A stretch of 64,000 nucleotides of DNA from contig NZ_AP018341.1 of assembly GCF_003574135.1 (NCBI RefSeq), forward strand, positions 1,488,001 to 1,552,000, in the 5' to 3' direction. This document shows positions 1-64,000 of this stretch, in pieces. This stretch comes from a cyanobacterium endosymbiont of Rhopalodia gibberula (GTDB taxonomy: Bacteria > Cyanobacteriota > Cyanobacteriia > Cyanobacteriales > Microcystaceae). The first letter of the stretch is position 1; each line of letters starts with the position of its first letter. The translations under genes were made by a program, and so were the position numbers. The notes beneath the pieces were generated by a model. It had not been told where the DNA came from and did not search any database. It saw only the letters and a list, made by a program, of their open reading frames with translations.

Positions 1-121
1 CGATTTATTTTCATAAAAAGTATATTTCATACTTGTAAATATCAAATCTGAGTTGGAGTCGCTACGCGAAGCTGAACAAAATATTTATAGTCTTGTGCAT
101 TCTAGTTAAAGATCTGCAACA

Positions 122-495
122 ATGCCTAATGTATTATATAACCAGCTTAAAGTGACTAGTAGTGGAATCTATTCTGTTGACTCTACTGCATCAGGAGTCG
201 ATAGGGCTTTCATATCTATATCAGCAGTAGTGAAAGAACCCTTGGCTACTGCTGATATAGATATTTTGGTGGAAAAGGAAAAGTTGTTTATGACTCAAAG
301 GCTCTTACAGAGGCAATTGTAAACAACAAAGATAAAATTGAGGGGATAGGTTGTTATGTAAATAACAGTTCCATCATGGAAGCTAGTATCATACTTGTTA
401 TGACTTATAATCCTGCGACTGGGTTAATTATCATTTCAGGAGTTCTTCTAAGTTCGGTTCCACAAGATCTTAGTAAAAAGATATATAAGTTATAA
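122..495 (+). pseudogene. Frameshifted gene of unknown function
   Basis: An ATG at 122 opens a 66-codon frame. At about 265-300 the coding sense moves to another frame (from about 268) that runs to a TAA at 493-495. Joined, the two halves give about 120 residues with a hydrophobic stretch near the C-terminus. I do not recognise the family. A perfect 19-bp inverted repeat (212-230 and 246-264) lies just upstream of the frame change. Seen: two abutting open frames. Inferred: one decayed gene rather than two small ones. Confidence 0.5.
212..264. repeat. Perfect 19-bp inverted repeat, 15-nt loop
   Basis: Arms 212-230 and 246-264 are exact reverse complements. They lie inside a coding remnant and end at the point where its frame breaks. 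There is no T run, so this is not a standard terminator. Confidence 0.85.
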
Positions 496-1704
496 GTTAA
501 ACGACAGAAAGTTAGAAAAAATTTACTAAGAAAATTGACAATAAATAGGAGCAAGTGTGATTGCTTTTTTTTTAGCATATATTACACGTTGTTAACACAC
601 TGACATTAATATTTATTAATGAAATTTAGTGAAGGATAAGACAAACTCTTTAAACAGTAAACAAGAAATACTAGATCAAGACTAGTCCTAATTTACATTA
701 CATAATTCACCCCTTATATAATTATATACATGTATTCATAATAATTATTATGTAATGTAAATTGTTTTGGATTTCCAATATAATTTTTTCAAAAACTACG
801 CTGTCAAAGATTATCTCCTCTTCATTTTACTCTTAACAAGGAAATTTCTTATTTAATTTGTAACTGATCGCTACAATGTTCGTTACATAAATTTTAATCA
901 ATGTCCTACAAATAAAATATTATCATCAGATAATGAACTCTCTTCTAATAGAACTAGATTGTAATGAGTATATCTTACATGATTAATAAAATCGAGAACA
1001 TGCATAATTTTAGGAACATAAAATTAGCTTTAATATCTTGACTTTTCCCTTTTTTACCGAGATAAAATCATTTTACCTTGATAAAAAGTATCGTAACTTA
1101 CGGCTCAAATAACTTTAACTTTTAATCAATCGCTAATCAGTTGAAAAACTGCATTGTTTTTGGATAATGTTCAAAGATAATAAAGATGATTTTTTAAAAA
1201 AACTATAGCATTAACTTTAATATATTATTGTCTTGTAACTTAGTGATAAGTTTCTTTAATTTAGCCAAAAACAATTGATAATGAGCAACAAGAGTAATAA
1301 TAAAATCGACTATACACACTTTTAGTTTTATTGTCAAATCGAACCTAAGATAATTATTAAGACCTTTTAATGTGTAATCGCTAATTCTGTAGTATGGTAA
1401 GTGGCTAAATTTTTTTCAAAAAAAACAACTATCTAAAACTGAAACTTTTTATATGATTAGTACCCGTTTAGAAAATTTATTTATCACACATTGTACCCCC
1501 TAAAAGTATTGATAGCTAACGACTTTTAGAGAGATGTTTTTACTATTTCTAAAAATGTCGTGAGAATACTCCCATTAAACCGTCTGACGAGTTTTGAATA
1601 CATTCTGACGACATTCAGATACAATACTGTTAATATAAAGTTCTTCAACATTTAGATCTTAAATATTGACAGGACTCGATGTCCTTAATGACATTAGTTT
1701 TGTC
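496..1704. other. AT-rich gap with one long hairpin
   Basis: No gene is recognised in this 1.2 kb. It contains a perfect 17-bp inverted repeat (690-706 and 747-763, 40-nt loop). Otherwise it is low-complexity A/T-rich sequence, typical of eroded intergenic DNA here. Confidence 0.6.
690..763. repeat. 17-bp inverted repeat, 40-nt loop
   Basis: Arms 690-706 and 747-763 match exactly as reverse complements. There is no adjacent gene and no T run. It could be a relic terminator or a very small repeat element; nothing decides between them. Confidence 0.7.
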
Positions 1705-2571
1705 ATGCACTTCGATTTATCACCAGAAATTATGACTGGAAAAGTATTTGACGGCAATCCAGCCGCCTTCCTCATTCTTGTCCTTCCCCTAGCGGCAGGG
1801 ATCGTTTTTTTGTATAAAGCTTGGCTATGGATTTTAGTGGTCGTAAGTTTAACTATACTCTGGAAAGCTTGGAATAATTACCAATGGCAACAGTGGTGTT
1901 TTCAGATTAACCCAATTTTTAATGAGTTACTACAAGTAAACCAGGGATGCCTCACTCCAATGGATTTGTCCTTAAAAGCCAATCTCTCTGCTAAAAGTGC
2001 CAACCTATTTCTCTCCAAGAAAGCTCAGGAATATGGGGCTTATTGTAAAAAATTACCCGATAAAGGTATGGTTTATTACTTTATTACTACTAGTACTTTA
2101 GGTAGTATTTTTGACGACAGTGAACCTGAACTTTCAATTGAAGAGTCAGAAGATGTTGAACTTATAGCTAACAGCATTGACTCTAATATCATGTCAAAGA
2201 CTTCCAAAACTAAGCAAGATGAACTTTCTGACACAGCAGTAAAGGTTTTTTCCCAACTAGCCGAACTCGAAGAAAAACGACAAAAATTAGGACAGCGCGC
2301 TACTGAAACATCTGCTAATCTTGAACCGGAAACAATTGCTCAGACGTTCTCAGAAAGTTCATTAAGCGAGGAGGAATTTACTAAAATACCTTCCGGATTA
2401 TCTTTAATCCAAGTAGATTTGGCTAAGCGTTTGGACACAACCCCAAGTACTATTGGAAGACGAAAAAGCGATCCTAGCTTTCCGGAATGGAGTCGAAGTA
2501 AAGATCCTGAAGGAATCGCTTGGAAATATTTGCAAAAATTAAGACTCTTCGTTCCAGCAAATACTAAGTAA
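1705..2571 (+). CDS. Conserved cyanobacterial-type membrane protein, unknown function
   Basis: The open frame could begin at a TTG (1666), but the ATG at 1705 is a better start, giving about 288 residues. Neither start has a clear ribosome binding site. Two adjacent hydrophobic segments lie near the N-terminus (ending in the motif AWNNYQWQQW), followed by a soluble region. The middle is acidic and probably flexible, with an EEKRQKLGQRA helix. The C-terminal 50 residues (LIQVDLAKRLDTTPSTIGRR onward) read like a small helix-turn-helix. A membrane anchor plus a possible DNA- or protein-binding tail is what the sequence shows; the function is not known. It stands alone, convergent with the M23 peptidase gene. 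Confidence 0.75.
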   Translation: MHFDLSPEIMTGKVFDGNPAAFLILVLPLAAGIVFLYKAWLWILVVVSLTILWKAWNNYQWQQWCFQINPIFNELLQVNQGCLTPMDLSLKANLSAKSANLFLSKKAQEYGAYCKKLPDKGMVYYFITTSTLGSIFDDSEPELSIEESEDVELIANSIDSNIMSKTSKTKQDELSDTAVKVFSQLAELEEKRQKLGQRATETSANLEPETIAQTFSESSLSEEEFTKIPSGLSLIQVDLAKRLDTTPSTIGRRKSDPSFPEWSRSKDPEGIAWKYLQKLRLFVPANTK

Positions 2572-2700
2572 TAGGTCTACGGGTATGGGGAATAGATAAT
2601 GATCTAAAACGCATTCATGCAAAAGGCATAAAGTGATGAAAGACGGTTTCCCGTTTTCTGTTCTTTACCTCCACTGAAAACTTTTTGTTACGAACACGAC

Positions 2701-3546
2701 TTAAAGTTCTGGTAAATGAATCACTGGATCTTGAGCAACCCAACCTACGGGAAACTTATAACGAATTTCAAAGTGTAAATGAGATTCTAATAAATCTGGC
2801 TGTCCTGTTTTTCCCACATGTCCTACTACATCTCCTCCTTGAACCGTCTGACCTATCTTTACCTGAAACCGATTTAAATGAGCATAACGGGTTTGTCTGC
2901 CATCGCCATGGTCTACTACAACTAAAAACCCGTAGGTTCCTTCCTGAGCAGCAAATATTACCTTTCCGGTATCAGCAGACAGGACTGAAGTTCCTACCTG
3001 AGCTAATAAATCTATTCCTCCATGAAAAAAAGACTGTCTTGTTGTTGGATTACGGTGCCATCCATAGGTTAACCCTACCTTAGCAACGGAGGATAAGGGG
3101 TATTTCTTAAGTCCCATATAGTCATTTTGCCTCGTCTTTTCTCTAATCTGCCAAGTTACCCCAGGAATGTACACCACAGTAGGAGTTTTGACACAACCAT
3201 TAATTTCAAAAAGTACATCAGCACGAATACCATAAGCTGTAGCTAAATCACTCCAAGTCGCTCCATCAGGAACTTCTACTCGGATTCCATTAAACGGAGG
3301 AATCAGAACTTTCTGTCCAACCCGAACTGGCTTTCTCTTCAGATTTGGATTTAGTCTGACCAAAGTTTCGGGAATTAAATTATAATTTTGGGCAATACTA
3401 GATAGGCTTTCTCCTGAGACAACTTGATGATGTTGCAGACGAGATAAAACTGGAGTAGGACACAGTTGAGATGGTGATGTTTGGGCCAAATTAAAAAGAG
3501 GAGTAATTACAGAGACTAGGAAGGTTAACAGCAGTTGACTACTCAC
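2701..3546 (-). CDS. Secreted LysM / M23 metallopeptidase
   Basis: A predicted murein endopeptidase acting in the periplasm. A hydrophobic N-terminus (first 20 or so residues, ending near NLAQ) looks like a signal peptide. A LysM peptidoglycan-binding repeat covers about residues 40-84, with a weaker second one at about 90-130. The C-terminal M23 (LytM) domain shows the zinc ligands in FFHGGIDL and HLHFEIR, so it should be catalytic. The start is GTG at 3546. It lies 4 bp downstream of homoserine dehydrogenase on the same strand, so the two are probably co-transcribed. Length (281 aa) is normal for short cyanobacterial members. Confidence 0.9.
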   Translation of the reverse strand: MSSQLLLTFLVSVITPLFNLAQTSPSQLCPTPVLSRLQHHQVVSGESLSSIAQNYNLIPETLVRLNPNLKRKPVRVGQKVLIPPFNGIRVEVPDGATWSDLATAYGIRADVLFEINGCVKTPTVVYIPGVTWQIREKTRQNDYMGLKKYPLSSVAKVGLTYGWHRNPTTRQSFFHGGIDLLAQVGTSVLSADTGKVIFAAQEGTYGFLVVVDHGDGRQTRYAHLNRFQVKIGQTVQGGDVVGHVGKTGQPDLLESHLHFEIRYKFPVGWVAQDPVIHLPEL

Positions 3547-3550
3547 AGAC

Positions 3551-4849
3551 CTACAAAACTCGTAAAATACTAGGGATACTTTTTATTGCCTCTAGGGTAC
3601 GGACTTCATCTAGGGCAGTTCGGAAATTTCCTTCACAAACATAATGAGTAACAACCACAATTTCTGCTAGTTCCTCTTTAAACCCAATTTGTACCACAGA
3701 CTCCAAACTCACTTGATAGTTCCCAAAACTTGTTCCAAGATGACCGATTACTCCTGGGACATCCCTAGTGAGGAAGCGAACATAAAAACGGGTTTCAATG
3801 GCTTCTATCGGGGTGATTTGACAATAATGCTGATGTATACAACTCAATAAAGGGTCAAGAGTTTGGGTACGATTATTGCTTTTGAGTATAGCTACAATAT
3901 TCATGATATCTGAAACAACTGCGCTGGCTGTAGGACCGGCTCCTGCCCCTGGACCATAAAACATAACTTGTCCGAGAGGATCGCCTTCAACTAGAATGGC
4001 ATTGTTCACTCGGTCGACATTGGCTAAGGGATGGGATTTAGGCACTAGGGTAGGATGGACCCGTAGTTGGAGGGTATGCGATTCTGTTCCCTCTAATCCT
4101 TTAGCGATTGCCAGAAGTTTAATCACAAACCCTAATTTATCTGCATAGGCAATATCGACTGTACTTACTTTGCGAATTCCTTCACAGTAGACACTCTCTC
4201 GTTGGACCCGTCCACCAAATCCTAGAGAGGCTAAGATGGCAATTTTATCAGCCGCATCCAACCCATCCACATCAGCGGTTGGATCGGCTTCGGCATAGCC
4301 CAACCGTTGCGCTTCGATTAAGACATCACTAAAATCAGCTCCAGCATTGGTCATTTGGGTTAGAATATAGTTAGTGGTTCCGTTAACAATGCCGATGATA
4401 CTGGTGATGCGGTTTGCTCCTAAAGACTGTTTGAGAGGTTTAATAATAGGGATTCCACCACCAACAGATGCTTCTAGAAGAACATACACGCCCGCACGAT
4501 TGGCCGCTTCGTAAATCTCGTCCCCGTGACGGGCGATAACCGCTTTATTAGCGGTAACAACGTGTTTTCCTTGGTCGATCGCTTGCAAAATCAGTGTTCG
4601 TGCTGGTTCTAGTCCGCCTAATAATTCCACCACAATGCTAATCTCAGGATCAGTAACAATGGCGTCTAGATCTGTGGTGATTACTCCTGGGGGAAATTTG
4701 ATTGGACGGGTTTTTTCTAGAGATCGTACCCCTACCTGACTTACAACAATTTCTTCCAACAGAGGATTTCGCCCCGAGGAATCAAGCAATATCTGGGCGG
4801 TTCCTGCCCCTACTGTTCCTAAACCTAGCAAACCAATCTTAAAGGCCAC
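3551..4849 (-). CDS. hom: Homoserine dehydrogenase
   Basis: Reduces aspartate semialdehyde to homoserine with NAD(P)H, the branch to threonine and methionine. The Rossmann motif GLGTVG lies at residues 9-14. The family motifs VVTANKAVIA and DGLDAADKIAILA follow, the latter with the conserved Asp and Lys. A C-terminal ACT regulatory domain (YVRFLTRDVPGVIGHLG onward) suggests threonine feedback control. The frame is open from an ATG at 4867. I place the start at the GTG at 4849 because an AGGAG box lies 7 bp upstream and the protein then begins MAFKIGLLG, as in relatives. It forms a likely operon with the M23 peptidase gene. Confidence 0.95.
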   Translation of the reverse strand: MAFKIGLLGLGTVGAGTAQILLDSSGRNPLLEEIVVSQVGVRSLEKTRPIKFPPGVITTDLDAIVTDPEISIVVELLGGLEPARTLILQAIDQGKHVVTANKAVIARHGDEIYEAANRAGVYVLLEASVGGGIPIIKPLKQSLGANRITSIIGIVNGTTNYILTQMTNAGADFSDVLIEAQRLGYAEADPTADVDGLDAADKIAILASLGFGGRVQRESVYCEGIRKVSTVDIAYADKLGFVIKLLAIAKGLEGTESHTLQLRVHPTLVPKSHPLANVDRVNNAILVEGDPLGQVMFYGPGAGAGPTASAVVSDIMNIVAILKSNNRTQTLDPLLSCIHQHYCQITPIEAIETRFYVRFLTRDVPGVIGHLGTSFGNYQVSLESVVQIGFKEELAEIVVVTHYVCEGNFRTALDEVRTLEAIKSIPSILRVL

Positions 4850-4953
4850 CACCGTACTCCTAATCATCCTTATCTTTGATCTAGATTAACGGTTTTTTGC
4901 AGTAGTTTCTTAGGAATTTAGAATCTTAGGATATGAATAGGACATTTTAACTT

Positions 4954-4994
4954 TATAAATATTAGAATTATTAATAATAATTCTAATATTTATA
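4954..4994. repeat. 41-bp near-perfect palindrome upstream of hom
   Basis: Two 20-bp arms (4954-4973, 4975-4994) are exact reverse complements around a single A. It is entirely A/T-rich and sits about 105 bp upstream of the hom start, in the 350-bp gap before the FAD oxidoreductase gene. It is unlikely to be an efficient terminator because the stem is weak. The rest of 4850-5198 shows nothing. Confidence 0.8.
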
Positions 4995-5198
4995 CTCTTA
5001 TACAAAAGTAGAGAGCGACAAACCACTTACTTTCACTGCAAACAGTGATACGAGCCAAACCATCAAAACTGCGATCAAACTGCTAATTGACCAAACACTA
5101 TAACATGCGTTATGGCAATCGTCTTCACAACAATCTCAACTGAGTTTCTCTCACTAATTGATCCTAGAATTTAAGTCAATTTCATTTCTGAATTAATT

Positions 5199-7235
5199 TT
5201 ATTTCCAATTATCCCAATCGTTATTAAAAATAGAAGTATCCGGAAAGCTTGTAAAGTTACCATTTTGATCTAATTTTTTTCGTAATTTTCTTAATTTTTC
5301 TGAGCGAAAAATTGGCTCTTTAACCATTTGATACGGTAATATCTGTTGATCCAAAGCAAAAGCTGCAACAGTCCCAGCAGCAGCCCCTGAAGACCATTCA
5401 AACGAATGTACCCGATAGGCAGCAGCGGCAATATGACTCACGGCAATACTCTTCCCTGTCACCAACAAATTATCAAGTTTTTGGGGAATCATCGCCCTTA
5501 AAGGAACTTGAAACGGGTAAGCTTGCCCAGCACCTTGTCTTTCTCCTTCTCTTTCAGCGTTCTTTGGTTTTTCGGCAGGAAATTCGGTCATACAAGGGTG
5601 AAAATCAATAGCATAATGACCTATTCCTACCGAGTCAGGATAAATGGTAGATCGCTTCCGTCTTGTTATGTCACTGGGAGCAATTCTTCCACTCAAAATT
5701 CCGAAACCTTCCCATCGTCGAATAGCTGCATGAAGACGACGATAGGTGTCAGGAGAAAGAGTTTTTTTATAAAATTCATCTTGATAATTGCGGCGAGAAA
5801 TATCAATTTCTGTTATGAGAAACCCATTTTTATAAGCGGAAGACTTCCGTCCAATAATTCGCCTTGCTTCGCGAATATAAGGATATTTAGATAGCCCATG
5901 TTTAGTTTCCATCGGAGAGTCAAAACCTGATAGAAAACGATGATTAGGATTAATTTTTTTGACTCCTTCTCCCAGTTGAGAATCTGTAGTTCCCCTCATT
6001 AACCAATAAAAATATCCTAAGGCGTTTTCTTCTCCTTTACGTAGGGACTCAGTTCTTAGTCCTCCCATCCATCCTCCAGATTTCAATTGTCCAGTCTCTT
6101 GCAATTGTTGACGGGTATATATTAGGTTATCTTGAGGATTTCCTGGACGATAATCATTACCCCAAGTCCAATTTTGCATAGAGATATCCCCGGGAGTGGG
6201 AACAGTAAAATTAATTCCCCCAAACTTTTTAGATTTCCCTTTTTTTCGATTCCAAATTCGTCGGTAAGTGTAAACTAAGTCGAAATCAGCTAATCGTTCT
6301 AATTCATAACTATAATAAGGAGCATATTGTGAATAGAAAATTGGCATTTTATGCGTTTGAGATTCCTTCATGGTTTCTATAGCAAAAGTATAAGTGAACC
6401 CTTGAGTACAGTAAGGATTGCCTGCAACGCTTGATGAAGAGGGTTCAAGATAGGAACGAGGATCAATTCCTAAACGGTGAGGAATGCCCGTTAAGCCGAT
6501 GATTTCTCCTGTTTCTGTGGCTTCTATAATATACCAGTCTGCGGGCTCTTGTTTGTTATTTTTGTCGGGAGTAAAACGAATAATAGTTTTGTCAAAGCGA
6601 GGAGAATTTTCGTAACGGTAAGCGTCTTCAATGGTTTGTGATAAGGGATAAGTATTAAGAGGAGGTTGACCATCAGCCGATTGATGTTGAATAGCAATCA
6701 CACTTAAAATTTGTTCTCCTGTTCCTCCTCGGGGGTTTTTACCAATATTTATATCTTTAATGACTGTTGAAGGAAACCATTTCAGAGTTCCATTGTGTTT
6801 ATTAGCTGCATCTTTCAACATCCTCATTAAAATGAGATCTCCGTCTCTCGGTAAAAAACAGGATTCACTTACCCAACAGTCTCCAGGATTGAGCTTGCCA
6901 TAATGCTGTTTGATGCGTTTTCTTAATTCTAGATAACCACGGGGGTAAATTAACTGTGATCGCTGGGTTTGTCGTTCGTCTAAAGCAGAAGTTCCCTGGG
7001 CCGAAATTTGCCCTCCCACCCAGTCAGTAATTTCGGTAAGACAGACAGTTTTTCCATCCAGTAAACCTTCATAAGCTGCAGCTGTTCCCGCAAGTCCTCC
7101 ACCAACAATCAGCATTCCACATTCAACAGTTTTATCGGGAGTACGAGGAGGGTTAGCCAGGGTCAAAGGAACAGTAATTTGTCCTAGAATGATGCTGAGA
7201 GGCAATGTAGCTAAATAACGGGGGATTTCGTGCAT
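5199..7235 (-). CDS. Secreted FAD-dependent oxidoreductase
   Basis: A large flavoprotein of 678 residues. After a hydrophobic N-terminal segment that looks like a signal peptide (about residues 5-27), a dinucleotide-binding motif IVGGGLAGTAAA starts at about residue 43. A second cofactor-contact segment near the C-terminus (DNLLVTGKSIAVSHIAAAA) is typical of FAD-dependent oxidoreductases in which this region closes over the FAD. The substrate is unknown. It is the longest gene in the window and shows no frame damage, so it is presumably under selection. An AAGGA box lies about 11 bp upstream of the ATG. No operon partner. Confidence 0.85.
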   Translation of the reverse strand: MHEIPRYLATLPLSIILGQITVPLTLANPPRTPDKTVECGMLIVGGGLAGTAAAYEGLLDGKTVCLTEITDWVGGQISAQGTSALDERQTQRSQLIYPRGYLELRKRIKQHYGKLNPGDCWVSESCFLPRDGDLILMRMLKDAANKHNGTLKWFPSTVIKDINIGKNPRGGTGEQILSVIAIQHQSADGQPPLNTYPLSQTIEDAYRYENSPRFDKTIIRFTPDKNNKQEPADWYIIEATETGEIIGLTGIPHRLGIDPRSYLEPSSSSVAGNPYCTQGFTYTFAIETMKESQTHKMPIFYSQYAPYYSYELERLADFDLVYTYRRIWNRKKGKSKKFGGINFTVPTPGDISMQNWTWGNDYRPGNPQDNLIYTRQQLQETGQLKSGGWMGGLRTESLRKGEENALGYFYWLMRGTTDSQLGEGVKKINPNHRFLSGFDSPMETKHGLSKYPYIREARRIIGRKSSAYKNGFLITEIDISRRNYQDEFYKKTLSPDTYRRLHAAIRRWEGFGILSGRIAPSDITRRKRSTIYPDSVGIGHYAIDFHPCMTEFPAEKPKNAEREGERQGAGQAYPFQVPLRAMIPQKLDNLLVTGKSIAVSHIAAAAYRVHSFEWSSGAAAGTVAAFALDQQILPYQMVKEPIFRSEKLRKLRKKLDQNGNFTSFPDTSIFNNDWDNWK

Positions 7236-8494
7236 TACTTGTATGTCCTTTATAAGAAATAGATGAATAAGACTAATAAACCAGGAAAGAATTTCTATAG
7301 AGTTAGGGATGAGTATACATTAATTCCTGTTTTCTATTGATATTAAAATTCTTTCTTTAGCTTGGTATAAAGATAACTAATCTACAACTACTTGATTTTC
7401 CCTCAAAAATTTATCGAATCTAAAATCATGGATTAAATCTTAATCGGAGTTACCTACTTTTACTTGAGTATTTTAAGTCTAAAAATCTTCTATCAGGTTT
7501 TGATAAATACAAGCAACAGAATGCTTTAAGTTGTTATAGTCAATTTAAATGTAGATAGATTCTTAAATTAGCCTTGTTTTACATAGCAGATTGCAAGGGA
7601 AATTGACTATAATTTTTGACTTTTTATATCTTCCGATTTTCATTAATATTAACTCCTCAAAATTGCCCAGCTATATTGGAAAGAGAAATTGTAACTACCC
7701 GTAACTGAAAATTATATTCAGTGATGAAATTAAAAAGGTTTTTTGTAAAAAAATGCAACTAATTCGCTCAATCGAGATCCATAGTTTAAAATCTAAGTAA
7801 TTTCTCCCATAATCAACAAAAATAATTTCGGAAAGACGAGAGGCTAACATCTTCTTTTCCATAAAAGCTTATTCAAATAAGGTTTCTGTTACCAATAGAG
7901 GAACTCTATCATAAACAACACCGATAGATATCTTTATTTTTTATCGGTTTGCTAGTTAACTCTATTTTATAAGTCACTAACTTGACATCCTTTAAAGGTA
8001 ATAACAACAGTAGCTTTTCTAGAAAATTCCTGTGGATGTCTCGAGTTATCTTCAAACTCGATCTCGATTAAATACCTTATCTCAAGTTTACTTTTATTTA
8101 GAAAAGTTAGACTACTGACTTAGCTCTATTATCTGTTGTTGTAAACAGAAACCAATTCTAACTCTCAGCTCTCTAAATCAACCTGGCTATCAACCTAACT
8201 GAAAACTAGCAGTGCAGTGACTTTGATTACCAGTAGGCAAGATACATTTCGTAATCCTAAACTGGATAGAAAAGTCATTACAGTTTGACAGAAACATAGT
8301 TTTAAAACTGACCAAGAAAAAGACATTAAATTTGCCGTTAAGTAATTCTCAGTAGAGAATTTATCTTGGCGCACATTAGGAGGCTACTGCGAAATATAAA
8401 TTCTAAAATATTCTCTTGAGATTTTACTTCGACAGAAGCCCTTAGTCCAAGTAAAGGGACTTAGATATGGTAGTATCCGTAGGGGGTAAATTAG
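7236..8494. other. Decayed gap with a hairpin and a protein-fragment remnant
   Basis: Holds a 13-bp inverted repeat (7534-7546 and 7600-7612) and, on the minus strand, a 45-codon open frame without a start (7967-8101). Nothing else readable. Confidence 0.5.
7967..8101 (-). pseudogene. C-terminal fragment of an unrecognised gene
   Basis: A start-less frame of 44 codons ends in a stop at 7967-7969. Its composition is protein-like, including the segment FEDNSRHPQEFSRKATVVI. No family recognised. It reads as the tail of a gene whose front has eroded away. Confidence 0.3.
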
Positions 8495-8752
8495 TCAATC
8501 TGAAATAATAAAACTAAGATAATATTCGTTAACTAGAGTTGTCACTAGTTGAGAAAATAATTGATGATTAATCCATAGCTGTTCAGTCTCTGCAGCGGCA
8601 GCAGTTATCATCCATATTGTTTCTGTGTACTCTTCAGAAGAAATGAGACCTGTATTTCGAGCAATATTAAGCTCAAGATATTCGTTAGCTGTTTCTGGTT
8701 GAATTTGGTAAATTATTGCTTGTAGCTGAACATGCGCTTTTAAACTCTTCAT
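8495..8752 (-). CDS. Small protein of unknown function, 85 aa
   Basis: An intact frame with ordinary codon use and a mainly helical, slightly hydrophobic sequence (LISSEEYTETIWMITAAAA in the middle). No motif or family recognised. It has no clear ribosome binding site. Directly upstream of the ATG are repeated ATCGGTT / AACCGAT half-sites that look like an operator, which supports a real and regulated gene. It stands alone in a decayed region and could also be a survivor of a larger locus. Confidence 0.5.
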   Translation of the reverse strand: MKSLKAHVQLQAIIYQIQPETANEYLELNIARNTGLISSEEYTETIWMITAAAAETEQLWINHQLFSQLVTTLVNEYYLSFIISD

Positions 8753-9482
8753 AATCGGTTTTAAGATGAATGTTATCGGTTAAAACCGATAAACTTGGGT
8801 GATGGATAGATTACCTTTTATGTTCTCTAAAATCCTAGCAGTTAACCTCACCTCATAGCATGAACCAATAAGTGGATTTTAAGGAGAGTCTAATAATAAA
8901 TTACTCTGCTGCAAGGACTATCCATGGATCTTAGAGCAATAGTGGATCTTAGAGCAATAATTTCTCTAATTTCTCTGAAGGCTTACGGGGTCTTTCGGAA
9001 AAGATGACCGATTATCTTCAGTATATTTTCTGAACTCTATCATCTTAGTACAACACCAAAAAATAAGTTTAAAAAAACTAAGGTGACAGAATTTTTAGTG
9101 CACACCAAAAGTAAATCAATGAGTGGAAATTGCTGAGAGAAGCTACCAACTAATAATGATAGAACTAATGTTTAATATTTAAATGAATATTTCAAGAAGT
9201 TATGGAAAATTTGTGAAATAATCAAGAAGTCGCCAAGTATTGTTTGTATTGTACTCTACAGGTTTATAATTCTAGATTTTTAGGACAAAATCTTTGTATG
9301 CAGCGGGCAATACCTCAGTTAAAATTTGTCAAAAAAATATGGTTAGTAAAACAGACAATATTCTCTACTTTAAAGGGAGTAATCGAAATTTAGTGACTAT
9401 AAAAGAGAGATAGTTTTCTCTAGTCTGCATCACCCATTTTCACAAATTAGTCAAACCTTTAGTCTTATTAGACTTCTAGATA
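8753..9482. other. Gap with tandem duplications
   Basis: Besides the operator-like repeats, an 18-bp unit (TGGATCTTAGAGCAATAG) is tandemly repeated at 8925-8942 and 8943-8960 with one end difference. A 9-bp AATTTCTCT doublet follows at once. No gene recognised in the remainder. Confidence 0.6.
8754..8790 (-). promoter_or_regulatory. Operator-like inverted repeats before the 85-aa gene
   Basis: On the minus strand, ATCGGTT-TT-AACCGAT (8775-8790 in plus coordinates) is followed 10 bp later by TTAAAACCGAT (8754-8764), which ends next to the ATG at 8752. That gives three half-sites of one sequence. The spacing over the translation start suggests a repressor site or a leader hairpin. Confidence 0.45.
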
Positions 9483-9695
9483 ATGAATGAACTGAAAACT
9501 CAAGTGATTTACGCAACTGCGCCATTTCCATCGGTAGAAACAGTTTTTTATGTGATTTCTTTCTACAGATACGTTGAGCATACCCACGCCGATTTGGTAC
9601 CTTTGCTCACCAATACTTCCACTGGTTGGGGACAAATGTCAGAAATTTATGGTGATTGCGTGGTTTTTATTTCTTACATGATGTATTTAGTTTAG
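9483..9695 (+). CDS. Small protein, unknown; possibly truncated
   Basis: A 70-residue frame, hydrophobic in part, with a tail ending VVFISYMMYLV. It contains PFPSVETVFYVISFYRYVE and TGWGQMSEIYGD, which look like genuine protein sequence. I do not recognise the family and cannot tell whether the C-terminus is native or the result of a truncation. A 14-bp hairpin follows 39 bp after the stop, which supports a transcribed unit. No clear ribosome binding site before the ATG. Confidence 0.45.
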   Translation: MNELKTQVIYATAPFPSVETVFYVISFYRYVEHTHADLVPLLTNTSTGWGQMSEIYGDCVVFISYMMYLV

Positions 9696-9734
9696 CCTGT
9701 CTGTATGCAGAAAGATTTACTACTAACGTTTGAA

Positions 9735-9780
9735 AACAAACTATTGGCATGATATTGATGAATCACGCCAATAGTTTGTT
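9735..9780 (+). terminator. 14-bp hairpin after the 70-aa gene
   Basis: Arms 9735-9748 and 9767-9780 (AACAAACTATTGGC and its complement) are perfect. No strong T run follows, so a transcript-end stabiliser is as likely as an intrinsic terminator. Confidence 0.5.
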
Positions 9781-9972
9781 GTGGAGAAGGTGCCCGAAGC
9801 TCTATTCCCAAAAGCTCTACTAACGAATGGTTAAATTAGTCAATTAAGCAGATAACTATTTGAAACAAAATCAGGAAAACTTTTAAACTTAAATTATTGA
9901 ACATCCAAAACTTCTTAGTTATTCTACAGCTAAATTTTAATATCTTAAGTCTTCCAAGCAGTAGAGTTTTCT

Positions 9973-10137
9973 ATGATTGCATCCTTGCATCGTAATCCTA
10001 CAACTTTTGTATTTGCCCAACGCGGAGATATTGGAAAGTTATCCCAACAAAGACTAACAGTATTCTGAGATCCTTCTTATTGTGGTGAAAAGTCTTAAAA
10101 TTATTGCAGATCTTACTCTGCTGGTCATTCTAAATAA
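9973..10137 (+). pseudogene. Broken small reading frame, unrecognised
   Basis: An ATG at 9973 opens 31 codons (beginning MIASLHRNPTTFVFAQRG). A TGA and a TAA then interrupt a frame that continues in phase to 10137 with protein-like sequence (DPSYCGEKS, NYCRSYSAGHSK). Family unknown. Confidence 0.3.
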
Positions 10138-10805
10138 CAAATTGGGAATATGAACAATTTATAATACTCAAAATAACAGCTATAGTAGCTGATACTTACC
10201 ATCATAACAATTGAGATTATTTAATAGGCGATAGTCCTGAGAGGGTATCAACCCTTAAGTCTCCAAGATATCTTTGGATATAAGGTTAAGGTATTGGTAA
10301 CTAGAAACAGTTTAAATTAGCTAAGTAACGATTTTCTTAAGAAAACAAACTTGAGTTTAGTAAAAATTAGTTTATATTTAGAGAATAAAATTTATAGTTT
10401 TATATATCTCCTCTTCAAGGAGAAAATTAAACAGTTAATAGATTAATTTTACTAAATATTAAGAATATACTTGTTAACTGTTTGACACCCATATTAATCC
10501 ACTGTATTTGAGGGAATATATCACCGCCCATAATTTCCACAACTTCGTCTAATTATAGATATTTTTTATTAGCTATAAGTAAATTTTGCCTAATCTCAAA
10601 AGTATTTAATACACTATTTCTTAATCTAAACTCAAAATTTTTTCTGTAAAATATGCCATAACTACTATTAGTGATAGTCGCATTGCTAGAACTGACTATA
10701 GCAATAAATTTATTAAACGAAGTATAAAAGATACTGATCATAAAATAATTAATCATTATATTTATTTCTAATTAGCCAAAACAAATCTAGAAATAAATAC
10801 GAAAA

Positions 10806-11006
10806 ATACCTGAATATATCACCCTGAATACAGTTATTGTTAATGAAAGAAATGTAATTACGTGGCAAGATATAACTTACGATGGATGCTGTATAGGTTT
10901 TATTAAACAACATTTGACTAGAATTGTGGAAGTTATTTCAGTTATCAAACTACTGAGGAATAGGGTCATTAGCCATAGTATCGAGAATGAGCGCAAGCTT
11001 TCATAA
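10806..11006 (+). pseudogene. Start-less remnant of an unrecognised gene
   Basis: An uninterrupted frame of 66 codons ends in TAA at 11004-11006. It includes NERNVITWQDITYDG and HLTRIVEVISVIKLLRNR, which have the amphipathic look of real protein. No start codon with a ribosome site is visible, and the upstream sequence is not coding. The rest of the 9781-11080 gap holds nothing recognisable. Confidence 0.3.
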
Positions 11007-11080
11007 ACACCATTTAATTTTTTCTTTTTCTAAGTAAAAGATTACTGATTTGTAAATAAGTTATCTTTACTAACTTTTGA

Positions 11081-12232
11081 CTAATGACGGATAACCATTT
11101 TTCCTTTACTGGTAAGCTCGAATTTTACTCCACGCCATACCACTGTTCTTTGAGTAAATGATAACGCCCAAAATGCTAAACCTAATATATCGCGAAATGG
11201 CAATAAGTAGAGATTTTTAATTCCCTCAATATCTCCCATTTTCCAGGAAGTTATTCCTGCGGTTATTAGACGAATGGTTATAGCTCCTATCAAATTATAT
11301 AGCCCAATTATATCTCCTCGAATCAAGGCAAATAATAAGGCAAAGGGAATACTTCTAATAAGGATAGTAGCAATAAAAGGAAGAGGTTTGGCTAAATAAG
11401 TATTTTGATCCCAATATACTTGGTGAGTCCACCAATCACGCGAGTTTTCTAAGTCTACAACTACATCGATAATATAAGGTAACAAAACCACATTTTTACC
11501 AGAATTCCATATTCTTCGTCCTATTTCATAATCTTCCACTAGGTAATCTGCTAAACTTTCCAGTCCGCCTATTGTTTCTAGAGTAGATTGTCTAATAGCA
11601 ATAGAAGGTCCCAAACAAGCATTAGAAGTTCCTGTTACTTCAGCAAAAATAACACTAGGTATAAAGTCAGCATTGATAGTTAGAAGTTCCATTTTCTCAA
11701 ACCAGTGATCACCTCTGATGACCTTAAATAAAGTACAGACACATCCTACTTCAGGATTATCCAAAGGGGCCACAATCTTTTTAAGATAATCGGGTCGTAA
11801 ACTAGTATCACTATCACTGATAATAATAATGTCATGAATAGCTTCTTTTATGGCTCCTAAGAGATTATTAACTTTTCCATTAGCTCCTACCTCAAGCGGA
11901 CTAACTACTAGGGAAATTCGATTCGAACCAAATTCTTCTTGAATTTCTTTCAGAATAGGAAAAGCAGGATCTTTAGGATCTTGAACTGAATAGATAATTT
12001 GATAGTTTGGGTAATCCTGAATAGCAATGGTACGTAAATTGTGTTTTAAGTTTTTCTCTAGTCCTCGAACTGGCTTCAGAACGGTTAGAGGTGGGGTGAA
12101 ATTATGGATAACACTCGATTTTGAGTTTTTTAAAAAGCGTTGAACTGTTAAAACTGTTAGGATTGAGAATATAGCTCCCCCTAAAATGGGAATTAAGCAG
12201 ATAAATTGTAGGATTTTAGCTAAAATAAACAC
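11081..12232 (-). CDS. Membrane glycosyltransferase, ceramide-glucosyltransferase-like (GT21/HpnI type)
   Basis: Transfers a sugar from a nucleotide donor, probably to a lipid acceptor at the membrane. An N-terminal transmembrane segment (residues 1-28) is followed by a GT-A catalytic domain. The DxD-type metal site is IISDSDTSL (Asp 140 and 142), with VEDYEIGRR as the catalytic acid region and HQVYWDQNTY in place of the usual QxxRW. Two or three hydrophobic segments close the protein. The order matches the ceramide glucosyltransferase / HpnI family, but the acceptor cannot be told from sequence. The start is GTG at 12232, with GAGGA about 12 bp upstream. No neighbouring partner gene. Confidence 0.85.
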   Translation of the reverse strand: MFILAKILQFICLIPILGGAIFSILTVLTVQRFLKNSKSSVIHNFTPPLTVLKPVRGLEKNLKHNLRTIAIQDYPNYQIIYSVQDPKDPAFPILKEIQEEFGSNRISLVVSPLEVGANGKVNNLLGAIKEAIHDIIIISDSDTSLRPDYLKKIVAPLDNPEVGCVCTLFKVIRGDHWFEKMELLTINADFIPSVIFAEVTGTSNACLGPSIAIRQSTLETIGGLESLADYLVEDYEIGRRIWNSGKNVVLLPYIIDVVVDLENSRDWWTHQVYWDQNTYLAKPLPFIATILIRSIPFALLFALIRGDIIGLYNLIGAITIRLITAGITSWKMGDIEGIKNLYLLPFRDILGLAFWALSFTQRTVVWRGVKFELTSKGKMVIRH

Positions 12233-12575
12233 TTGTTTTTTCTTTCCTCACACTGTATGTCTAATGATGTTAAGCCGCCTATAATTTTTTTAGTTTAATA
12301 AGAATAAACTGAACTTTTTGCCTTAACTCTATAAGGTTACAAGATAATCTATGTTAATATATAGCATTGTTATAAGGAGTTTCTTGGGCAGTCTTAACAG
12401 CACTTCCCATTGGCTATAGTTTTTTGTCTTAAACGTCCTTGTCTGATGAGATAAGAATATTCTCTAGATAGACGTTTTTTGACTGAGTTTTTGTTATCCC
12501 TATCTCTAACAGGGATCTGAATACTACAGGAATTCTCTAACACACAAGGTGGACTAAGGACTAGATATACTAAGA

Positions 12576-13658
12576 GTGAGCGCATCCTATCCTTTACAAT
12601 CTCTCAAAGCAGGAAACTGGTTTAAGCTAATTTGTGGGGCGAGTTTTCAAGACTTGCCAGCCATTCGTACTCTTGTCTTAGCTTATGCCTTGGCTGGGGC
12701 TGACTGTGTTGACGTGGCTGCTGATCCGGCTGTGATTGCCGCTGCCAGGGAGGCGTTAAACATAGCTAAAAAATTAGAAAATGATCAAAGATATCAGGTA
12801 TTTTCCAGACAAAGAACACCTTGGCTGATGGTAAGTTTAAATGATGGAGAAGATCCTCACTTTCGGAAAGCTTACTTTGATGCTCAACATTGTCCCTCAG
12901 ACTGTTTTCGTCCGTGTGAGACAATCTGTCCTCCTCGAGCTATTGTTGAAACTAAACAAGGAAGTTTTGGAGTTTTAGAAAGCCGTTGCTATGGATGTGG
13001 TCGTTGTATCCCTGTATGTCCTTATCAATTGGTTAAAACCCACTCTTATGTAGTCTCTCCAAAAGAAATGATTCCCCTTATTAGAGAAATGGGTATTGAT
13101 GCCGTAGAAATTCATACTCAGGTGGGACGAGGAAACCAGTTTAAACAATTATGGCAAGCAATAGCTCCTTGGATTGGTCATCTCAAATTACTCGCCATCA
13201 GCTGTCCCGACGCGTGTGGTTTAATTGACTATCTCTATTATCTCTATGAGATGATTTCTCCCTTACCCATCCCCTTAATTTGGCAAACTGATGGTCGTCC
13301 TATGAGTGGGGATATTGGAAAGGGAACCACTCACGCAGCGATTAAGTTGGCTCAGAAAGTTCTCAAGGCTCAAATACCTGGATTTGTCCAATTAGCAGGA
13401 GGAACTAATCATCACACTGTTTCTAAATTAAGAGAAATAGGACTTTTAACCTCTTCGATGTCGTCTAAATTGGCTGTGTCTGGTATTGCTTATGGTAGTT
13501 ATGCTCGCTCAGTATTATCTCCTATAGTAAGACAGTTAGAAAACCAATCAATAAACTTCAACCTCCAATTAGCTTTAGAAGACCAACCTAATTTACTTTT
13601 TAAAGCTTTAAAAATTGCAGAATCTCTGGTTTTATCCCTAAAAATTCCTGATTTATAG
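12576..13658 (+). CDS. ldpA: LdpA, iron-sulfur protein of circadian clock input
   Basis: In Synechococcus, LdpA passes cellular redox state to the KaiABC clock and alters period length with light. The window copy keeps the diagnostic cysteine clusters: Cys 106, 110, 114 and 118 (CPSDCFRPCETIC), then Cys 138, 141, 144 and 148 (CYGCGRCIPVC), which should bind two 4Fe-4S clusters. A long C-terminal LdpA domain follows. The start is GTG at 12576, and the length (360 aa) is as expected. It lies 45 bp upstream of the ycf45-type ATPase gene, likely in one operon. Its survival in a genome without photosystems is notable. Confidence 0.88.
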   Translation: MSASYPLQSLKAGNWFKLICGASFQDLPAIRTLVLAYALAGADCVDVAADPAVIAAAREALNIAKKLENDQRYQVFSRQRTPWLMVSLNDGEDPHFRKAYFDAQHCPSDCFRPCETICPPRAIVETKQGSFGVLESRCYGCGRCIPVCPYQLVKTHSYVVSPKEMIPLIREMGIDAVEIHTQVGRGNQFKQLWQAIAPWIGHLKLLAISCPDACGLIDYLYYLYEMISPLPIPLIWQTDGRPMSGDIGKGTTHAAIKLAQKVLKAQIPGFVQLAGGTNHHTVSKLREIGLLTSSMSSKLAVSGIAYGSYARSVLSPIVRQLENQSINFNLQLALEDQPNLLFKALKIAESLVLSLKIPDL

Positions 13659-13703
13659 AAATAAATTTTTTGTTTTTAACCCGTTGACGACGCTCTCTAA
13701 ATT

Positions 13704-15479
13704 ATGTTAGACCCCAAAACAAATAATTTTTTAAATTCCTCTAAACGAATGCAGATTATTGATGATCTCAATAAGCTCCTAGAAATTCTACCCTCCACTA
13801 TTCGAGCTAAAATCGAAGAACATCCTCAGCACGATAACTTAATTGAAGTCGTAATGGATTTAGGAAGGTTGCCTGAAGCACGTTTTCCTGATAGGGCATT
13901 ATGTTTAGGAAACATCCCCGTTTCTGCTAAAGATTTGGATTATAGTATTGAGCGCGTTGGAGATTTCAGTGGCGATAACCGAGCCGGAATTGAGCGCACT
14001 CTACATCGTATCAGTGCTATTCGCAATCGCAGTGGAAAGATTATCGGTTTAACCTGTCGTATGGGACGGGCTGTTTTCGGAACCATTACCTTAATTCAGG
14101 ATTTAGTAGAAACAGGAAAATCTTTACTGATGTTGGGTCGTCCTGGGGTAGGGAAAACCACCGCTTTACGGGAAATTGCTCGGGTATTAGCCGATGATTT
14201 ACATAGAAGAGTCGTGATTATTGATACCTCTAATGAAATTGCCGGAGACGGAGATATTCCCCATCCTGCTATTGGTTGCGCCCGACGGATGCAAGTAGCT
14301 AGTCCTGAATTGCAGCATAGAGTGATGATTGAGGCAGTGGAAAACCATATGCCAGAAGTTATTGTTATTGATGAAATTGGAACCGAACTTGAAGCATTAG
14401 CTGCTCGCACTATTGCTGAAAGGGGAGTTCAATTGGTGGGAACTGCCCATGGTAACCGTATTGAAAATTTGATTAAAAATCCGACTCTTTCTGATTTAGT
14501 CGGTGGTATTCAGGCAGTAATACTGGGAGATGAAGAGGCCAGGCGACGAAGTTCGCAAAAAACTATATTAGAACGGAAAGCCCCTCCCACCTTTGAGATC
14601 GCTATTGAAATGTTGGAACGTCAGCGTTGGGTAATTCATGAAGACGTCTCTAAAACTGTCGATCTTCTCCTGCGTGGTGGTAAACCTAACCCCCCAACCA
14701 GAACAGTTGACAACTACGGACGGATCCAAATTACCCAGGAAAAACCTGAGGCATCCCCTAATAATATCTTAGGAGACCATTCTTTTTTAGAGGTACAAGA
14801 ACGCCCTGTAGGATGGCGTGCATCTGGGCAAATGAGTCCAGTACAACCTTTTTTTAGTCAACAAAGGGGAGGGTTAGCTTCAGAATTTGATCGTCTGTTA
14901 GATGCTTCTTGGCATCAACCAGAGTCAACAAACCATAAGGTTCGTACTCCAGGTCCGAATGGAGAGGATTGGCCTGTATATATTTATCCTTACGGTATTG
15001 GACGATCACAGATTGAACAAGTGATCGATATTCTTAATCTTCCGATTGTATTAACTAAGGATTTACATGGTGCTGATGTGGTTATAGCCTTAAGATCACA
15101 CGTTAAAAATCAATCTAAGCTGCGTCAAATTATTAAGGTTCGTCAAATTCCCATTCATGGGGTAAAGTCTAATACCATTCCCCAAATTACCAGAACTTTA
15201 CAGCGAATTTTAGGTATGGATGAGTTAAAAATTCCTGAAACAGCTGATTTACGTTTATTTGCCCGTTGGGGTAATGATGATGAGTTAGAAGCTTTAGAAG
15301 AAGCTAGGTTAGCGGTAGAACAGATCGTACTGCCTAAAAGACAACCTGTGGAATTATTACCGCGATCGCCTAAAGTAAGAAAGATGCAACATGAATTAGT
15401 AGAACATTACCGTTTACAATCTGATAGTCTTGGAGAAGAACCTAACCGTAGATTGCGAATCTATCCTGCCTCAGTTTGA
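13704..15479 (+). CDS. Ycf45 / SpoIIIAA-like AAA ATPase
   Basis: A conserved cyanobacterial and plastid ATPase whose role is not settled. Walker A is GRPGVGKTT at residues 145-153, and Walker B (VIVIDEIGTE) lies at about 219-228, inside a SpoIIIAA-like fold. The C-terminal 200 residues include a tail rich in charged residues where relatives carry an R3H-type nucleic-acid-binding region. 591 residues is full length. It is downstream of ldpA in the same direction and closed by a strong hairpin. One intact GCGATCGC (HIP1) octamer, a cyanobacterial hallmark, lies at 15362-15369. Confidence 0.85.
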   Translation: MLDPKTNNFLNSSKRMQIIDDLNKLLEILPSTIRAKIEEHPQHDNLIEVVMDLGRLPEARFPDRALCLGNIPVSAKDLDYSIERVGDFSGDNRAGIERTLHRISAIRNRSGKIIGLTCRMGRAVFGTITLIQDLVETGKSLLMLGRPGVGKTTALREIARVLADDLHRRVVIIDTSNEIAGDGDIPHPAIGCARRMQVASPELQHRVMIEAVENHMPEVIVIDEIGTELEALAARTIAERGVQLVGTAHGNRIENLIKNPTLSDLVGGIQAVILGDEEARRRSSQKTILERKAPPTFEIAIEMLERQRWVIHEDVSKTVDLLLRGGKPNPPTRTVDNYGRIQITQEKPEASPNNILGDHSFLEVQERPVGWRASGQMSPVQPFFSQQRGGLASEFDRLLDASWHQPESTNHKVRTPGPNGEDWPVYIYPYGIGRSQIEQVIDILNLPIVLTKDLHGADVVIALRSHVKNQSKLRQIIKVRQIPIHGVKSNTIPQITRTLQRILGMDELKIPETADLRLFARWGNDDELEALEEARLAVEQIVLPKRQPVELLPRSPKVRKMQHELVEHYRLQSDSLGEEPNRRLRIYPASV

Positions 15480-15480
15480 C

Positions 15481-15527
15481 TAAAACATCCACTATGGTAA
15501 ACGGTGTTTACTATAGTGGATGTTTTA
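15481..15527 (+). terminator. Long hairpin after the ycf45-type gene
   Basis: Two 22-bp arms (15481-15502 and 15506-15527, one mismatch) with a 3-nt loop begin 2 bp after the stop codon. AACAAAAATAG follows. It very probably ends the ldpA-ycf45 transcript. Confidence 0.75.
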
Positions 15528-16402
15528 ACAAAAATAGTTATATTCAATTATTTATTATAATTTTTAGTGTTTTTTCACTCTAGGCACTAAGTAACTTATC
15601 TCGCATTGCGATTATAGCAAAAATAGTTATTAAGTCTATTTATCAAGTAATCAATCGTCAGGATATTGCAGCCGGGATGAAATTAGCGGACAACAATTGT
15701 ATTTACTAAGTTACTAACTTCTCTAAGCTCTTATAAAGAAAGTAAACTCTTAAAATGTTATTTGGAAAATTGGTATAAGGTATGCTTAATGATTTGTTAT
15801 CTATTAGTGATGGTATCGCTACATTAGGATAAGTAAACCGTTGGATTTCTTTAACGTCTTAAACCTGATAGCATTCCTTTTTCCAAAGAAAGAGGAGTTA
15901 GTTCTCATTGCTTATCGGAAGCAACCAGAAAGTTAGTTTTGAGATTAGATGTTATTGAATTACTTATTAAACTAAGTAAAACAGCTTTCTTAGTTATTTA
16001 CTTGATAATGCTTTTAGTTCGACAAACATTCTTAGGAAAGATAACTGACGAAGTTTTTCAGTCTTTTTTGATGTTATTTTTAAGATCTTTTATGCCATGT
16101 TTTGTATATAGTTTACTCTAATACTCTATAAGAATTTAGCCAACATAGATTGAAGATTTAGACTGAGTATTGGGCTTTTATAATTTTAAATTTATTAAAC
16201 AATAAAAAATACTTAAGAAATTTTTATTATTCAATATTAATCTAAAAAGAATTTAGTTACAGTGTCTAACACTCTTACTAAATTCTTTTTAGAAGAGAAC
16301 TTATTATATTGTAATTAATTCATTGATCAATATCTTAATTATTAAAAGATATCTATAAACGATGGCTTAGTATAGTTTATTATTTTGGTTTTATTATTGG
16401 TG

Positions 16403-16465
16403 AAATATTTTAAATTCTACTTTTGATTAATGATACGCTAATCAAAAGTAGAATTTAAAATATTT
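16403..16465 (-). terminator. Perfect 27-bp hairpin beside a gene remnant
   Basis: Arms 16403-16429 and 16439-16465 are exact reverse complements with a 9-nt loop, the longest perfect stem seen in the window. On the minus strand it follows directly after the stop of a short protein-like frame ending VGSIQLPTLE, so it may be that lost gene's terminator. The stem is A/T-rich and the orientation is not certain. Confidence 0.5.
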
Positions 16466-16561
16466 ACTCTAACGTAGGAAGTTGAATCGAACCAACCTCT
16501 AATAACTCTCCCACGTTAATTGCTATGTTATCCAGAAACTAGAAAAATAAATGACCATGGA

Positions 16562-16753
16562 AGAAAAAATAATATTCTGACTATTCGAATAGTGTCAGAA
16601 AACATGCCAATAGTATTTTAAAAAGCCTTTAAAATCAGAATTGCATCTTCTTTACATGACTTTAACATTGTCAGTGCCAGCTATGATGCTAGCCACGTCG
16701 ATTATTTGGTAAAAATTTCCCTACAATCCTCTGGTTATGACGTTTTCACCTAA
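16562..16753 (+). pseudogene. Remnant of an unrecognised gene with its terminator
   Basis: A frame ending in TAA at 16751-16753 reads SLHDFNIVSASYDASHVDYL and onward, with one in-phase stop near 16620. The family is not recognised. A G/C-containing hairpin with a T7 run (16776-16808) follows, which supports a former transcription unit. The remainder of 15528-17014 contains no gene that I can read. Confidence 0.35.
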
Positions 16754-16775
16754 TGTTTACTAACTTTGATCCGTT

Positions 16776-16808
16776 ATACCCTTTAGGTTATAAAGGGGTT
16801 CTTTTTTT
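16776..16808 (+). terminator. Intrinsic terminator left behind a dead gene
   Basis: ATACCCTTTA pairs imperfectly with TATAAAGGGGTT, followed by CTTTTTTT. It lies 23 bp after the stop of the remnant at 16562-16753. Confidence 0.5.
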
Positions 16809-17014
16809 AAAGATTTAGACCAGTTTGTTGTGGCAACTATTTAGTTCCATGTTAATCAACACACGATATTTACTAGATTTTTTTAGTATTTATTTACTAC
16901 ACTAGCTGCTTTCAAAGTAGTGTACACCACAGTAAAGTATCCCTCAAAGAGCAAGACTTTAAATATAGTTTTTGGGTAACCAATGATTATAAATCACTGG
17001 TTACTAATGATCTT

Positions 17015-17116
17015 TTAGATGATTTTGGCAACCCGTAGACCGAAATATAATCCTAAGGCGATCACTGTGAATACAATGAGATATCCTACAAAAGCACCGA
17101 CAGCAAAAGTAGACAT
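17015..17116 (-). CDS. petL: Cytochrome b6f complex subunit PetL
   Basis: A 33-residue single-span membrane protein. The hydrophobic helix is followed by the tail GLYFGLRVAKII, which matches the C-terminal pattern of cyanobacterial PetL (typically GLLFGLRSAKIL-like). An AGGAG box lies 8 bp upstream of the ATG. PetL is a peripheral small subunit that stabilises cytochrome b6f, the complex that passes electrons from plastoquinol to cytochrome c or plastocyanin. It is intact here although the photosystem genes seen are dead, so it presumably serves respiration. The short length limits certainty; another one-helix subunit is possible. Confidence 0.7.
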   Translation of the reverse strand: MSTFAVGAFVGYLIVFTVIALGLYFGLRVAKII

Positions 17117-18126
17117 TTTCTGCAACTCCTGATGATAATGATCATTAATTTATTGTACTCGAAAATGCTCCTCAATGAACATCATTATTTGATGACGATA
17201 TTTCTTCTAAAAGAGTTTTTTAATCTGAACTAATACCTTTTAATTACGGGGAAATAAGATTAATACTTCGTAAATCATCCTCTTGAGGATTGGCTATATC
17301 TAATTTTACTTCTTTTCAATCTAAGTTACTAAAAATAGCATTTATTAAATCAAAATTTTAAAAATTAAAGTCAGTCAAATTAACTTTAATAATATTTACT
17401 ATAGTTTCTTTATCAAGTCCAAATGAGATTATGAATTCAATTAAATTACCATAAATTATATATTTCAGGCTACATCTTTTTCCAAATTAAGTTCTATATA
17501 TTCTATTTTTAATTCCAATTAATATAAATTATAGCTAATTTTTTAGATCTTGTCTAAGGACATATTTCCTAGTATAAATACGACTGTAAAAAATAGTAGT
17601 TTTATAAACCTACTATACCTACAATAGTTCATCTTCAAATTTTCCTGATTTTTTCTTTATTAAGATAAAAAGATTATCAATGACAGAACTATAGTTTTTT
17701 GATGAGTGAATTTTATTTTTTTAAAAAGTAAAACTTTTTTTATAAACTACTTTTTTAAAATTTAATACTTTATTCTGATAATACTTGGTATTGTTTGAAA
17801 ATTTCAATTTAACTCAAAATTATATTTTTTATTGAAATTTTAAAATAAAAATCTCAAAGACTAATCACTTATTTTAAATAAAGACTAATCACTTATTTTA
17901 AATAATTAGGATAACCTTTTAAAAAAAAAATCAATATAAACATCTCTCTTTGTGTTATGTAATTCAAATAAATTTATAGAAAATACCATGATTTAAGTCA
18001 TTATTTAGTTTCATGACTTATTAATTGACAGTCAGAATTTTTTGCTGTTGATCTATTCCAACTCATGACATTGTCATCTATAATTAATAAGTGTTGACGA
18101 TACTTACAAAGGAAAATAGTTGATTC
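17117..18126. other. Very AT-rich gap with a tandem duplication
   Basis: No gene seen. A 24-bp unit (beginning AAAGACTAATCACTTATTTT) is exactly repeated in tandem at 17856-17879 and 17880-17903. A TATAAT at 18079-18084 may serve as the -10 element for aroB, but no good -35 is visible. Confidence 0.6.
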
Positions 18127-19218
18127 GTGATATCTTCAATTGTTGAAGTTAAACTGCCACATGTCTCATATCAAGTTGTAATCGCCTCCAACATTCTTAG
18201 TCAATTGGGAAGTTATCTTGAACCCCTCAACTTGGGTCAAAAAATTCTCCTAATTTCTAATCCAGAAATTTTTAACTATTATGGGGAGATAGTAGTCGAT
18301 TCTCTCACTAAGTCGGGATTTAAAGTGTTTAACCATCTAATCCCTTCCGGAGAGCCCTATAAAAATCTAGATATGATTGCCCAAGTTTATGATACTGCCC
18401 TAAACAATCGTCTCGAACGGTCATCAACCATGATAGCCTTGGGAGGAGGGGTCATCGGTGATATAACAGGGTTTGCAGCAGCTACATGGCTTAGAGGAAT
18501 AAATTTCGTTCAGGTCCCTACGTCTCTTTTGGGAATGGTAGATGCTTCTATTGGGGGTAAGACAGGAGTTAATCATTCTCAAGGAAAAAACCTTATTGGG
18601 GCATTTTATCAACCACGTTTAGTGTTTATTGATCCCTTCGTATTGAAAACTTTACCTGTAAGAGAATTCCGCGCAGGAATGGCGGAAGTGATTAAATACG
18701 GAATTATTTGGGACCAAGATTTATTTAGCCAATTAGAACAAGCCACAAACCTTGATAATTTAGACAGTTTAAGTCAGGAATTATTGTGTACTATTATAAC
18801 TCGATCTTGTCAAGCAAAGGTAGATGTGGTGAGTCAAGACGAAAAAGAAGCAGAGTTACGAGCTATTTTAAATTATGGTCATACTATTGGTCATGCGATA
18901 GAAAGTTTAACTGGGTATGGAATAATTAATCATGGAGAAGCAGTAGGAATGGGAATGGTAGCTGCAGGTAAAATTGCTGTTAAGTTGCGATTATGGACTA
19001 AAGAAGAAGCTGAACGACAGGATAATTTAATTGCAAAAGTAGGATTACCAACTGCTTTTCCTAAAAAATTGGAAATTGACGAAGTTATTAATGTTTTACA
19101 GACTGATAAAAAGGTGAAAGCTAGTAAAGTTCGTTTTATTCTTCCGACAGAAATTGGAAAAGTTATTATTAGTGATAACGTTTCATCTGAAGTTATTAGA
19201 AGCTGTTTATTTATCTAG
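18127..19218 (+). CDS. aroB: 3-dehydroquinate synthase
   Basis: Second step of the shikimate pathway: it converts DAHP to 3-dehydroquinate using NAD and a divalent metal. The nucleotide-binding GGGVIGD is at residues 106-112. The segments [28 protein letters not shown] and KNLIGAF line the active site, and the metal ligands are in AEVIKYG and [11 protein letters not shown]. 363 residues is normal. The start is GTG at 18127, with AAAGGA about 12 bp upstream. It stands alone. Retention fits an organism that still makes its own aromatic amino acids. Confidence 0.95.
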
Positions 19219-20388
19219 GTATTGATCTATTATTTACTGCTCTTATACTCAAAAAATTTAACTCTTGACTATTTTGTTTTAACAGTTACTTCTGGTAAAT
19301 CATATAAATATTTTTGTTGAGTTTTTTTTTAATAAAATGCTCAGTTTATATGACTAATAATTTTGTAAAAAAATAGCCAGTTTTTAACTATCACTGGTTT
19401 TTTTCACTATAATTAATATTAGCAATAGCTTCATAAGTTTCTAGTAATAAAGTGGCTAAAAATTTTTTTTTACAAAAGATTGATACTAGACTACAGACTA
19501 TATTTTGTCCCACTTTTATATTATCTTCTATCGTTTCAGTATAACGGCGAAGTTAAGTAATCTCTAGCCATCAAAATAAGCTGTAAAAAGTTCATTCTAC
19601 ATTAGCTAAAAATCACGACATTCCTTGGTAAAAAAGTTAAATTTACAATCTTTTCAGTCAGCTGTTAATAGATCTCTTGGCAATCAGTTCATAAATTATC
19701 TCAGAACTGTTGTGCCGAGGTTTTAGGGAATAAGAGGTTTTTTGATTTAAAAAACTTAGTTGTTTTGTCAAAAATAAACTAACAGGCTACAAGTTTCCTG
19801 ATGAAAAAAAAACATTGGTTTATTATTCGAAATAATAGATTAATTGGTAAGAATTATAAAAATTTATAATTCTTATTATTACTAGTCTATTTTTGATGTA
19901 AATGAATTTAATATTATGAGATAATTAAATAAACAACAGAAAATAGCAGCATAACTTCACTTAAGAATGTCAATATAATGTAAAAATAAAGCAATTAAAG
20001 ATACTTTTATGTTAAGTTAATCTAACGGATGGTAGACTATATAGTCTAATAATCTTTCTAAGATTTATCATATTGTTTGTATTATAATTATTCCTAATTT
20101 AACGACTAAAAATTGTTCAATTTATAGTACAAGAGCTTGAAAATAATTAGTCATCAAAACTTATCAATGTCTTAACTATAAAACAGTCCCAGAAAAAAAA
20201 GAATAATGAATTGATAAATTTTATTAAAAAGGGTTCAATGTTTTGGTAATTATTTTCATAGTAGTGTGGAATATTCGTAAACCAACTAAAATATTTCGGG
20301 AGAGTCCGACGTCTTAGTTTTTAAAGAAATAGAAAGATTGAGAAATTAAGCTGTCTCGTTGAGCAAAAAATTCCTAACGATGATTTGG
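19219..20388. other. Gap without recognisable genes
   Basis: AT-rich, with many stop codons in all frames. I see no protein-like stretch and no strong hairpin. Confidence 0.5.
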
Positions 20389-20427
20389 AAAAAATTCCCC
20401 ACTGCAATCATAGATTTTAGTGGGGAA
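20389..20427 (-). terminator. Intrinsic terminator of the 112-aa gene
   Basis: On the minus strand, TTCCCCACT pairs with AGTGGGGAA (20419-20427 and 20395-20403), followed by six T. It lies 5 bp past the stop codon. Confidence 0.8.
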
Positions 20428-20432
20428 ATATG

Positions 20433-20771
20433 TTAGTCAATAGAGATACTCTCTATACTTAAAGGTACTAAATCTCCATGAATGGTTAATCCCAACAACA
20501 TAAGTTCGTTTTCTGGAATCAGTTTGCCTGTGAGAACACAGCTTTCATCTTTTCTAGCAGAAGCTTCGATGGTAGCGCGAATATCTGTTTTAGAAAATTG
20601 AGGTCTATAATCTCCCGATTTCTGTTGTACATAATTCCAAAGAATATCTCTAATCAGTGCTTGATAACCCTGATTTCCTGCTAATTCCTTGAGTTTTTGT
20701 TTTAAGGTTCGTTCTAAGCGAATACTGGTAACTTCCATCTCGGTTGTCGAAGTCCGTGGAAGAGTTCGCAT
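20433..20771 (-). CDS. Conserved small protein with a ribbon-helix-helix-like N-terminus
   Basis: 112 residues. The N-terminus has the pattern VTSIRLERTLKQKLKELAG, typical of a CopG/MetJ-like ribbon-helix-helix strand and helix, so DNA binding as a dimer is plausible. The C-terminal half (ESCVLTGKLIPENELMLLGL onward) is of unknown fold. An in-frame ATG exists at 20801, but GGAG 9 bp before the ATG at 20771 decides the start. It has its own terminator and stands alone. Function not established. Confidence 0.7.
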   Translation of the reverse strand: MRTLPRTSTTEMEVTSIRLERTLKQKLKELAGNQGYQALIRDILWNYVQQKSGDYRPQFSKTDIRATIEASARKDESCVLTGKLIPENELMLLGLTIHGDLVPLSIESISID

Positions 20772-22457
20772 AATGTTGGTCTCCAAAAAGTGCGGATACA
20801 TGTGTTACAAGTGTATATGACGATCCTATTGACAAACAAGTAGAAGTCATGAATTAAATGTCAAAATATATGCTTTTTGGAATAGATAAAGTGATCGCTA
20901 TATATTATTTCCACTTAAAATTATTTAATAACTACTAAATATCCTTAAAAATAAAAAAACTAAATTTTGGTTTGAATGTTCGTAAATAAAATTACGGTTG
21001 GCTTTAAGAGATAATTCTTTTTAGATTTTATACCAGTCATCTATCAATTATTTAGCTATGATTAACTATAACTAAATAGAAGTTTACAAGGCATTAAAAA
21101 AGAGGATTAAGATTATCTTATATTTTAAGATAATAAATTTATTGATTCCACATGATTGTTTTATTACTTAGTGTAATATTAATAACCTAATAATTAATTT
21201 TTGATTAAACAACTAGATTATTGCCAACTTAATTTTTTTAAAATTCCTGAATAAACAACTATTTAACACCCCTCTATTATATCAGTTTATTCTCTTTATT
21301 TTTAGAGATTATTTTATGTTTTATATACTTTACATTTAGGTTTATCTGTCTTGGTATTTTTGCTTTTATTAGAATCTTTCTTGATCACAAGTTAAAACTA
21401 ACCGAGTTCACTATAAAACTCCCTCGATAAAGAAAGGTGGCTTTGATACTATTTTTATTATGTAAAACTTATCAAATTTCTTACTCTTAGTTAATGTTTT
21501 TTTTAGTAATCTCCTTATTCTTCTTGGCACTTGCTTGTGTTTAGCAAATCCCTGTTGAATTCAAGTTAATTTTTTAATTGAAATTGAATTAAAATTATAC
21601 GGATAAGTAAGGTATATTTATTATGGGTATCTATTGTCGATTTAATCTAAAGTTAGAGCTGTAATTTCCTAATGTTATTTTTATTGTTATTGTCATTTTT
21701 TAGAGGTGTATGAATCAACGAGTGTAGTCATTCCTTGTTAATCATTCCTTAAATTCCTAGTGATAATTGACATTTAACGTTTACCTTTGAGTGCAATGTA
21801 CATTGAAACGTCTATCTTGATGATTGATAACAAAGTTATTTGGTTTTTCTTCCTAACCTAAACTGAAAAGATTTGAGTCAAGATCAGCCTAATTTAAGCA
21901 GTAATCAACATTGTATCGTCTATATCTCCACCAAATGGAGTAAAATTATATGATTTATCATCGTCTGTATTAACGTTCAGATCTTGTTAGTACTAAATAT
22001 TCAAAGTTTTTTAGGCAAAGAACTATTAGTAGGGATGAAAGAAAAGTAGTTTTTTAAATTAGTAAATTAAGTCAGTAAAATATCACAAACATAGTTTTAA
22101 AAAACAGAATTTATACTGATAAATTTTCGAATCTAAACTTGTATGAATAAATATTTTTATTTTTAGTTATTTTTCGCTAATTTTTTTATAAAAGTTTATT
22201 TTTTATATTTATAATTCATACTTTTTTAAGTAATGTTGTTTGTCTATAGTTTAGGTTTTCTTATTTAAGTTCTATCATAATTTTAATTATTTATTAATTA
22301 AAATTTTTATTTTTTACCTTATTTATAATCTAATTATAGGTAATAATAAATTCTCTTGAATGCATAATTTTATTTTTTCAACTGATTTAAACATTTTATT
22401 TTTGATAAATGAATCAAGTTAAGTTTTGAGTTTAAAATAATTTGTTCTAAATAAAAA
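20772..22457. other. Long AT-rich gap
   Basis: Holds one short minus-strand protein-like fragment ending at 21894-21896 (KSYNFTPFGGDIDD), too short to identify. Nothing else supported. Confidence 0.4.
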
Positions 22458-22496
22458 AACCGCTGCCGTACTAGATTATGTAGTACGGCAGCGGTT
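22458..22496 (-). terminator. Strong orphan terminator
   Basis: A perfect 16-bp G/C-rich stem (22458-22473 and 22481-22496) with a 7-nt loop. On the minus strand seven T follow. No minus-strand gene precedes it until rpe, 700 bp away and beyond an opposing gene. It therefore marks a transcript whose gene or RNA is no longer recognisable. Confidence 0.8.
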
Positions 22497-22619
22497 CTCA
22501 TTTCATCGTTATCGTATAATTTATGACACAACTTAATATCTCTACAATAGAGGGAAATATCATTCTAATTAAACTAAAGTTTGATCGCATAGATATATAT
22601 ATGTAATGTGGCTTTTTAA

Positions 22620-22775
22620 GTTAAAGTACAGATAAATCTACAGCTTCGAACTAGATCGTTTAACCATTTGTCTGATTTTGAGCATCCTTCACAAAGCGTT
22701 AGTGATTACACTGGTCGAATAATTGAAGTCTATGATATGGAAGCTAGCTTGATGACTATGCATAGAAAAAGATAG
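22620..22775 (+). pseudogene. C-terminal fragment of an unrecognised gene
   Basis: A 51-codon frame without a start ends at TAG 22773-22775. It reads SDFEHPSQSVSDYTGRIIEV and ends MTMHRKR, clearly protein-like. Family not recognised. Confidence 0.35.
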
Positions 22776-22897
22776 TAAATTAAATCCTCTAAAATTAAAT
22801 GATTGATGTTATCAGGATGTATCTTGATCCATTGTTAAGTTATAATGCTCGAACTACGTTAGTAGATAATAAGTAAATTTACTTAATCAAACGATAG

Positions 22898-23125
22898 ATG
22901 ACTATTCAAACCCTTACTCGTTCGTCTTTACCTAACTATCAGACCCCTATTAGTTCCTCAACTCAGCAGCGGTCACAAACAAAGATCGAGTCAAATTCAG
23001 TAAAACAACTGAGCAAATCCTATCAAGCAATACAGCAACTCAAATATTTGCATCTAGAAGCCGAAATTAACGTTCTTTTACAAGAGTTACAGACAATGAA
23101 GCAAAATAACCAAATAGAGAGCTAA
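22898..23125 (+). CDS. Small coiled-coil protein, unknown function
   Basis: 75 residues. A Ser/Thr/Gln-rich N-terminus is followed by a heptad-like helix (QAIQQLKYLHLEAEINVLLQ) that suggests a coiled coil. No family is recognised. The frame is intact, and a clear terminator begins 11 bp past the stop, so it is probably expressed. It converges on rpe. Confidence 0.6.
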   Translation: MTIQTLTRSSLPNYQTPISSSTQQRSQTKIESNSVKQLSKSYQAIQQLKYLHLEAEINVLLQELQTMKQNNQIES

Positions 23126-23135
23126 TTTTAATCAG

Positions 23136-23160
23136 AAAGGCGATCAATCTGATCGCCTTT
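23136..23160 (+). terminator. Terminator between the coiled-coil gene and rpe
   Basis: A perfect 10-bp stem AAAGGCGATC / GATCGCCTTT with a 5-nt loop, running into TTTTATC. As the stem is symmetrical it may serve both convergent genes. Confidence 0.85.
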
Positions 23161-23204
23161 TATCATCTTTTAGTCCATGCAAGCATGAACTAAAATTTTA
23201 GAGG

Positions 23205-23906
23205 TTAAATTGCTGCTAATTCTGGCTGAGGACGCTTGCTGTTTCTTATCTTTTCAATGGCTTCGTCATAGCTAGGAGCTTCGAATATTGCTGATCCGGC
23301 AACAATAGCGTTAGCACCTGCTTCTAATACTTGCCAAGTATTGTCTGGTTTCAAACCTCCATCAACTTCGATCCAAGGATCTAGTCCGCGCTCATCACAC
23401 ATCTGACGAAGTGTACTAATTTTGCCTACCATTTCGGGAATAAAACTTTGACCGCCAAATCCCGGATTAACACTCATAATCAGTACTAAGTCACACAGTT
23501 CCAGGACGTATTCGATTAAGTTTAAGGGAGTAGAAGGATTAAGAACCACACCAGCTTTTTTACCCAATTCTCGAATTTGTCCTAGAGTACGATGTAGATG
23601 AGGGGAAGCATTGTGTTCGGCATGAATAGAAATGATATCAGCACCAGCCTGGGCAAAATCAGCAACATATTTTTCAGGTTCAACAATCATTAAGTGAACA
23701 TCTAAAGGCTTGTCAGTATAGGGACGAATCGCCTTGATGACCAGTGGTCCAATAGTGATATTAGGGACAAAACGACCGTCCATGACATCAACATGAATCC
23801 AATCAGCTCCTGCTTTGTCTACGGCTCGGACTTCTTCTCCTAGAAGACTAAAGTCAGCTGATAGAATGGAAGGGGAAATTACGATGGATTTAGTAGATTG
23901 GCTCAT
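23205..23906 (-). CDS. rpe: Ribulose-phosphate 3-epimerase
   Basis: Interconverts ribulose 5-phosphate and xylulose 5-phosphate in the pentose phosphate and Calvin pathways. A TIM barrel with the family signatures [32 protein letters not shown] (metal-binding His and catalytic Asp), [22 protein letters not shown], and [10 protein letters not shown] with the second catalytic Asp. 233 residues, full length. It is needed for the oxidative pentose phosphate route, the expected NADPH source in a cell without photosystems. Confidence 0.96.
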
Positions 23907-24465
23907 AAATTTGGAATGTTCTCCGATGGCTCGCTTGTGACATTTATATTAACAAAGTCCTTGAGATTTCTCTAATCATGAGCTGTTAGATGACTAAAAT
24001 TATTCAATTTCATCGAAGGTTGATTTGAAGCTTGAAGTCAATTAAAAATATTACCAATTAGCCAACTGAGGATCATGCCTAAAAATAGAAGAGTGATCGT
24101 TAGATTATATTAGAGTTTGCTATAATTAGTTTTATAAATAAAAACTAAAAGTAATTTTTATTAAAAATTAAATTATCGTAACGATTAACTAAAAAAATAA
24201 GAATAACAAAAAATATGTCGGCTGCAAAAAACTAATTTAACTAAATAAAAATAGTTTTTTTCATAATTCCTATTTATATTAAAGTAATTTGCTAATATTT
24301 TTAATTTAAAAATTTAAAAGTTAAATAATCACACAAAATATTGACACAATTAATCTAGTTGAGATCTGAAAGTTAGATACATGCAAAGAAATAGGCATTT
24401 AAATTTAAAAAAATATTGATAATTAAATATTAATGATAATTTGTATTAAAAACATAAAATTTTCT

Positions 24466-24514
24466 ATCAATATAGCACTAAGCATAAAAATTTACTGTTT
24501 AGTGCTATATTGAT
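24466..24514 (+). terminator. Orphan 16-bp hairpin
   Basis: Arms 24466-24481 and 24499-24514 are perfect with a 17-nt loop; TGTTTTTATTTT follows. No upstream gene on either strand. Confidence 0.5.
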
Positions 24515-25165
24515 TGTTTTTATTTTCTCAAAAATAGCTAAATATACTTTTATAAACTATTTATTTCTAATAAATAAGTTTAGATTGTTTAAACATCATC
24601 CAGATTTTCGATAAATTTCTCTAAAAAATTTTATAGTTGGATATTTAGAGTATAACTCTATCTTAAAACATCACTTTAAAAAGTTTATTTTTTCCACTCA
24701 AATCTAAATCAATATATAGCACCAAATTGTTTAGCAAGAGTAGAGATAAACGATAACAGGTATAAATTATCTATGTTTGGCTCAAAAATCTCAATTTCTG
24801 TTAGCTAAGAAACTTATAAAAAATTTAATTTATACAAGATTTGTTAGAAAAATACAATCGGAGTTTTAGTGAGTTTATCTCAAATTAATTTAGCTTTTAA
24901 TTATGAAGCTTACCTTATTTTGAATAACTAATGTAAAGATTATCTTTAGTTAGGGTTAGTTAAAACTTCTAATCACAAAGATAAAATAAATCATTTCTCC
25001 GGATCTTCTAGATCGAATAGAATTCATTAATAGCTAATAAATCTAAAAATTATTATTTTGAACGTATTTTTTTACTCAAAGACTTAATTTTTATAAAGAT
25101 TAAGTCTTGTAAATTTTCTAAGTTTTGTAAAACAAAGTTTTTAGATTTTATCATAACTAGTTCAG

Positions 25166-25197
25166 AAAGGTTCTACTTCCTAAGTAGAACCTTTTTT
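25166..25197 (+). terminator. Strong orphan terminator
   Basis: A 13-bp perfect stem (25166-25178 and 25182-25194), a 3-nt loop CCT and a T run. The nearest upstream plus-strand gene ends 2 kb away and has its own terminator, so the unit it closed is lost or is a non-coding RNA. Confidence 0.75.
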
Positions 25198-26394
25198 ATA
25201 AAAAACTATTATTTTTCTTACAAAATACCTCTAATTAATGAGATAAGTACCGTAAAAATAAAAACAATAATTATTCTTAACAGCAATTAATTACTAAAGT
25301 ATTTTAATTTTTATTAAACGTGACTCATATAACTATATAAATATACAGAATAAATTTTAGTAAAATAGTTAGTTTATCTTGATATAAATTTTATTTACTG
25401 ATTTAAATTCATTGTCATAGACAATAGATATTAGGTCACTTATCTTAATTTATTTATCATTATTTTAGTGATTGAAGTCAAACTAATTATACTTGATTTT
25501 TATTGACATTTTCGATTTCTTAAAAAGTGATAGTCACAACCTATATTGAGGAAGCTTAATTGTTATAAATAAAGGGTTTTAAAAAATAGAAATTAAACTA
25601 ATTTATATATACATGACTACTTTTTTATTCTCTACATCTATAATTATTATGTTTACTTTTTAATAAAAAACTTAATTAAGTTTTTTATTAAAATTATTTA
25701 ATTAACTTGAATTAAGTTTAATTGCAATAGCTTTATATTAAAACTATATAGATTGTCAATACCCTTTTAGCTGATCTATATAATTAGCTTTTTCAAATAT
25801 TTAAATAAATAAAATCAATAACAATGATGATTGTGCTTAAATTTAATAAATTTTTTATGACTTAAATTATTTCTTTATAGCATTTTAACTTGTTTTAAAA
25901 AAACTCGATTATATAAAAATAATAGTTAATTTTTAGTGTCTGTTCATAAGATATAATTTTCTTCCTATAAAGTCTTAATTACCTTAATAATATAACTCTA
26001 TTATATAAAAATCATAATAATAGAGATTAATGATAATAACTTTATTATTATGATTTTTTTACAAAAAAACTGTACAATTTTAATACCTGTTTTTACAAAT
26101 AACAATCTTTTTGAACTAGTTTATCAAAAAAATTAGTGTAAAAACATGCAAAATAAATTATTTTTATACAGAAAGTTAATGAATCAAATCAGGTTATTAT
26201 AAATAATAATATCTAAGAGTAAGCAACAAAAAGTTAAGATAATTTTTCTTTTTTTTAAATACTTATTTAACTAATAGTAATTTTTTGATATATAGTGCCT
26301 TTCTTCTTTCTAGTGTATTCAAAGCCTTAAAATACTCTAACGAACCAGTTGGTAAATTGAGACTTTTGAATTTATGGAGAAAATAAACTTTAAA

Positions 26395-27885
26395 TTATTT
26401 AACCAATTTTTGTCCACGATTATAAAGTTCATGAGCATAATCAGTCCACGTCCCCTGTCCCCAATAGCGGAAACAACTAGTTTCCATTAATAAGGTGTAA
26501 AGTAACGCTTCCTGATATTTAGCAGTTTTAGTGACACAAGGATTTTGTTGGACTAAAAAATCGAACTTTCGGTGAAAATCAGCACTGAGTTGATTCATGG
26601 GTTCTAAAATGTTTTCATAGCCATTAACCCAACTTAAATTGTCAGTCCAAGAAGCCCCATTTATGTGAAACCGACAATCGGTGGCTTGTAACTCTTCAAT
26701 AGCTTTAGCAACTGATTCCGGGGTAACATCATCTAGGTCAATCTTATTCCAAATTTTGTGTTGTCCTACCGCTTGACAAGTGGGATAGTCATTAGGGTTG
26801 ACCCCTGCCATTTCAAGGAGTTCAATATATTCAGTTCCGTTAAAGCCGACCACATCCCCTTCTTTTTTAATTTGATTCCAAACAGGGTTGAATCCATTGG
26901 GAAACTCATTCATCATGACTCCACCATTTTCCCCGTCAGCAATTTGGAAAACACAACAAGGAATCTCAATACCTCCAATCCTATATCGTTTCCGTGATTT
27001 GGCTTCATAGTAGGGCTGCATCTGCGCAACGAGTTTAGTATCAGACCCTTGGGTTTTAATCAAGACGGTAATGCTAATGATTTCCCCGTAAGAATTACGC
27101 GCTACTAAACGGTTAGGAATGTATTTGTCATCCCCATTATGGTGTAAATTTTTCCCGTCTAACCGTTCTACTGAGTCTTCTTGCACCAGTAACCAACGAT
27201 AACCACATTCTTTAAGGGCTTTGATATATTCAAAAAGAGTATCGGGGTTGTTAGGTAGGTGCATTTCCGGTGGAGAGAAGCCTTTTACCCGCTTGAGGGC
27301 ATCATAACCAAAAATTGAGGCAAAATGGTGTTGCCACGCTTGCATCTGGAGTTTAAGGTCAGGAATAGGCGTTGAGGAAGCTACTGCATGACTCCACATG
27401 GTTCCTAACCATTCTACATAGGGCTGATATTGAGGGTCACAGGTGATGCACTTAAGATCATTAAGGATGTCATAGCTCTGCATTTGTTGAAATCCCCAGA
27501 GAAGATTGCCAGAATAGTCAAGCATGATTCTGGGGTTTTCACCATTGTCGACAATTCGAGGAATAAATTCGCCCATGCGACGATAACACCAAGCGAAGAC
27601 TCCCGCATTGTGATTATCTCCTATGTCTTGGTTTTCAAACATATTTTGAAGATTACAAATTAACTCACCTTTTCTTCCTGCAGGGATTGTGGGTTGGTGC
27701 ATATGAAGGGCACAAGCAAATCCTGCTTTAACGTTGTTTAGAGCGATGTTGGTAGTAGATAAAAAGATTGAGTCATCGTGTTGAACTACTGAGGCGATTT
27801 CTCGTTCCCAACCGCTAATTGGAGGTAATTCTGGTTTTAATCTTTTTATATTTTCTAAATTGGACGATTGTACTATGATGGTCAT
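26395..27885 (-). CDS. Glycoside hydrolase family 57-like protein
   Basis: 496 residues related to GH57 enzymes (alpha-glucan-acting, retaining). The early FACALHMHQPTIPAGRKGE carries the HxHQP motif of the family. WGFQQMQSYDILNDL and MWSHAVASSTPIPDLKLQMQ follow, and GFSPPEMHLP contains the Glu of the expected nucleophile position. The substrate is not known; roles in glycogen metabolism are common in cyanobacteria. Intact, isolated on both sides by long gaps, and without a visible terminator. Confidence 0.85.
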   Translation of the reverse strand: MTIIVQSSNLENIKRLKPELPPISGWEREIASVVQHDDSIFLSTTNIALNNVKAGFACALHMHQPTIPAGRKGELICNLQNMFENQDIGDNHNAGVFAWCYRRMGEFIPRIVDNGENPRIMLDYSGNLLWGFQQMQSYDILNDLKCITCDPQYQPYVEWLGTMWSHAVASSTPIPDLKLQMQAWQHHFASIFGYDALKRVKGFSPPEMHLPNNPDTLFEYIKALKECGYRWLLVQEDSVERLDGKNLHHNGDDKYIPNRLVARNSYGEIISITVLIKTQGSDTKLVAQMQPYYEAKSRKRYRIGGIEIPCCVFQIADGENGGVMMNEFPNGFNPVWNQIKKEGDVVGFNGTEYIELLEMAGVNPNDYPTCQAVGQHKIWNKIDLDDVTPESVAKAIEELQATDCRFHINGASWTDNLSWVNGYENILEPMNQLSADFHRKFDFLVQQNPCVTKTAKYQEALLYTLLMETSCFRYWGQGTWTDYAHELYNRGQKLVK

Positions 27886-28690
27886 ACTGTTTTCTTTGTA
27901 CTTTTGAGATTAAATTCTTCATATTATGATGCTGACTACTCCTCATTTGAATCTTACTATATCAATTAAATAATGTAAGCTTACAGTTATCTGATTTATA
28001 AATTTTTTGTTCTTTAAAATACTTTTTATTGTGTTTTTTTTTGATTAGGTTTAATTTAAACCAAGAGGAATTCATAAAGACTTAACAACTATATTATCAT
28101 TAACAACTCTGATATAGTATAAGTGGTTGTTTTATTCTCTTAGAACAATCAATATTATTGGGACTTACTTATTATTTTTTATGTCGCCACAACTCAAAAT
28201 TATGATAATAAAATTAGATTCTTGGATTTATATATTGGCAAGTTTTCTTGTAATTTTTTACTATAAAAAATTTAATTAAATTGTTATATAAGTGAGTTGA
28301 ATGAAAAATTTTAGAGGAAAGTATTATTTAACTTGTATTTTTTTCTACTAACTTACACAACTTTTATTCTTGCTGTATTCTTTTACTTTAATAATTTTAT
28401 CTTCATGAAAATAGGGCTACTGTAATTTTGAAACTGTTGCAACGCAAGATTTTTATCTATTGTTTATTAGAATGTATTCACAGCTGGGCTAGAAGAGCTT
28501 TAGTCACTAAAGTTTATTAATTTTTATGACCTGAGTATCATAGTTTATGATAGCTTATTGTGATTATTTTTGTTTACTTAAAGTTTTATCTTTTTTATGA
28601 CTTAAAGATAGTAATAATCACTTTTTTTAGGAAAAACCAATGACTCTAATGACTTTAGATAAATCTCTTAATTGGGTCATATTTGGTTTT
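27886..28690. other. AT-rich gap
   Basis: Nothing beyond weak short palindromes; no gene or remnant recognised. Confidence 0.5.
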
Positions 28691-29308
28691 TTAACGCATA
28701 AAACTGCTAATTAACCAAAATACAACAAATGTAACGACACCTGTTAGCTTATCTGAGTCTAAAGAAACATTAAAATTAGCACTACTGAGTAAACCAATAA
28801 CAGCTGATCCTAATCCTACACCAATTAGTAGACCAACGATAGTTATCAAAAAAGCTCTTATAAACTGTTGCTCTTTACGGTTGAGAAAATAGATATTTGC
28901 AAAAACCCCTAACACCAAAATCAAAGGAATCTTATTGGAAGATATAACGATAACAAAGGTAGCCAAAATTGTGAATATCCCAGTTGTCCAGAGAATATCA
29001 TTATAAGATGGTGTATCAACAAAACCTTGTAACCACGGAATAGAATCATCTAAGGATAGAGAAAGAGGAGTTGAAGGGATTTCTAGTGATTTTTCTGGAA
29101 AACGGATACGATCTGGCACTTTTATTTTTCCTTCTTGTCTCATTCTAAGACGATCCATGATAATGGCATCATAAGCCACTTCAATGTTTTCAACTACTTT
29201 ATTATCTTCACGATATTTTTGACTTAGACGATTTTTAGCCTCTTGGATTTCTTCAAATGAGGCTGAATCATTAATTCCCAGGACCTCATAGGGACTTTGT
29301 TCACTCAT
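28691..29308 (-). CDS. CPP1-like protein (J-like domain plus membrane segments)
   Basis: 205 residues. The N-terminal 60 residues (SPYEVLGINDSASFEEIQEA) resemble a degenerate J domain without the HPD motif. Three or four transmembrane segments follow in the C-terminal half. This matches the CPP1-like (DUF3353) family; the plant member is a chaperone for protochlorophyllide oxidoreductase. The start is supported by AGAGGA 8 bp upstream. It is 75 bp downstream of tatA on the same strand. Retention without photosystems suggests a role beyond chlorophyll synthesis, or residual tetrapyrrole metabolism. Confidence 0.8.
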   Translation of the reverse strand: MSEQSPYEVLGINDSASFEEIQEAKNRLSQKYREDNKVVENIEVAYDAIIMDRLRMRQEGKIKVPDRIRFPEKSLEIPSTPLSLSLDDSIPWLQGFVDTPSYNDILWTTGIFTILATFVIVISSNKIPLILVLGVFANIYFLNRKEQQFIRAFLITIVGLLIGVGLGSAVIGLLSSANFNVSLDSDKLTGVVTFVVFWLISSFMR

Positions 29309-29383
29309 CTAAAATTTCCTCTTAGAATATTTCTTTAAATTATTTAAGCTACTAAACAAATTAAACGACAATTTTTGTACTGT

Positions 29384-29668
29384 CTATTCTTGGTTCGTAT
29401 TATTAATCGTCTCTCTTGTAGGATTATTTAAAGAAGACGGTTTGGCAGTTGTATTTTCCTCTAATTCAGCTTTCATCGTGACAGAATTTTCTAATTTTTT
29501 GGCTTCACGCTTAAACTCATCTTCAAACTCTTTAGAGGCTTCTTGGAAGCCTCTAATAGCTTTGCCTAAACTCCGTCCAATTTCTGGCAGTTTCTTAGGT
29601 CCAAAGATTAATAAGGAAATTACAAAAATCAATGCCATTTCTGGGAGTCCAATACCAAAAACGTTCAT
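29384..29668 (-). CDS. tatA: Twin-arginine translocase subunit TatA/E
   Basis: A component of the Tat pathway, which moves folded proteins across the cytoplasmic or thylakoid membrane. A single N-terminal helix is followed by the hinge FGPKKLPEIGRSLGKAIRGF and an amphipathic helix, then a polar tail. 94 residues from the second ATG (29668). That start is chosen because GAGG lies 7 bp before it, while the first ATG (29674) is too close to the box. A 28-bp perfect palindrome sits 65 bp upstream. Confidence 0.92.
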   Translation of the reverse strand: MNVFGIGLPEMALIFVISLLIFGPKKLPEIGRSLGKAIRGFQEASKEFEDEFKREAKKLENSVTMKAELEENTTAKPSSLNNPTRETINNTNQE

Positions 29669-29732
29669 AAACATTCCTCTACATTAGTCAATGATTATTA
29701 TTGATCTGTGGCGAGTACTAACACTTTTACTG

Positions 29733-29760
29733 TTATGCTAGGCTAGCTAGCCTAGCATAA
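29733..29760. repeat. 28-bp perfect palindrome upstream of tatA
   Basis: TTATGCTAGGCTAG followed directly by its reverse complement, with no loop. It lies between a decayed region and tatA. It could be a dimeric regulator site for tatA or the relic terminator of the lost upstream gene; the absence of a T run disfavours the latter. Confidence 0.8.
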
Positions 29761-29887
29761 TATTAAATACCGACTTTTAAAAAACAATAAACGGGAAGAA
29801 GTTAAGATAAAAGACTTATATGTCCAAGAGACACGATTAAATATTAGTTAAGTTTTACTTTTCTTCTATTAACCTAATAATAGGTTA

Positions 29888-30148
29888 TCAGTCAACTGTC
29901 AGCTTATTAAATTCATAGAGCTTTACACTAAAAATAACTGATAATTTATAGCTCGCAATCAAAACTAATCTTCCTAATTGACAGTAAATATTTAGATAAT
30001 TAGGGAGAAATTGTGAGTTTGTAGGATGATTAGCAGAAATACTGAAGATAATCTCATTATAACGAGTTGTTTCCCAACTAGGGACTGCTTTTTTACACCC
30101 AAAATTAAGTAATATGAGCGAATCTATTAACCCAGTACGCTGTGCCAT
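29888..30148 (-). pseudogene. Unrecognised reading frame in a decayed region
   Basis: An open frame of 86 codons (KKAVPSWETTRYNEIIFSIS in the middle) with no ribosome site and no family match that I can make. It is downstream of the possible psb28 fragment on the same strand, and other frames in the same stretch also look partly coding, which suggests frameshifted remains. Confidence 0.25.
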
Positions 30149-30164
30149 AAACGATAAATTCCGT

Positions 30165-30251
30165 CTCTAAAAACGTTGTCTGTTTCCTTTTAATTGAACA
30201 GATACCCTATACTCGCGCATCAGGGACCGCTGGTTCATTTAAACCCTTTAA
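30165..30251 (-). pseudogene. psb28: Possible psb28 fragment
   Basis: On the minus strand, codons at 30251-30210 read LKGLNEPAVPDARV. This closely follows the conserved N-terminus of Psb28 (the F-x-K/R-G-x-x-E-x-V-I/V-P-D-V-R pattern), a photosystem II assembly factor. A stop follows at the position of the conserved LTRSR, and the rest is only faintly similar. There is no intact start. A short match, so this stays tentative. Confidence 0.4.
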
Positions 30252-30514
30252 CCATTTCTACCCTCAAAGCAGTCAGTTATAGGCAAGTCTTCTCCAGTTG
30301 TTTAGTCAATTAACTCCAGTCTTCGTACGCCTTACGACACTGTTAACAAGTGGTCATTGTAGCATAGACTGGCTAGAAAATTGTTAACTGTGGCACAGAT
30401 TTTACTAGTTTAAGTCCTTCTCTGTACTGTAGCAAAAAACCAAGTCTGTTTTTGTTGTGTACCACGCTACGCTTATTTTCTCTATAAACGTATTCTATAA
30501 ATAATCTCTGAGAT

Positions 30515-30991
30515 TTAAAAGTCTGACTGTTGAGGAGATGATGGCTCAGAAAAATTAGCAACTAATAAAAAAATAATCCCAAAATTGATAAACACATCAG
30601 CTAAATTAAAAACTGGAAACTGAATTAATCGAACATCAAGAAAATCAACCACATATCCAAACAAAAAACGATCCATTCCATTTCCTAATGCTCCTGCTAG
30701 GATAAATCCATAACCCAACTGTTCTGTCAATCTCATTTTATTCCCCCACCAAGCTAAACCCATTAAGCCTAAACTAACCCCCAACGAAAGCCAGCGCAGC
30801 CATTTCGCTCCCCCGGTAAAAAAACTAAAGGCAGCCCCTGTATTAATAACATAGGTAAGATGGAAGACTCCTGACCAGATATGGATAGTTTGTCCCAAAT
30901 TCGTAAACCATTGAGTAACCCAATACTTAGTCATTTGATCAATTATTAAACCAGCTAGGCTAACCAGCCAAAAAAAACTGTTTTTTTTCAT
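30515..30991 (-). CDS. lspA: Lipoprotein signal peptidase (signal peptidase II)
   Basis: A membrane aspartyl protease that cleaves prolipoprotein signal peptides. Four transmembrane segments and the family blocks YVINTGAAFSFF, GNGMDRFLFGYVVDFLDVR (first catalytic Asp) and FNLADVFINFG (second catalytic Asp). 158 residues, full length. It lies 58 bp downstream of bioY and is probably transcribed with bioB-bioY. Confidence 0.95.
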   Translation of the reverse strand: MKKNSFFWLVSLAGLIIDQMTKYWVTQWFTNLGQTIHIWSGVFHLTYVINTGAAFSFFTGGAKWLRWLSLGVSLGLMGLAWWGNKMRLTEQLGYGFILAGALGNGMDRFLFGYVVDFLDVRLIQFPVFNLADVFINFGIIFLLVANFSEPSSPQQSDF

Positions 30992-31049
30992 GTGCGTTCG
31001 CCATATTTAGGATGATCTTCGACCCTAATTTCTGCTCAAACAGAGTTCT

Positions 31050-31634
31050 TTAATAAAATAAGAGTTGACGTAAAATAAAGGCCGCTACAGCGACGGCACA
31101 GGTAATCGCTAGCTGACTGGGTAAAGGATTGGTAGAATAATTCATGATCAACTCAGGCAAACTCTTAGGAGAAACTGTTGTGGGATTCAAAAAAGATAAA
31201 CCAATTAGATACACCAAGCCACACAAATGAATCATCAATAATCCACAGACAGCACTCCAGGCTAAACACTCCAATCTTCGCTTAGTCCGGAAAGCCATAA
31301 AACCACATAGCCAGGCTCCCGGGATAAACCCTAACAGATAACCAAAGCTAGGCTCTTGCCAGTAGTTTAAACTTCCACCTTGAGCAAAAACAGGTAATCC
31401 AAACAAACCCAGAAAAACATAAGCAATTTGTGATATAACTCCGGCATTTTTTCCTCCTACACACCCAGTCAACAACACGGCTCCTACTTGAAAGGTCACG
31501 CCCAGAGGTATGGATTCAACACCTTGTTGTTCCCAACTCCACGGTAAGCCCACCATAAAGGCTTGTACAAATGTACTGAAAATCGTTAACAACAGACCAA
31601 TTATTGCCCAGAGAAATTCATTGGTAGCAGACAC
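31050..31634 (-). CDS. bioY: Biotin transporter S component BioY
   Basis: The substrate-binding membrane protein of an ECF-type biotin importer, with about six hydrophobic segments. It includes the conserved SFGYLLGFIPGAWLCGF region, the BioY counterpart of the usual GGYLLGF motif. The start is GTG at 31634, inside the end of bioB (34-bp overlap), so translation is probably coupled. No EcfT/EcfA genes are in the window. The pairing with bioB suggests both uptake and synthesis of biotin are kept. Confidence 0.9.
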   Translation of the reverse strand: MSATNEFLWAIIGLLLTIFSTFVQAFMVGLPWSWEQQGVESIPLGVTFQVGAVLLTGCVGGKNAGVISQIAYVFLGLFGLPVFAQGGSLNYWQEPSFGYLLGFIPGAWLCGFMAFRTKRRLECLAWSAVCGLLMIHLCGLVYLIGLSFLNPTTVSPKSLPELIMNYSTNPLPSQLAITCAVAVAAFILRQLLFY

Positions 31635-32809
31635 CTTAAATCGGGGGTAGTTTTGAGGTAACGACGAGTTTTGATTTCTTGCGATTGTGTTTGATATTCA
31701 CCAGGAATCGGAGCTTCACCCCCTTGTAATCCTAACGATTCAACCATAGCAATATCTTGTTCTGGAAGTTGTCCGAGGGTCGTAAGATAATGTCCAATTA
31801 GCATAGCATTAATTCCAGCTTTTAACCCTAGACTTTGTAATTCGCCCATAGTTGTTTCTCGCCCTCCAGCATAACGCAGAATTTGTTGAGGCAGGATAAA
31901 GCGAAAGATAGAAATCGCTTTGAGCGCCTCAAAGGGCTTAAGTGGGGAACGTTCTCCTAGAGGAGTTCCTTTTCTGGGGTTAAACAAATTTATAGGGACA
32001 GATTCTACCTCTAATTCTCGCAAGGCAAAAGCGAGATCTATCCGATCTTCCCAAGTTTCTCCCATGCCTAAAATGCCCCCCGTGCAAGACTGAATGCCTG
32101 CTTCTTTAAGATTTTTCACGGTTTTGACGCGATCACGCCAACTGTGGCTACTAACAATTTTAGGATAAAAGTTCTCGGAGGCTTCTAGATTATGATTGTA
32201 GCGGGTAACTCCAGCTGCTCTCAAGGATCGGGCTTGCTCAAGGGTAATTTCTCCCAAAGCACAGCAAGGTTTAATATTTGTTTCGGTGGTAATTAGTTGG
32301 ACAGTTTCTAAAATTTGCTCAAATTCTTTGGAGTTTGCTCCTTGGTATTTGGAACCTCGCCCTTGACTTACTAAACAAAATCTTTTTGCCCCTGCTGCTG
32401 CTGCAGATTTAGCTCGGTCAAGAATTTCTTCGGAAGACTTTAGCCCATAAATGGGAGAATCTTCTCCCTGATGGTGAGCAGACTGGGAACAAAAGCTACA
32501 ATCTTCTGAACAGTTCCCTGATTTCACGTTGACAATGCTGCACAGATCCACTGTTGTCCCACAACAGGCATGCCTAATATAATCAGCCGCCTCGCATAAT
32601 AACAGAATATTCTCTTGTCCTTCAATTTCTGTGAGGGTCAGGGCTTCTGATTTAGTAATGCAAGTGCCCTCAATAATTCTTTGGGCTAATTGATTAAGCC
32701 AGTCCTTTAAAGTTTGTTTTCCTTGATGAAGTAGGGAAATAGTTAGAGGAGAGGAGGATACGGATACTTGAACCACAGTTGGCTTTTCCTGATGCTGTTT
32801 TAGAACCAT
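31601..32809 (-). CDS. bioB: Biotin synthase
   Basis: A radical-SAM enzyme that inserts sulfur into dethiobiotin. The cluster-binding motif CSEDCSFCSQS has Cys 100, 104 and 107. YNHNLEAS, GGILGMGET and INLFNPRKGTPL are family blocks, and Arg in QILRYAGGRE should hold the auxiliary 2Fe-2S cluster. 402 residues, longer than usual (about 320-370), owing to a roughly 50-residue N-terminal extension. The ATG at 32809 has no ribosome site at the proper distance: AGGAG lies 6 bp before a different ATG (32823) that opens a seven-codon frame in another phase. The gene heads bioB-bioY-lspA. Confidence 0.93.
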   Translation of the reverse strand: MVLKQHQEKPTVVQVSVSSSPLTISLLHQGKQTLKDWLNQLAQRIIEGTCITKSEALTLTEIEGQENILLLCEAADYIRHACCGTTVDLCSIVNVKSGNCSEDCSFCSQSAHHQGEDSPIYGLKSSEEILDRAKSAAAAGAKRFCLVSQGRGSKYQGANSKEFEQILETVQLITTETNIKPCCALGEITLEQARSLRAAGVTRYNHNLEASENFYPKIVSSHSWRDRVKTVKNLKEAGIQSCTGGILGMGETWEDRIDLAFALRELEVESVPINLFNPRKGTPLGERSPLKPFEALKAISIFRFILPQQILRYAGGRETTMGELQSLGLKAGINAMLIGHYLTTLGQLPEQDIAMVESLGLQGGEAPIPGEYQTQSQEIKTRRYLKTTPDLRCLLPMNFSGQ

Positions 32810-32834
32810 ATGAATTGTATCATGAGGATCTCCT
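32800..32834 (-). promoter_or_regulatory. AGGAG box and seven-codon upstream frame over the bioB start
   Basis: On the minus strand, AGGAG (32830-32834), a 6-bp spacer and ATG (32823) begin a frame of seven codons ending TAA at 32800-32802, overlapping the bioB ATG (32809). Either bioB is translated by reinitiation or its original N-terminus was displaced by a small indel. Confidence 0.6.
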
Positions 32835-32937
32835 ATATGTCTGAACTGACATAGTTTTAGCTAAATATATAGATAATTTTGGCTAAAGGTCTATGTAAAA
32901 ATTAAACTTTTTTGCCCTTATAACAAGTTAATTTAGC

Positions 32938-32943
32938 TATAAT
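32938..32943 (+). promoter_or_regulatory. -10 element for the pterin dehydratase gene
   Basis: A consensus TATAAT lies 32 bp before the ATG at 32976; TTGCCC at 32912-32917 could be a poor, widely spaced -35. A GGAG box precedes the start codon. Confidence 0.45.
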
Positions 32944-32975
32944 GTTGACAATGTAAAGAACTGGAGTAAACTATT

Positions 32976-33320
32976 ATGAGTAATCTTACAAAACAAGAAC
33001 TTGAAGCTTGTAGTGCTGATACTCCTTCTGTTGTTCCAGAAGAAGTTAAACAGTTAAAAAAACAGATTTCTGATTGGCATGTCGTTGAAAAACAAGGACA
33101 GTTAAAACTAGAAAAATTGTATAAATTTCCAGATTTTCAACAAGCAATTTCCTTTACCAAGGCGATCGGAGATCTCGCTGAATTAGAAGGGCATCATCCA
33201 GCTTTATTGACAGAGTGGGGGAAAGTTACCGTGTCCTGGTGGACCCATGATATTGCTGGACTTCATAAGAATGACTATATTATGGCGGCTAAAACTGATG
33301 AAATAAGAGAAAAATTCTAG
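32976..33320 (+). CDS. phhB: Pterin-4a-carbinolamine dehydratase
   Basis: Dehydrates 4a-hydroxytetrahydrobiopterin; in bacteria without pterin hydroxylases the role is less clear. 114 residues with the family motif EGHHPALLTEWGKVTVSWWT followed by HDIAGLHKND, containing the active-site His residues. Divergent from bioB. The frame is intact and the length normal. Confidence 0.92.
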   Translation: MSNLTKQELEACSADTPSVVPEEVKQLKKQISDWHVVEKQGQLKLEKLYKFPDFQQAISFTKAIGDLAELEGHHPALLTEWGKVTVSWWTHDIAGLHKNDYIMAAKTDEIREKF

Positions 33321-33364
33321 AATTTTCTGTTTTTTAAGAAAAAGTGACATAGCTGGTCAGCTTT

Positions 33365-34592
33365 TTAGTTTCCAGTTGTATCGGTGGGACTAACTTTATC
33401 AATTATCTCAGTATTTCCACTGCCTTGACTGTCCAGACGTCAGAAATTCAGACTACGTCCCCATTCTTGTCGATATCAACTTTACTATTAGCTCCTTGAT
33501 AATTAATGTCTTTTCCACTACGAACTAACTCCATTGCTTCGTAGAGATCAGTAATTTCTATTCCAGGCGCATTAGCCACCTCCCGAATTTTACTTCGGAT
33601 TCCTTGTCCTAATGTTGGCACCTGCTGCTTCTGCTGCCAACATTAGGACAATGGTAGCATCCAAACTATTGGGGATAAAGGCAGTAAGTTGATTACCTGT
33701 TGTGTTTTTCTATTTAATAGTGAAAGACCCCGCTGGAATGAATATTATATTAGCTGTTTTACCAACTTATTTCACAAAATCTTCTGAGTAAACTCCATCA
33801 GTCAATAGTAAAATTATCCCTTCAGTTAACCCTTGTCTGTAAGCCGCTTGTAATAAAACACTTCCTGTTTTGGAATAAAGAGCTGTTGCCACGGCGTCGA
33901 GTTGGCTGGCAAAAGATGCTGCTTCACTATCGAAGACAGTCGCTTTAGGAGCATAACGAATGAGCTTGTGTTTACCCGTCATTTTTCCTCCCTGCTTTTT
34001 AAACATAGAGACAAATTTTCGTTTAAACCCAACTCCATAGTCGTTATTAATTCACTACTGTTCCAATAGTGTTGAAGCCTTTTTTATTTGCTAAGGCTGC
34101 TAAAGCTCGAGCTCGATAGGTGACAGAAAAAGCTATTATAGCCCAGTATTCCTGGAAATTACTGTTTTTTACTTGTTCAGTAAAAACTGGACTAGTGCTA
34201 CCGGAGTAGTCTAACATCACATTATTTTTAACTGTAAAAGTAAAAGCTGCACTTGATACACTACTAATAAATACCCCGACTACTCTCGTAACTTTATCAA
34301 CTTTTGCTAATTTTGTCATAGCTAACACGCCGGCGATAGAATCAGTTCGAGTGTCTTTAGTAATGAAAATAACAGACTTGTCATTAACTCTACCACAAGC
34401 GTTAATTTCATCTATGGCTAATTTAACAGCTTCAGGTATATTCTGACTAATTTAAGATAAATCACAAGTTACTGGTAATAAAACCTCTGATTTGAGTCCA
34501 TCAGAGAAAGAGGAGTAAATCCTTTGTTTGTGTCCTCTATCAGAACCAACCAATAAGTTACTGCTTAAAATAAGGGCTAGAGTTAAGGGCAT
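33365..34592 (-). pseudogene. Dead ABC transporter substrate-binding protein, branched-chain amino acid type
   Basis: Frames joined across breaks give a periplasmic binding protein. They comprise a signal-like start (MPLTLALILSSNLLV), AVKLAIDEINACG, ISSVSSAAFTFTVKNNVMLD with YSGSTSP, and NDYGVGFKRKFVSMF. QAAYRQGLTEGI, VLMLAAEAAGA and YEAMELVRSGKDINYQGAN complete it. The last block is the conserved C-terminus of LivJ-like receptors. At least two in-frame stops and several frameshifts destroy it, including one at 34060-34050 and one at a perfect 17-bp inverted repeat (33604-33651). No permease or ATPase partners are nearby. Confidence 0.85.
33604..33651. repeat. Perfect 17-bp inverted repeat at a frameshift
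   Basis: TTGTCCTAATGTTGGCA (33604-33620) and its exact complement (33635-33651), with a 14-nt loop, inside the dead binding-protein gene. Both arms fall on sequence that codes for conserved parts of the protein (VLMLA and TLGQG), and the frame changes between them. Confidence 0.85.
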
Positions 34593-34763
34593 AGAAGATT
34601 TCAAAAAAATTTTCTTAAAAAACAGCTCATCATCTAGTTTACTCTCATGTAAATTGTTTTTTTGAGTGTTTTATTTTAAAAAGCACATGAATCTTGAACA
34701 AGATTGTGAAAGCTAAGAATAAGTCGCTATGCTTTGAAGGTCAAAGTTACACAAGTTTAAGAA

Positions 34764-34850
34764 CGGAGAGGGAGGGATTCGAACCCTCGATGGGTGTTAC
34801 CCCATAACTCCTTAGCAGGGAGCCGCTTTCAACCACTCAGCCACCTCTCC
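34764..34850 (-). tRNA. trnS-GCU: tRNA-Ser (GCU)
   Basis: An 87-nt class II tRNA. The acceptor stem GGAGAGG / CCTCTCC is perfect, the anticodon GCT is at 34814-34816 (complement), there is a long variable arm, and the T loop is TTCGAATC. CCA is not encoded. No damage seen. Confidence 0.95.
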
Positions 34851-35343
34851 AAAGCACGTCAGCTAATGGTAGCATATTTTGTGTAACCAAAACTATTTTT
34901 TGGCTCTTGATTTCTATTTGTCTTCAACTTAAGGATTTTTTAAGCTTATAGCAAGCTACACATTGATAAATTACGTCAAATATAAATTGTTCGGAATAAA
35001 TAAAGCAATAGCTACTGTAATAGCTATTGAGCTAACATAAAATTGATCAATTATTTCTGGGTTTTTAAATAACTTATACCATTCTTTTTTAACTGAAGTT
35101 AACTGATATAATGAAACCTAATTACTGGTAATTTTAATAAATTGTTAAATATATTAGATAAGTAATTATAGCCGGGATGCTGAAATTAGAAGAAAACACT
35201 AAATATAGAATTTAATTAACAAATAGTAGCCTATTTCTTTTTGAAGGTCCTATTAAAGATAATTGATTATAAAAATATTCTCTATACTTTATCAGTTTTC
35301 TACTCTTAATTTTTTTGTAAGCACTTCATTACAATGATTTTTG
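34851..35343. other. Gap between tRNA-Ser and the DUF309 gene
   Basis: Nothing recognisable. Confidence 0.5.
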
Positions 35344-35742
35344 CTAATGGTTTACCGTGAGGATATAGGGAAAACGTTGAGCGTCATTCTCTGAAATATT
35401 TTCGAATTGTTTAGCCACCACCGCAATTTCCCCAGCGTCAGTTTGTTGGAGATAGTTTAATAGTTTTTGACTTTCTTTTACTAAACTAGATACATCAATC
35501 TCTTGATAGTCAGGTTGATAATGACTGAGCCGTCTAACACCTTCCCCTAACAAAATTACTGCCCCACGCCAATTATGGTTTCCCAGATGATAACAACCAA
35601 CAGCAATTTGTAGAATACCTTGATAAAATTGCCTATCTGGCTCTATAGCATCTATCCATAGAGCCTCTAAGGTATCATGACAACTATAGAATTCCCGATG
35701 GTTGAATTGCTCAACTCCTTGCCAAAATTGCTTTCTTGACAT
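35344..35742 (-). CDS. DUF309 protein
   Basis: 132 residues of the DUF309 family, recognised by FYSCHDTLEALW and QGILQIAVGCYHLGNHNWRG, an all-helical fold of unknown function common in cyanobacteria and plastids. It begins 8 bp after the ftrC stop on the same strand, so it is co-transcribed with ftrC. Intact. Confidence 0.88.
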   Translation of the reverse strand: MSRKQFWQGVEQFNHREFYSCHDTLEALWIDAIEPDRQFYQGILQIAVGCYHLGNHNWRGAVILLGEGVRRLSHYQPDYQEIDVSSLVKESQKLLNYLQQTDAGEIAVVAKQFENISENDAQRFPYILTVNH

Positions 35743-35750
35743 AGTTTTGT

Positions 35751-36119
35751 TTAAGAACCTATATTGTCGCGAACCTCTTTGATGTATTCAAGGCTAATCT
35801 GTTGTTGATCTCCTGCAAAGTCGTTATCTGGGGTGATAAACAGCATGCAATGACACTCCTTACGTTCACGCATGGGAACACATGGACAGTTCCAAAAAGT
35901 ATTTTTTACTTCAGCCTCTTTATCTTCGTAATGACGACAAGGGCACAAAGGAGCACCTAATTCCTGTTTATGTCTTGCCAGTCCTTCAATAACTACTGCC
36001 GTTACCGATAATTCACTACAAAAGTAAGTATCAGTCTGTTTTGCATATTGTTCAGCAAAGTTTTTCATTGCCTCTAGAGTTTTATCACTGTATCTCGAGT
36101 CAGTATTGGCTGAAGTCAT
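35751..36119 (-). CDS. ftrC: Ferredoxin-thioredoxin reductase, catalytic chain
   Basis: Transfers electrons from ferredoxin through a 4Fe-4S cluster to the disulfide of thioredoxin. All cysteine motifs are present: CSELS, CPCRHY, CPCVPMRERKECHCMLF, giving the cluster ligands and the redox disulfide. 122 residues, slightly longer than the usual 115 or so. In photosynthetic cells ferredoxin is reduced by photosystem I; here it would need another source such as FNR run backwards or a pyruvate oxidoreductase. Operon with the DUF309 gene. Confidence 0.95.
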   Translation of the reverse strand: MTSANTDSRYSDKTLEAMKNFAEQYAKQTDTYFCSELSVTAVVIEGLARHKQELGAPLCPCRHYEDKEAEVKNTFWNCPCVPMRERKECHCMLFITPDNDFAGDQQQISLEYIKEVRDNIGS

Positions 36120-36348
36120 GGAGTTTGTACAAAAATTAATTGAGGTTCCTTGTTCAACTTAACACTTTTTCACAGTCATCAGATAATAAACATTTTTCTG
36201 ACGTTTAAATGTTTTTAATCTCTCGAATTATCTCTATTCTAAATTATGACCTATTCTACCATAACGAAAGTAAAATTTTTGTTTTTTTGTCTAATTTCGG
36301 ATATAAACCCAGTCGAGAGTCTAATCTTTTGGTTTATCTTAAGCATTT

Positions 36349-36398
36349 CTGGATGGAAATCCTCTATTCCTGTTTCCCAATCGGGGATTACCATCCAG
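36349..36398. repeat. 14-bp imperfect hairpin upstream of ftrC
   Basis: CTGGATGGAAATCC (36349-36362) pairs with 36385-36398 with one mismatch, about 230 bp upstream of the ftrC start. Its base composition is richer in G/C than the surroundings. It may be a leader element, a lost terminator or part of a vanished RNA. Confidence 0.4.
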
Positions 36399-36419
36399 GA
36401 AAACACTTTTGATAAAACA

Positions 36420-38701
36420 TCATAATTTTATGTTAAACTCTCACTAGATTTATCCAATACTAATAAATATATAAATTACAGAAGTTCTAAGTTACAGCTC
36501 AATATTGTCTGTAATAATCCTATTTAAATCCTTAAATTGCTGCGGGCAGTATTGAAATTATTATTTAGATTTTTGCCAGAAAACTTTTTCAGAAAAGAGA
36601 TGAGGGACTGTTAATATGTACTGTTCAAAAACTTTGACTATACAAAAGGGATATCTTTAGTTAAGTGATGTTTATTTCTAATAATTACAGGTGATTATCT
36701 TGAATCGATCAATTACTCATTATCACTTTTCTAAAAAAGAGAAAAATCACCTCATTTTAAGTATAAAAATGCAAAGCAATCGATTAACTATGAGAATTTA
36801 ATAAAATCATAAAGATAGTTGTTATCCATAAAAAATTAAAGAGTAAATGCTATGTTTTAGTCTTAAGTTGATGATAATAAGTAAAAATTATAGTTATCAG
36901 CAAAGAAGAAAAGCCATAAGTACTCAACTAGAGTTAACTTATTTTAATACTACAAATAGTAGGTCTAATCTTGGTATTTATAAAAATTTATCTAAGCATC
37001 AACGTAGATTAAAATATTAGCAACTAATAAAAGAAATTATTAATCAAAAGACAATAATATTGGTTATATCAAATCTTAAGAAAGATAATTATAGCTACAA
37101 ATATCTAATAATTAATAGAAAAAGTACAAAAATATATTAAATGTAAATGATTTTAAGTACTTAATGATTTAAATAAAAAGTGTAGATATAACTGAAAAGT
37201 ACTATTTCTTTACTAAAAATTTTTCTAAAGATAAACTATTCCATATAGTTCTTTATATTAAAATAATTGCTGCTTAAATTTAAGCCAGTATAGTAAAAGG
37301 ACATAGAGTGACGAGGAATAAAGTATGTCGGATATTTAAGCATGGCTCAAGCTTCAGTTAATAAGAAACAAGATTTATTTGAATTTATTTAAAATAATAT
37401 CATTTGACTTTTTTAAAAAATATAAATATTTTCTATATTTTTATATATAATGTAAAAAAAAGGATATTCACTAGATTTATCAATACTTATTTATTAATTT
37501 TAAGCCATCAAATAAATTTAGGGATTAATTTAATGACTTCAGGTTTTATTGTGCTCTTTATTTAAAGATTTAAGAGTATATTAGACAGACTGTAAAATAG
37601 TATTACAATAATTATATTCATGTTTTAAAATAGGTAATCTTAACAAGAATAAAAAAGTAAATTTTTTATTATAAACGTTTAAATTTATATATAAGTAATC
37701 TATTTATTAGAATAAGTAACTATCAATAAATAAAACTATGTTTTTTTGTTTATAAAGCAGTAAAATACGAGAATTAAACTACTTTTATATTCTAAATTAA
37801 TAGAATTTTATAAAAAAAATAATTGTAAATAATTAATCGAAGAAAATGAGTTGATTTTTTTTAGTTAGCTGTTATTCTTTTTATATAGTTATGCCTATAG
37901 AGGTATAACTATATCGACAATTTATGTAAATTTTTACTTTATTTTTTTAACAATACATTTTTAATTTATAAAAAATTTACCAATTAAATTTTACACTAGC
38001 TTAGGAATATATTTAATATATATATATTAATTTTGACTTTAAAATTAAAAATCTACTACAATTGTTTACTACTCAAAATAATTTAAATTTAAAATAAAAA
38101 ACTATGAAAATTTAGTAACATCTAACTAAGTGTTTAAAACATTAATATGCTTTACCCATAGACTAATTAAAGATTTTTACCGGAATAAAATCAATAAAAC
38201 TAGTTTCTGTAATTTTTTCTTTATAAATTTATAAAAAATAGCATAATGAAATTCTTGTCCAAAATATTAAGTTTAATAAGGTAAACTCTTTTTTCGGAGG
38301 TTTGATACACTGATACATGACAAACAATTACAATGGTCACAATTACGTTTCTTATCGAACAAAAATAGTATCTTTATTTCTACAATAAATGCTGTCAGTT
38401 TGAGAACAAAATGGCAATGCTATTTCAAGTTTTGATAGATATCAGATTAAATTTTATCTTCATAGCATTTTACTTTAATAAATACTGTTTTTTGTTTCAA
38501 CCTTAATTTCTATTAAATTAAGATTAAAACAAGCTAGAGCTAAACTATTTCATTGATTTTTTTTGCTAAGATAAAAGAAAATTTTTGTATCAATTTTCTA
38601 AAAAAGCTATATATTCTTGTAAGGTTCAATAACTACCGATCTCCACGATGTTTGCTTCCGTAATCAAGGTGGTAAAAATGATATTAAATAATATGGCTTA
38701 A
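36420..38701. other. 2.3-kb AT-rich desert
   Basis: No frame, remnant or strong hairpin that I can support. Long runs of A and T dominate. Confidence 0.6.
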
Positions 38702-39658
38702 CTAAACGTCAAACTTTTCATAAGCTTCTACAATTTTTTGAACTAATGGATGTCGAACCACATCTACCTGAAAAAATTGACAAAAAGCAATGCCTTCTAC
38801 TGACTTCAAAATTTTTGTTGCTATTACTAATCCTGAGTCTTGATGACGAGGTAAATCGGTTTGAGTGATATCTCCAGTTACCACCATTTTTGAACCAAGA
38901 CCTAAGCGTGTCAAAACCATCTTTAATTGAGCAGGAGTGGTGTTTTGAGCTTCATCAATAATTATAAAAGCATTACTCAAAGTTCGTCCTCGCATGTAAG
39001 CTAAAGGCGCAATTTCTATTTCTCCTCGTTCAATTAAAATAGGAATTCGTTGAGGCTCAATAAACTCATTTAAGGCATCATAAAGAGGACGTAAAAAAGG
39101 ATTGACTTTTTGTTGTAAATCTCCTGGTAAAAACCCTAATTTTTCTCCTGCTTCTACTGCAGGACGGGTTAAAATTAAGCGTTCACATTGATTATTTAAT
39201 AATGCTTGTACAGCTAAAACAGCTGCCAAAAAAGTCTTTCCAGTTCCAGCTGGTCCAATACAAAAGGTAATATCATGAGTTTGAACTGCTTTAATATATT
39301 GTCGTTGACGAAATGTTTTTGCACGAATAATTTCTCCCCGTCGAGTTTTAGCTAAAACTGATTGTTGTAAGTTCTTATATTCCTCAGTTTGTCCTGTATC
39401 TATTGCTTGAAAAGCTGTCATTAAATCAGGACAGGAAATTGTTTTTGCTTCCTGCCAATAGGGTTGAAGTGATAGCACCACTTGTATTGCCCGTTTTACA
39501 GGTTTTTCTTTCCCATAAATCTGTAACTCTCGACCCCTTAAAACTAAGTTAGCCCCAGTATGATGGGATAAAAATTTGAGGTTTTCATCCCTAATTCCCG
39601 CCAAAGCAATGGCACTTTCATGGCTTGGTAGTTGGACAGTTTGGGAGATTTCAGTCAT
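38702..39658 (-). CDS. phoH: PhoH-family ATPase
   Basis: 318 residues. An N-terminal KH-like part (ENLKFLSHHTGANLVLRGRE) is followed by the PhoH ATPase domain with Walker A GPAGTGKT at residues 135-142, Walker B FIIIDEAQN and the arginine-containing TRPAVEAGEKLGFLPGDL. The family is linked to RNA metabolism and phosphate starvation; the exact role is unknown. Intact and monocistronic here. Confidence 0.93.
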   Translation of the reverse strand: MTEISQTVQLPSHESAIALAGIRDENLKFLSHHTGANLVLRGRELQIYGKEKPVKRAIQVVLSLQPYWQEAKTISCPDLMTAFQAIDTGQTEEYKNLQQSVLAKTRRGEIIRAKTFRQRQYIKAVQTHDITFCIGPAGTGKTFLAAVLAVQALLNNQCERLILTRPAVEAGEKLGFLPGDLQQKVNPFLRPLYDALNEFIEPQRIPILIERGEIEIAPLAYMRGRTLSNAFIIIDEAQNTTPAQLKMVLTRLGLGSKMVVTGDITQTDLPRHQDSGLVIATKILKSVEGIAFCQFFQVDVVRHPLVQKIVEAYEKFDV

Positions 39659-39918
39659 AAAACACTAAAGATTATAGTTAGGATGTAAAGTACAACTTTT
39701 TTACTAATCTAAACATAGAGTCTAAGAGGCTGTTGATAAAGTAAATTTTAAGGGAATTATTGAGTATGTATTAAACTGTAAGCCTCAGACAAATATTTTG
39801 TGACGTTACAGTAAAGAGACAAAAAAGAGAAATTGCCCGAAAAACTATAATGTACTTAACAAAACCTACTTAATGTTTAGTTTAAGAATATTTTCTAAAC
39901 TTTAGTAAATAAATTAAA

Positions 39919-39947
39919 CAAAAAAAGAGAGGAGATTAACCTCCTCC
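39919..39947 (-). terminator. Terminator of ndhH
   Basis: On the minus strand GAGGAG and CTCCTC form a short stem (39929-39946) followed by a T-rich run, 28 bp past the ndhH stop. Confidence 0.7.
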
Positions 39948-39973
39948 AAAAATTAATTATCATTAGAAAACCA

Positions 39974-41158
39974 TCAACGGTCTACCGACCCCATAATAAT
40001 ATCGATACTGCCTAAAATCGCCATAATATCAGCTACCTTCATTCCTTTTAGGAGATGGGGTAAAATTTGCAGGTTATTAAAGTCAGCTGCGCGAATTTTC
40101 CAACGCCAAGGAAAAACATCATTATTACCCACAATAAAGATGCCAACTTCCCCCTTACCACTTTCTAGACGGACATAATGTTCTCCTTCAGGAATTTTAA
40201 AGGTGGGGGCAACTTTTTTAGCGATATATTGATACTCAAAATCATTCCATTGGGATTTTTTCCCTTCCATCATTCGCTTTGCTTCTAGGTTTTCATAAGA
40301 ACCTCCTGGTATACCTTTTAGCGCTTGACGGACAATTTTGACCGACTCACGCATTTCCCGGATACGGACTAAATAACGCGCAAAACAGTCCCCGGCAGTT
40401 TCCCATTGAATGTCCCAGTCAAAGTCATCATAGCATTCGTAATGGTCAACTTTGCGTAGATCCCATCTAACCCCAGATCCTCTTAACATAGGACCGGATA
40501 AACCCCAATTAATGGCTTCGTCGCGGGTAATAGTACCGATTCCTTCGACACGGCGACGGAAAATGGGGTTGTTAGTGATTAACTTTTCATATTCATCAAT
40601 TTTAGGGTCAAAAAAATTACAGAAATCTTCACATTTGTCAATCCAACCATAGGGTAGGTCAACGGCAACCCCCCCAATACGGAAGTAATTGTTATTGATT
40701 AACCGCATTCCTGATGCTGCTTCCCAAAGATCGTAGATCATCTCCCGTTCCCGGAAAATATAGAAAAATGGAGTTTGGGCGCCAACATCTGCTAAAAATG
40801 GACCTAACCACAATAAATGGTTAGCGATACGGTTGAGTTCCAACATGATGACGCGAATATATTGGGCGCGCTTAGGGACTTCAATATTCGCTAGTTTTTC
40901 AGGGGCATTAACGGTAATTGCTTCATTGAACATCCCTGCGGCGTAGTCCCACCGACTAACGTAGGGAACATACATGATACTAGTACGGTTTTCAGCTATT
41001 TTTTCCATTCCTCGGTGGAGATAACCGATAACGGGTTCGCAGTCTACCACATCTTCTCCGTCTAGGGTTACGATCAGACGTAATACTCCGTGCATTGAGG
41101 GATGGTGGGGACCCATGTTGAGTACCATGGGTTCGGTTCTGGTTTCTATTTTTGACAT
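39974..41158 (-). CDS. ndhH: NAD(P)H-quinone oxidoreductase subunit H
   Basis: The 49-kDa-type hydrophilic subunit of cyanobacterial NDH-1, which feeds electrons into plastoquinone in respiration and cyclic flow. 394 residues, exactly the family length. Characteristic blocks are [50 protein letters not shown] and the C-terminus [14 protein letters not shown]. An unusually distant GGAGGA box lies 17 bp before the ATG. Intact, which implies that the quinone-reducing side of the chain still works. Confidence 0.97.
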
Positions 41159-44100
41159 AGGGCTGTTGTTTTTTTTCCTCCAATTGTATTATTATGACAC
41201 CGCTATCGCGTATAAATCTGATGAATGGGTGTTCACTGATGTTCATACTAAAAGTTCAGGGTTGATTCTCTTTCATTTCTCACACCATGAATAGCTAAAG
41301 TTATGGGATTCTATCGTACACACAAAAAGTGAGTGCTAAAGGTAATTTTCCTAAGACAGATATTAAAGCCACTATTAACATAGTATTCACTTAATCTAGA
41401 AAACTTTTAACATTGAAATCTTTCAAAGTGTATTCTCTGGGTGAATTTATCATTCAAAGTAATTAACTATTGCAGACAGCCACTTTAAACAGTTTTATAA
41501 AACCAATTAAAGAGGTGATAGGTATCAACGTACGACTGAGAATGATGTAAATAATACCCCTTACTAAGAATAAAAACACATTAATCATAATAGCAATGGT
41601 AGGCAAAAGAGATTTAAATGAGAAGAATATCAAAATGATAACCAAAAACTTGACACTCAAGAGAGTCATTGGTTGCTTGTTTTACTCCAAACTAACTTCT
41701 GTATTGAGTAAAATTGTACTTGAATGACTGCGCCTGTTAAAGAATACTTGATTGAATATAAGTTACTATACTTTATAAGTTAAGTAGATATCACAATCAA
41801 GCGAGAAATATCTTTACCGTTAAACATATTTATTTTCATCAATTCTAGAATTTAGAGAAATGAATTGTTCTGTAGAAATTAAGATATAAAAATAACTAAT
41901 AGTATCTATAATTATTGTGACTATTGAGATCATAAAACCATAGACTAACGATAATATTAATTAATAAATGGTTATCAAACATAACAGAGTTAATTGATTA
42001 TTTATTATTGTTACTAATACTTAAAAAATAGCTTTTATAGTCAAACAATAATTAGCTACTAGGGTACTGCCGATCTAATAGTATTTTGTCTTTTTCCTTC
42101 ACCATGATGTAGTTCAATCAAGTTTGGGACAAGGATTTGAATGGTGATCGTCTTTTAGTTTTTTGATACTGACTTCATAGTTTTTAACACTAAATTGCCA
42201 TATTCTAAATCTACATGAGCTATACCAACTACTGTTGTTTTTAATTGGATAACTTATGGCAACAGAACTAAGTAAATTAGTTAACTAGGTCTTGATCGAT
42301 TGCCTAAATAACTTGATTGATTGAGATTTCTAGAATTTTTAGATTGTTTAAGTTTATAGATATTTTTTAGTTTTTTTATCAACAGTTATTAATGAAATTT
42401 AAATTTAAAAAATAAACAGATAAATGTGACTTTTACTTCTATAGCCTCAATCAATTATCTAACTTATATAGCTTTATAAATAGATGAGTTATCCATAAAT
42501 AAATAAACCTCTATTTAGATTTAAAATATCAGTATTTTAGTTTTCTCAGTGAGAAAAAATCTCCCTATTTGTTCATTATTTTAATGTAAAAAATAATAAG
42601 AACAAGATCAAAATTACTCTAATAAACATAATATTCTTCTACAATTATTGGGATATTTGAATTTATTTGATTCTAGTTATTCGGGTAACGTAATGAATCC
42701 TAACTAAATAAGCTTCGGTTTAGTAAATAGAAACTATAATTGTTGATTATTCCTGTCTTAAAATTTGAACCTTATCTATGTAAATTGATAAAATGTAAAG
42801 TGTTTTTGGGGTTGAGTTAAGTTCAATTTTTGAACTTAACGACGTGCAGAATAAGATCTTCATCTTATTCTAGCAATTATTCTACGATATTAAATTATTG
42901 AATTGATTGATTAATTTTATTGTTAATTTCTATAAATTTAATTGTAATATCTATTAATTCTAACTTAATTATTTAAATACAGCTAATATTTTTCTATTTT
43001 AATTTATCTGAATAAAAATTGATATGATGGGTAAGTTTAATAAAGGATAATACAGCCATATAATTAAGTAAAAAGTAAGTATTCCTTTTTAAGGAAACGT
43101 TTAATCGCTAACAAAAATTACACAAAGTGAAAAAAAATTTATTGTTACTGAGGTAAAATAATGTAGAATAAATAAGCAAACTTACTAGAAGTAGAAAGTA
43201 GTATTTCTATTCATACTAAACTAAAACTAAAAATAAAAATCTCAATAATAAAAGTAAAAAATTAACTTAAATTTAACATTCCTATAAATGTTATAAATAC
43301 TGTTTATAACATTTAAAACCTAACTTTAGATAATAATTTAACTATTTTTATTTCTGGTCAGTTATTAACTGTAATTTCAATAGGGAGAGTAATATTTATT
43401 TCTATTTATTCCAAAGATAAGTTAAGAAAAGTTTGTTTAAATATCTATTCACAGACAAATATATTTTACATAGTAATTTAAATTATTTTGACTATAACTA
43501 ACTATCTTAACAATTACTATTACTTAATAGTAATTGAAATTACACACAAGCTTAATTGTTAAAATATGGATATTATTAATAATAAACTTTTCTTTCTTCT
43601 ATTCTAGAGAAATTGAAGTTTGCGTATATCTTATATATAACTAATTTTATATAAATACTTAAAATATTATATATTTTAAGTATTTAGTTTAAGTGATTAA
43701 ATTTAAACAAATATCATTATATTTCATATCTTATTGCAGTGATTATTTCTAGTAAGAATTTATCTAACCGCTTTGATTAAATTATGTCTATATTTAAATA
43801 TTTTTATAAAAATTTTGTAAGCTTTTATTTGATACTGTGTACTATTTATCTACTGCTAGATCTACTTGTAAATTATAAACAAATAAAAGATCTTAAAAAT
43901 ATAATTTATGTCGATTATTTTGTCATAAAAAATTGGTTGATTTTAGTTAAACTAAATTAGTTTATAATCTTAAATTATAAGAGTTTAAGATCTAAAATTT
44001 TTATTTAGTTATCTTCTATGAAGTTACTCAACAAGTTTTTAGACTAGCAAAAGTTAATGAGCTAAAAAAATATCTCAGTTAACTATCAATGACACAAAGT

Positions 44101-44382
44101 GTTTCTAAAGGCTATCTATCAAAAAATAGATATAGATAAGTTAGTATAAAAGCGAATATAAAATTTATAAATAATAGGGAGATTATACTAAAAACATTTA
44201 TTATAAAAGTACATTATGAACGACTATGATATTTTCTTCTAAAATGACACGAAAACAAAATAATGTATCACGAGGAGTTTTGTTTAAATACACTTTTAAT
44301 TAAAGCATTGACGTTTATTATCCAGAAAGCCAATTAAGGCTATGAGGAAATTATAGATAAAAACTGCTGAGATAGTGATATC
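41159..44382. other. 3.2-kb decayed region
   Basis: Contains a damaged reading frame (42059-42253, minus). A hydrophobic 68-codon minus-strand frame (41463-41669) has no family match. Just before the orphan terminator at 44383 there is a short plus-strand tail (GYEEIIDKNC) with stops. Nothing else supported. Confidence 0.5.
42059..42253 (-). pseudogene. C-terminal part of an unrecognised gene with one internal stop
   Basis: A 64-codon frame ends in TAG (42059-42061). One in-phase TAA splits it. It reads TTVVGIAHVDLEYGNLVLKT, then after the stop TITIQILVPNLIELHHGEGK. Such long in-phase sense on both sides of the stop argues for a recently killed gene. I do not recognise the family. Confidence 0.4.
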
Positions 44383-44422
44383 ATCATAGCCTAACTCAGA
44401 GAGTCAGGCTATGATTTTTTGT
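44383..44422 (+). terminator. Orphan intrinsic terminator
   Basis: ATCATAGCCTAACT (44383-44396) pairs with 44402-44415 with one mismatch and is followed by TTTTTT. It follows a few codons of a broken plus-strand frame, so it closes a deleted gene. 44423-44819 is otherwise empty. Confidence 0.7.
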
Positions 44423-44819
44423 TATCGGATGACTTAAATTACTCTGTTTATTGGACTGTAATTCTAACTTTTATGAACTCACTAAATACTAAATATTCAT
44501 ATAATTTATTAACAATTAATTGTATAAATATTTACATCAAATATATTTTTTTATAAACTTTTATCTAAAATAGATTAAAGTATTTACAAGTTAAATAAGC
44601 AATTTTTTAGGCATATTTTTAATTAAAATTTTAGCTTTTTTAGCAAAGGTTTCATATAAAATATTATATATACTAAATAAAAAGTATTTGTTATTTGTAC
44701 TCGATGATTACTAGAATTTGGACATATACTTAATGTATTTCTATTTTTTTATTGCCTAAAATTTTTCTTGATATCACTTTATTTATTTTACCTATTACTT
44801 TATTTTTTCCCAAAAGATT

Positions 44820-45821
44820 ATGTGGACTCTTCTTCATTCCCGCTTACATATCACGTTACGACAACGCAATCTATTGCCTAAAAAAGAATGCATTTTAATT
44901 GCAGTTTCAGGGGGGCAAGATTCGTTATGTTTACTTAAACTTTTACTTGATCTCCAATCTAAATGGACTTGGAAGATTGCGATTGCTCATTGTGATCATG
45001 GGTGGAAACATGATACTGGAATAGCAGATTTTGTACAACAATTATCTGAAAAATGGAGAATTCCTTTTTATTTAAAAACTACCTCCCAACTGAAAGAAAC
45101 TGAAGCAGCGGCTAGAAATTGGCGCTATCAAGCACTAACAGAAATCGCCCAAGAAAACAACTTTTCTATAATTGTTACGGGACACACCCAAAGTGATCGT
45201 GCTGAAACCTTACTTTATAATCTCGTTCGCGGTGCAGGAAATGATGGACTAAGTGCTTTAACCTGGCAACGTCCTCTGACAGATAATATTATTTTAGTTC
45301 GTCCTTTATTAACTATTAATCGTTCAGAAATTTGGGAGTTTTGTCAAAAGTGCGACCTTCCGATTTGGGAAGATTTAGCTAACGAAAATTTAAACTATGC
45401 TCGTAATCGTATTCGAAAAGAATTAATCCCTTATTTTAAAAAAAATTTTAATCCTCAAATTGAAACAACTTTAGCCAGAACTGCTGAGATAGTCAAGGAG
45501 GAGACTGAATATTTAGAAAGTTGTGCTGAGATAAACCTAGAAAAGGCACTTAATAGAGATGGAACTCAATTAAATCGTCTAGTTTTACAGTCAGTGCCTC
45601 TTGCATTGCAACGGCGAGTTATGCGTAGATTTTTTTTAAAGATAAGTCTCAAAAATCCAAACTTTGAGCAGATAGAAGCCTTGACAACTTTAATTAATGC
45701 TCCCAGACGATCACGCATTTCTTCTCTTCCTGGTAATCTGATAGCAGAAGTTCAAGACAATTGGATAATTTTTACAAAACAAGAAACGGTCCAAAACAGT
45801 TTTGCTCAAGATACTCTATAA
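44820..45821 (+). CDS. tilS: tRNA(Ile)-lysidine synthetase
   Basis: Modifies C34 of tRNA-Ile(CAU) to lysidine, essential for reading AUA. The PP-loop motif SGGQDS is at residues 30-35. AHCDHGWKHDT, GHTQSDRAETLLYNLVRGAG and RNRIRKELIPY are typical of the N-terminal ATPase domain. 333 residues, as in other cyanobacteria, which have a shorter C-terminal part than E. coli. The frame is intact. The dead psaJ gene lies at its 3' end on the opposite strand. Confidence 0.93.
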   Translation: MWTLLHSRLHITLRQRNLLPKKECILIAVSGGQDSLCLLKLLLDLQSKWTWKIAIAHCDHGWKHDTGIADFVQQLSEKWRIPFYLKTTSQLKETEAAARNWRYQALTEIAQENNFSIIVTGHTQSDRAETLLYNLVRGAGNDGLSALTWQRPLTDNIILVRPLLTINRSEIWEFCQKCDLPIWEDLANENLNYARNRIRKELIPYFKKNFNPQIETTLARTAEIVKEETEYLESCAEINLEKALNRDGTQLNRLVLQSVPLALQRRVMRRFFLKISLKNPNFEQIEALTTLINAPRRSRISSLPGNLIAEVQDNWIIFTKQETVQNSFAQDTL

Positions 45822-45854
45822 AGTTTTAGTGTTAAGTTTTGTTTTCTCTAAAGT

Positions 45855-45969
45855 AGAAAATACAAGATCAGGATAGAAATGGTTGATTTCAATCGATAAA
45901 CTGATAGTAACGGTAAATAATACTGTCATTAAAATAGGAGTATAGAAATAAACTTTGTAAAACTTTCAT
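45855..45969 (-). pseudogene. psaJ: psaJ fossil (photosystem I subunit IX)
   Basis: An ATG at 45969 is followed after one indel by a frame reading FYTPILMTVLFTVTISLSIE and then INHFYPDLVF. Normal PsaJ reads close to [30 protein letters not shown], so residue order is kept almost throughout. The frameshift within the first codons and the altered C-terminus make it non-functional. It directly follows the psaF fossil on the same strand, the usual psaF-psaJ order. It converges with tilS. Confidence 0.85.
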
Positions 45970-46022
45970 GAATAGTTATTCTAAATAGTAGGGAAAGTTC
46001 AATAAGTACAATGAATTGTTAG

Positions 46023-46446
46023 TTAACGAGGAGAAACGTAAATTTTACTATCTGTAGTAGTTAACTATCTATAGGTAAATTCATTAAAAGTAGCTTCAGT
46101 ATTTTGTAAATCTCTAATATTAATTAAATAAACCCAGTTACCCTAACTTGTAAATCCGGTAACATAGGGGAAGAGAATACTGGAAATAGTAAGTAAAGTC
46201 TTCTGCATAATTCAAAGTAATCCGATGGGAATGGCTTTCGGGTCGACAGAGGGCTTGTACAAAACGTTCGGCGCGTTCTGCCTTGACATAGGGTAGCCGG
46301 CGGTGTTACCAAAATTCTCAGATTTTTATTGATAAGCAGCTAGCTCACCACAATGAGTCAGCCGATGTAAAATATTTGTGGAGGCGGAAGGTGTAGAATT
46401 AGACTATAAGGTTGATATTAAAATTAGACTCAGCAATTCTTTTCAT
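46023..46446 (-). pseudogene. psaF: psaF fossil (photosystem I subunit III)
   Basis: Reading across breaks on the minus strand gives LTHCGELAAYQ, stop, KSENFGNTAGYP, then VKAERAERFVQALCRPESHS, then LNYAEDFTYYFQYSLPYVTG, then NWVYLINIRDLQN, then LTTTDSKIYVSPR and a stop. PsaF of other cyanobacteria reads [62 protein letters not shown] and ends in SPR. The match is therefore collinear, with several stops and frameshifts and about 30 residues missing before the C-terminus. Position beside tsaD matches the arrangement I know from Synechocystis (psaF-psaJ next to gcp). Confidence 0.9.
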
Positions 46447-46599
46447 AAAAGACATTTCCTTTTAAAAAAAAGACTAAGTTTTTGCACATGAAATGAGAGA
46501 ATCGGCTGCGTATTGACAGTATCTAATTTCTGACTCGCTAGTCGAGTGAATAAGGTAAAAAAATAAAAAAAGTAATTCTTCGTTACAAATTAGCAAAAA

Positions 46600-47640
46600 A
46601 TGGTAACAGTGTTGGCAATTGAAACAAGTTGTGACGAAACTGCCGTTGCAATTGTAAATGATCGTAATGTTTGGAGTAGTGTAGTAGCTTCACAAATTCC
46701 TCTACATCGCACCTATGGTGGTATTGTTCCTGAAGTGGCCTCCCGTGAACACTTAATAAAAATTAATCTCTGTATTGAACAAGCGTTAGTCCAATCTCAA
46801 ATTAGTTGGCAGGAAATTGATGGTGTGGCCGCTACTGTCGCCCCAGGATTAGTGGGAGCGTTGATGGTAGGAATGACAACGGCTAAAACTCTCTCAATTG
46901 TACATCAAAAGCCTTTTATTGGCGTTCATCACCTCGAAGGACATATTTACGCAACTTATTTAAGTGACTCTACTTGGAAACCCCCATTTTTATGTTTGTT
47001 GGTATCAGGCGGTCATACTAGCTTAATTCGAGTTCAAGATTGTGGGGTCTATGAACAATTGGGTACAACCCGTGATGATGCGGCTGGAGAAGCATTTGAT
47101 AAAGTCGCACGGTTGTTAAATTTAGGCTATCCAGGGGGACCGGCTATTGATCACCTCGCTAAAATTGGTAATCCTAAGGCGTTTCTTTTCCCAGAGGGGC
47201 GGATTTCTTTACCAGAAGGTGGCTATCATCCTTATGATTCTAGTTTTAGCGGTTTGAAAACAGCAGTATTACGGTTAGTTCAAAAATTAGACAAAAAGGA
47301 TAATGAACCATTGCCTGTAGCTGATATAGCAGCTAGTTTTCAGGAAACTGTAGCACGCTCACTCACTAAAAAAACTATTGCCTGTGCTTTAGACTATGGT
47401 CTTAATTCTATTGCTGTTGGAGGAGGCGTTGCGGCTAATAGTGAACTAAGAAAACAGTTAAAAGCATCAGGAGTTAAACACAATCTAAAAATCCATTTTC
47501 CTCCTTTAAGATTATGTACTGATAATGCTGCAATGATTGGTTGCGCTGCAGCTGCTCATCTTTACCGAGGACATACTTCTTCTTTAACTTTGAATGTAAC
47601 TTCTCAATTATCTATTACTGAAGTTATGCAACTTTATTGA
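46600..47640 (+). CDS. tsaD: tRNA N6-adenosine threonylcarbamoyltransferase
   Basis: Transfers the threonylcarbamoyl group to A37 of ANN-decoding tRNAs with TsaB and TsaE. Metal-binding His residues are in HHLEGH (about residue 110). Family blocks include ETSCDETAVAIV, RTYGGIVPEVASREH, LVSGGHTSL, LGTTRDDAAGEAFDKVAR and GGGVAANSELR. 346 residues, full length. It is divergent from the psaF fossil. A 13-bp hairpin overlaps its last codons and stop. Confidence 0.97.
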   Translation: MVTVLAIETSCDETAVAIVNDRNVWSSVVASQIPLHRTYGGIVPEVASREHLIKINLCIEQALVQSQISWQEIDGVAATVAPGLVGALMVGMTTAKTLSIVHQKPFIGVHHLEGHIYATYLSDSTWKPPFLCLLVSGGHTSLIRVQDCGVYEQLGTTRDDAAGEAFDKVARLLNLGYPGGPAIDHLAKIGNPKAFLFPEGRISLPEGGYHPYDSSFSGLKTAVLRLVQKLDKKDNEPLPVADIAASFQETVARSLTKKTIACALDYGLNSIAVGGGVAANSELRKQLKASGVKHNLKIHFPPLRLCTDNAAMIGCAAAAHLYRGHTSSLTLNVTSQLSITEVMQLY

Positions 47641-47662
47641 TTAATAATTAATAAAGTTGCAT
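47626..47662 (+). terminator. Hairpin overlapping the tsaD stop codon
   Basis: Arms 47626-47638 (which include the last codons) and 47650-47662 pair perfectly with an 11-nt loop. The T run behind is weak. Confidence 0.55.
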
Positions 47663-50217
47663 TGTATTTAAAACCTTTTTATTTACAAAAAAATAAGAAA
47701 ACTTCTAAGTAAATATTACTAAATATAACTTGGTCTTCAGAATTAAATCAAAAAATTAATATAGAAAAATTTTATATATAATAGATGATAGTAATTTTTA
47801 ATTAGATAGTCTGTAACGACAGAAGTAAATAAATTAACTAATTATGTTTTTATAGCTTAATTAATTAGTTTTATCGGTGGTTTAGTTGGTTTTTTTATGA
47901 TTAAAAAATCATAGAATTTGCAGATATTTTTAAAACTAATAGTTTTTAATAGAGTTGACGTCAGTAAAATACAAAGGTAAAAATATGACCTGTAATTTTA
48001 TCTGTTTAATTAATTATCTAACTTTTGTTACTTGATAAACCAATAAATCATCTATGAATGCACAAGCCCTTAGCTAGAGCTAAGGGTATTAATATTTATG
48101 TTTTATCAGTAAAAAAAGTTGTTTATTTGTCCATTGTTCAATGGTAAAAGTAACCAAAAAACTCAATGTAGTGGACACTTAGATCAACACTATATTTTTT
48201 TCTCGATTATCAGGATATTTTACATGAGCTAGTTTTTCTTTAATTGCTCGGCAAAGTTTAAGTTAGCCAAGTGTCGTCAAATATTTCTATCTCTAAGTCC
48301 AAAGCCTATTATGTGTAAGTTACCAATGCATAAAGTATTTTTTTTAGGTTAAGTTAAGTTTTGAACAAAACAATACATGTTTAAAATACTAACTGTAACA
48401 TCTTATTTTTTCTTGTCAACGAGTACTTATTACTTATAGAATAGCATCATTTTCTAGCTACTTTTCAACAATATTAAATATTTAATTAAAAATTAAATAA
48501 AGTTTATGATTAGATACAAAAGAGTGATTATACACTTTTTATAGTTTAATAATTTCTAATAAAATAATTAACTTAACTATAATAAATTTAAAGTTGAGTT
48601 AATTGATATTATTGTTAGTTTATCTAAATTTAGAGAAAATATCTATAGAGTCCAATTTGATCTTTTTGTCTAGCTAGTACTTTTATACTAATTTATTTAA
48701 ATAAAAACTGCTGTCAGTTAAATAAATAAAATATCAAGTTTAATACTATACTTATAAAGTATTGATTACAGAATTTTAAAAAACAATGAGTCAGTTATTA
48801 ACTATTGACAACATAAACTCTAGATTAACATTAGCTTTACGATTTTTAAAAAATCTGTTATTAATTTTTAATACCTAATTAAACGTATAATGATGTTAAT
48901 AATTATCGGCAATATTAACAACAAAAACAAAATCTTTATTTTTCTTTAAAAAAGTTACTCTCTTTTCTAAATCAAAATCAAGAGAAGATTTTTAGGGCAA
49001 ATAATATAAATATTTACTCAAATTATAAAGTCAATACAACAATTTTAAATACTTTTTGATTTTTTATTTAATAAATTTATTAAACAAAAAAGCTGAATAA
49101 GAGAAAATTTATATATAAATTTGAATGATTTTTTTTAAGTAAGGATTAAGATAACTAAATTCAAAGTTCTTAAGAAGGGACTGATTAAACTAAGAATAGT
49201 TAAAGTTATTCCTAGCTCTACGGGAATTCTATCGTTAAAGTTGACTAAGTTTAGTTTATTTAGAACGGAAACCCAATATTGACGATAAATCTGCTCTTGA
49301 CTACATTTGCGTAAGTTTCTGGGTAACCAAACAAGAGACGGCGATCTCTTATAATGGGGTAAACATCATTGAGAACAATCAACCTAAAAATAACCAACCT
49401 CATATTAGGATATACTAACTAGCTATAGATACTGAATGTAAGTTTTAGTTGAAAAGTATTAATTAGAGCTATAAAAATAGCTCTAATTGATAGAATAACT
49501 GAAGCATAGCCAACAATAGTCTCAGTAAGAATAAAAGAATATTATTGGTTATTTTTATATATAAAGGATTGAGGTAATAACAACTAAACTATTTATCTGT
49601 ATTTTATCTCTTTCTAAAGAGAAATAATAATTGCCTTCATCACTATTCCTAAATAAGTTTTTTTTATAGAAATCAAAGAAATATTTTAATCTAAATAGAT
49701 AGAACTTAACCACAAATAATTGAATAGAGATAAAAAAATGACCATAATTATCTTTACTTTTAAATATTTTTGTCGTTGATGTTAAAGAAAATGTCGTCAT
49801 TCTTATGAATAACCAACCACAAATAGTTTTCTCTGATGCAACACTATCAAGACTTACAAAGTCTATGAAAACCAGCAATATAGTTACGACACGCAGTGCT
49901 TGAGAAGTAAAGCATAAATTATTGTGAGAAGTCCACTAACTTTCTTTCTACCTCAAATCCTAAAGTGTATAACTGAAGAATGTCATATTGAGCGATTGCT
50001 AGAAATGTCTTCTAATAACTAGTGGCTAATTTCTCTGAGGAGAGTATTGCCATAAAAACCCTCAATAACATAGGTTTAATCTGGCTTTTAACAAGTTAGG
50101 TAAAGATAGATAGTGCATTAACTACTTTAATTGAGTTCAATTTAGTGGATTGCTCGTCTAGAGATAACACATTTACAATAGTGAGTGATTAATAAAAAGT
50201 ATTTTTTATACTTTTTT
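47663..50217. other. 2.5-kb decayed region
   Basis: Holds a 9-bp hairpin CCCTTAGCT/AGCTAAGGG (48067-48086) without a gene and a protein-like fragment (49135-49329, minus). A 107-codon frame at 49555-49878 has atypical composition and I do not accept it as a gene. Confidence 0.5.
49135..49329 (-). pseudogene. Start-less remnant, unrecognised
   Basis: A 64-codon frame with a proper stop (49135-49137) reads WLPRNLRKCSQEQIYRQYWV then NDRIPVELGITLTILSLISP. The ordinary amino-acid mix contrasts with the surrounding A/T desert. Upstream continuation is shifted in frame. Family unknown. Confidence 0.35.
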
Positions 50218-50475
50218 CTATGATGTATATTTTTGTAATAACTTTTCCAATCTAGCAACTGAAAGACGGGGGGAAGGACGGGGAATTATCTTTTCAGTTT
50301 CTCCCGATTTTTGATACAAAACAGGAACTTCATATTGGTAGGCTTCGAACCAATCTTCGCTAGTTGTAATATCTCTAATTTCTAAGTTGATATTTAAAGT
50401 TTTAATCTGTTCTAACTTTTTTTGTAGTCCTTCACATAAATGACAACCAGGCTTACTATAAAGAATTAATTGCAT
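50218..50475 (-). CDS. Glutaredoxin-like protein (DUF836)
   Basis: 85 residues with a thioredoxin fold: beta strand MQLILYSKPG, redox motif CHLC at residues 11-14, and the cis-Pro segment YEVPVLY. It belongs to the small DUF836/glutaredoxin-like group; partner proteins are unknown. Intact frame; single gene. Confidence 0.85.
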   Translation of the reverse strand: MQLILYSKPGCHLCEGLQKKLEQIKTLNINLEIRDITTSEDWFEAYQYEVPVLYQKSGETEKIIPRPSPRLSVARLEKLLQKYTS

Positions 50476-50843
50476 AATATCTATAAGATAGAATATATTA
50501 TTCTGGATAACTTAATAAATCTCATTGAGAGTTAACTATTATTAGATTACCTTAAAACGAATTATTTATGCCAGCGTGTATAGAAGCTTCAAATGCATCG
50601 TTTTCGACCACATAAAAAAAGATGATCATGAGGACGAACGGAGACGGTTCAACTCAATAATTATAATTTGCAATTATGATTTGTACTAAAAAGCGATTGA
50701 AGCAGTATGTAGAAAATAAAAACACGGTAAATAGGGCAGAAAATCATCGACAATTACTAATAAGCAAAAAGACATGGTAAAATTAAGGAGAAATGAAAAT
50801 TAAAGCTATTTAAAGCAAAATAGTAATAAAGTGTTAAAAACGG

Positions 50844-50891
50844 CTAAATTACCTGACTATCTAAATAAATGTAGATAGTCAGGTAATTTAG
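50844..50891 (-). terminator. 20-bp perfect hairpin without a clear gene
   Basis: Arms 50844-50863 and 50872-50891 are exact complements, with an 8-nt loop. On the minus strand GCCGTTTTT follows. The only frame in front of it is a 61-codon lysine-rich one (50934-51119) of doubtful reality. The remaining gap 50476-51392 shows nothing else. Confidence 0.6.
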
Positions 50892-51347
50892 GATTAGTGG
50901 CCTGCTACAAAAACTCAACTTATTAAAGAAATGTTACTTACACTTAGAATAGTTAGGGAATGTGTAGATTTCTTCTTGAGAAACTATCCTCTTTTTCTTG
51001 TCAGGAAAATATTCTGATGTTTGTTCTTTGTAAAGTATCACTCTTAATTTTGTTTTTGTTCCTGAGACTTTGTTTTGTCTAAGAAAAAAAAATGAGGGTT
51101 TTATCGCTAAGAAATTCATTTAAAACAGCTGCATCTCCCAAAAGTAAACTCATGATTTTTTTCAAGCAGAATTTATGGAGTGAGAAGCCGGGGAGGAACG
51201 ATATTATCAAAAAGTCTGAATCTTGATAATCTGCACTAAACACTATTTTTAGCAAAAATGGGTCATTTATTGGATTAGGTTAGCCAATAAACTGGTTAAA
51301 AACCAACTAGTTTAATAATCTAAACTTGACAGAAACTTTTCTGATAA

Positions 51348-52736
<1,389 letters not shown>

Positions 52737-52771
52737 CAATCAACGATTTTGTTTTAGGGAGTAATTATCTT

Positions 52772-53080
52772 ATGTCTCTTAGTATTGAATGTCAAAAAAG
52801 ACCCGAAGGCAGTAAACCTAATGCCCTACGTCGCGAAGGATTAATTCCTGGCAGTTTATATGGTCATGATGGGGCAAACTCTGTATCCTTAGTCATTAAT
52901 GCGAAGGAAGCAGTTAACCTCTTAAAAAAGGTTTCCGTCAATGAGACCATCATCGAAGTTCAGATCACCGACATATCTTGGACAGGTAAAGCTTTGATTA
53001 GGGAAGTACAAGCTCATCCTTGGAAAAGAACTGTTTTACATTTGAGTTTTTTTCATATAGCTAATACTGAAGCAGCTTAA
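52772..53080 (+). CDS. rplY: Large ribosomal subunit protein bL25
   Basis: A 5S rRNA-binding ribosomal protein. 102 residues, the short form without a CTC-type extension. The motif GSKPNALRREGLIPGSLYG is diagnostic, followed by the beta-barrel with DISWTGKALIREVQAHPWK. GGAG lies 10 bp before the ATG. Second gene of the purA operon, closed by an intrinsic terminator. Confidence 0.93.
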   Translation: MSLSIECQKRPEGSKPNALRREGLIPGSLYGHDGANSVSLVINAKEAVNLLKKVSVNETIIEVQITDISWTGKALIREVQAHPWKRTVLHLSFFHIANTEAA

Positions 53081-53127
53081 TGGTTTGACATCTTCGTCCC
53101 CTTTAGTGAAAATAAACTAATCAATAT

Positions 53128-53161
53128 CCCCGTTAATCTGTTGACATAACGGGGAGTTTTT
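53128..53161 (+). terminator. Terminator of purA-rplY
   Basis: Stem CCCCGTTA / TAACGGGG (53128-53135, 53147-53154) followed by AGTTTTT, between the convergent rplY and ribH genes. Confidence 0.85.
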
Positions 53162-53200
53162 CTATTTCTAAGACATAAGTTTATTAATCAACCTCGAAGA

Positions 53201-53794
53201 TTATTCTAGTTGTTCTGAAATTTCTGAGAAGGACTCATTGACTATCGGGAGATTATGGGAAGAGACTGGTAATTGAGAAGGATTATTACCTTGGTACGTT
53301 GAGGATCGTACTTGCTGGTGAATTTTCCCCATTAAACTAGCCATTTCCAAGGCATTGAGAGCATAATTCCAGCCCAAATTGCTTTTAATTCCAGCTCTTT
53401 CCAGAGCTTGTTGCATAGTGTCGGTGGTTAAAACTCCAAAAATTACTGGAATGCCTGTTTGAAAGCCTACTGCTGCGATTCCTTTGGCAACTTCTGCGGC
53501 TACATAATCAAAGTGAGGAGTATGCCCTCGAATCACAGCCCCCAAACAAATGATGGCATTGTAACGATGAGAAAGAGCTAGTTGACGAGCCACCAAAGAG
53601 ATTTCAAAACTCCCTGGGACCCAGATATAATCAACCTGAGTGCTGTCAGGCTCAACATTAATGCCGTGCCGTTTTAAACAATCTTGACAACCTGATAGAA
53701 GTTTTTCAGTCACTAGGTCATTAAAACGACCAATAACGACGGCAAAGCGTAAAGTAGATAGTTCTTGAGTAAAAGTTCCCTCGAATGTTGTCAT
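53201..53794 (-). CDS. ribH: 6,7-dimethyl-8-ribityllumazine synthase
   Basis: Penultimate step of riboflavin synthesis. The phosphate-binding and substrate motifs [47 protein letters not shown] and [17 protein letters not shown] are present. 197 residues: a roughly 35-residue polar extension follows the core (about 160 aa), as in some cyanobacteria. Upstream on the same strand lie a perfect palindrome and the psbZ fossil, the order known from Synechocystis (psbZ next to ribH). Confidence 0.95.
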
Positions 53795-53838
53795 AATATT
53801 TTAGTTGAGTAGGTCAGTATAAAGGTTATTTCTCATCA

Positions 53839-53866
53839 GTAGAGGTCAACAGCTGTTGACCTCTAC
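53839..53866. repeat. 28-bp perfect palindrome between psbZ fossil and ribH
   Basis: GTAGAGGTCAACAG followed directly by its reverse complement, 45 bp before the ribH start. It could be the relic terminator of psbZ or a regulator site for ribH. It has no T run. Confidence 0.8.
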
Positions 53867-53949
53867 GTCAGTTATTAGTTTATCCATGATTGACAGTTAA
53901 TGTCCCTATCCGTAATTTCTGCTTTCGACAAGAATATTTGTATTTTTTT

Positions 53950-54134
53950 AGAAAAGAAGTTTAAAACCCCTACAATGATAACCGAGACAATCCAGATAAC
54001 AGATCCAATATTTAAGGTACCGGTTTAGACTAATTTTAGTTTTTGAGAAAGACATAAGCTACTAAGATACCAAAAACTATGATAAAGGAAAAGAGGACTA
54101 AAGTTGATAAAGTAATTTAAAAGACAATAGATAC
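53950..54134 (-). pseudogene. psbZ: psbZ fossil (photosystem II subunit)
   Basis: The minus strand reads SIVF, stop, ITLSTLVLFSFIIVFGILVAY, a few codons with stops ending SKPV, then after a frameshift LNIGSVIWIVSVIIVGVLNF. Cyanobacterial PsbZ reads MSIVFQ.ALAALVLFSF...GVPVAY..PQNW..SKPLLY.GS.IW..LV.VVGVLNF, so both transmembrane helices and the loop are aligned residue by residue. At least four stops and one frameshift make it non-functional, and the start codon is lost (GTA). PsbZ stabilises the CP43/CP26 region of photosystem II. Confidence 0.88.
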
Positions 54135-56146
54135 AGTAAAGGTTTTTTTGAAGTTATCGTAAGTAGAGTTGGGTGATATATGGATAAGAAAGTCTAAGTT
54201 ATCGAACTGTCCTATCTAAAACGATAGATTTCTAAATACTCATATTTTTAGGTGTTAAAATATATACAAAAAATCTGGTTAAATTAGCAATATTACTCTA
54301 TCTATAAATAGATATAGAATAATTTATTAGTAATAGTTAATTAGATACAATTATCATTTTACTTAAAACTACTTTTTTTAAAAAAAAGTTAAAAAATATT
54401 AAATTTAATTTAATTAAGACTGAAAAAAATATAATTTGTTGAAATTTTACTGGGTCTCTAAATCCATAAATTTCTCTTTTAATTAATTTTAATTAATTAT
54501 TAATACATTCTACTATTGCTTGATTTATTTCTTGGCTTAGATAGATAAGATCTTATCTAAATTAAATACTTAACCTATTTTTTTACTACCATAAATACAC
54601 TTTTAATACCGATTAATTAATCTTAATAATTCTGATATAAAGCTTTATTTATTTCTGAATAACTTCTAAATTTTTCTAATTTAAATTAAATAAAATATTT
54701 TCTTTATCAACTAGTATTTAGGAATTTTTATTTTTTTTATTTAAATATTTTATTAATGAATATCAACTTGTTTTATAACATTAAATTCATCTTTTGAAAT
54801 TTCATGTAATTTTACTTATATCCAATAGTATTTTTTATTTTTTTAATTAATCTTAAACTGTTTTAACATCTTAATTTCTCTTATATATGAGAATTATTAT
54901 TAATCCTTAAATAAATATTTTTTTTAAAATTAATTAATTCTTTTGATGAATTTATTTACAAATAAATCATTTTTTTATATAAAAAATGATTTTAAAACAT
55001 AAAATATTTTCTGCTCAATATTAATCTTTTATAATTAATTATCAATCGACTATTTTAATATTTTTTTGTAATTAAGCGATTATAAAAATAAGTTACTGTT
55101 AGATATATTTACAGTAAATAAAACTATTTATATCTGATTTTTAATCTAATAATAGGTAATGGTAAGTTTTTATAAATTTAAAATTTTATTTGTCAAATTA
55201 GATTGAGTCTTTTGTTCTATAGATATAAGTTTAGTAAAAATATTGAATTTAGAATAATTTAATTATAATACAAACGGTACGATAGTAAGTTTTGTATTAT
55301 AATTACTCTTTTTAAAAATTCTATTATTAATAATTAATTCTTATCTTTATGGCTTTAATTTTGATACAATGGTTTTTATAAAAATTATATATTTTTATTT
55401 TTTTGCAAAATAAAAAATGTTATTATTTATTCAATATGAGACTAATAACAAATTTTTTTTACACTATTTTATTAAACTAGAAAACTATATTATTAATATC
55501 TCTTTTTAAGATAAAATATTTAAATTTAAAAAATATTCTAAACAACATTTTAATAAAAAAATATACTAAATAAAATCTAGCTTATTTCGACAAAAATAAG
55601 TTTCTTTCTAAAAGAAAGTAACTTATTAATAGAATATCAAAATCAGTTCGTTTGCTGTAGCAAAAAATCGCAATTATAGTAATATTATTTTCAATAAATC
55701 TAATGAATTAGAAGAAAAGAATACACCGTTTTTATCAAGACTTTTTGAAAAAAGTCTTGATAAACTATCATTGTAAATATTTTTATGATTAAAATTACCA
55801 TTTGTTTTAATTATAAATAACTGAACAATAAATAGTTAAAAAAAGTTAAAAAAAAGTAATTTTTTTCTATTTACTAAAATCTTCTAGATGTTAAATAAAA
55901 TCATCTAAGTCTGCTCGAGAATCATTTTAGTTAATTAAATTAACTTGTTATTTTGTCTATTTATTGATATTCGTATTGGAGCAAAGTTATAAAAATATTT
56001 TTTTAAATTTATAAATATTGAGATACTGACAAAAATTTTTTTGTTAAGTATTTTTTGCTAAAGACCCAGAGATGCCTCGTAATTAGTTTAGAAAACTACT
56101 ATGTATAATAGTGTATATTGTCTGTTATCTTACTACATCTTAGCCT
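54135..56146. other. 2-kb AT desert
   Basis: Extremely A/T-rich; I see no reading frame, remnant or stable hairpin. Confidence 0.65.
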
Positions 56147-56674
56147 ATGTCTGATTTATATATTTCTTGGACGGAATATCATAAATATATTGAAACTTTA
56201 ATAGTTCAGATCTATCAATCTCAATGGGAATTTGACCAAATAGTTTGTTTAGCTAAGGGAGGTTTAAGAATTGGGGACATTCTCTGTCGTCTTTATAAAA
56301 AACCTTTAGCTATTCTTTATATTACCTCATACTTAGGCAGAAACAATCAAATACGAGAAAAAATTCAATTTTCTAATCACTTAGCTATGATAGGGCAATC
56401 ACTAGGGCATCGGATATTATTAGTCGACGATTTAGTCGATTCTGGTATGAGTCTTCAAGAAGGAACTCAATGGTTATATAACTATGATTGTAATCAAAAG
56501 ATAATCGAAATTCGCTCTGCTGTTCTCTGGTACAAAAGTTGTTCTGCTGTCAAACCTGATTACTATGTGGAATATTTAGAAAATAATCCTTGGATTCATC
56601 AACCTTTTGAATGTTATGAACAAACAACTCCCGAAAATATAGCTAACGGTTTCAATAATCATTATTTATACTAG
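56147..56674 (+). CDS. Phosphoribosyltransferase, hypoxanthine/xanthine type
   Basis: 175 residues of the type I PRTase fold. The PRPP-binding loop is LLVDDLVDSGMS at residues 91-102. CLAKGGLRIGDILCRLY carries the pyrophosphate loop. NNPWIHQPFE with its Trp/Pro is typical of xanthine-guanine PRTase-like proteins. It probably salvages purine bases; the exact base is not determinable. It lies 117 bp upstream of a CsoR-type repressor gene in the same direction. Confidence 0.82.
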   Translation: MSDLYISWTEYHKYIETLIVQIYQSQWEFDQIVCLAKGGLRIGDILCRLYKKPLAILYITSYLGRNNQIREKIQFSNHLAMIGQSLGHRILLVDDLVDSGMSLQEGTQWLYNYDCNQKIIEIRSAVLWYKSCSAVKPDYYVEYLENNPWIHQPFECYEQTTPENIANGFNNHYLY

Positions 56675-56791
56675 AATGGTCAAGTATTCAGTTTAATGTA
56701 TGTATTCTTTTTTTCAAAAATTAAAAGTTAAATCACTGGTTTAAAGAACAATTTACGAGACCACCACGAAAAAACCATAGAGTTATCAGTT

Positions 56792-57106
56792 ATGCCAATG
56801 AATAATGAGAGTTGTTATCATGGAATGCGTTCTCGTGTTCATAGCAACGAATCTTTAAATAAAATTTATAACCATCTTTCTCGCATTGAAGGACATATCA
56901 GAGGGGTGAAAACGATGGTAACAGAAAATCGTCCCTGTCCAGAAATTTTGGTCCAATTAGCTGCAGTTAGAGGAGCAATTGATCGAGTATCTCGGTTGGT
57001 TTTAGATAAACATCTAAGCGAATGTGTGGCACGTGCAGCACAAGAAGGTAATATCAATGAAGAAATCGAAGAATTAAAGGCAGCTTTAGATAGATTCTTG
57101 TCTTAA
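56792..57106 (+). CDS. CsoR/RcnR-family metal-sensing repressor
   Basis: 104 residues, an all-helical tetrameric repressor that releases DNA on binding Cu(I) or Ni(II). The metal ligands Cys 49, His 74 and Cys 78 (RPCPEI and DKHLSECV) form the canonical X-Y-Z set. RIEGHIRGVKTMV is the family helix that contacts DNA. The N-terminus (CYHGMRSRVH) has extra Cys/His, as in the nickel-sensing cyanobacterial InrS group, but the metal cannot be fixed from sequence. No efflux gene is in the window, so its target is elsewhere or lost. Confidence 0.88.
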   Translation: MPMNNESCYHGMRSRVHSNESLNKIYNHLSRIEGHIRGVKTMVTENRPCPEILVQLAAVRGAIDRVSRLVLDKHLSECVARAAQEGNINEEIEELKAALDRFLS

Positions 57107-58532
57107 TCTTATATTTTAAGTTAGTTGATTATTTCTCAAAATCAAAAATCATGTAGTGAATTAGTCCAATTTAGCTGACTCGCTTACGTCCTTCTATCAA
57201 GACTTGTCAAGGCAATTTTCGAGTGAGTTGAAACAAATATAAACTGTTGAAGAAATTTCGCGCATTATTAACCGAAGTATTAGACTACAATACTTGTTTG
57301 GTCTACGAAGATTGGGGAATTATGGGCACAACTCCATATAAGAGATATTATTAACTTTAATTTTCTACAATAACTGATTCAAAATTACTGTAGAAGATTA
57401 ACTTTTGCGGGTGGGAAAATTTCTTTTTTCATCTGAACGCCAAGGCATAAGTCTAATGTTTAAGAGCAATAGTTGGCTAAATTGTAAACTTAATCACAAT
57501 TAATTCTACGTGATTTTCACTGAAGGAGTTGTAAAATTAATTCTAATTGAAATTTTTGATCTCTAAATTTTAATAAAAAACTTTGAAAGCTAATAATTTT
57601 ATAGCACAAGAATAGTCAGATTGTTTAATAAGATTAGTGAGGATAGTGGCTATTTTGGGTAATAAAGTTAAGGCAAATATAGCTTCTTTTAAAGAAGTTT
57701 GTATCCGTATATTCATTGTTATAGAACACTATCAATGAACGGCTTTGATAACCATCTAAAAGTTAGGATTTTATTAAAAGATTCTGATATAATAACTGTT
57801 AGAACAGTTTTCTTTACGCAAAGAAAAACAATAGGCATAATAAATTAATATCCATGCAAGAGTGTATATTGAGTATAAACTTTATATTGTTTGTATTTTG
57901 TAAAGAGGCAAGAAATTTGTGGCTATGACAGAATATAGGATGAATGATCTCCATATCAAACAAGCCGATATAGATACCAGTATTGTCATGGACATAATAC
58001 AGACAGATGTGAATAAAAAATAAGTAGTAGAGGTTTCCTTTATGAAAATTTTGATACTGTTATCTACTGTTATCACGATCGAAAGAAAACAGGATAGTCT
58101 ATGACAATGTTCGTCACTTTATTAAATCTATTTTAGAAAGTAGTATTGGGAGAGGTAATTACCATGTCTGCTTTTCCTGAGTAAACTCAATCATAAAATA
58201 TCGATTTTTAAAATAAATAGTCTTTTTAACCTGATTTGTTGCTAAAATGATCATGTATTAAAATACATCTTTTTTCTACCCCTTATTTTATGGGAAGAAA
58301 TAATTACAATAAAAGTGCTTAAATTAAAGTTACTTTATTACATGATATTTTTTATACAGAAGTCTTAAATAGAAAACAGTTAGTGATCTGTTTTTTATTT
58401 AGTCTTCTACTCTTTGTTTGAGCAAGATCAGAAAAAATTTTTTTATTTACTTGAAAGAAAAAAGTATTAATATTGTTAGGATAGACAATAGCCATCAAAT
58501 AACCTATTTTTAACACTAAAACTTAACGATTT
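57107..58532. other. Gap with short protein-like fragments
   Basis: A plus-strand fragment at 57226-57354 reads KKFRALLTEVLDYNTCLVYE and ends YKRYY; a 29-codon one begins at the ATG in 57940-57945. Both are too short to assign. The rest is empty. Confidence 0.35.
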
Positions 58533-59264
58533 ATGCCCTCTGACTCATTACCTATATTCAACCAAATTTGGCGAGAAACTCTACATTGGGAACCCACTAA
58601 ATCGCAACTTGAACAATGGGAAAAATTATATCAAGAAATTATATTAGTCAACCGTAAAATCAACTTAACTAGGATCACTAAACCAAAGGATTTTTGGGAA
58701 AAACACTTATGGGATTCTTTGGCAGGGATTGATGCAAAAATCATCGATATTAAATCTTGTTCAAAGGTAATTGATATTGGTACAGGGGCAGGATTTCCAG
58801 GTATTCCAGTAGCTACAATTTATCCTCATTTACAAGTTACCCTTCTTGATTCAAAAATAAAAAAAATCAAGTGTATTGACTTTATTTTAGATAAATTAAA
58901 GTTTAATAATTGTCAAACATTAATTGCAAGATCAGAAACTATTGGACAGATGAAAGAATATCGAGAAACTTATGATTTAGTTTTAATTCGTGCTGTTGGT
59001 ACACCTTCTGTCTGTACTGAATATGCTTTGCCTCTCTTAAAAATTGGAGGAATAGCCGTATTATATAGAGGATATTGGCACGATGAAGATAAGTTAACTC
59101 TAAAATCTGCTTTAGAAAAATTAGGGGGTAAAATCATATCAATCAAAAACATTGAAACTCCATTAACTCAAAGTATTCGCAATTTTATTTATATTAAAAA
59201 AATATCTACAACTTCCCTTAAATTTCCTCGTCAAATAGGAATACCTACTCAAAATCCTTTATGA
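58533..59264 (+). CDS. rsmG: 16S rRNA (guanine-N7) methyltransferase RsmG
   Basis: Methylates G527 of 16S rRNA with S-adenosylmethionine. The SAM-binding motif DIGTGAGFPGIP starts at residue 81. LWDSLAG, TLLDSKIKKIKCI and DLVLIRAVG are family blocks. 243 residues, full length. It stands alone, with no clear ribosome site before the ATG. Confidence 0.95.
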   Translation: MPSDSLPIFNQIWRETLHWEPTKSQLEQWEKLYQEIILVNRKINLTRITKPKDFWEKHLWDSLAGIDAKIIDIKSCSKVIDIGTGAGFPGIPVATIYPHLQVTLLDSKIKKIKCIDFILDKLKFNNCQTLIARSETIGQMKEYRETYDLVLIRAVGTPSVCTEYALPLLKIGGIAVLYRGYWHDEDKLTLKSALEKLGGKIISIKNIETPLTQSIRNFIYIKKISTTSLKFPRQIGIPTQNPL

Positions 59265-61301
59265 ACTGTACCATACTACACTTAAGATACAAAACGTTGA
59301 AGGCAGAGCATCTTTTCTATTAGGTTTTTATAATTTAGATTATAAGTTAAATATTTAGAGAAATGTTTTGGAATTTTATTTAAACAAGACTTTTGAACTT
59401 AACTTAATTTTCTGAAGACTATCTACTTTGGGTTTTTGGCTATTTTTCTAATCAAGATTTTGTTCAAAATCATTATATTGAAATTACTATGCAACTTGAC
59501 ATCTGAAGGGACTCTACTATTTAGGAGAAAAAATTATCAAGAGAGATAGAAACATTTACTGTATAGTTAATGTAGAAACTGATACAATTTTTCAAGGAAT
59601 GTTTTTCTTTTCAGTAGTAGTATATCAATAACTCTAAGTTCAAAACCATCTTTTGTTTTGTCCCATCAGAGCTTATTTTTTAGCCATTTTTCTATTTTAG
59701 AGTTATCTAAAACTCATCCATTTATTATTTTTTTATTTAAATTTTCTAAACGATTTTAAATGTATGATTGTTATATTTTTATCTGTTTCTAGACTTTTAA
59801 CTAATTGGTATTCTCTTTTACTTGTTAAAACTTATTGATTTTTAGTTATTTTTTTATATAAATAGTCAAATATATAGGATACATAATTAAAGATTGAATG
59901 TTGAGATGTTATAATTCAGCGATTAAATAACAAATATGAAAGTATAAATTGCACTTAGTTATTAATTTTAGGACAAATCAGAATGATTACTTGTAATTTT
60001 AAAAAGCTCATCTATATTATGAATTTTTAACTCTAGTTTCTAGGCTTAGTATATTGCTAACTAATCTTACATTATAAGTTTAGTATAATTAAGATATAAA
60101 TCAAAGGTGAAGTATTAAATTTTATAAGTAATTTATAAAATTTTAATACCTATTAATAAATTTAAAAATAAATAAAATTTAAGCTGACAGTATATAAATT
60201 TTAAATAAATGAAACAATCAAATTCAATCAACACTTATAAATTATGAGAATAAAATATTTATAATAATGATAACGTTGACTAAATAAATAACAAGGATTA
60301 TAAAATATCTTTTCTTATCCATTTTGATTATTTTAATATAAGTATATAGAGAGTTGTTTTAAAAATGAGGACTGAGTAAAATAATAATGAGTGAAACTCA
60401 ATTATAGTGGGACTATCTGAACTTATATTTAACCTATGTACTTAAACTATAAAGATTATCTAATATCTTTTCCCAAGTATTTTTTTTCAGAAAATAAATG
60501 TTTTTTTATTATTTCAGAAGCAGTAGTTATTAAAAAACTCTTTTTAAGATTCTTTTTTATTTAAAGACTTTAAATATTGAAATAAACGTGCTCTTGTCAT
60601 AAATTCTACAATCGTTAACTAAAACTATTTTCTTAATCTAACTTTTTAAGTTTTTCAACTAACTAAGAAGAATTAGCCAGGAAACAATGTAACTCTTGCG
60701 GAGACTATATACTTATTATTCTGATAATTTCTGGTAAAGACTTTTTTAAAATTGATGAGATATTCCTTAAGATATCGATGTCTGAAATATTTGCAATTAT
60801 TTATTATTTCAGTAAACAGATGTCTAATGACTTTTACAAAATTAATCAGCTACTTATACTGTTTTCTATGTGCTTCCGAGCAAATGCTTGAAAATCTGAG
60901 CTATTCCAGACTAACTCTAACAAGATTACGATACACAAAAGTTAAAAGTCTCACTTTACAAAGATTTTATAATCGCTAAAAATCAAATTTTTAGCGATTA
61001 TAAAATACAGTTCTAATAAGATTTTTAGAAATTATTAAATACTAATTTATTATACTCAGTCTAGAAAAATAACAATTTGAATTTTATATACAATACTCTC
61101 TCTGTTTTGTAGCTCTATTATCTACATTTTTATTTTGCTGTGATTTATGAAGAATGGCAAAAAAAGAATAGTATCTGTCTCAAATGACATAAAACTTGTA
61201 AAAATAAGATCATTAGTCTCAAAATTATTAATTGTTTGGACAAACTTGATGATTCAGTGAAGAATTATTCAGATTTTCATAGAATGGACTTCTAGAATAA
61301 A
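59265..61301. other. 2-kb AT-rich gap with one long hairpin
   Basis: No gene accepted. A 75-codon frame at 60752-60979 ends inside a perfect 20-bp hairpin (60964-61006) and has no recognisable features. Confidence 0.5.
60964..61006. repeat. Perfect 20-bp hairpin, 3-nt loop
   Basis: Arms 60964-60983 and 60987-61006 are exact complements (core AATCGCTAAAAAT). It could be a terminator on either strand; on the minus strand it lies about 300 bp past tRNA-Arg. Confidence 0.7.
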
Positions 61302-61374
61302 CGGGAGCGGAGGGACTTGAACCCCCGACACCCAGGACCGGAACCTGGTGCTCTATCCACTGAGCTACGCACCC
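61302..61374 (-). tRNA. trnR-CCG: tRNA-Arg (CCG)
   Basis: 73 nt with discriminator G, CCA not encoded. The D, anticodon (CCAGG/CCTGG) and T stems pair fully and the anticodon is CCG (61339-61341 complement). The acceptor stem GGGTGCG / CGCTCCC has one U-U mismatch at position 4-69. Confidence 0.93.
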
Positions 61375-61432
61375 GCAACAGGTTTTAGGATAACATTATC
61401 TGTCGTCAATTATGAAGATCATTAACAAAAAC

Positions 61433-62344
61433 TTAACGACGGGTTTTAGGGTCGAAAGCATCCCGTAAACCATCTCCAACATAGTTAATACTTAAAACAG
61501 TCACAAAAATTGCTAACCCTGGGAAAAAAGCCATATGGGGTGACCAAGTCAAATAGTCTTTGGCTTGAAATAGCATTTGGCCCCAGGTTGGCATATCGGG
61601 AGGAAATCCCAATCCTAGAAAACTTAAAGTAGATTCGGTAACAATTCCATTTCCTACCGCCAGAGTCGCCGCCACGATGATAACACTGAAGATATTGGGT
61701 AGAATATGAACAGAAATCAATCGTAAAGGACTAGCCCCCAGGGCAGTTGCTGCACTCATAAATTCCATTTCCCGTAGTTTTAACACATTTGCTCTTACAA
61801 GTCGCGCTACGGACATCCAATTAAGTCCACCAATAACTATCACAACTAGGATAAATATGCCTAACTCAGGTCCGGCAATCATTTTGATTGTATCCCGAAA
61901 TAAGTAAACTACCAGCAATAATAGAGGTAATTGGGGTAACGATAAAAACAAATCTGTTAAGCGCATCAATACACTGTCTACTACTCCCCCATACAACCCG
62001 GCGATCACCCCGATAGCTGTCCCTAAAAAAATCGCCACTACCATAGCCGTAATTCCCACAGTTAAAGAAATACGTCCTCCAAATAATACCCTTGCGAGTT
62101 GATCCTGCCCAAGATCATTAGTGCCAAAAGGATGTTGCCAACTTGGGGGAGTAGATGCTTGAGTAAAGTCAATGACATCGATGGGAACATGATAGAAAAA
62201 TGGACCAGTAACGACACTAGTAATGATAAGACTTAATAAACTTAACCCCAACAAAGCTAGACGATTACGACAAAATCGCCGCCAGGTATTTTGCCACAAA
62301 CTATTTGAGGGATAATCTTTCAGTGTTAGGGACTCAAAAGTCAT
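61433..62344 (-). CDS. ABC transporter permease, dipeptide/oligopeptide (DppC/OppC) type
   Basis: 303 residues, six transmembrane segments. An N-terminal OppC-type segment (RRFCRNRLALLGLSLL) and the periplasmic GTNDLGQDQLARVLFGGRIS block precede them. The EAA loop that docks to the ATPase is EFMSAATALGASPLRLISVH. The C-terminus NYVGDGLRDAFDPKTRR is typical of this subfamily. No binding protein, DppB-type partner or ATPase occurs in the window, so the subunits are scattered or the system is partly lost. The frame itself is intact. Confidence 0.9.
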   Translation of the reverse strand: MTFESLTLKDYPSNSLWQNTWRRFCRNRLALLGLSLLSLIITSVVTGPFFYHVPIDVIDFTQASTPPSWQHPFGTNDLGQDQLARVLFGGRISLTVGITAMVVAIFLGTAIGVIAGLYGGVVDSVLMRLTDLFLSLPQLPLLLLVVYLFRDTIKMIAGPELGIFILVVIVIGGLNWMSVARLVRANVLKLREMEFMSAATALGASPLRLISVHILPNIFSVIIVAATLAVGNGIVTESTLSFLGLGFPPDMPTWGQMLFQAKDYLTWSPHMAFFPGLAIFVTVLSINYVGDGLRDAFDPKTRR

Positions 62345-63159
62345 TAGATTCCTTGCTTTTACCCGAAATAATTTTTAAAAACACCCATCATAAATTCAGT
62401 TGATTCTTATCTTAACCTAACCCTTTAACCTTCACCATTTTATGTTAAAGGACATAACCCAATTCATGAGGACTTTGTCTTACTAGCTATTATGCTAGGT
62501 CTCTACATATTCTTTCATCATTATTAACTGATGATAACCTCTATTCTGACAGTATTTTTTTTAAATAGTAAATTTAATCTTAAAAAGTGCAGATCATCAA
62601 ATTTGAACGATTGTCTCTTCTAATGTTAGAAATGTGTCCTAATAAGTAAGAACCCTCTCTTCTCAAGGAACACCTGGAATTCAGGATATAAAGATGGCAT
62701 ATTGAATACTATAACTTGAAAATAAGGAGATTATCTAACTTAAGTCTTCCCCAGAAAGTTTAAAATAACTTCAAACTCAAGTTCTTTTTACTGCGGTTTG
62801 ATAACTAGCTCTTCTTACAAGATTATCTGTTTTGTAGACGAAGTCTATTTTCTCCCCCTTGATTGTTCTTTAAACCTTTGACTTCTTTGCTACTAAAGCA
62901 AAAGGATTATGGCAATATGATTTGCCCCAATAAATACACCGTTTTAGAACGAGTATTGAGAAAATTTTTATATCAAACTCGATTATCCAAGTATTTTTGT
63001 TAGATAAAGTCAACTTCAGCTCTAAAGTTGGTGATAATACCTAAGCCAAAGCCTAAAGAAGAAATTTATCTCCAGGCTTTGGCTCAGCTTTAGGAGCTCC
63101 TTGATTGTCTTTACACCGCTAATATCAGTTATTTGCATAAACTGATGCCGTTAGGTAGG
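62345..63159. other. Gap upstream of the permease
   Basis: Holds an 11-bp inverted repeat AGCCAAAGCCT / AGGCTTTGGCT (63044-63054, 63074-63084). No gene recognised. Confidence 0.45.
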
Positions 63160-63588
63160 AAATCTAGATTCTTTGAAAGATTTAGCAGAAGACAATTTTT
63201 TGGTGGCTAAAGTGAATGGAACTAAATTCGGTAAGGCTAATGTATCTCGAACAAGTTTTCGAGATGCTAATTTGATGGATGCCGTCGATCTAAAGATAAA
63301 GCCATCTTTAATTATTCAAGGTTCAGCGAGGCAAATTTGAGTGGGTTTCTTTTGGAAAATGTTCAATTAGCGAAAGTCTATTCCTATTGCACTAAATTAG
63401 CCTCGACTAATCTAACTCAAATTAAAACAAATCCAACGAGAGCTAATTTATAACAAATCAATTCTAGTTGGTCTAATTTTGTGAGGTGACTGTTAGCGGC
63501 TTCGAATCTGGCAGAAATTTAGGAATGACTGAGAAAATGAAAATTAGTTTAGGGGAAAAGGGAGCTATTTTTGTTAGGAATTTATAAA
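63160..63588 (+). pseudogene. Dead pentapeptide-repeat protein gene
   Basis: Joined frames show pentapeptide repeats of the A(D/N)LXX type: NGTKFGKANVSRTSFRDANL, then after a frameshift NYSRFSEANLSGFLLENVQL and LASTNLTQIKTNPTRANL, then several stops. No start with a ribosome site is visible. The function of such right-handed beta-helix proteins is usually unknown. Confidence 0.75.
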
Positions 63589-63602
63589 TGACTTTGAATG
63601 AC

Positions 63603-63643
63603 AAAAAACCCCATTACCGCTTCTAAATTGAGCTGTAGGGGTT
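63603..63643 (-). terminator. Terminator of the NifU-like gene
   Basis: On the minus strand AACCCC and GGGGTT form the base of an interrupted stem followed by a short T run, 15 bp past the stop. Confidence 0.65.
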
Positions 63644-63657
63644 CTTTGGAGACTATC

Positions 63658-63897
63658 TCACATAACCTGCTCCACTTCGGCAATTTCAGGGATCATTTCC
63701 CTTAGACGTCGTTCAATTCCCATTCTCAGAGTCATAGTTGAACTCGGACAAGATCCGCAAGCACCCTGTAAGCGAAGTTTAACGATGGAACCGTCAATGT
63801 CTACGAGTTCCACATTACCACCATCAGCCATTAAGTAAGGGCGCATCTCATCCAATACTTGTTCGACATTATCTCTAGTAAGTGCCATTGCTTCCAT
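63658..63897 (-). CDS. NifU-like Fe-S scaffold protein (Nfu type)
   Basis: 79 residues consisting of the NifU C-terminal domain only. It carries the cluster-binding CGSC (Cys 47 and 50) in [20 protein letters not shown]. It delivers Fe-S clusters to target proteins. The frame is open from 63909, but GAGG 6 bp before the ATG at 63897 decides the start ([13 protein letters not shown]). In cyanobacteria this protein is the main housekeeping scaffold, which fits the many Fe-S enzymes in the window (BioB, LdpA, FTR). It reads toward the pentapeptide remnant. Confidence 0.93.
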
Positions 63898-64000
63898 AGT
63901 TAACCTCAATCTACTTCATTTCTAAAATTGTTGTTACTGTCATCCTAACGCGAAGCCTGGTATTTGATAAGTGTTGTTAGCGATGAATTCTCTCAGCTTT

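Follow-up and report, generated by a model that had tools for sequence, protein, structure and literature searches.

The 64,000-nucleotide stretch of DNA analysed here (the window) raises the question of what lies between its intact genes tilS and tsaD, where the original prediction placed psaF and psaJ of photosystem I as fossils on the minus strand, and, should these be dead genes, at what point in the history of the symbiont they were broken. The window belongs to the genome of RgSB, the spheroid body (diazoplast) of the diatom Rhopalodia gibberula, which was searched as its single contig of 3,020,309 bp, a ~6-kb plasmid being separate from it. The locus is composed of the following features:

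44820 to 45821, plus strand: tilS, intact, the left flank of the remnant (open reading frame of 333 aa; Pfam ATP_bind_3 and TilS)
About 45969 to 45843 (3' end approximate), minus strand: psaJ pseudogene, photosystem I subunit IX (tblastn, Pfam PsaJ profile, lesion map)
46446 to 46023, minus strand: psaF pseudogene, photosystem I subunit III (tblastn, lesion map, blastn coordinates)
46447 to 46599: divergent psaF/tsaD leader region, alignable to free-living relatives in a seven-way alignment
46600 to 47640, plus strand: tsaD, intact, the right flank of the remnant (open reading frame of 346 aa; Pfam TsaD, E = 1.5e-93)

PsaF and PsaJ from a free-living genome of the same genus (G002, 5.2 Mb) were used as tblastn queries. 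PsaF matched the window at 46442–46026 with 77.8 bits (E = 6e-20) and PsaJ at 45938–45849 with 36.2 bits (E = 3e-7), compared with maxima of 24.6 and 23.5 bits, respectively, in 100 windows shuffled in 3-base blocks and with 20.4 and 20.0 bits for the reversed queries in the window. At the DNA level, the 677-nt psaF–psaJ stretch of G002 yielded three collinear blastn matches in the window:

46446 to 46216: piece 1, E = 5e-26
46180 to 46095: piece 2, E = 0.003
46064 to 45865: piece 3, E = 2e-30

Significant, collinear matches interrupted by stops and indels are thus present on the predicted strand and in the predicted place. The upper boundary of the prediction, 46446, coincides exactly with the psaF ATG; the lower one, 45855, was set slightly too high, and psaJ extends about 12 nt beyond it by alignment. 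The Pfam PsaJ profile also matches the psaJ remnant (RgSB contig positions 1533864–1533938, E = 1e-5). No sequence in the RgSB genome matches the Pfam PsaF profile at E 0.001, and the psaF fossil is therefore visible only with the protein or DNA of a close relative. A DNA search of the fossil against a plasmid collection returned no match.

The conserved psaF–psaJ order beside tsaD, a further element of the prediction, is borne out by free-living G002, in which tilS, psaJ, psaF and tsaD occur in the same order and orientation as in the window. In the stretches examined from PCC 8801 and G005, the psaJ–psaF–tsaD order is kept, and no tilS match was seen beside it. Stops in tilS of two sister diazoplasts, EtSB from Epithemia turgida and EcSB from E. 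clementina, were considered as further lesions at this locus and set aside, as they only end the C terminus a few codons earlier.

Lesions in the two remnants were scored by alignment to G002, with free-living PCC 8801 and G005 as controls; both controls have 0 lesions in psaF and in psaJ. The RgSB genes contain the following:

46406 to 46404, minus strand: psaF stop at codon 14
46328 to 46326, minus strand: psaF stop at codon 40
46145 to 46143, minus strand: psaF stop at codon 103 (TGG to TAG)
46067 to 46065, minus strand: psaF stop at codon 152
psaF nt 4: insertion of 1 nt
psaF nt 167, near 46280: deletion of 1 nt
psaF nt 231, near 46217: in-frame deletion of 9 nt (3 codons)
psaF nt 260, near 46192: insertion of 4 nt
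psaF nt 357, near 46096: in-frame deletion of 69 nt (23 codons)
psaJ start codon: deletion of 1 nt
psaJ nt 28, near 45944: deletion of 1 nt

The stops and frameshifts expected in psaF are present, and what had been described as a single loss of about 30 codons resolves into the two separate in-frame deletions. Substitutions between RgSB and G002 psaF are spread fairly evenly over codon positions 1, 2 and 3 (48/139, 33/138 and 48/139), whereas those between the free-living pair G002 and PCC 8801 fall mostly at position 3 (14/165, 8/165 and 59/165). In psaJ the distribution is 11/41, 9/41 and 22/42, less even than in psaF. An assembly error is unlikely, because EcSB and EtSB, whose genomes were published separately, have some of the same stops and indels. 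The psaF–psaJ remnant is almost certainly a dead gene pair that has stayed at its ancestral location in the RgSB genome, flanked by tilS and tsaD.

The fate of photosystem I elsewhere in the genome was assessed by searches for psaA/B, psaC, psaD, psaF, psaJ and psaL (psaE, psaI, psaK and psaM were outside the set), with EcSB (3,072,807 bp), EtSB (2,794,318 bp), the marine E. pelagica symbiont EpSB (uoEpiScrs1; 2,483,960 bp) and PCC 8801 (4,679,413 bp) as comparison genomes. No intact copy of any of the genes searched was found in the 3.02-Mb RgSB contig, including the second copies of psaF and psaJ that would have contradicted their loss. The genes psaA/B, psaC, psaD and psaL are fossils too: no psaA coding sequence was detected, psaB is represented only by an internal piece (RgSB contig positions 2492356–2493001), and psbA and psbD have no match in the genome. 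The psaC remnant is located at RgSB contig positions 980964–981196. These data agree with the predicted fully non-photosynthetic symbiont, a state already published for RgSB in the paper describing its 3,020,309-bp chromosome, with 286 pseudogenes and no functional photosystem I or II genes (PMC5638926). The psaF–psaJ fossil as such is ordinary. The available text of that paper does not name psaF or psaJ and contains no comparison of lesions between symbionts.

More generally, the PsaF profile matches in 37 of 39 genomes searched, and the match is stop-free in all 35 non-diazoplast genomes and in none of the four diazoplasts; EcSB and EtSB match with internal stops, and the remaining two, RgSB and EpSB, show nothing at E 0.001. 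The nearest TsaD matches to RgSB are those of EtSB (94%), EcSB (93%) and EpSB (91%). UCYN-A, a related nitrogen-fixing endosymbiont likewise without photosystem II, retains photosystem I, according to the available text of PMC11070190. In contrast to UCYN-A, with its retained photosystem I and genome of about 1.4–1.5 Mb, RgSB has a broken photosystem I and a 3.02-Mb genome. This predicted distinction is upheld by a 1.4-Mb genome of the same family (G013), apparently of UCYN-A type, in which psaA/B, psaC, psaD, psaF, psaJ and psaL are free of stops and psbA/D are absent. A precedent in a sister symbiont is the Rhopalodia gibba spheroid body, in which psbC and psbD are likewise broken by stops and truncation (PMC2246100, 2008, available text), although that case concerns photosystem II and the RgSB remnants photosystem I.

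The diazoplasts EtSB and EcSB contain psaF–psaJ remnants at the same place as RgSB, which allows their lesions to be compared. All three have in common the psaF 1-nt deletion at nt 167, the TGG-to-TAG change at codon 103 and the psaJ 1-nt deletion at nt 28. RgSB and EtSB also share the psaF 1-nt insertion at nt 4, while RgSB and EcSB share the stops at codons 14 and 40 together with the 9-nt deletion and the 4-nt insertion; at these four sites EtSB shows different changes or a larger deletion. In a random-placement model that takes no account of mutation hotspots, none of 20,000 placements reached the six identical psaF lesions of RgSB and EcSB, and 85 reached the three of RgSB and EtSB; the two common to EtSB and EcSB were reached in 3036 of 20,000, which is within chance. 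The same 1-nt deletions in A runs can occur twice. Based on the frameshifts and the stop common to the three symbionts, psaF and psaJ were probably already broken in the common ancestor of RgSB, EtSB and EcSB.

It is important to note that the photosystem I of free-living cyanobacteria can do without PsaF. The psaF and psaJ lesions therefore date the death of these two genes and not necessarily that of the whole photosystem, and their use as proof of a dead photosystem I in the three-way ancestor was dropped for this reason. Other genes show different patterns. No psaL lesion is common to all three symbionts, and different pairs share different lesions. In psaC the internal lesions are all private, and the three symbionts agree solely in a 1-nt insertion at the stop codon; psaC may have died later than psaF, but by a rough estimate the low number of shared lesions is not significant for a gene of this short length.

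The most distinctive lesion outside the window is found at psaAB. In both RgSB and EcSB, psaB ends near codon 516 of 742 and is followed by a remnant of a chorismate-binding gene (PF00425), roughly its final 34 codons, and then by chlM; we infer the truncated gene to be menF. The junction lies at about position 5653 of the RgSB locus (L112, reverse complement) and about 5476 of the EcSB locus (L164), and both of its sides score beyond all 1000 shuffles in either genome. The two junctions agree to within a few AT-rich bases, whose number differs. A clean TAT microhomology was considered and rejected, for TAT occurs in both parents but the AT-rich bases intervene; microhomology in some form is possible. 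The shared junction suggests that psaB was broken before RgSB and EcSB split. Upstream of it, EcSB has a chimera with a psaA 5' part and a psaB 3' part (L164, about 3908–5475), in which the switch falls inside a stretch where the two paralogues resemble each other, as expected from psaA–psaB recombination.

The proximity of psaAB to chlM is itself a displaced arrangement when set against the three photosystem I–bearing genomes in which the position of chlM was checked: in G002 it lies on another contig than psaAB, and the distance between them is about 290 kb in PCC 8801 and about 100 kb in G013. The gene menF adjoins chlM in G002 and does not in PCC 8801. In EtSB and EpSB the psaA/psaB profiles find no match, but the neighbourhood is the one seen in RgSB and EcSB. 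In EtSB a psaA leader precedes the menF remnant (score of 87 versus a shuffle maximum of 39 in 1000 shuffles), and with psaAB gone the psaB junction cannot be scored there. No other menF remnants were found in the four diazoplasts at the search sensitivity used. As a separate observation, chlM contains stops in EtSB (contig positions 2035754–2036466) and is stop-free in RgSB, EcSB and EpSB; its state in RgSB and EtSB agrees with PMC5638926.

EpSB has a different record. It is called the most distant symbiont in the available text of PMC12903740, and a tilS plus tsaD tree places it outside RgSB, EtSB and EcSB with moderate support (95.7/78), a placement that the tsaD-only tree leaves undecided; the grouping within the three is weakly supported (76.2/64). 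Its psaF is reduced to a trace of 61 nt (blastn, E = 1.5e-4), and its psaF/psaJ deletions span the sites of the frameshifts common to the other three. The 4-nt psaF insertion of RgSB and EcSB was not seen in EpSB in the alignment. The codon-14 site reads TAG in RgSB and EcSB, CAG in EtSB and CAA in EpSB; a codon-14 stop ancestral to all four would need two independent T-to-C changes and was not used.

The common neighbourhood had suggested that EpSB might also possess the psaB::menF junction. This was rejected, as EpSB seems to retain menF sequence upstream of it: a 42-nt stretch located between a conserved gene and chlM (L180) corresponds to menF sequence some 68 nt on the 5' side of the RgSB/EcSB junction, by a narrow margin when taken alone (41 versus a shuffle maximum of 38 in 1000 shuffles) and within a longer menF match scoring 73 versus 54 (300 shuffles). 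Beside this menF remnant, psaA-leader sequence is recognizable against G002 (71 versus 50, 300 shuffles); against the EcSB psaA leader the score of 48 was reached by 7 of 300 shuffles and hence does not lie beyond them, nor does any match of EpSB to psaB. By these comparisons, the psaB::menF deletion found in RgSB and EcSB probably does not go back to an ancestor of EpSB; the displaced neighbourhood is common to them. That the photosystem I core was lost in separate events in EpSB and in the group of RgSB, EtSB and EcSB is possible, though we consider it rather doubtful.

A simple model for the locus would begin with reduced carbon supplied by the host, which would have ended selection on photosystem I. 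Breakage of psaF and psaJ would have preceded the split of RgSB, EtSB and EcSB, and that of psaB the split of RgSB and EcSB, after which each lineage would have accumulated further stops, indels and deletions of its own. The remnant has no protein function; it persists since its removal by deletion is slow and its neighbours are retained.

Several alternatives have to be weighed against this model. A chance likeness of AT-rich intergenic DNA to psaF–psaJ might be argued from the silence of the PsaF profile at E 0.001 in the genome and from a 62-aa open reading frame with a weak, below-cut-off Pfam match to an unrelated family, but it is vanishingly improbable given tblastn and blastn scores far above those of shuffled sequence, two genes in the right order with the right neighbours, and the less eroded states in EcSB and EtSB. 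Maintenance of the remnant for a non-coding role, for example that of a tsaD leader or regulatory RNA, would fit the 150-nt psaF/tsaD leader that can still be aligned. In contrast, deletions have cut into the gene body in RgSB (69 nt), EtSB (46 nt) and EpSB (several stretches), while tsaD can be aligned from end to end in all four diazoplasts, which makes such a role highly improbable.

More relevant to the timing is the proposal that each symbiont lineage lost the genes on its own, with no single death in a common ancestor. The private internal lesions of psaC, the different psaAB break in EpSB and the lack of any EpSB psaF frameshift that could be matched, its deletions covering those sites, are all compatible with it. 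Against it stand the identical psaF and psaJ lesions that RgSB, EcSB and EtSB have in common, together with the psaB::menF junction found in both RgSB and EcSB. Independent death throughout is very unlikely; the proposal can survive mainly for EpSB versus the rest.

With the death of psaF and psaJ thus referred to the ancestor of RgSB, EtSB and EcSB, the lesion history is the part of these results worth keeping, and it is of moderate interest. No description of psaF/psaJ remnants, common photosystem lesions or a psaB–menF fusion was found for these symbionts in the available texts of PMC2246100, PMC11070190, PMC11131595, PMC11167328, PMC8831587, PMC12903740 and PMC5638926 (supplements and the 2014 EtSB paper being outside this set). 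The lesion reading bears on a published debate over whether EpSB and the other symbionts derive from one or several acquisitions (PMC12903740). According to the available text of that source, the small genome and few broken genes of EpSB make several acquisitions more plausible, yet that idea has listed problems and a single marine ancestor is also supported. The present lesion data do not decide between the two. Should photosystem I have been functional at the time EpSB branched off, the loss of photosynthesis would have come later, in a symbiosis that was already established or following separate acquisitions.

The psaB::menF deletion provides a useful marker in this context, being common to RgSB and EcSB, unlike the apparent EpSB event, and it removes part of the photosystem I reaction centre. 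The gene menF serves the synthesis of phylloquinone, a photosystem I cofactor; if the truncated gene is truly menF, the deletion also removes a phylloquinone gene. Rhopalodiacean spheroid bodies, for which retention of nif genes has been published for the group, are a model for the transition of a cyanobacterium to an organelle-like nitrogen-fixing compartment, and common versus private lesions can date the steps by which photosynthesis was lost.
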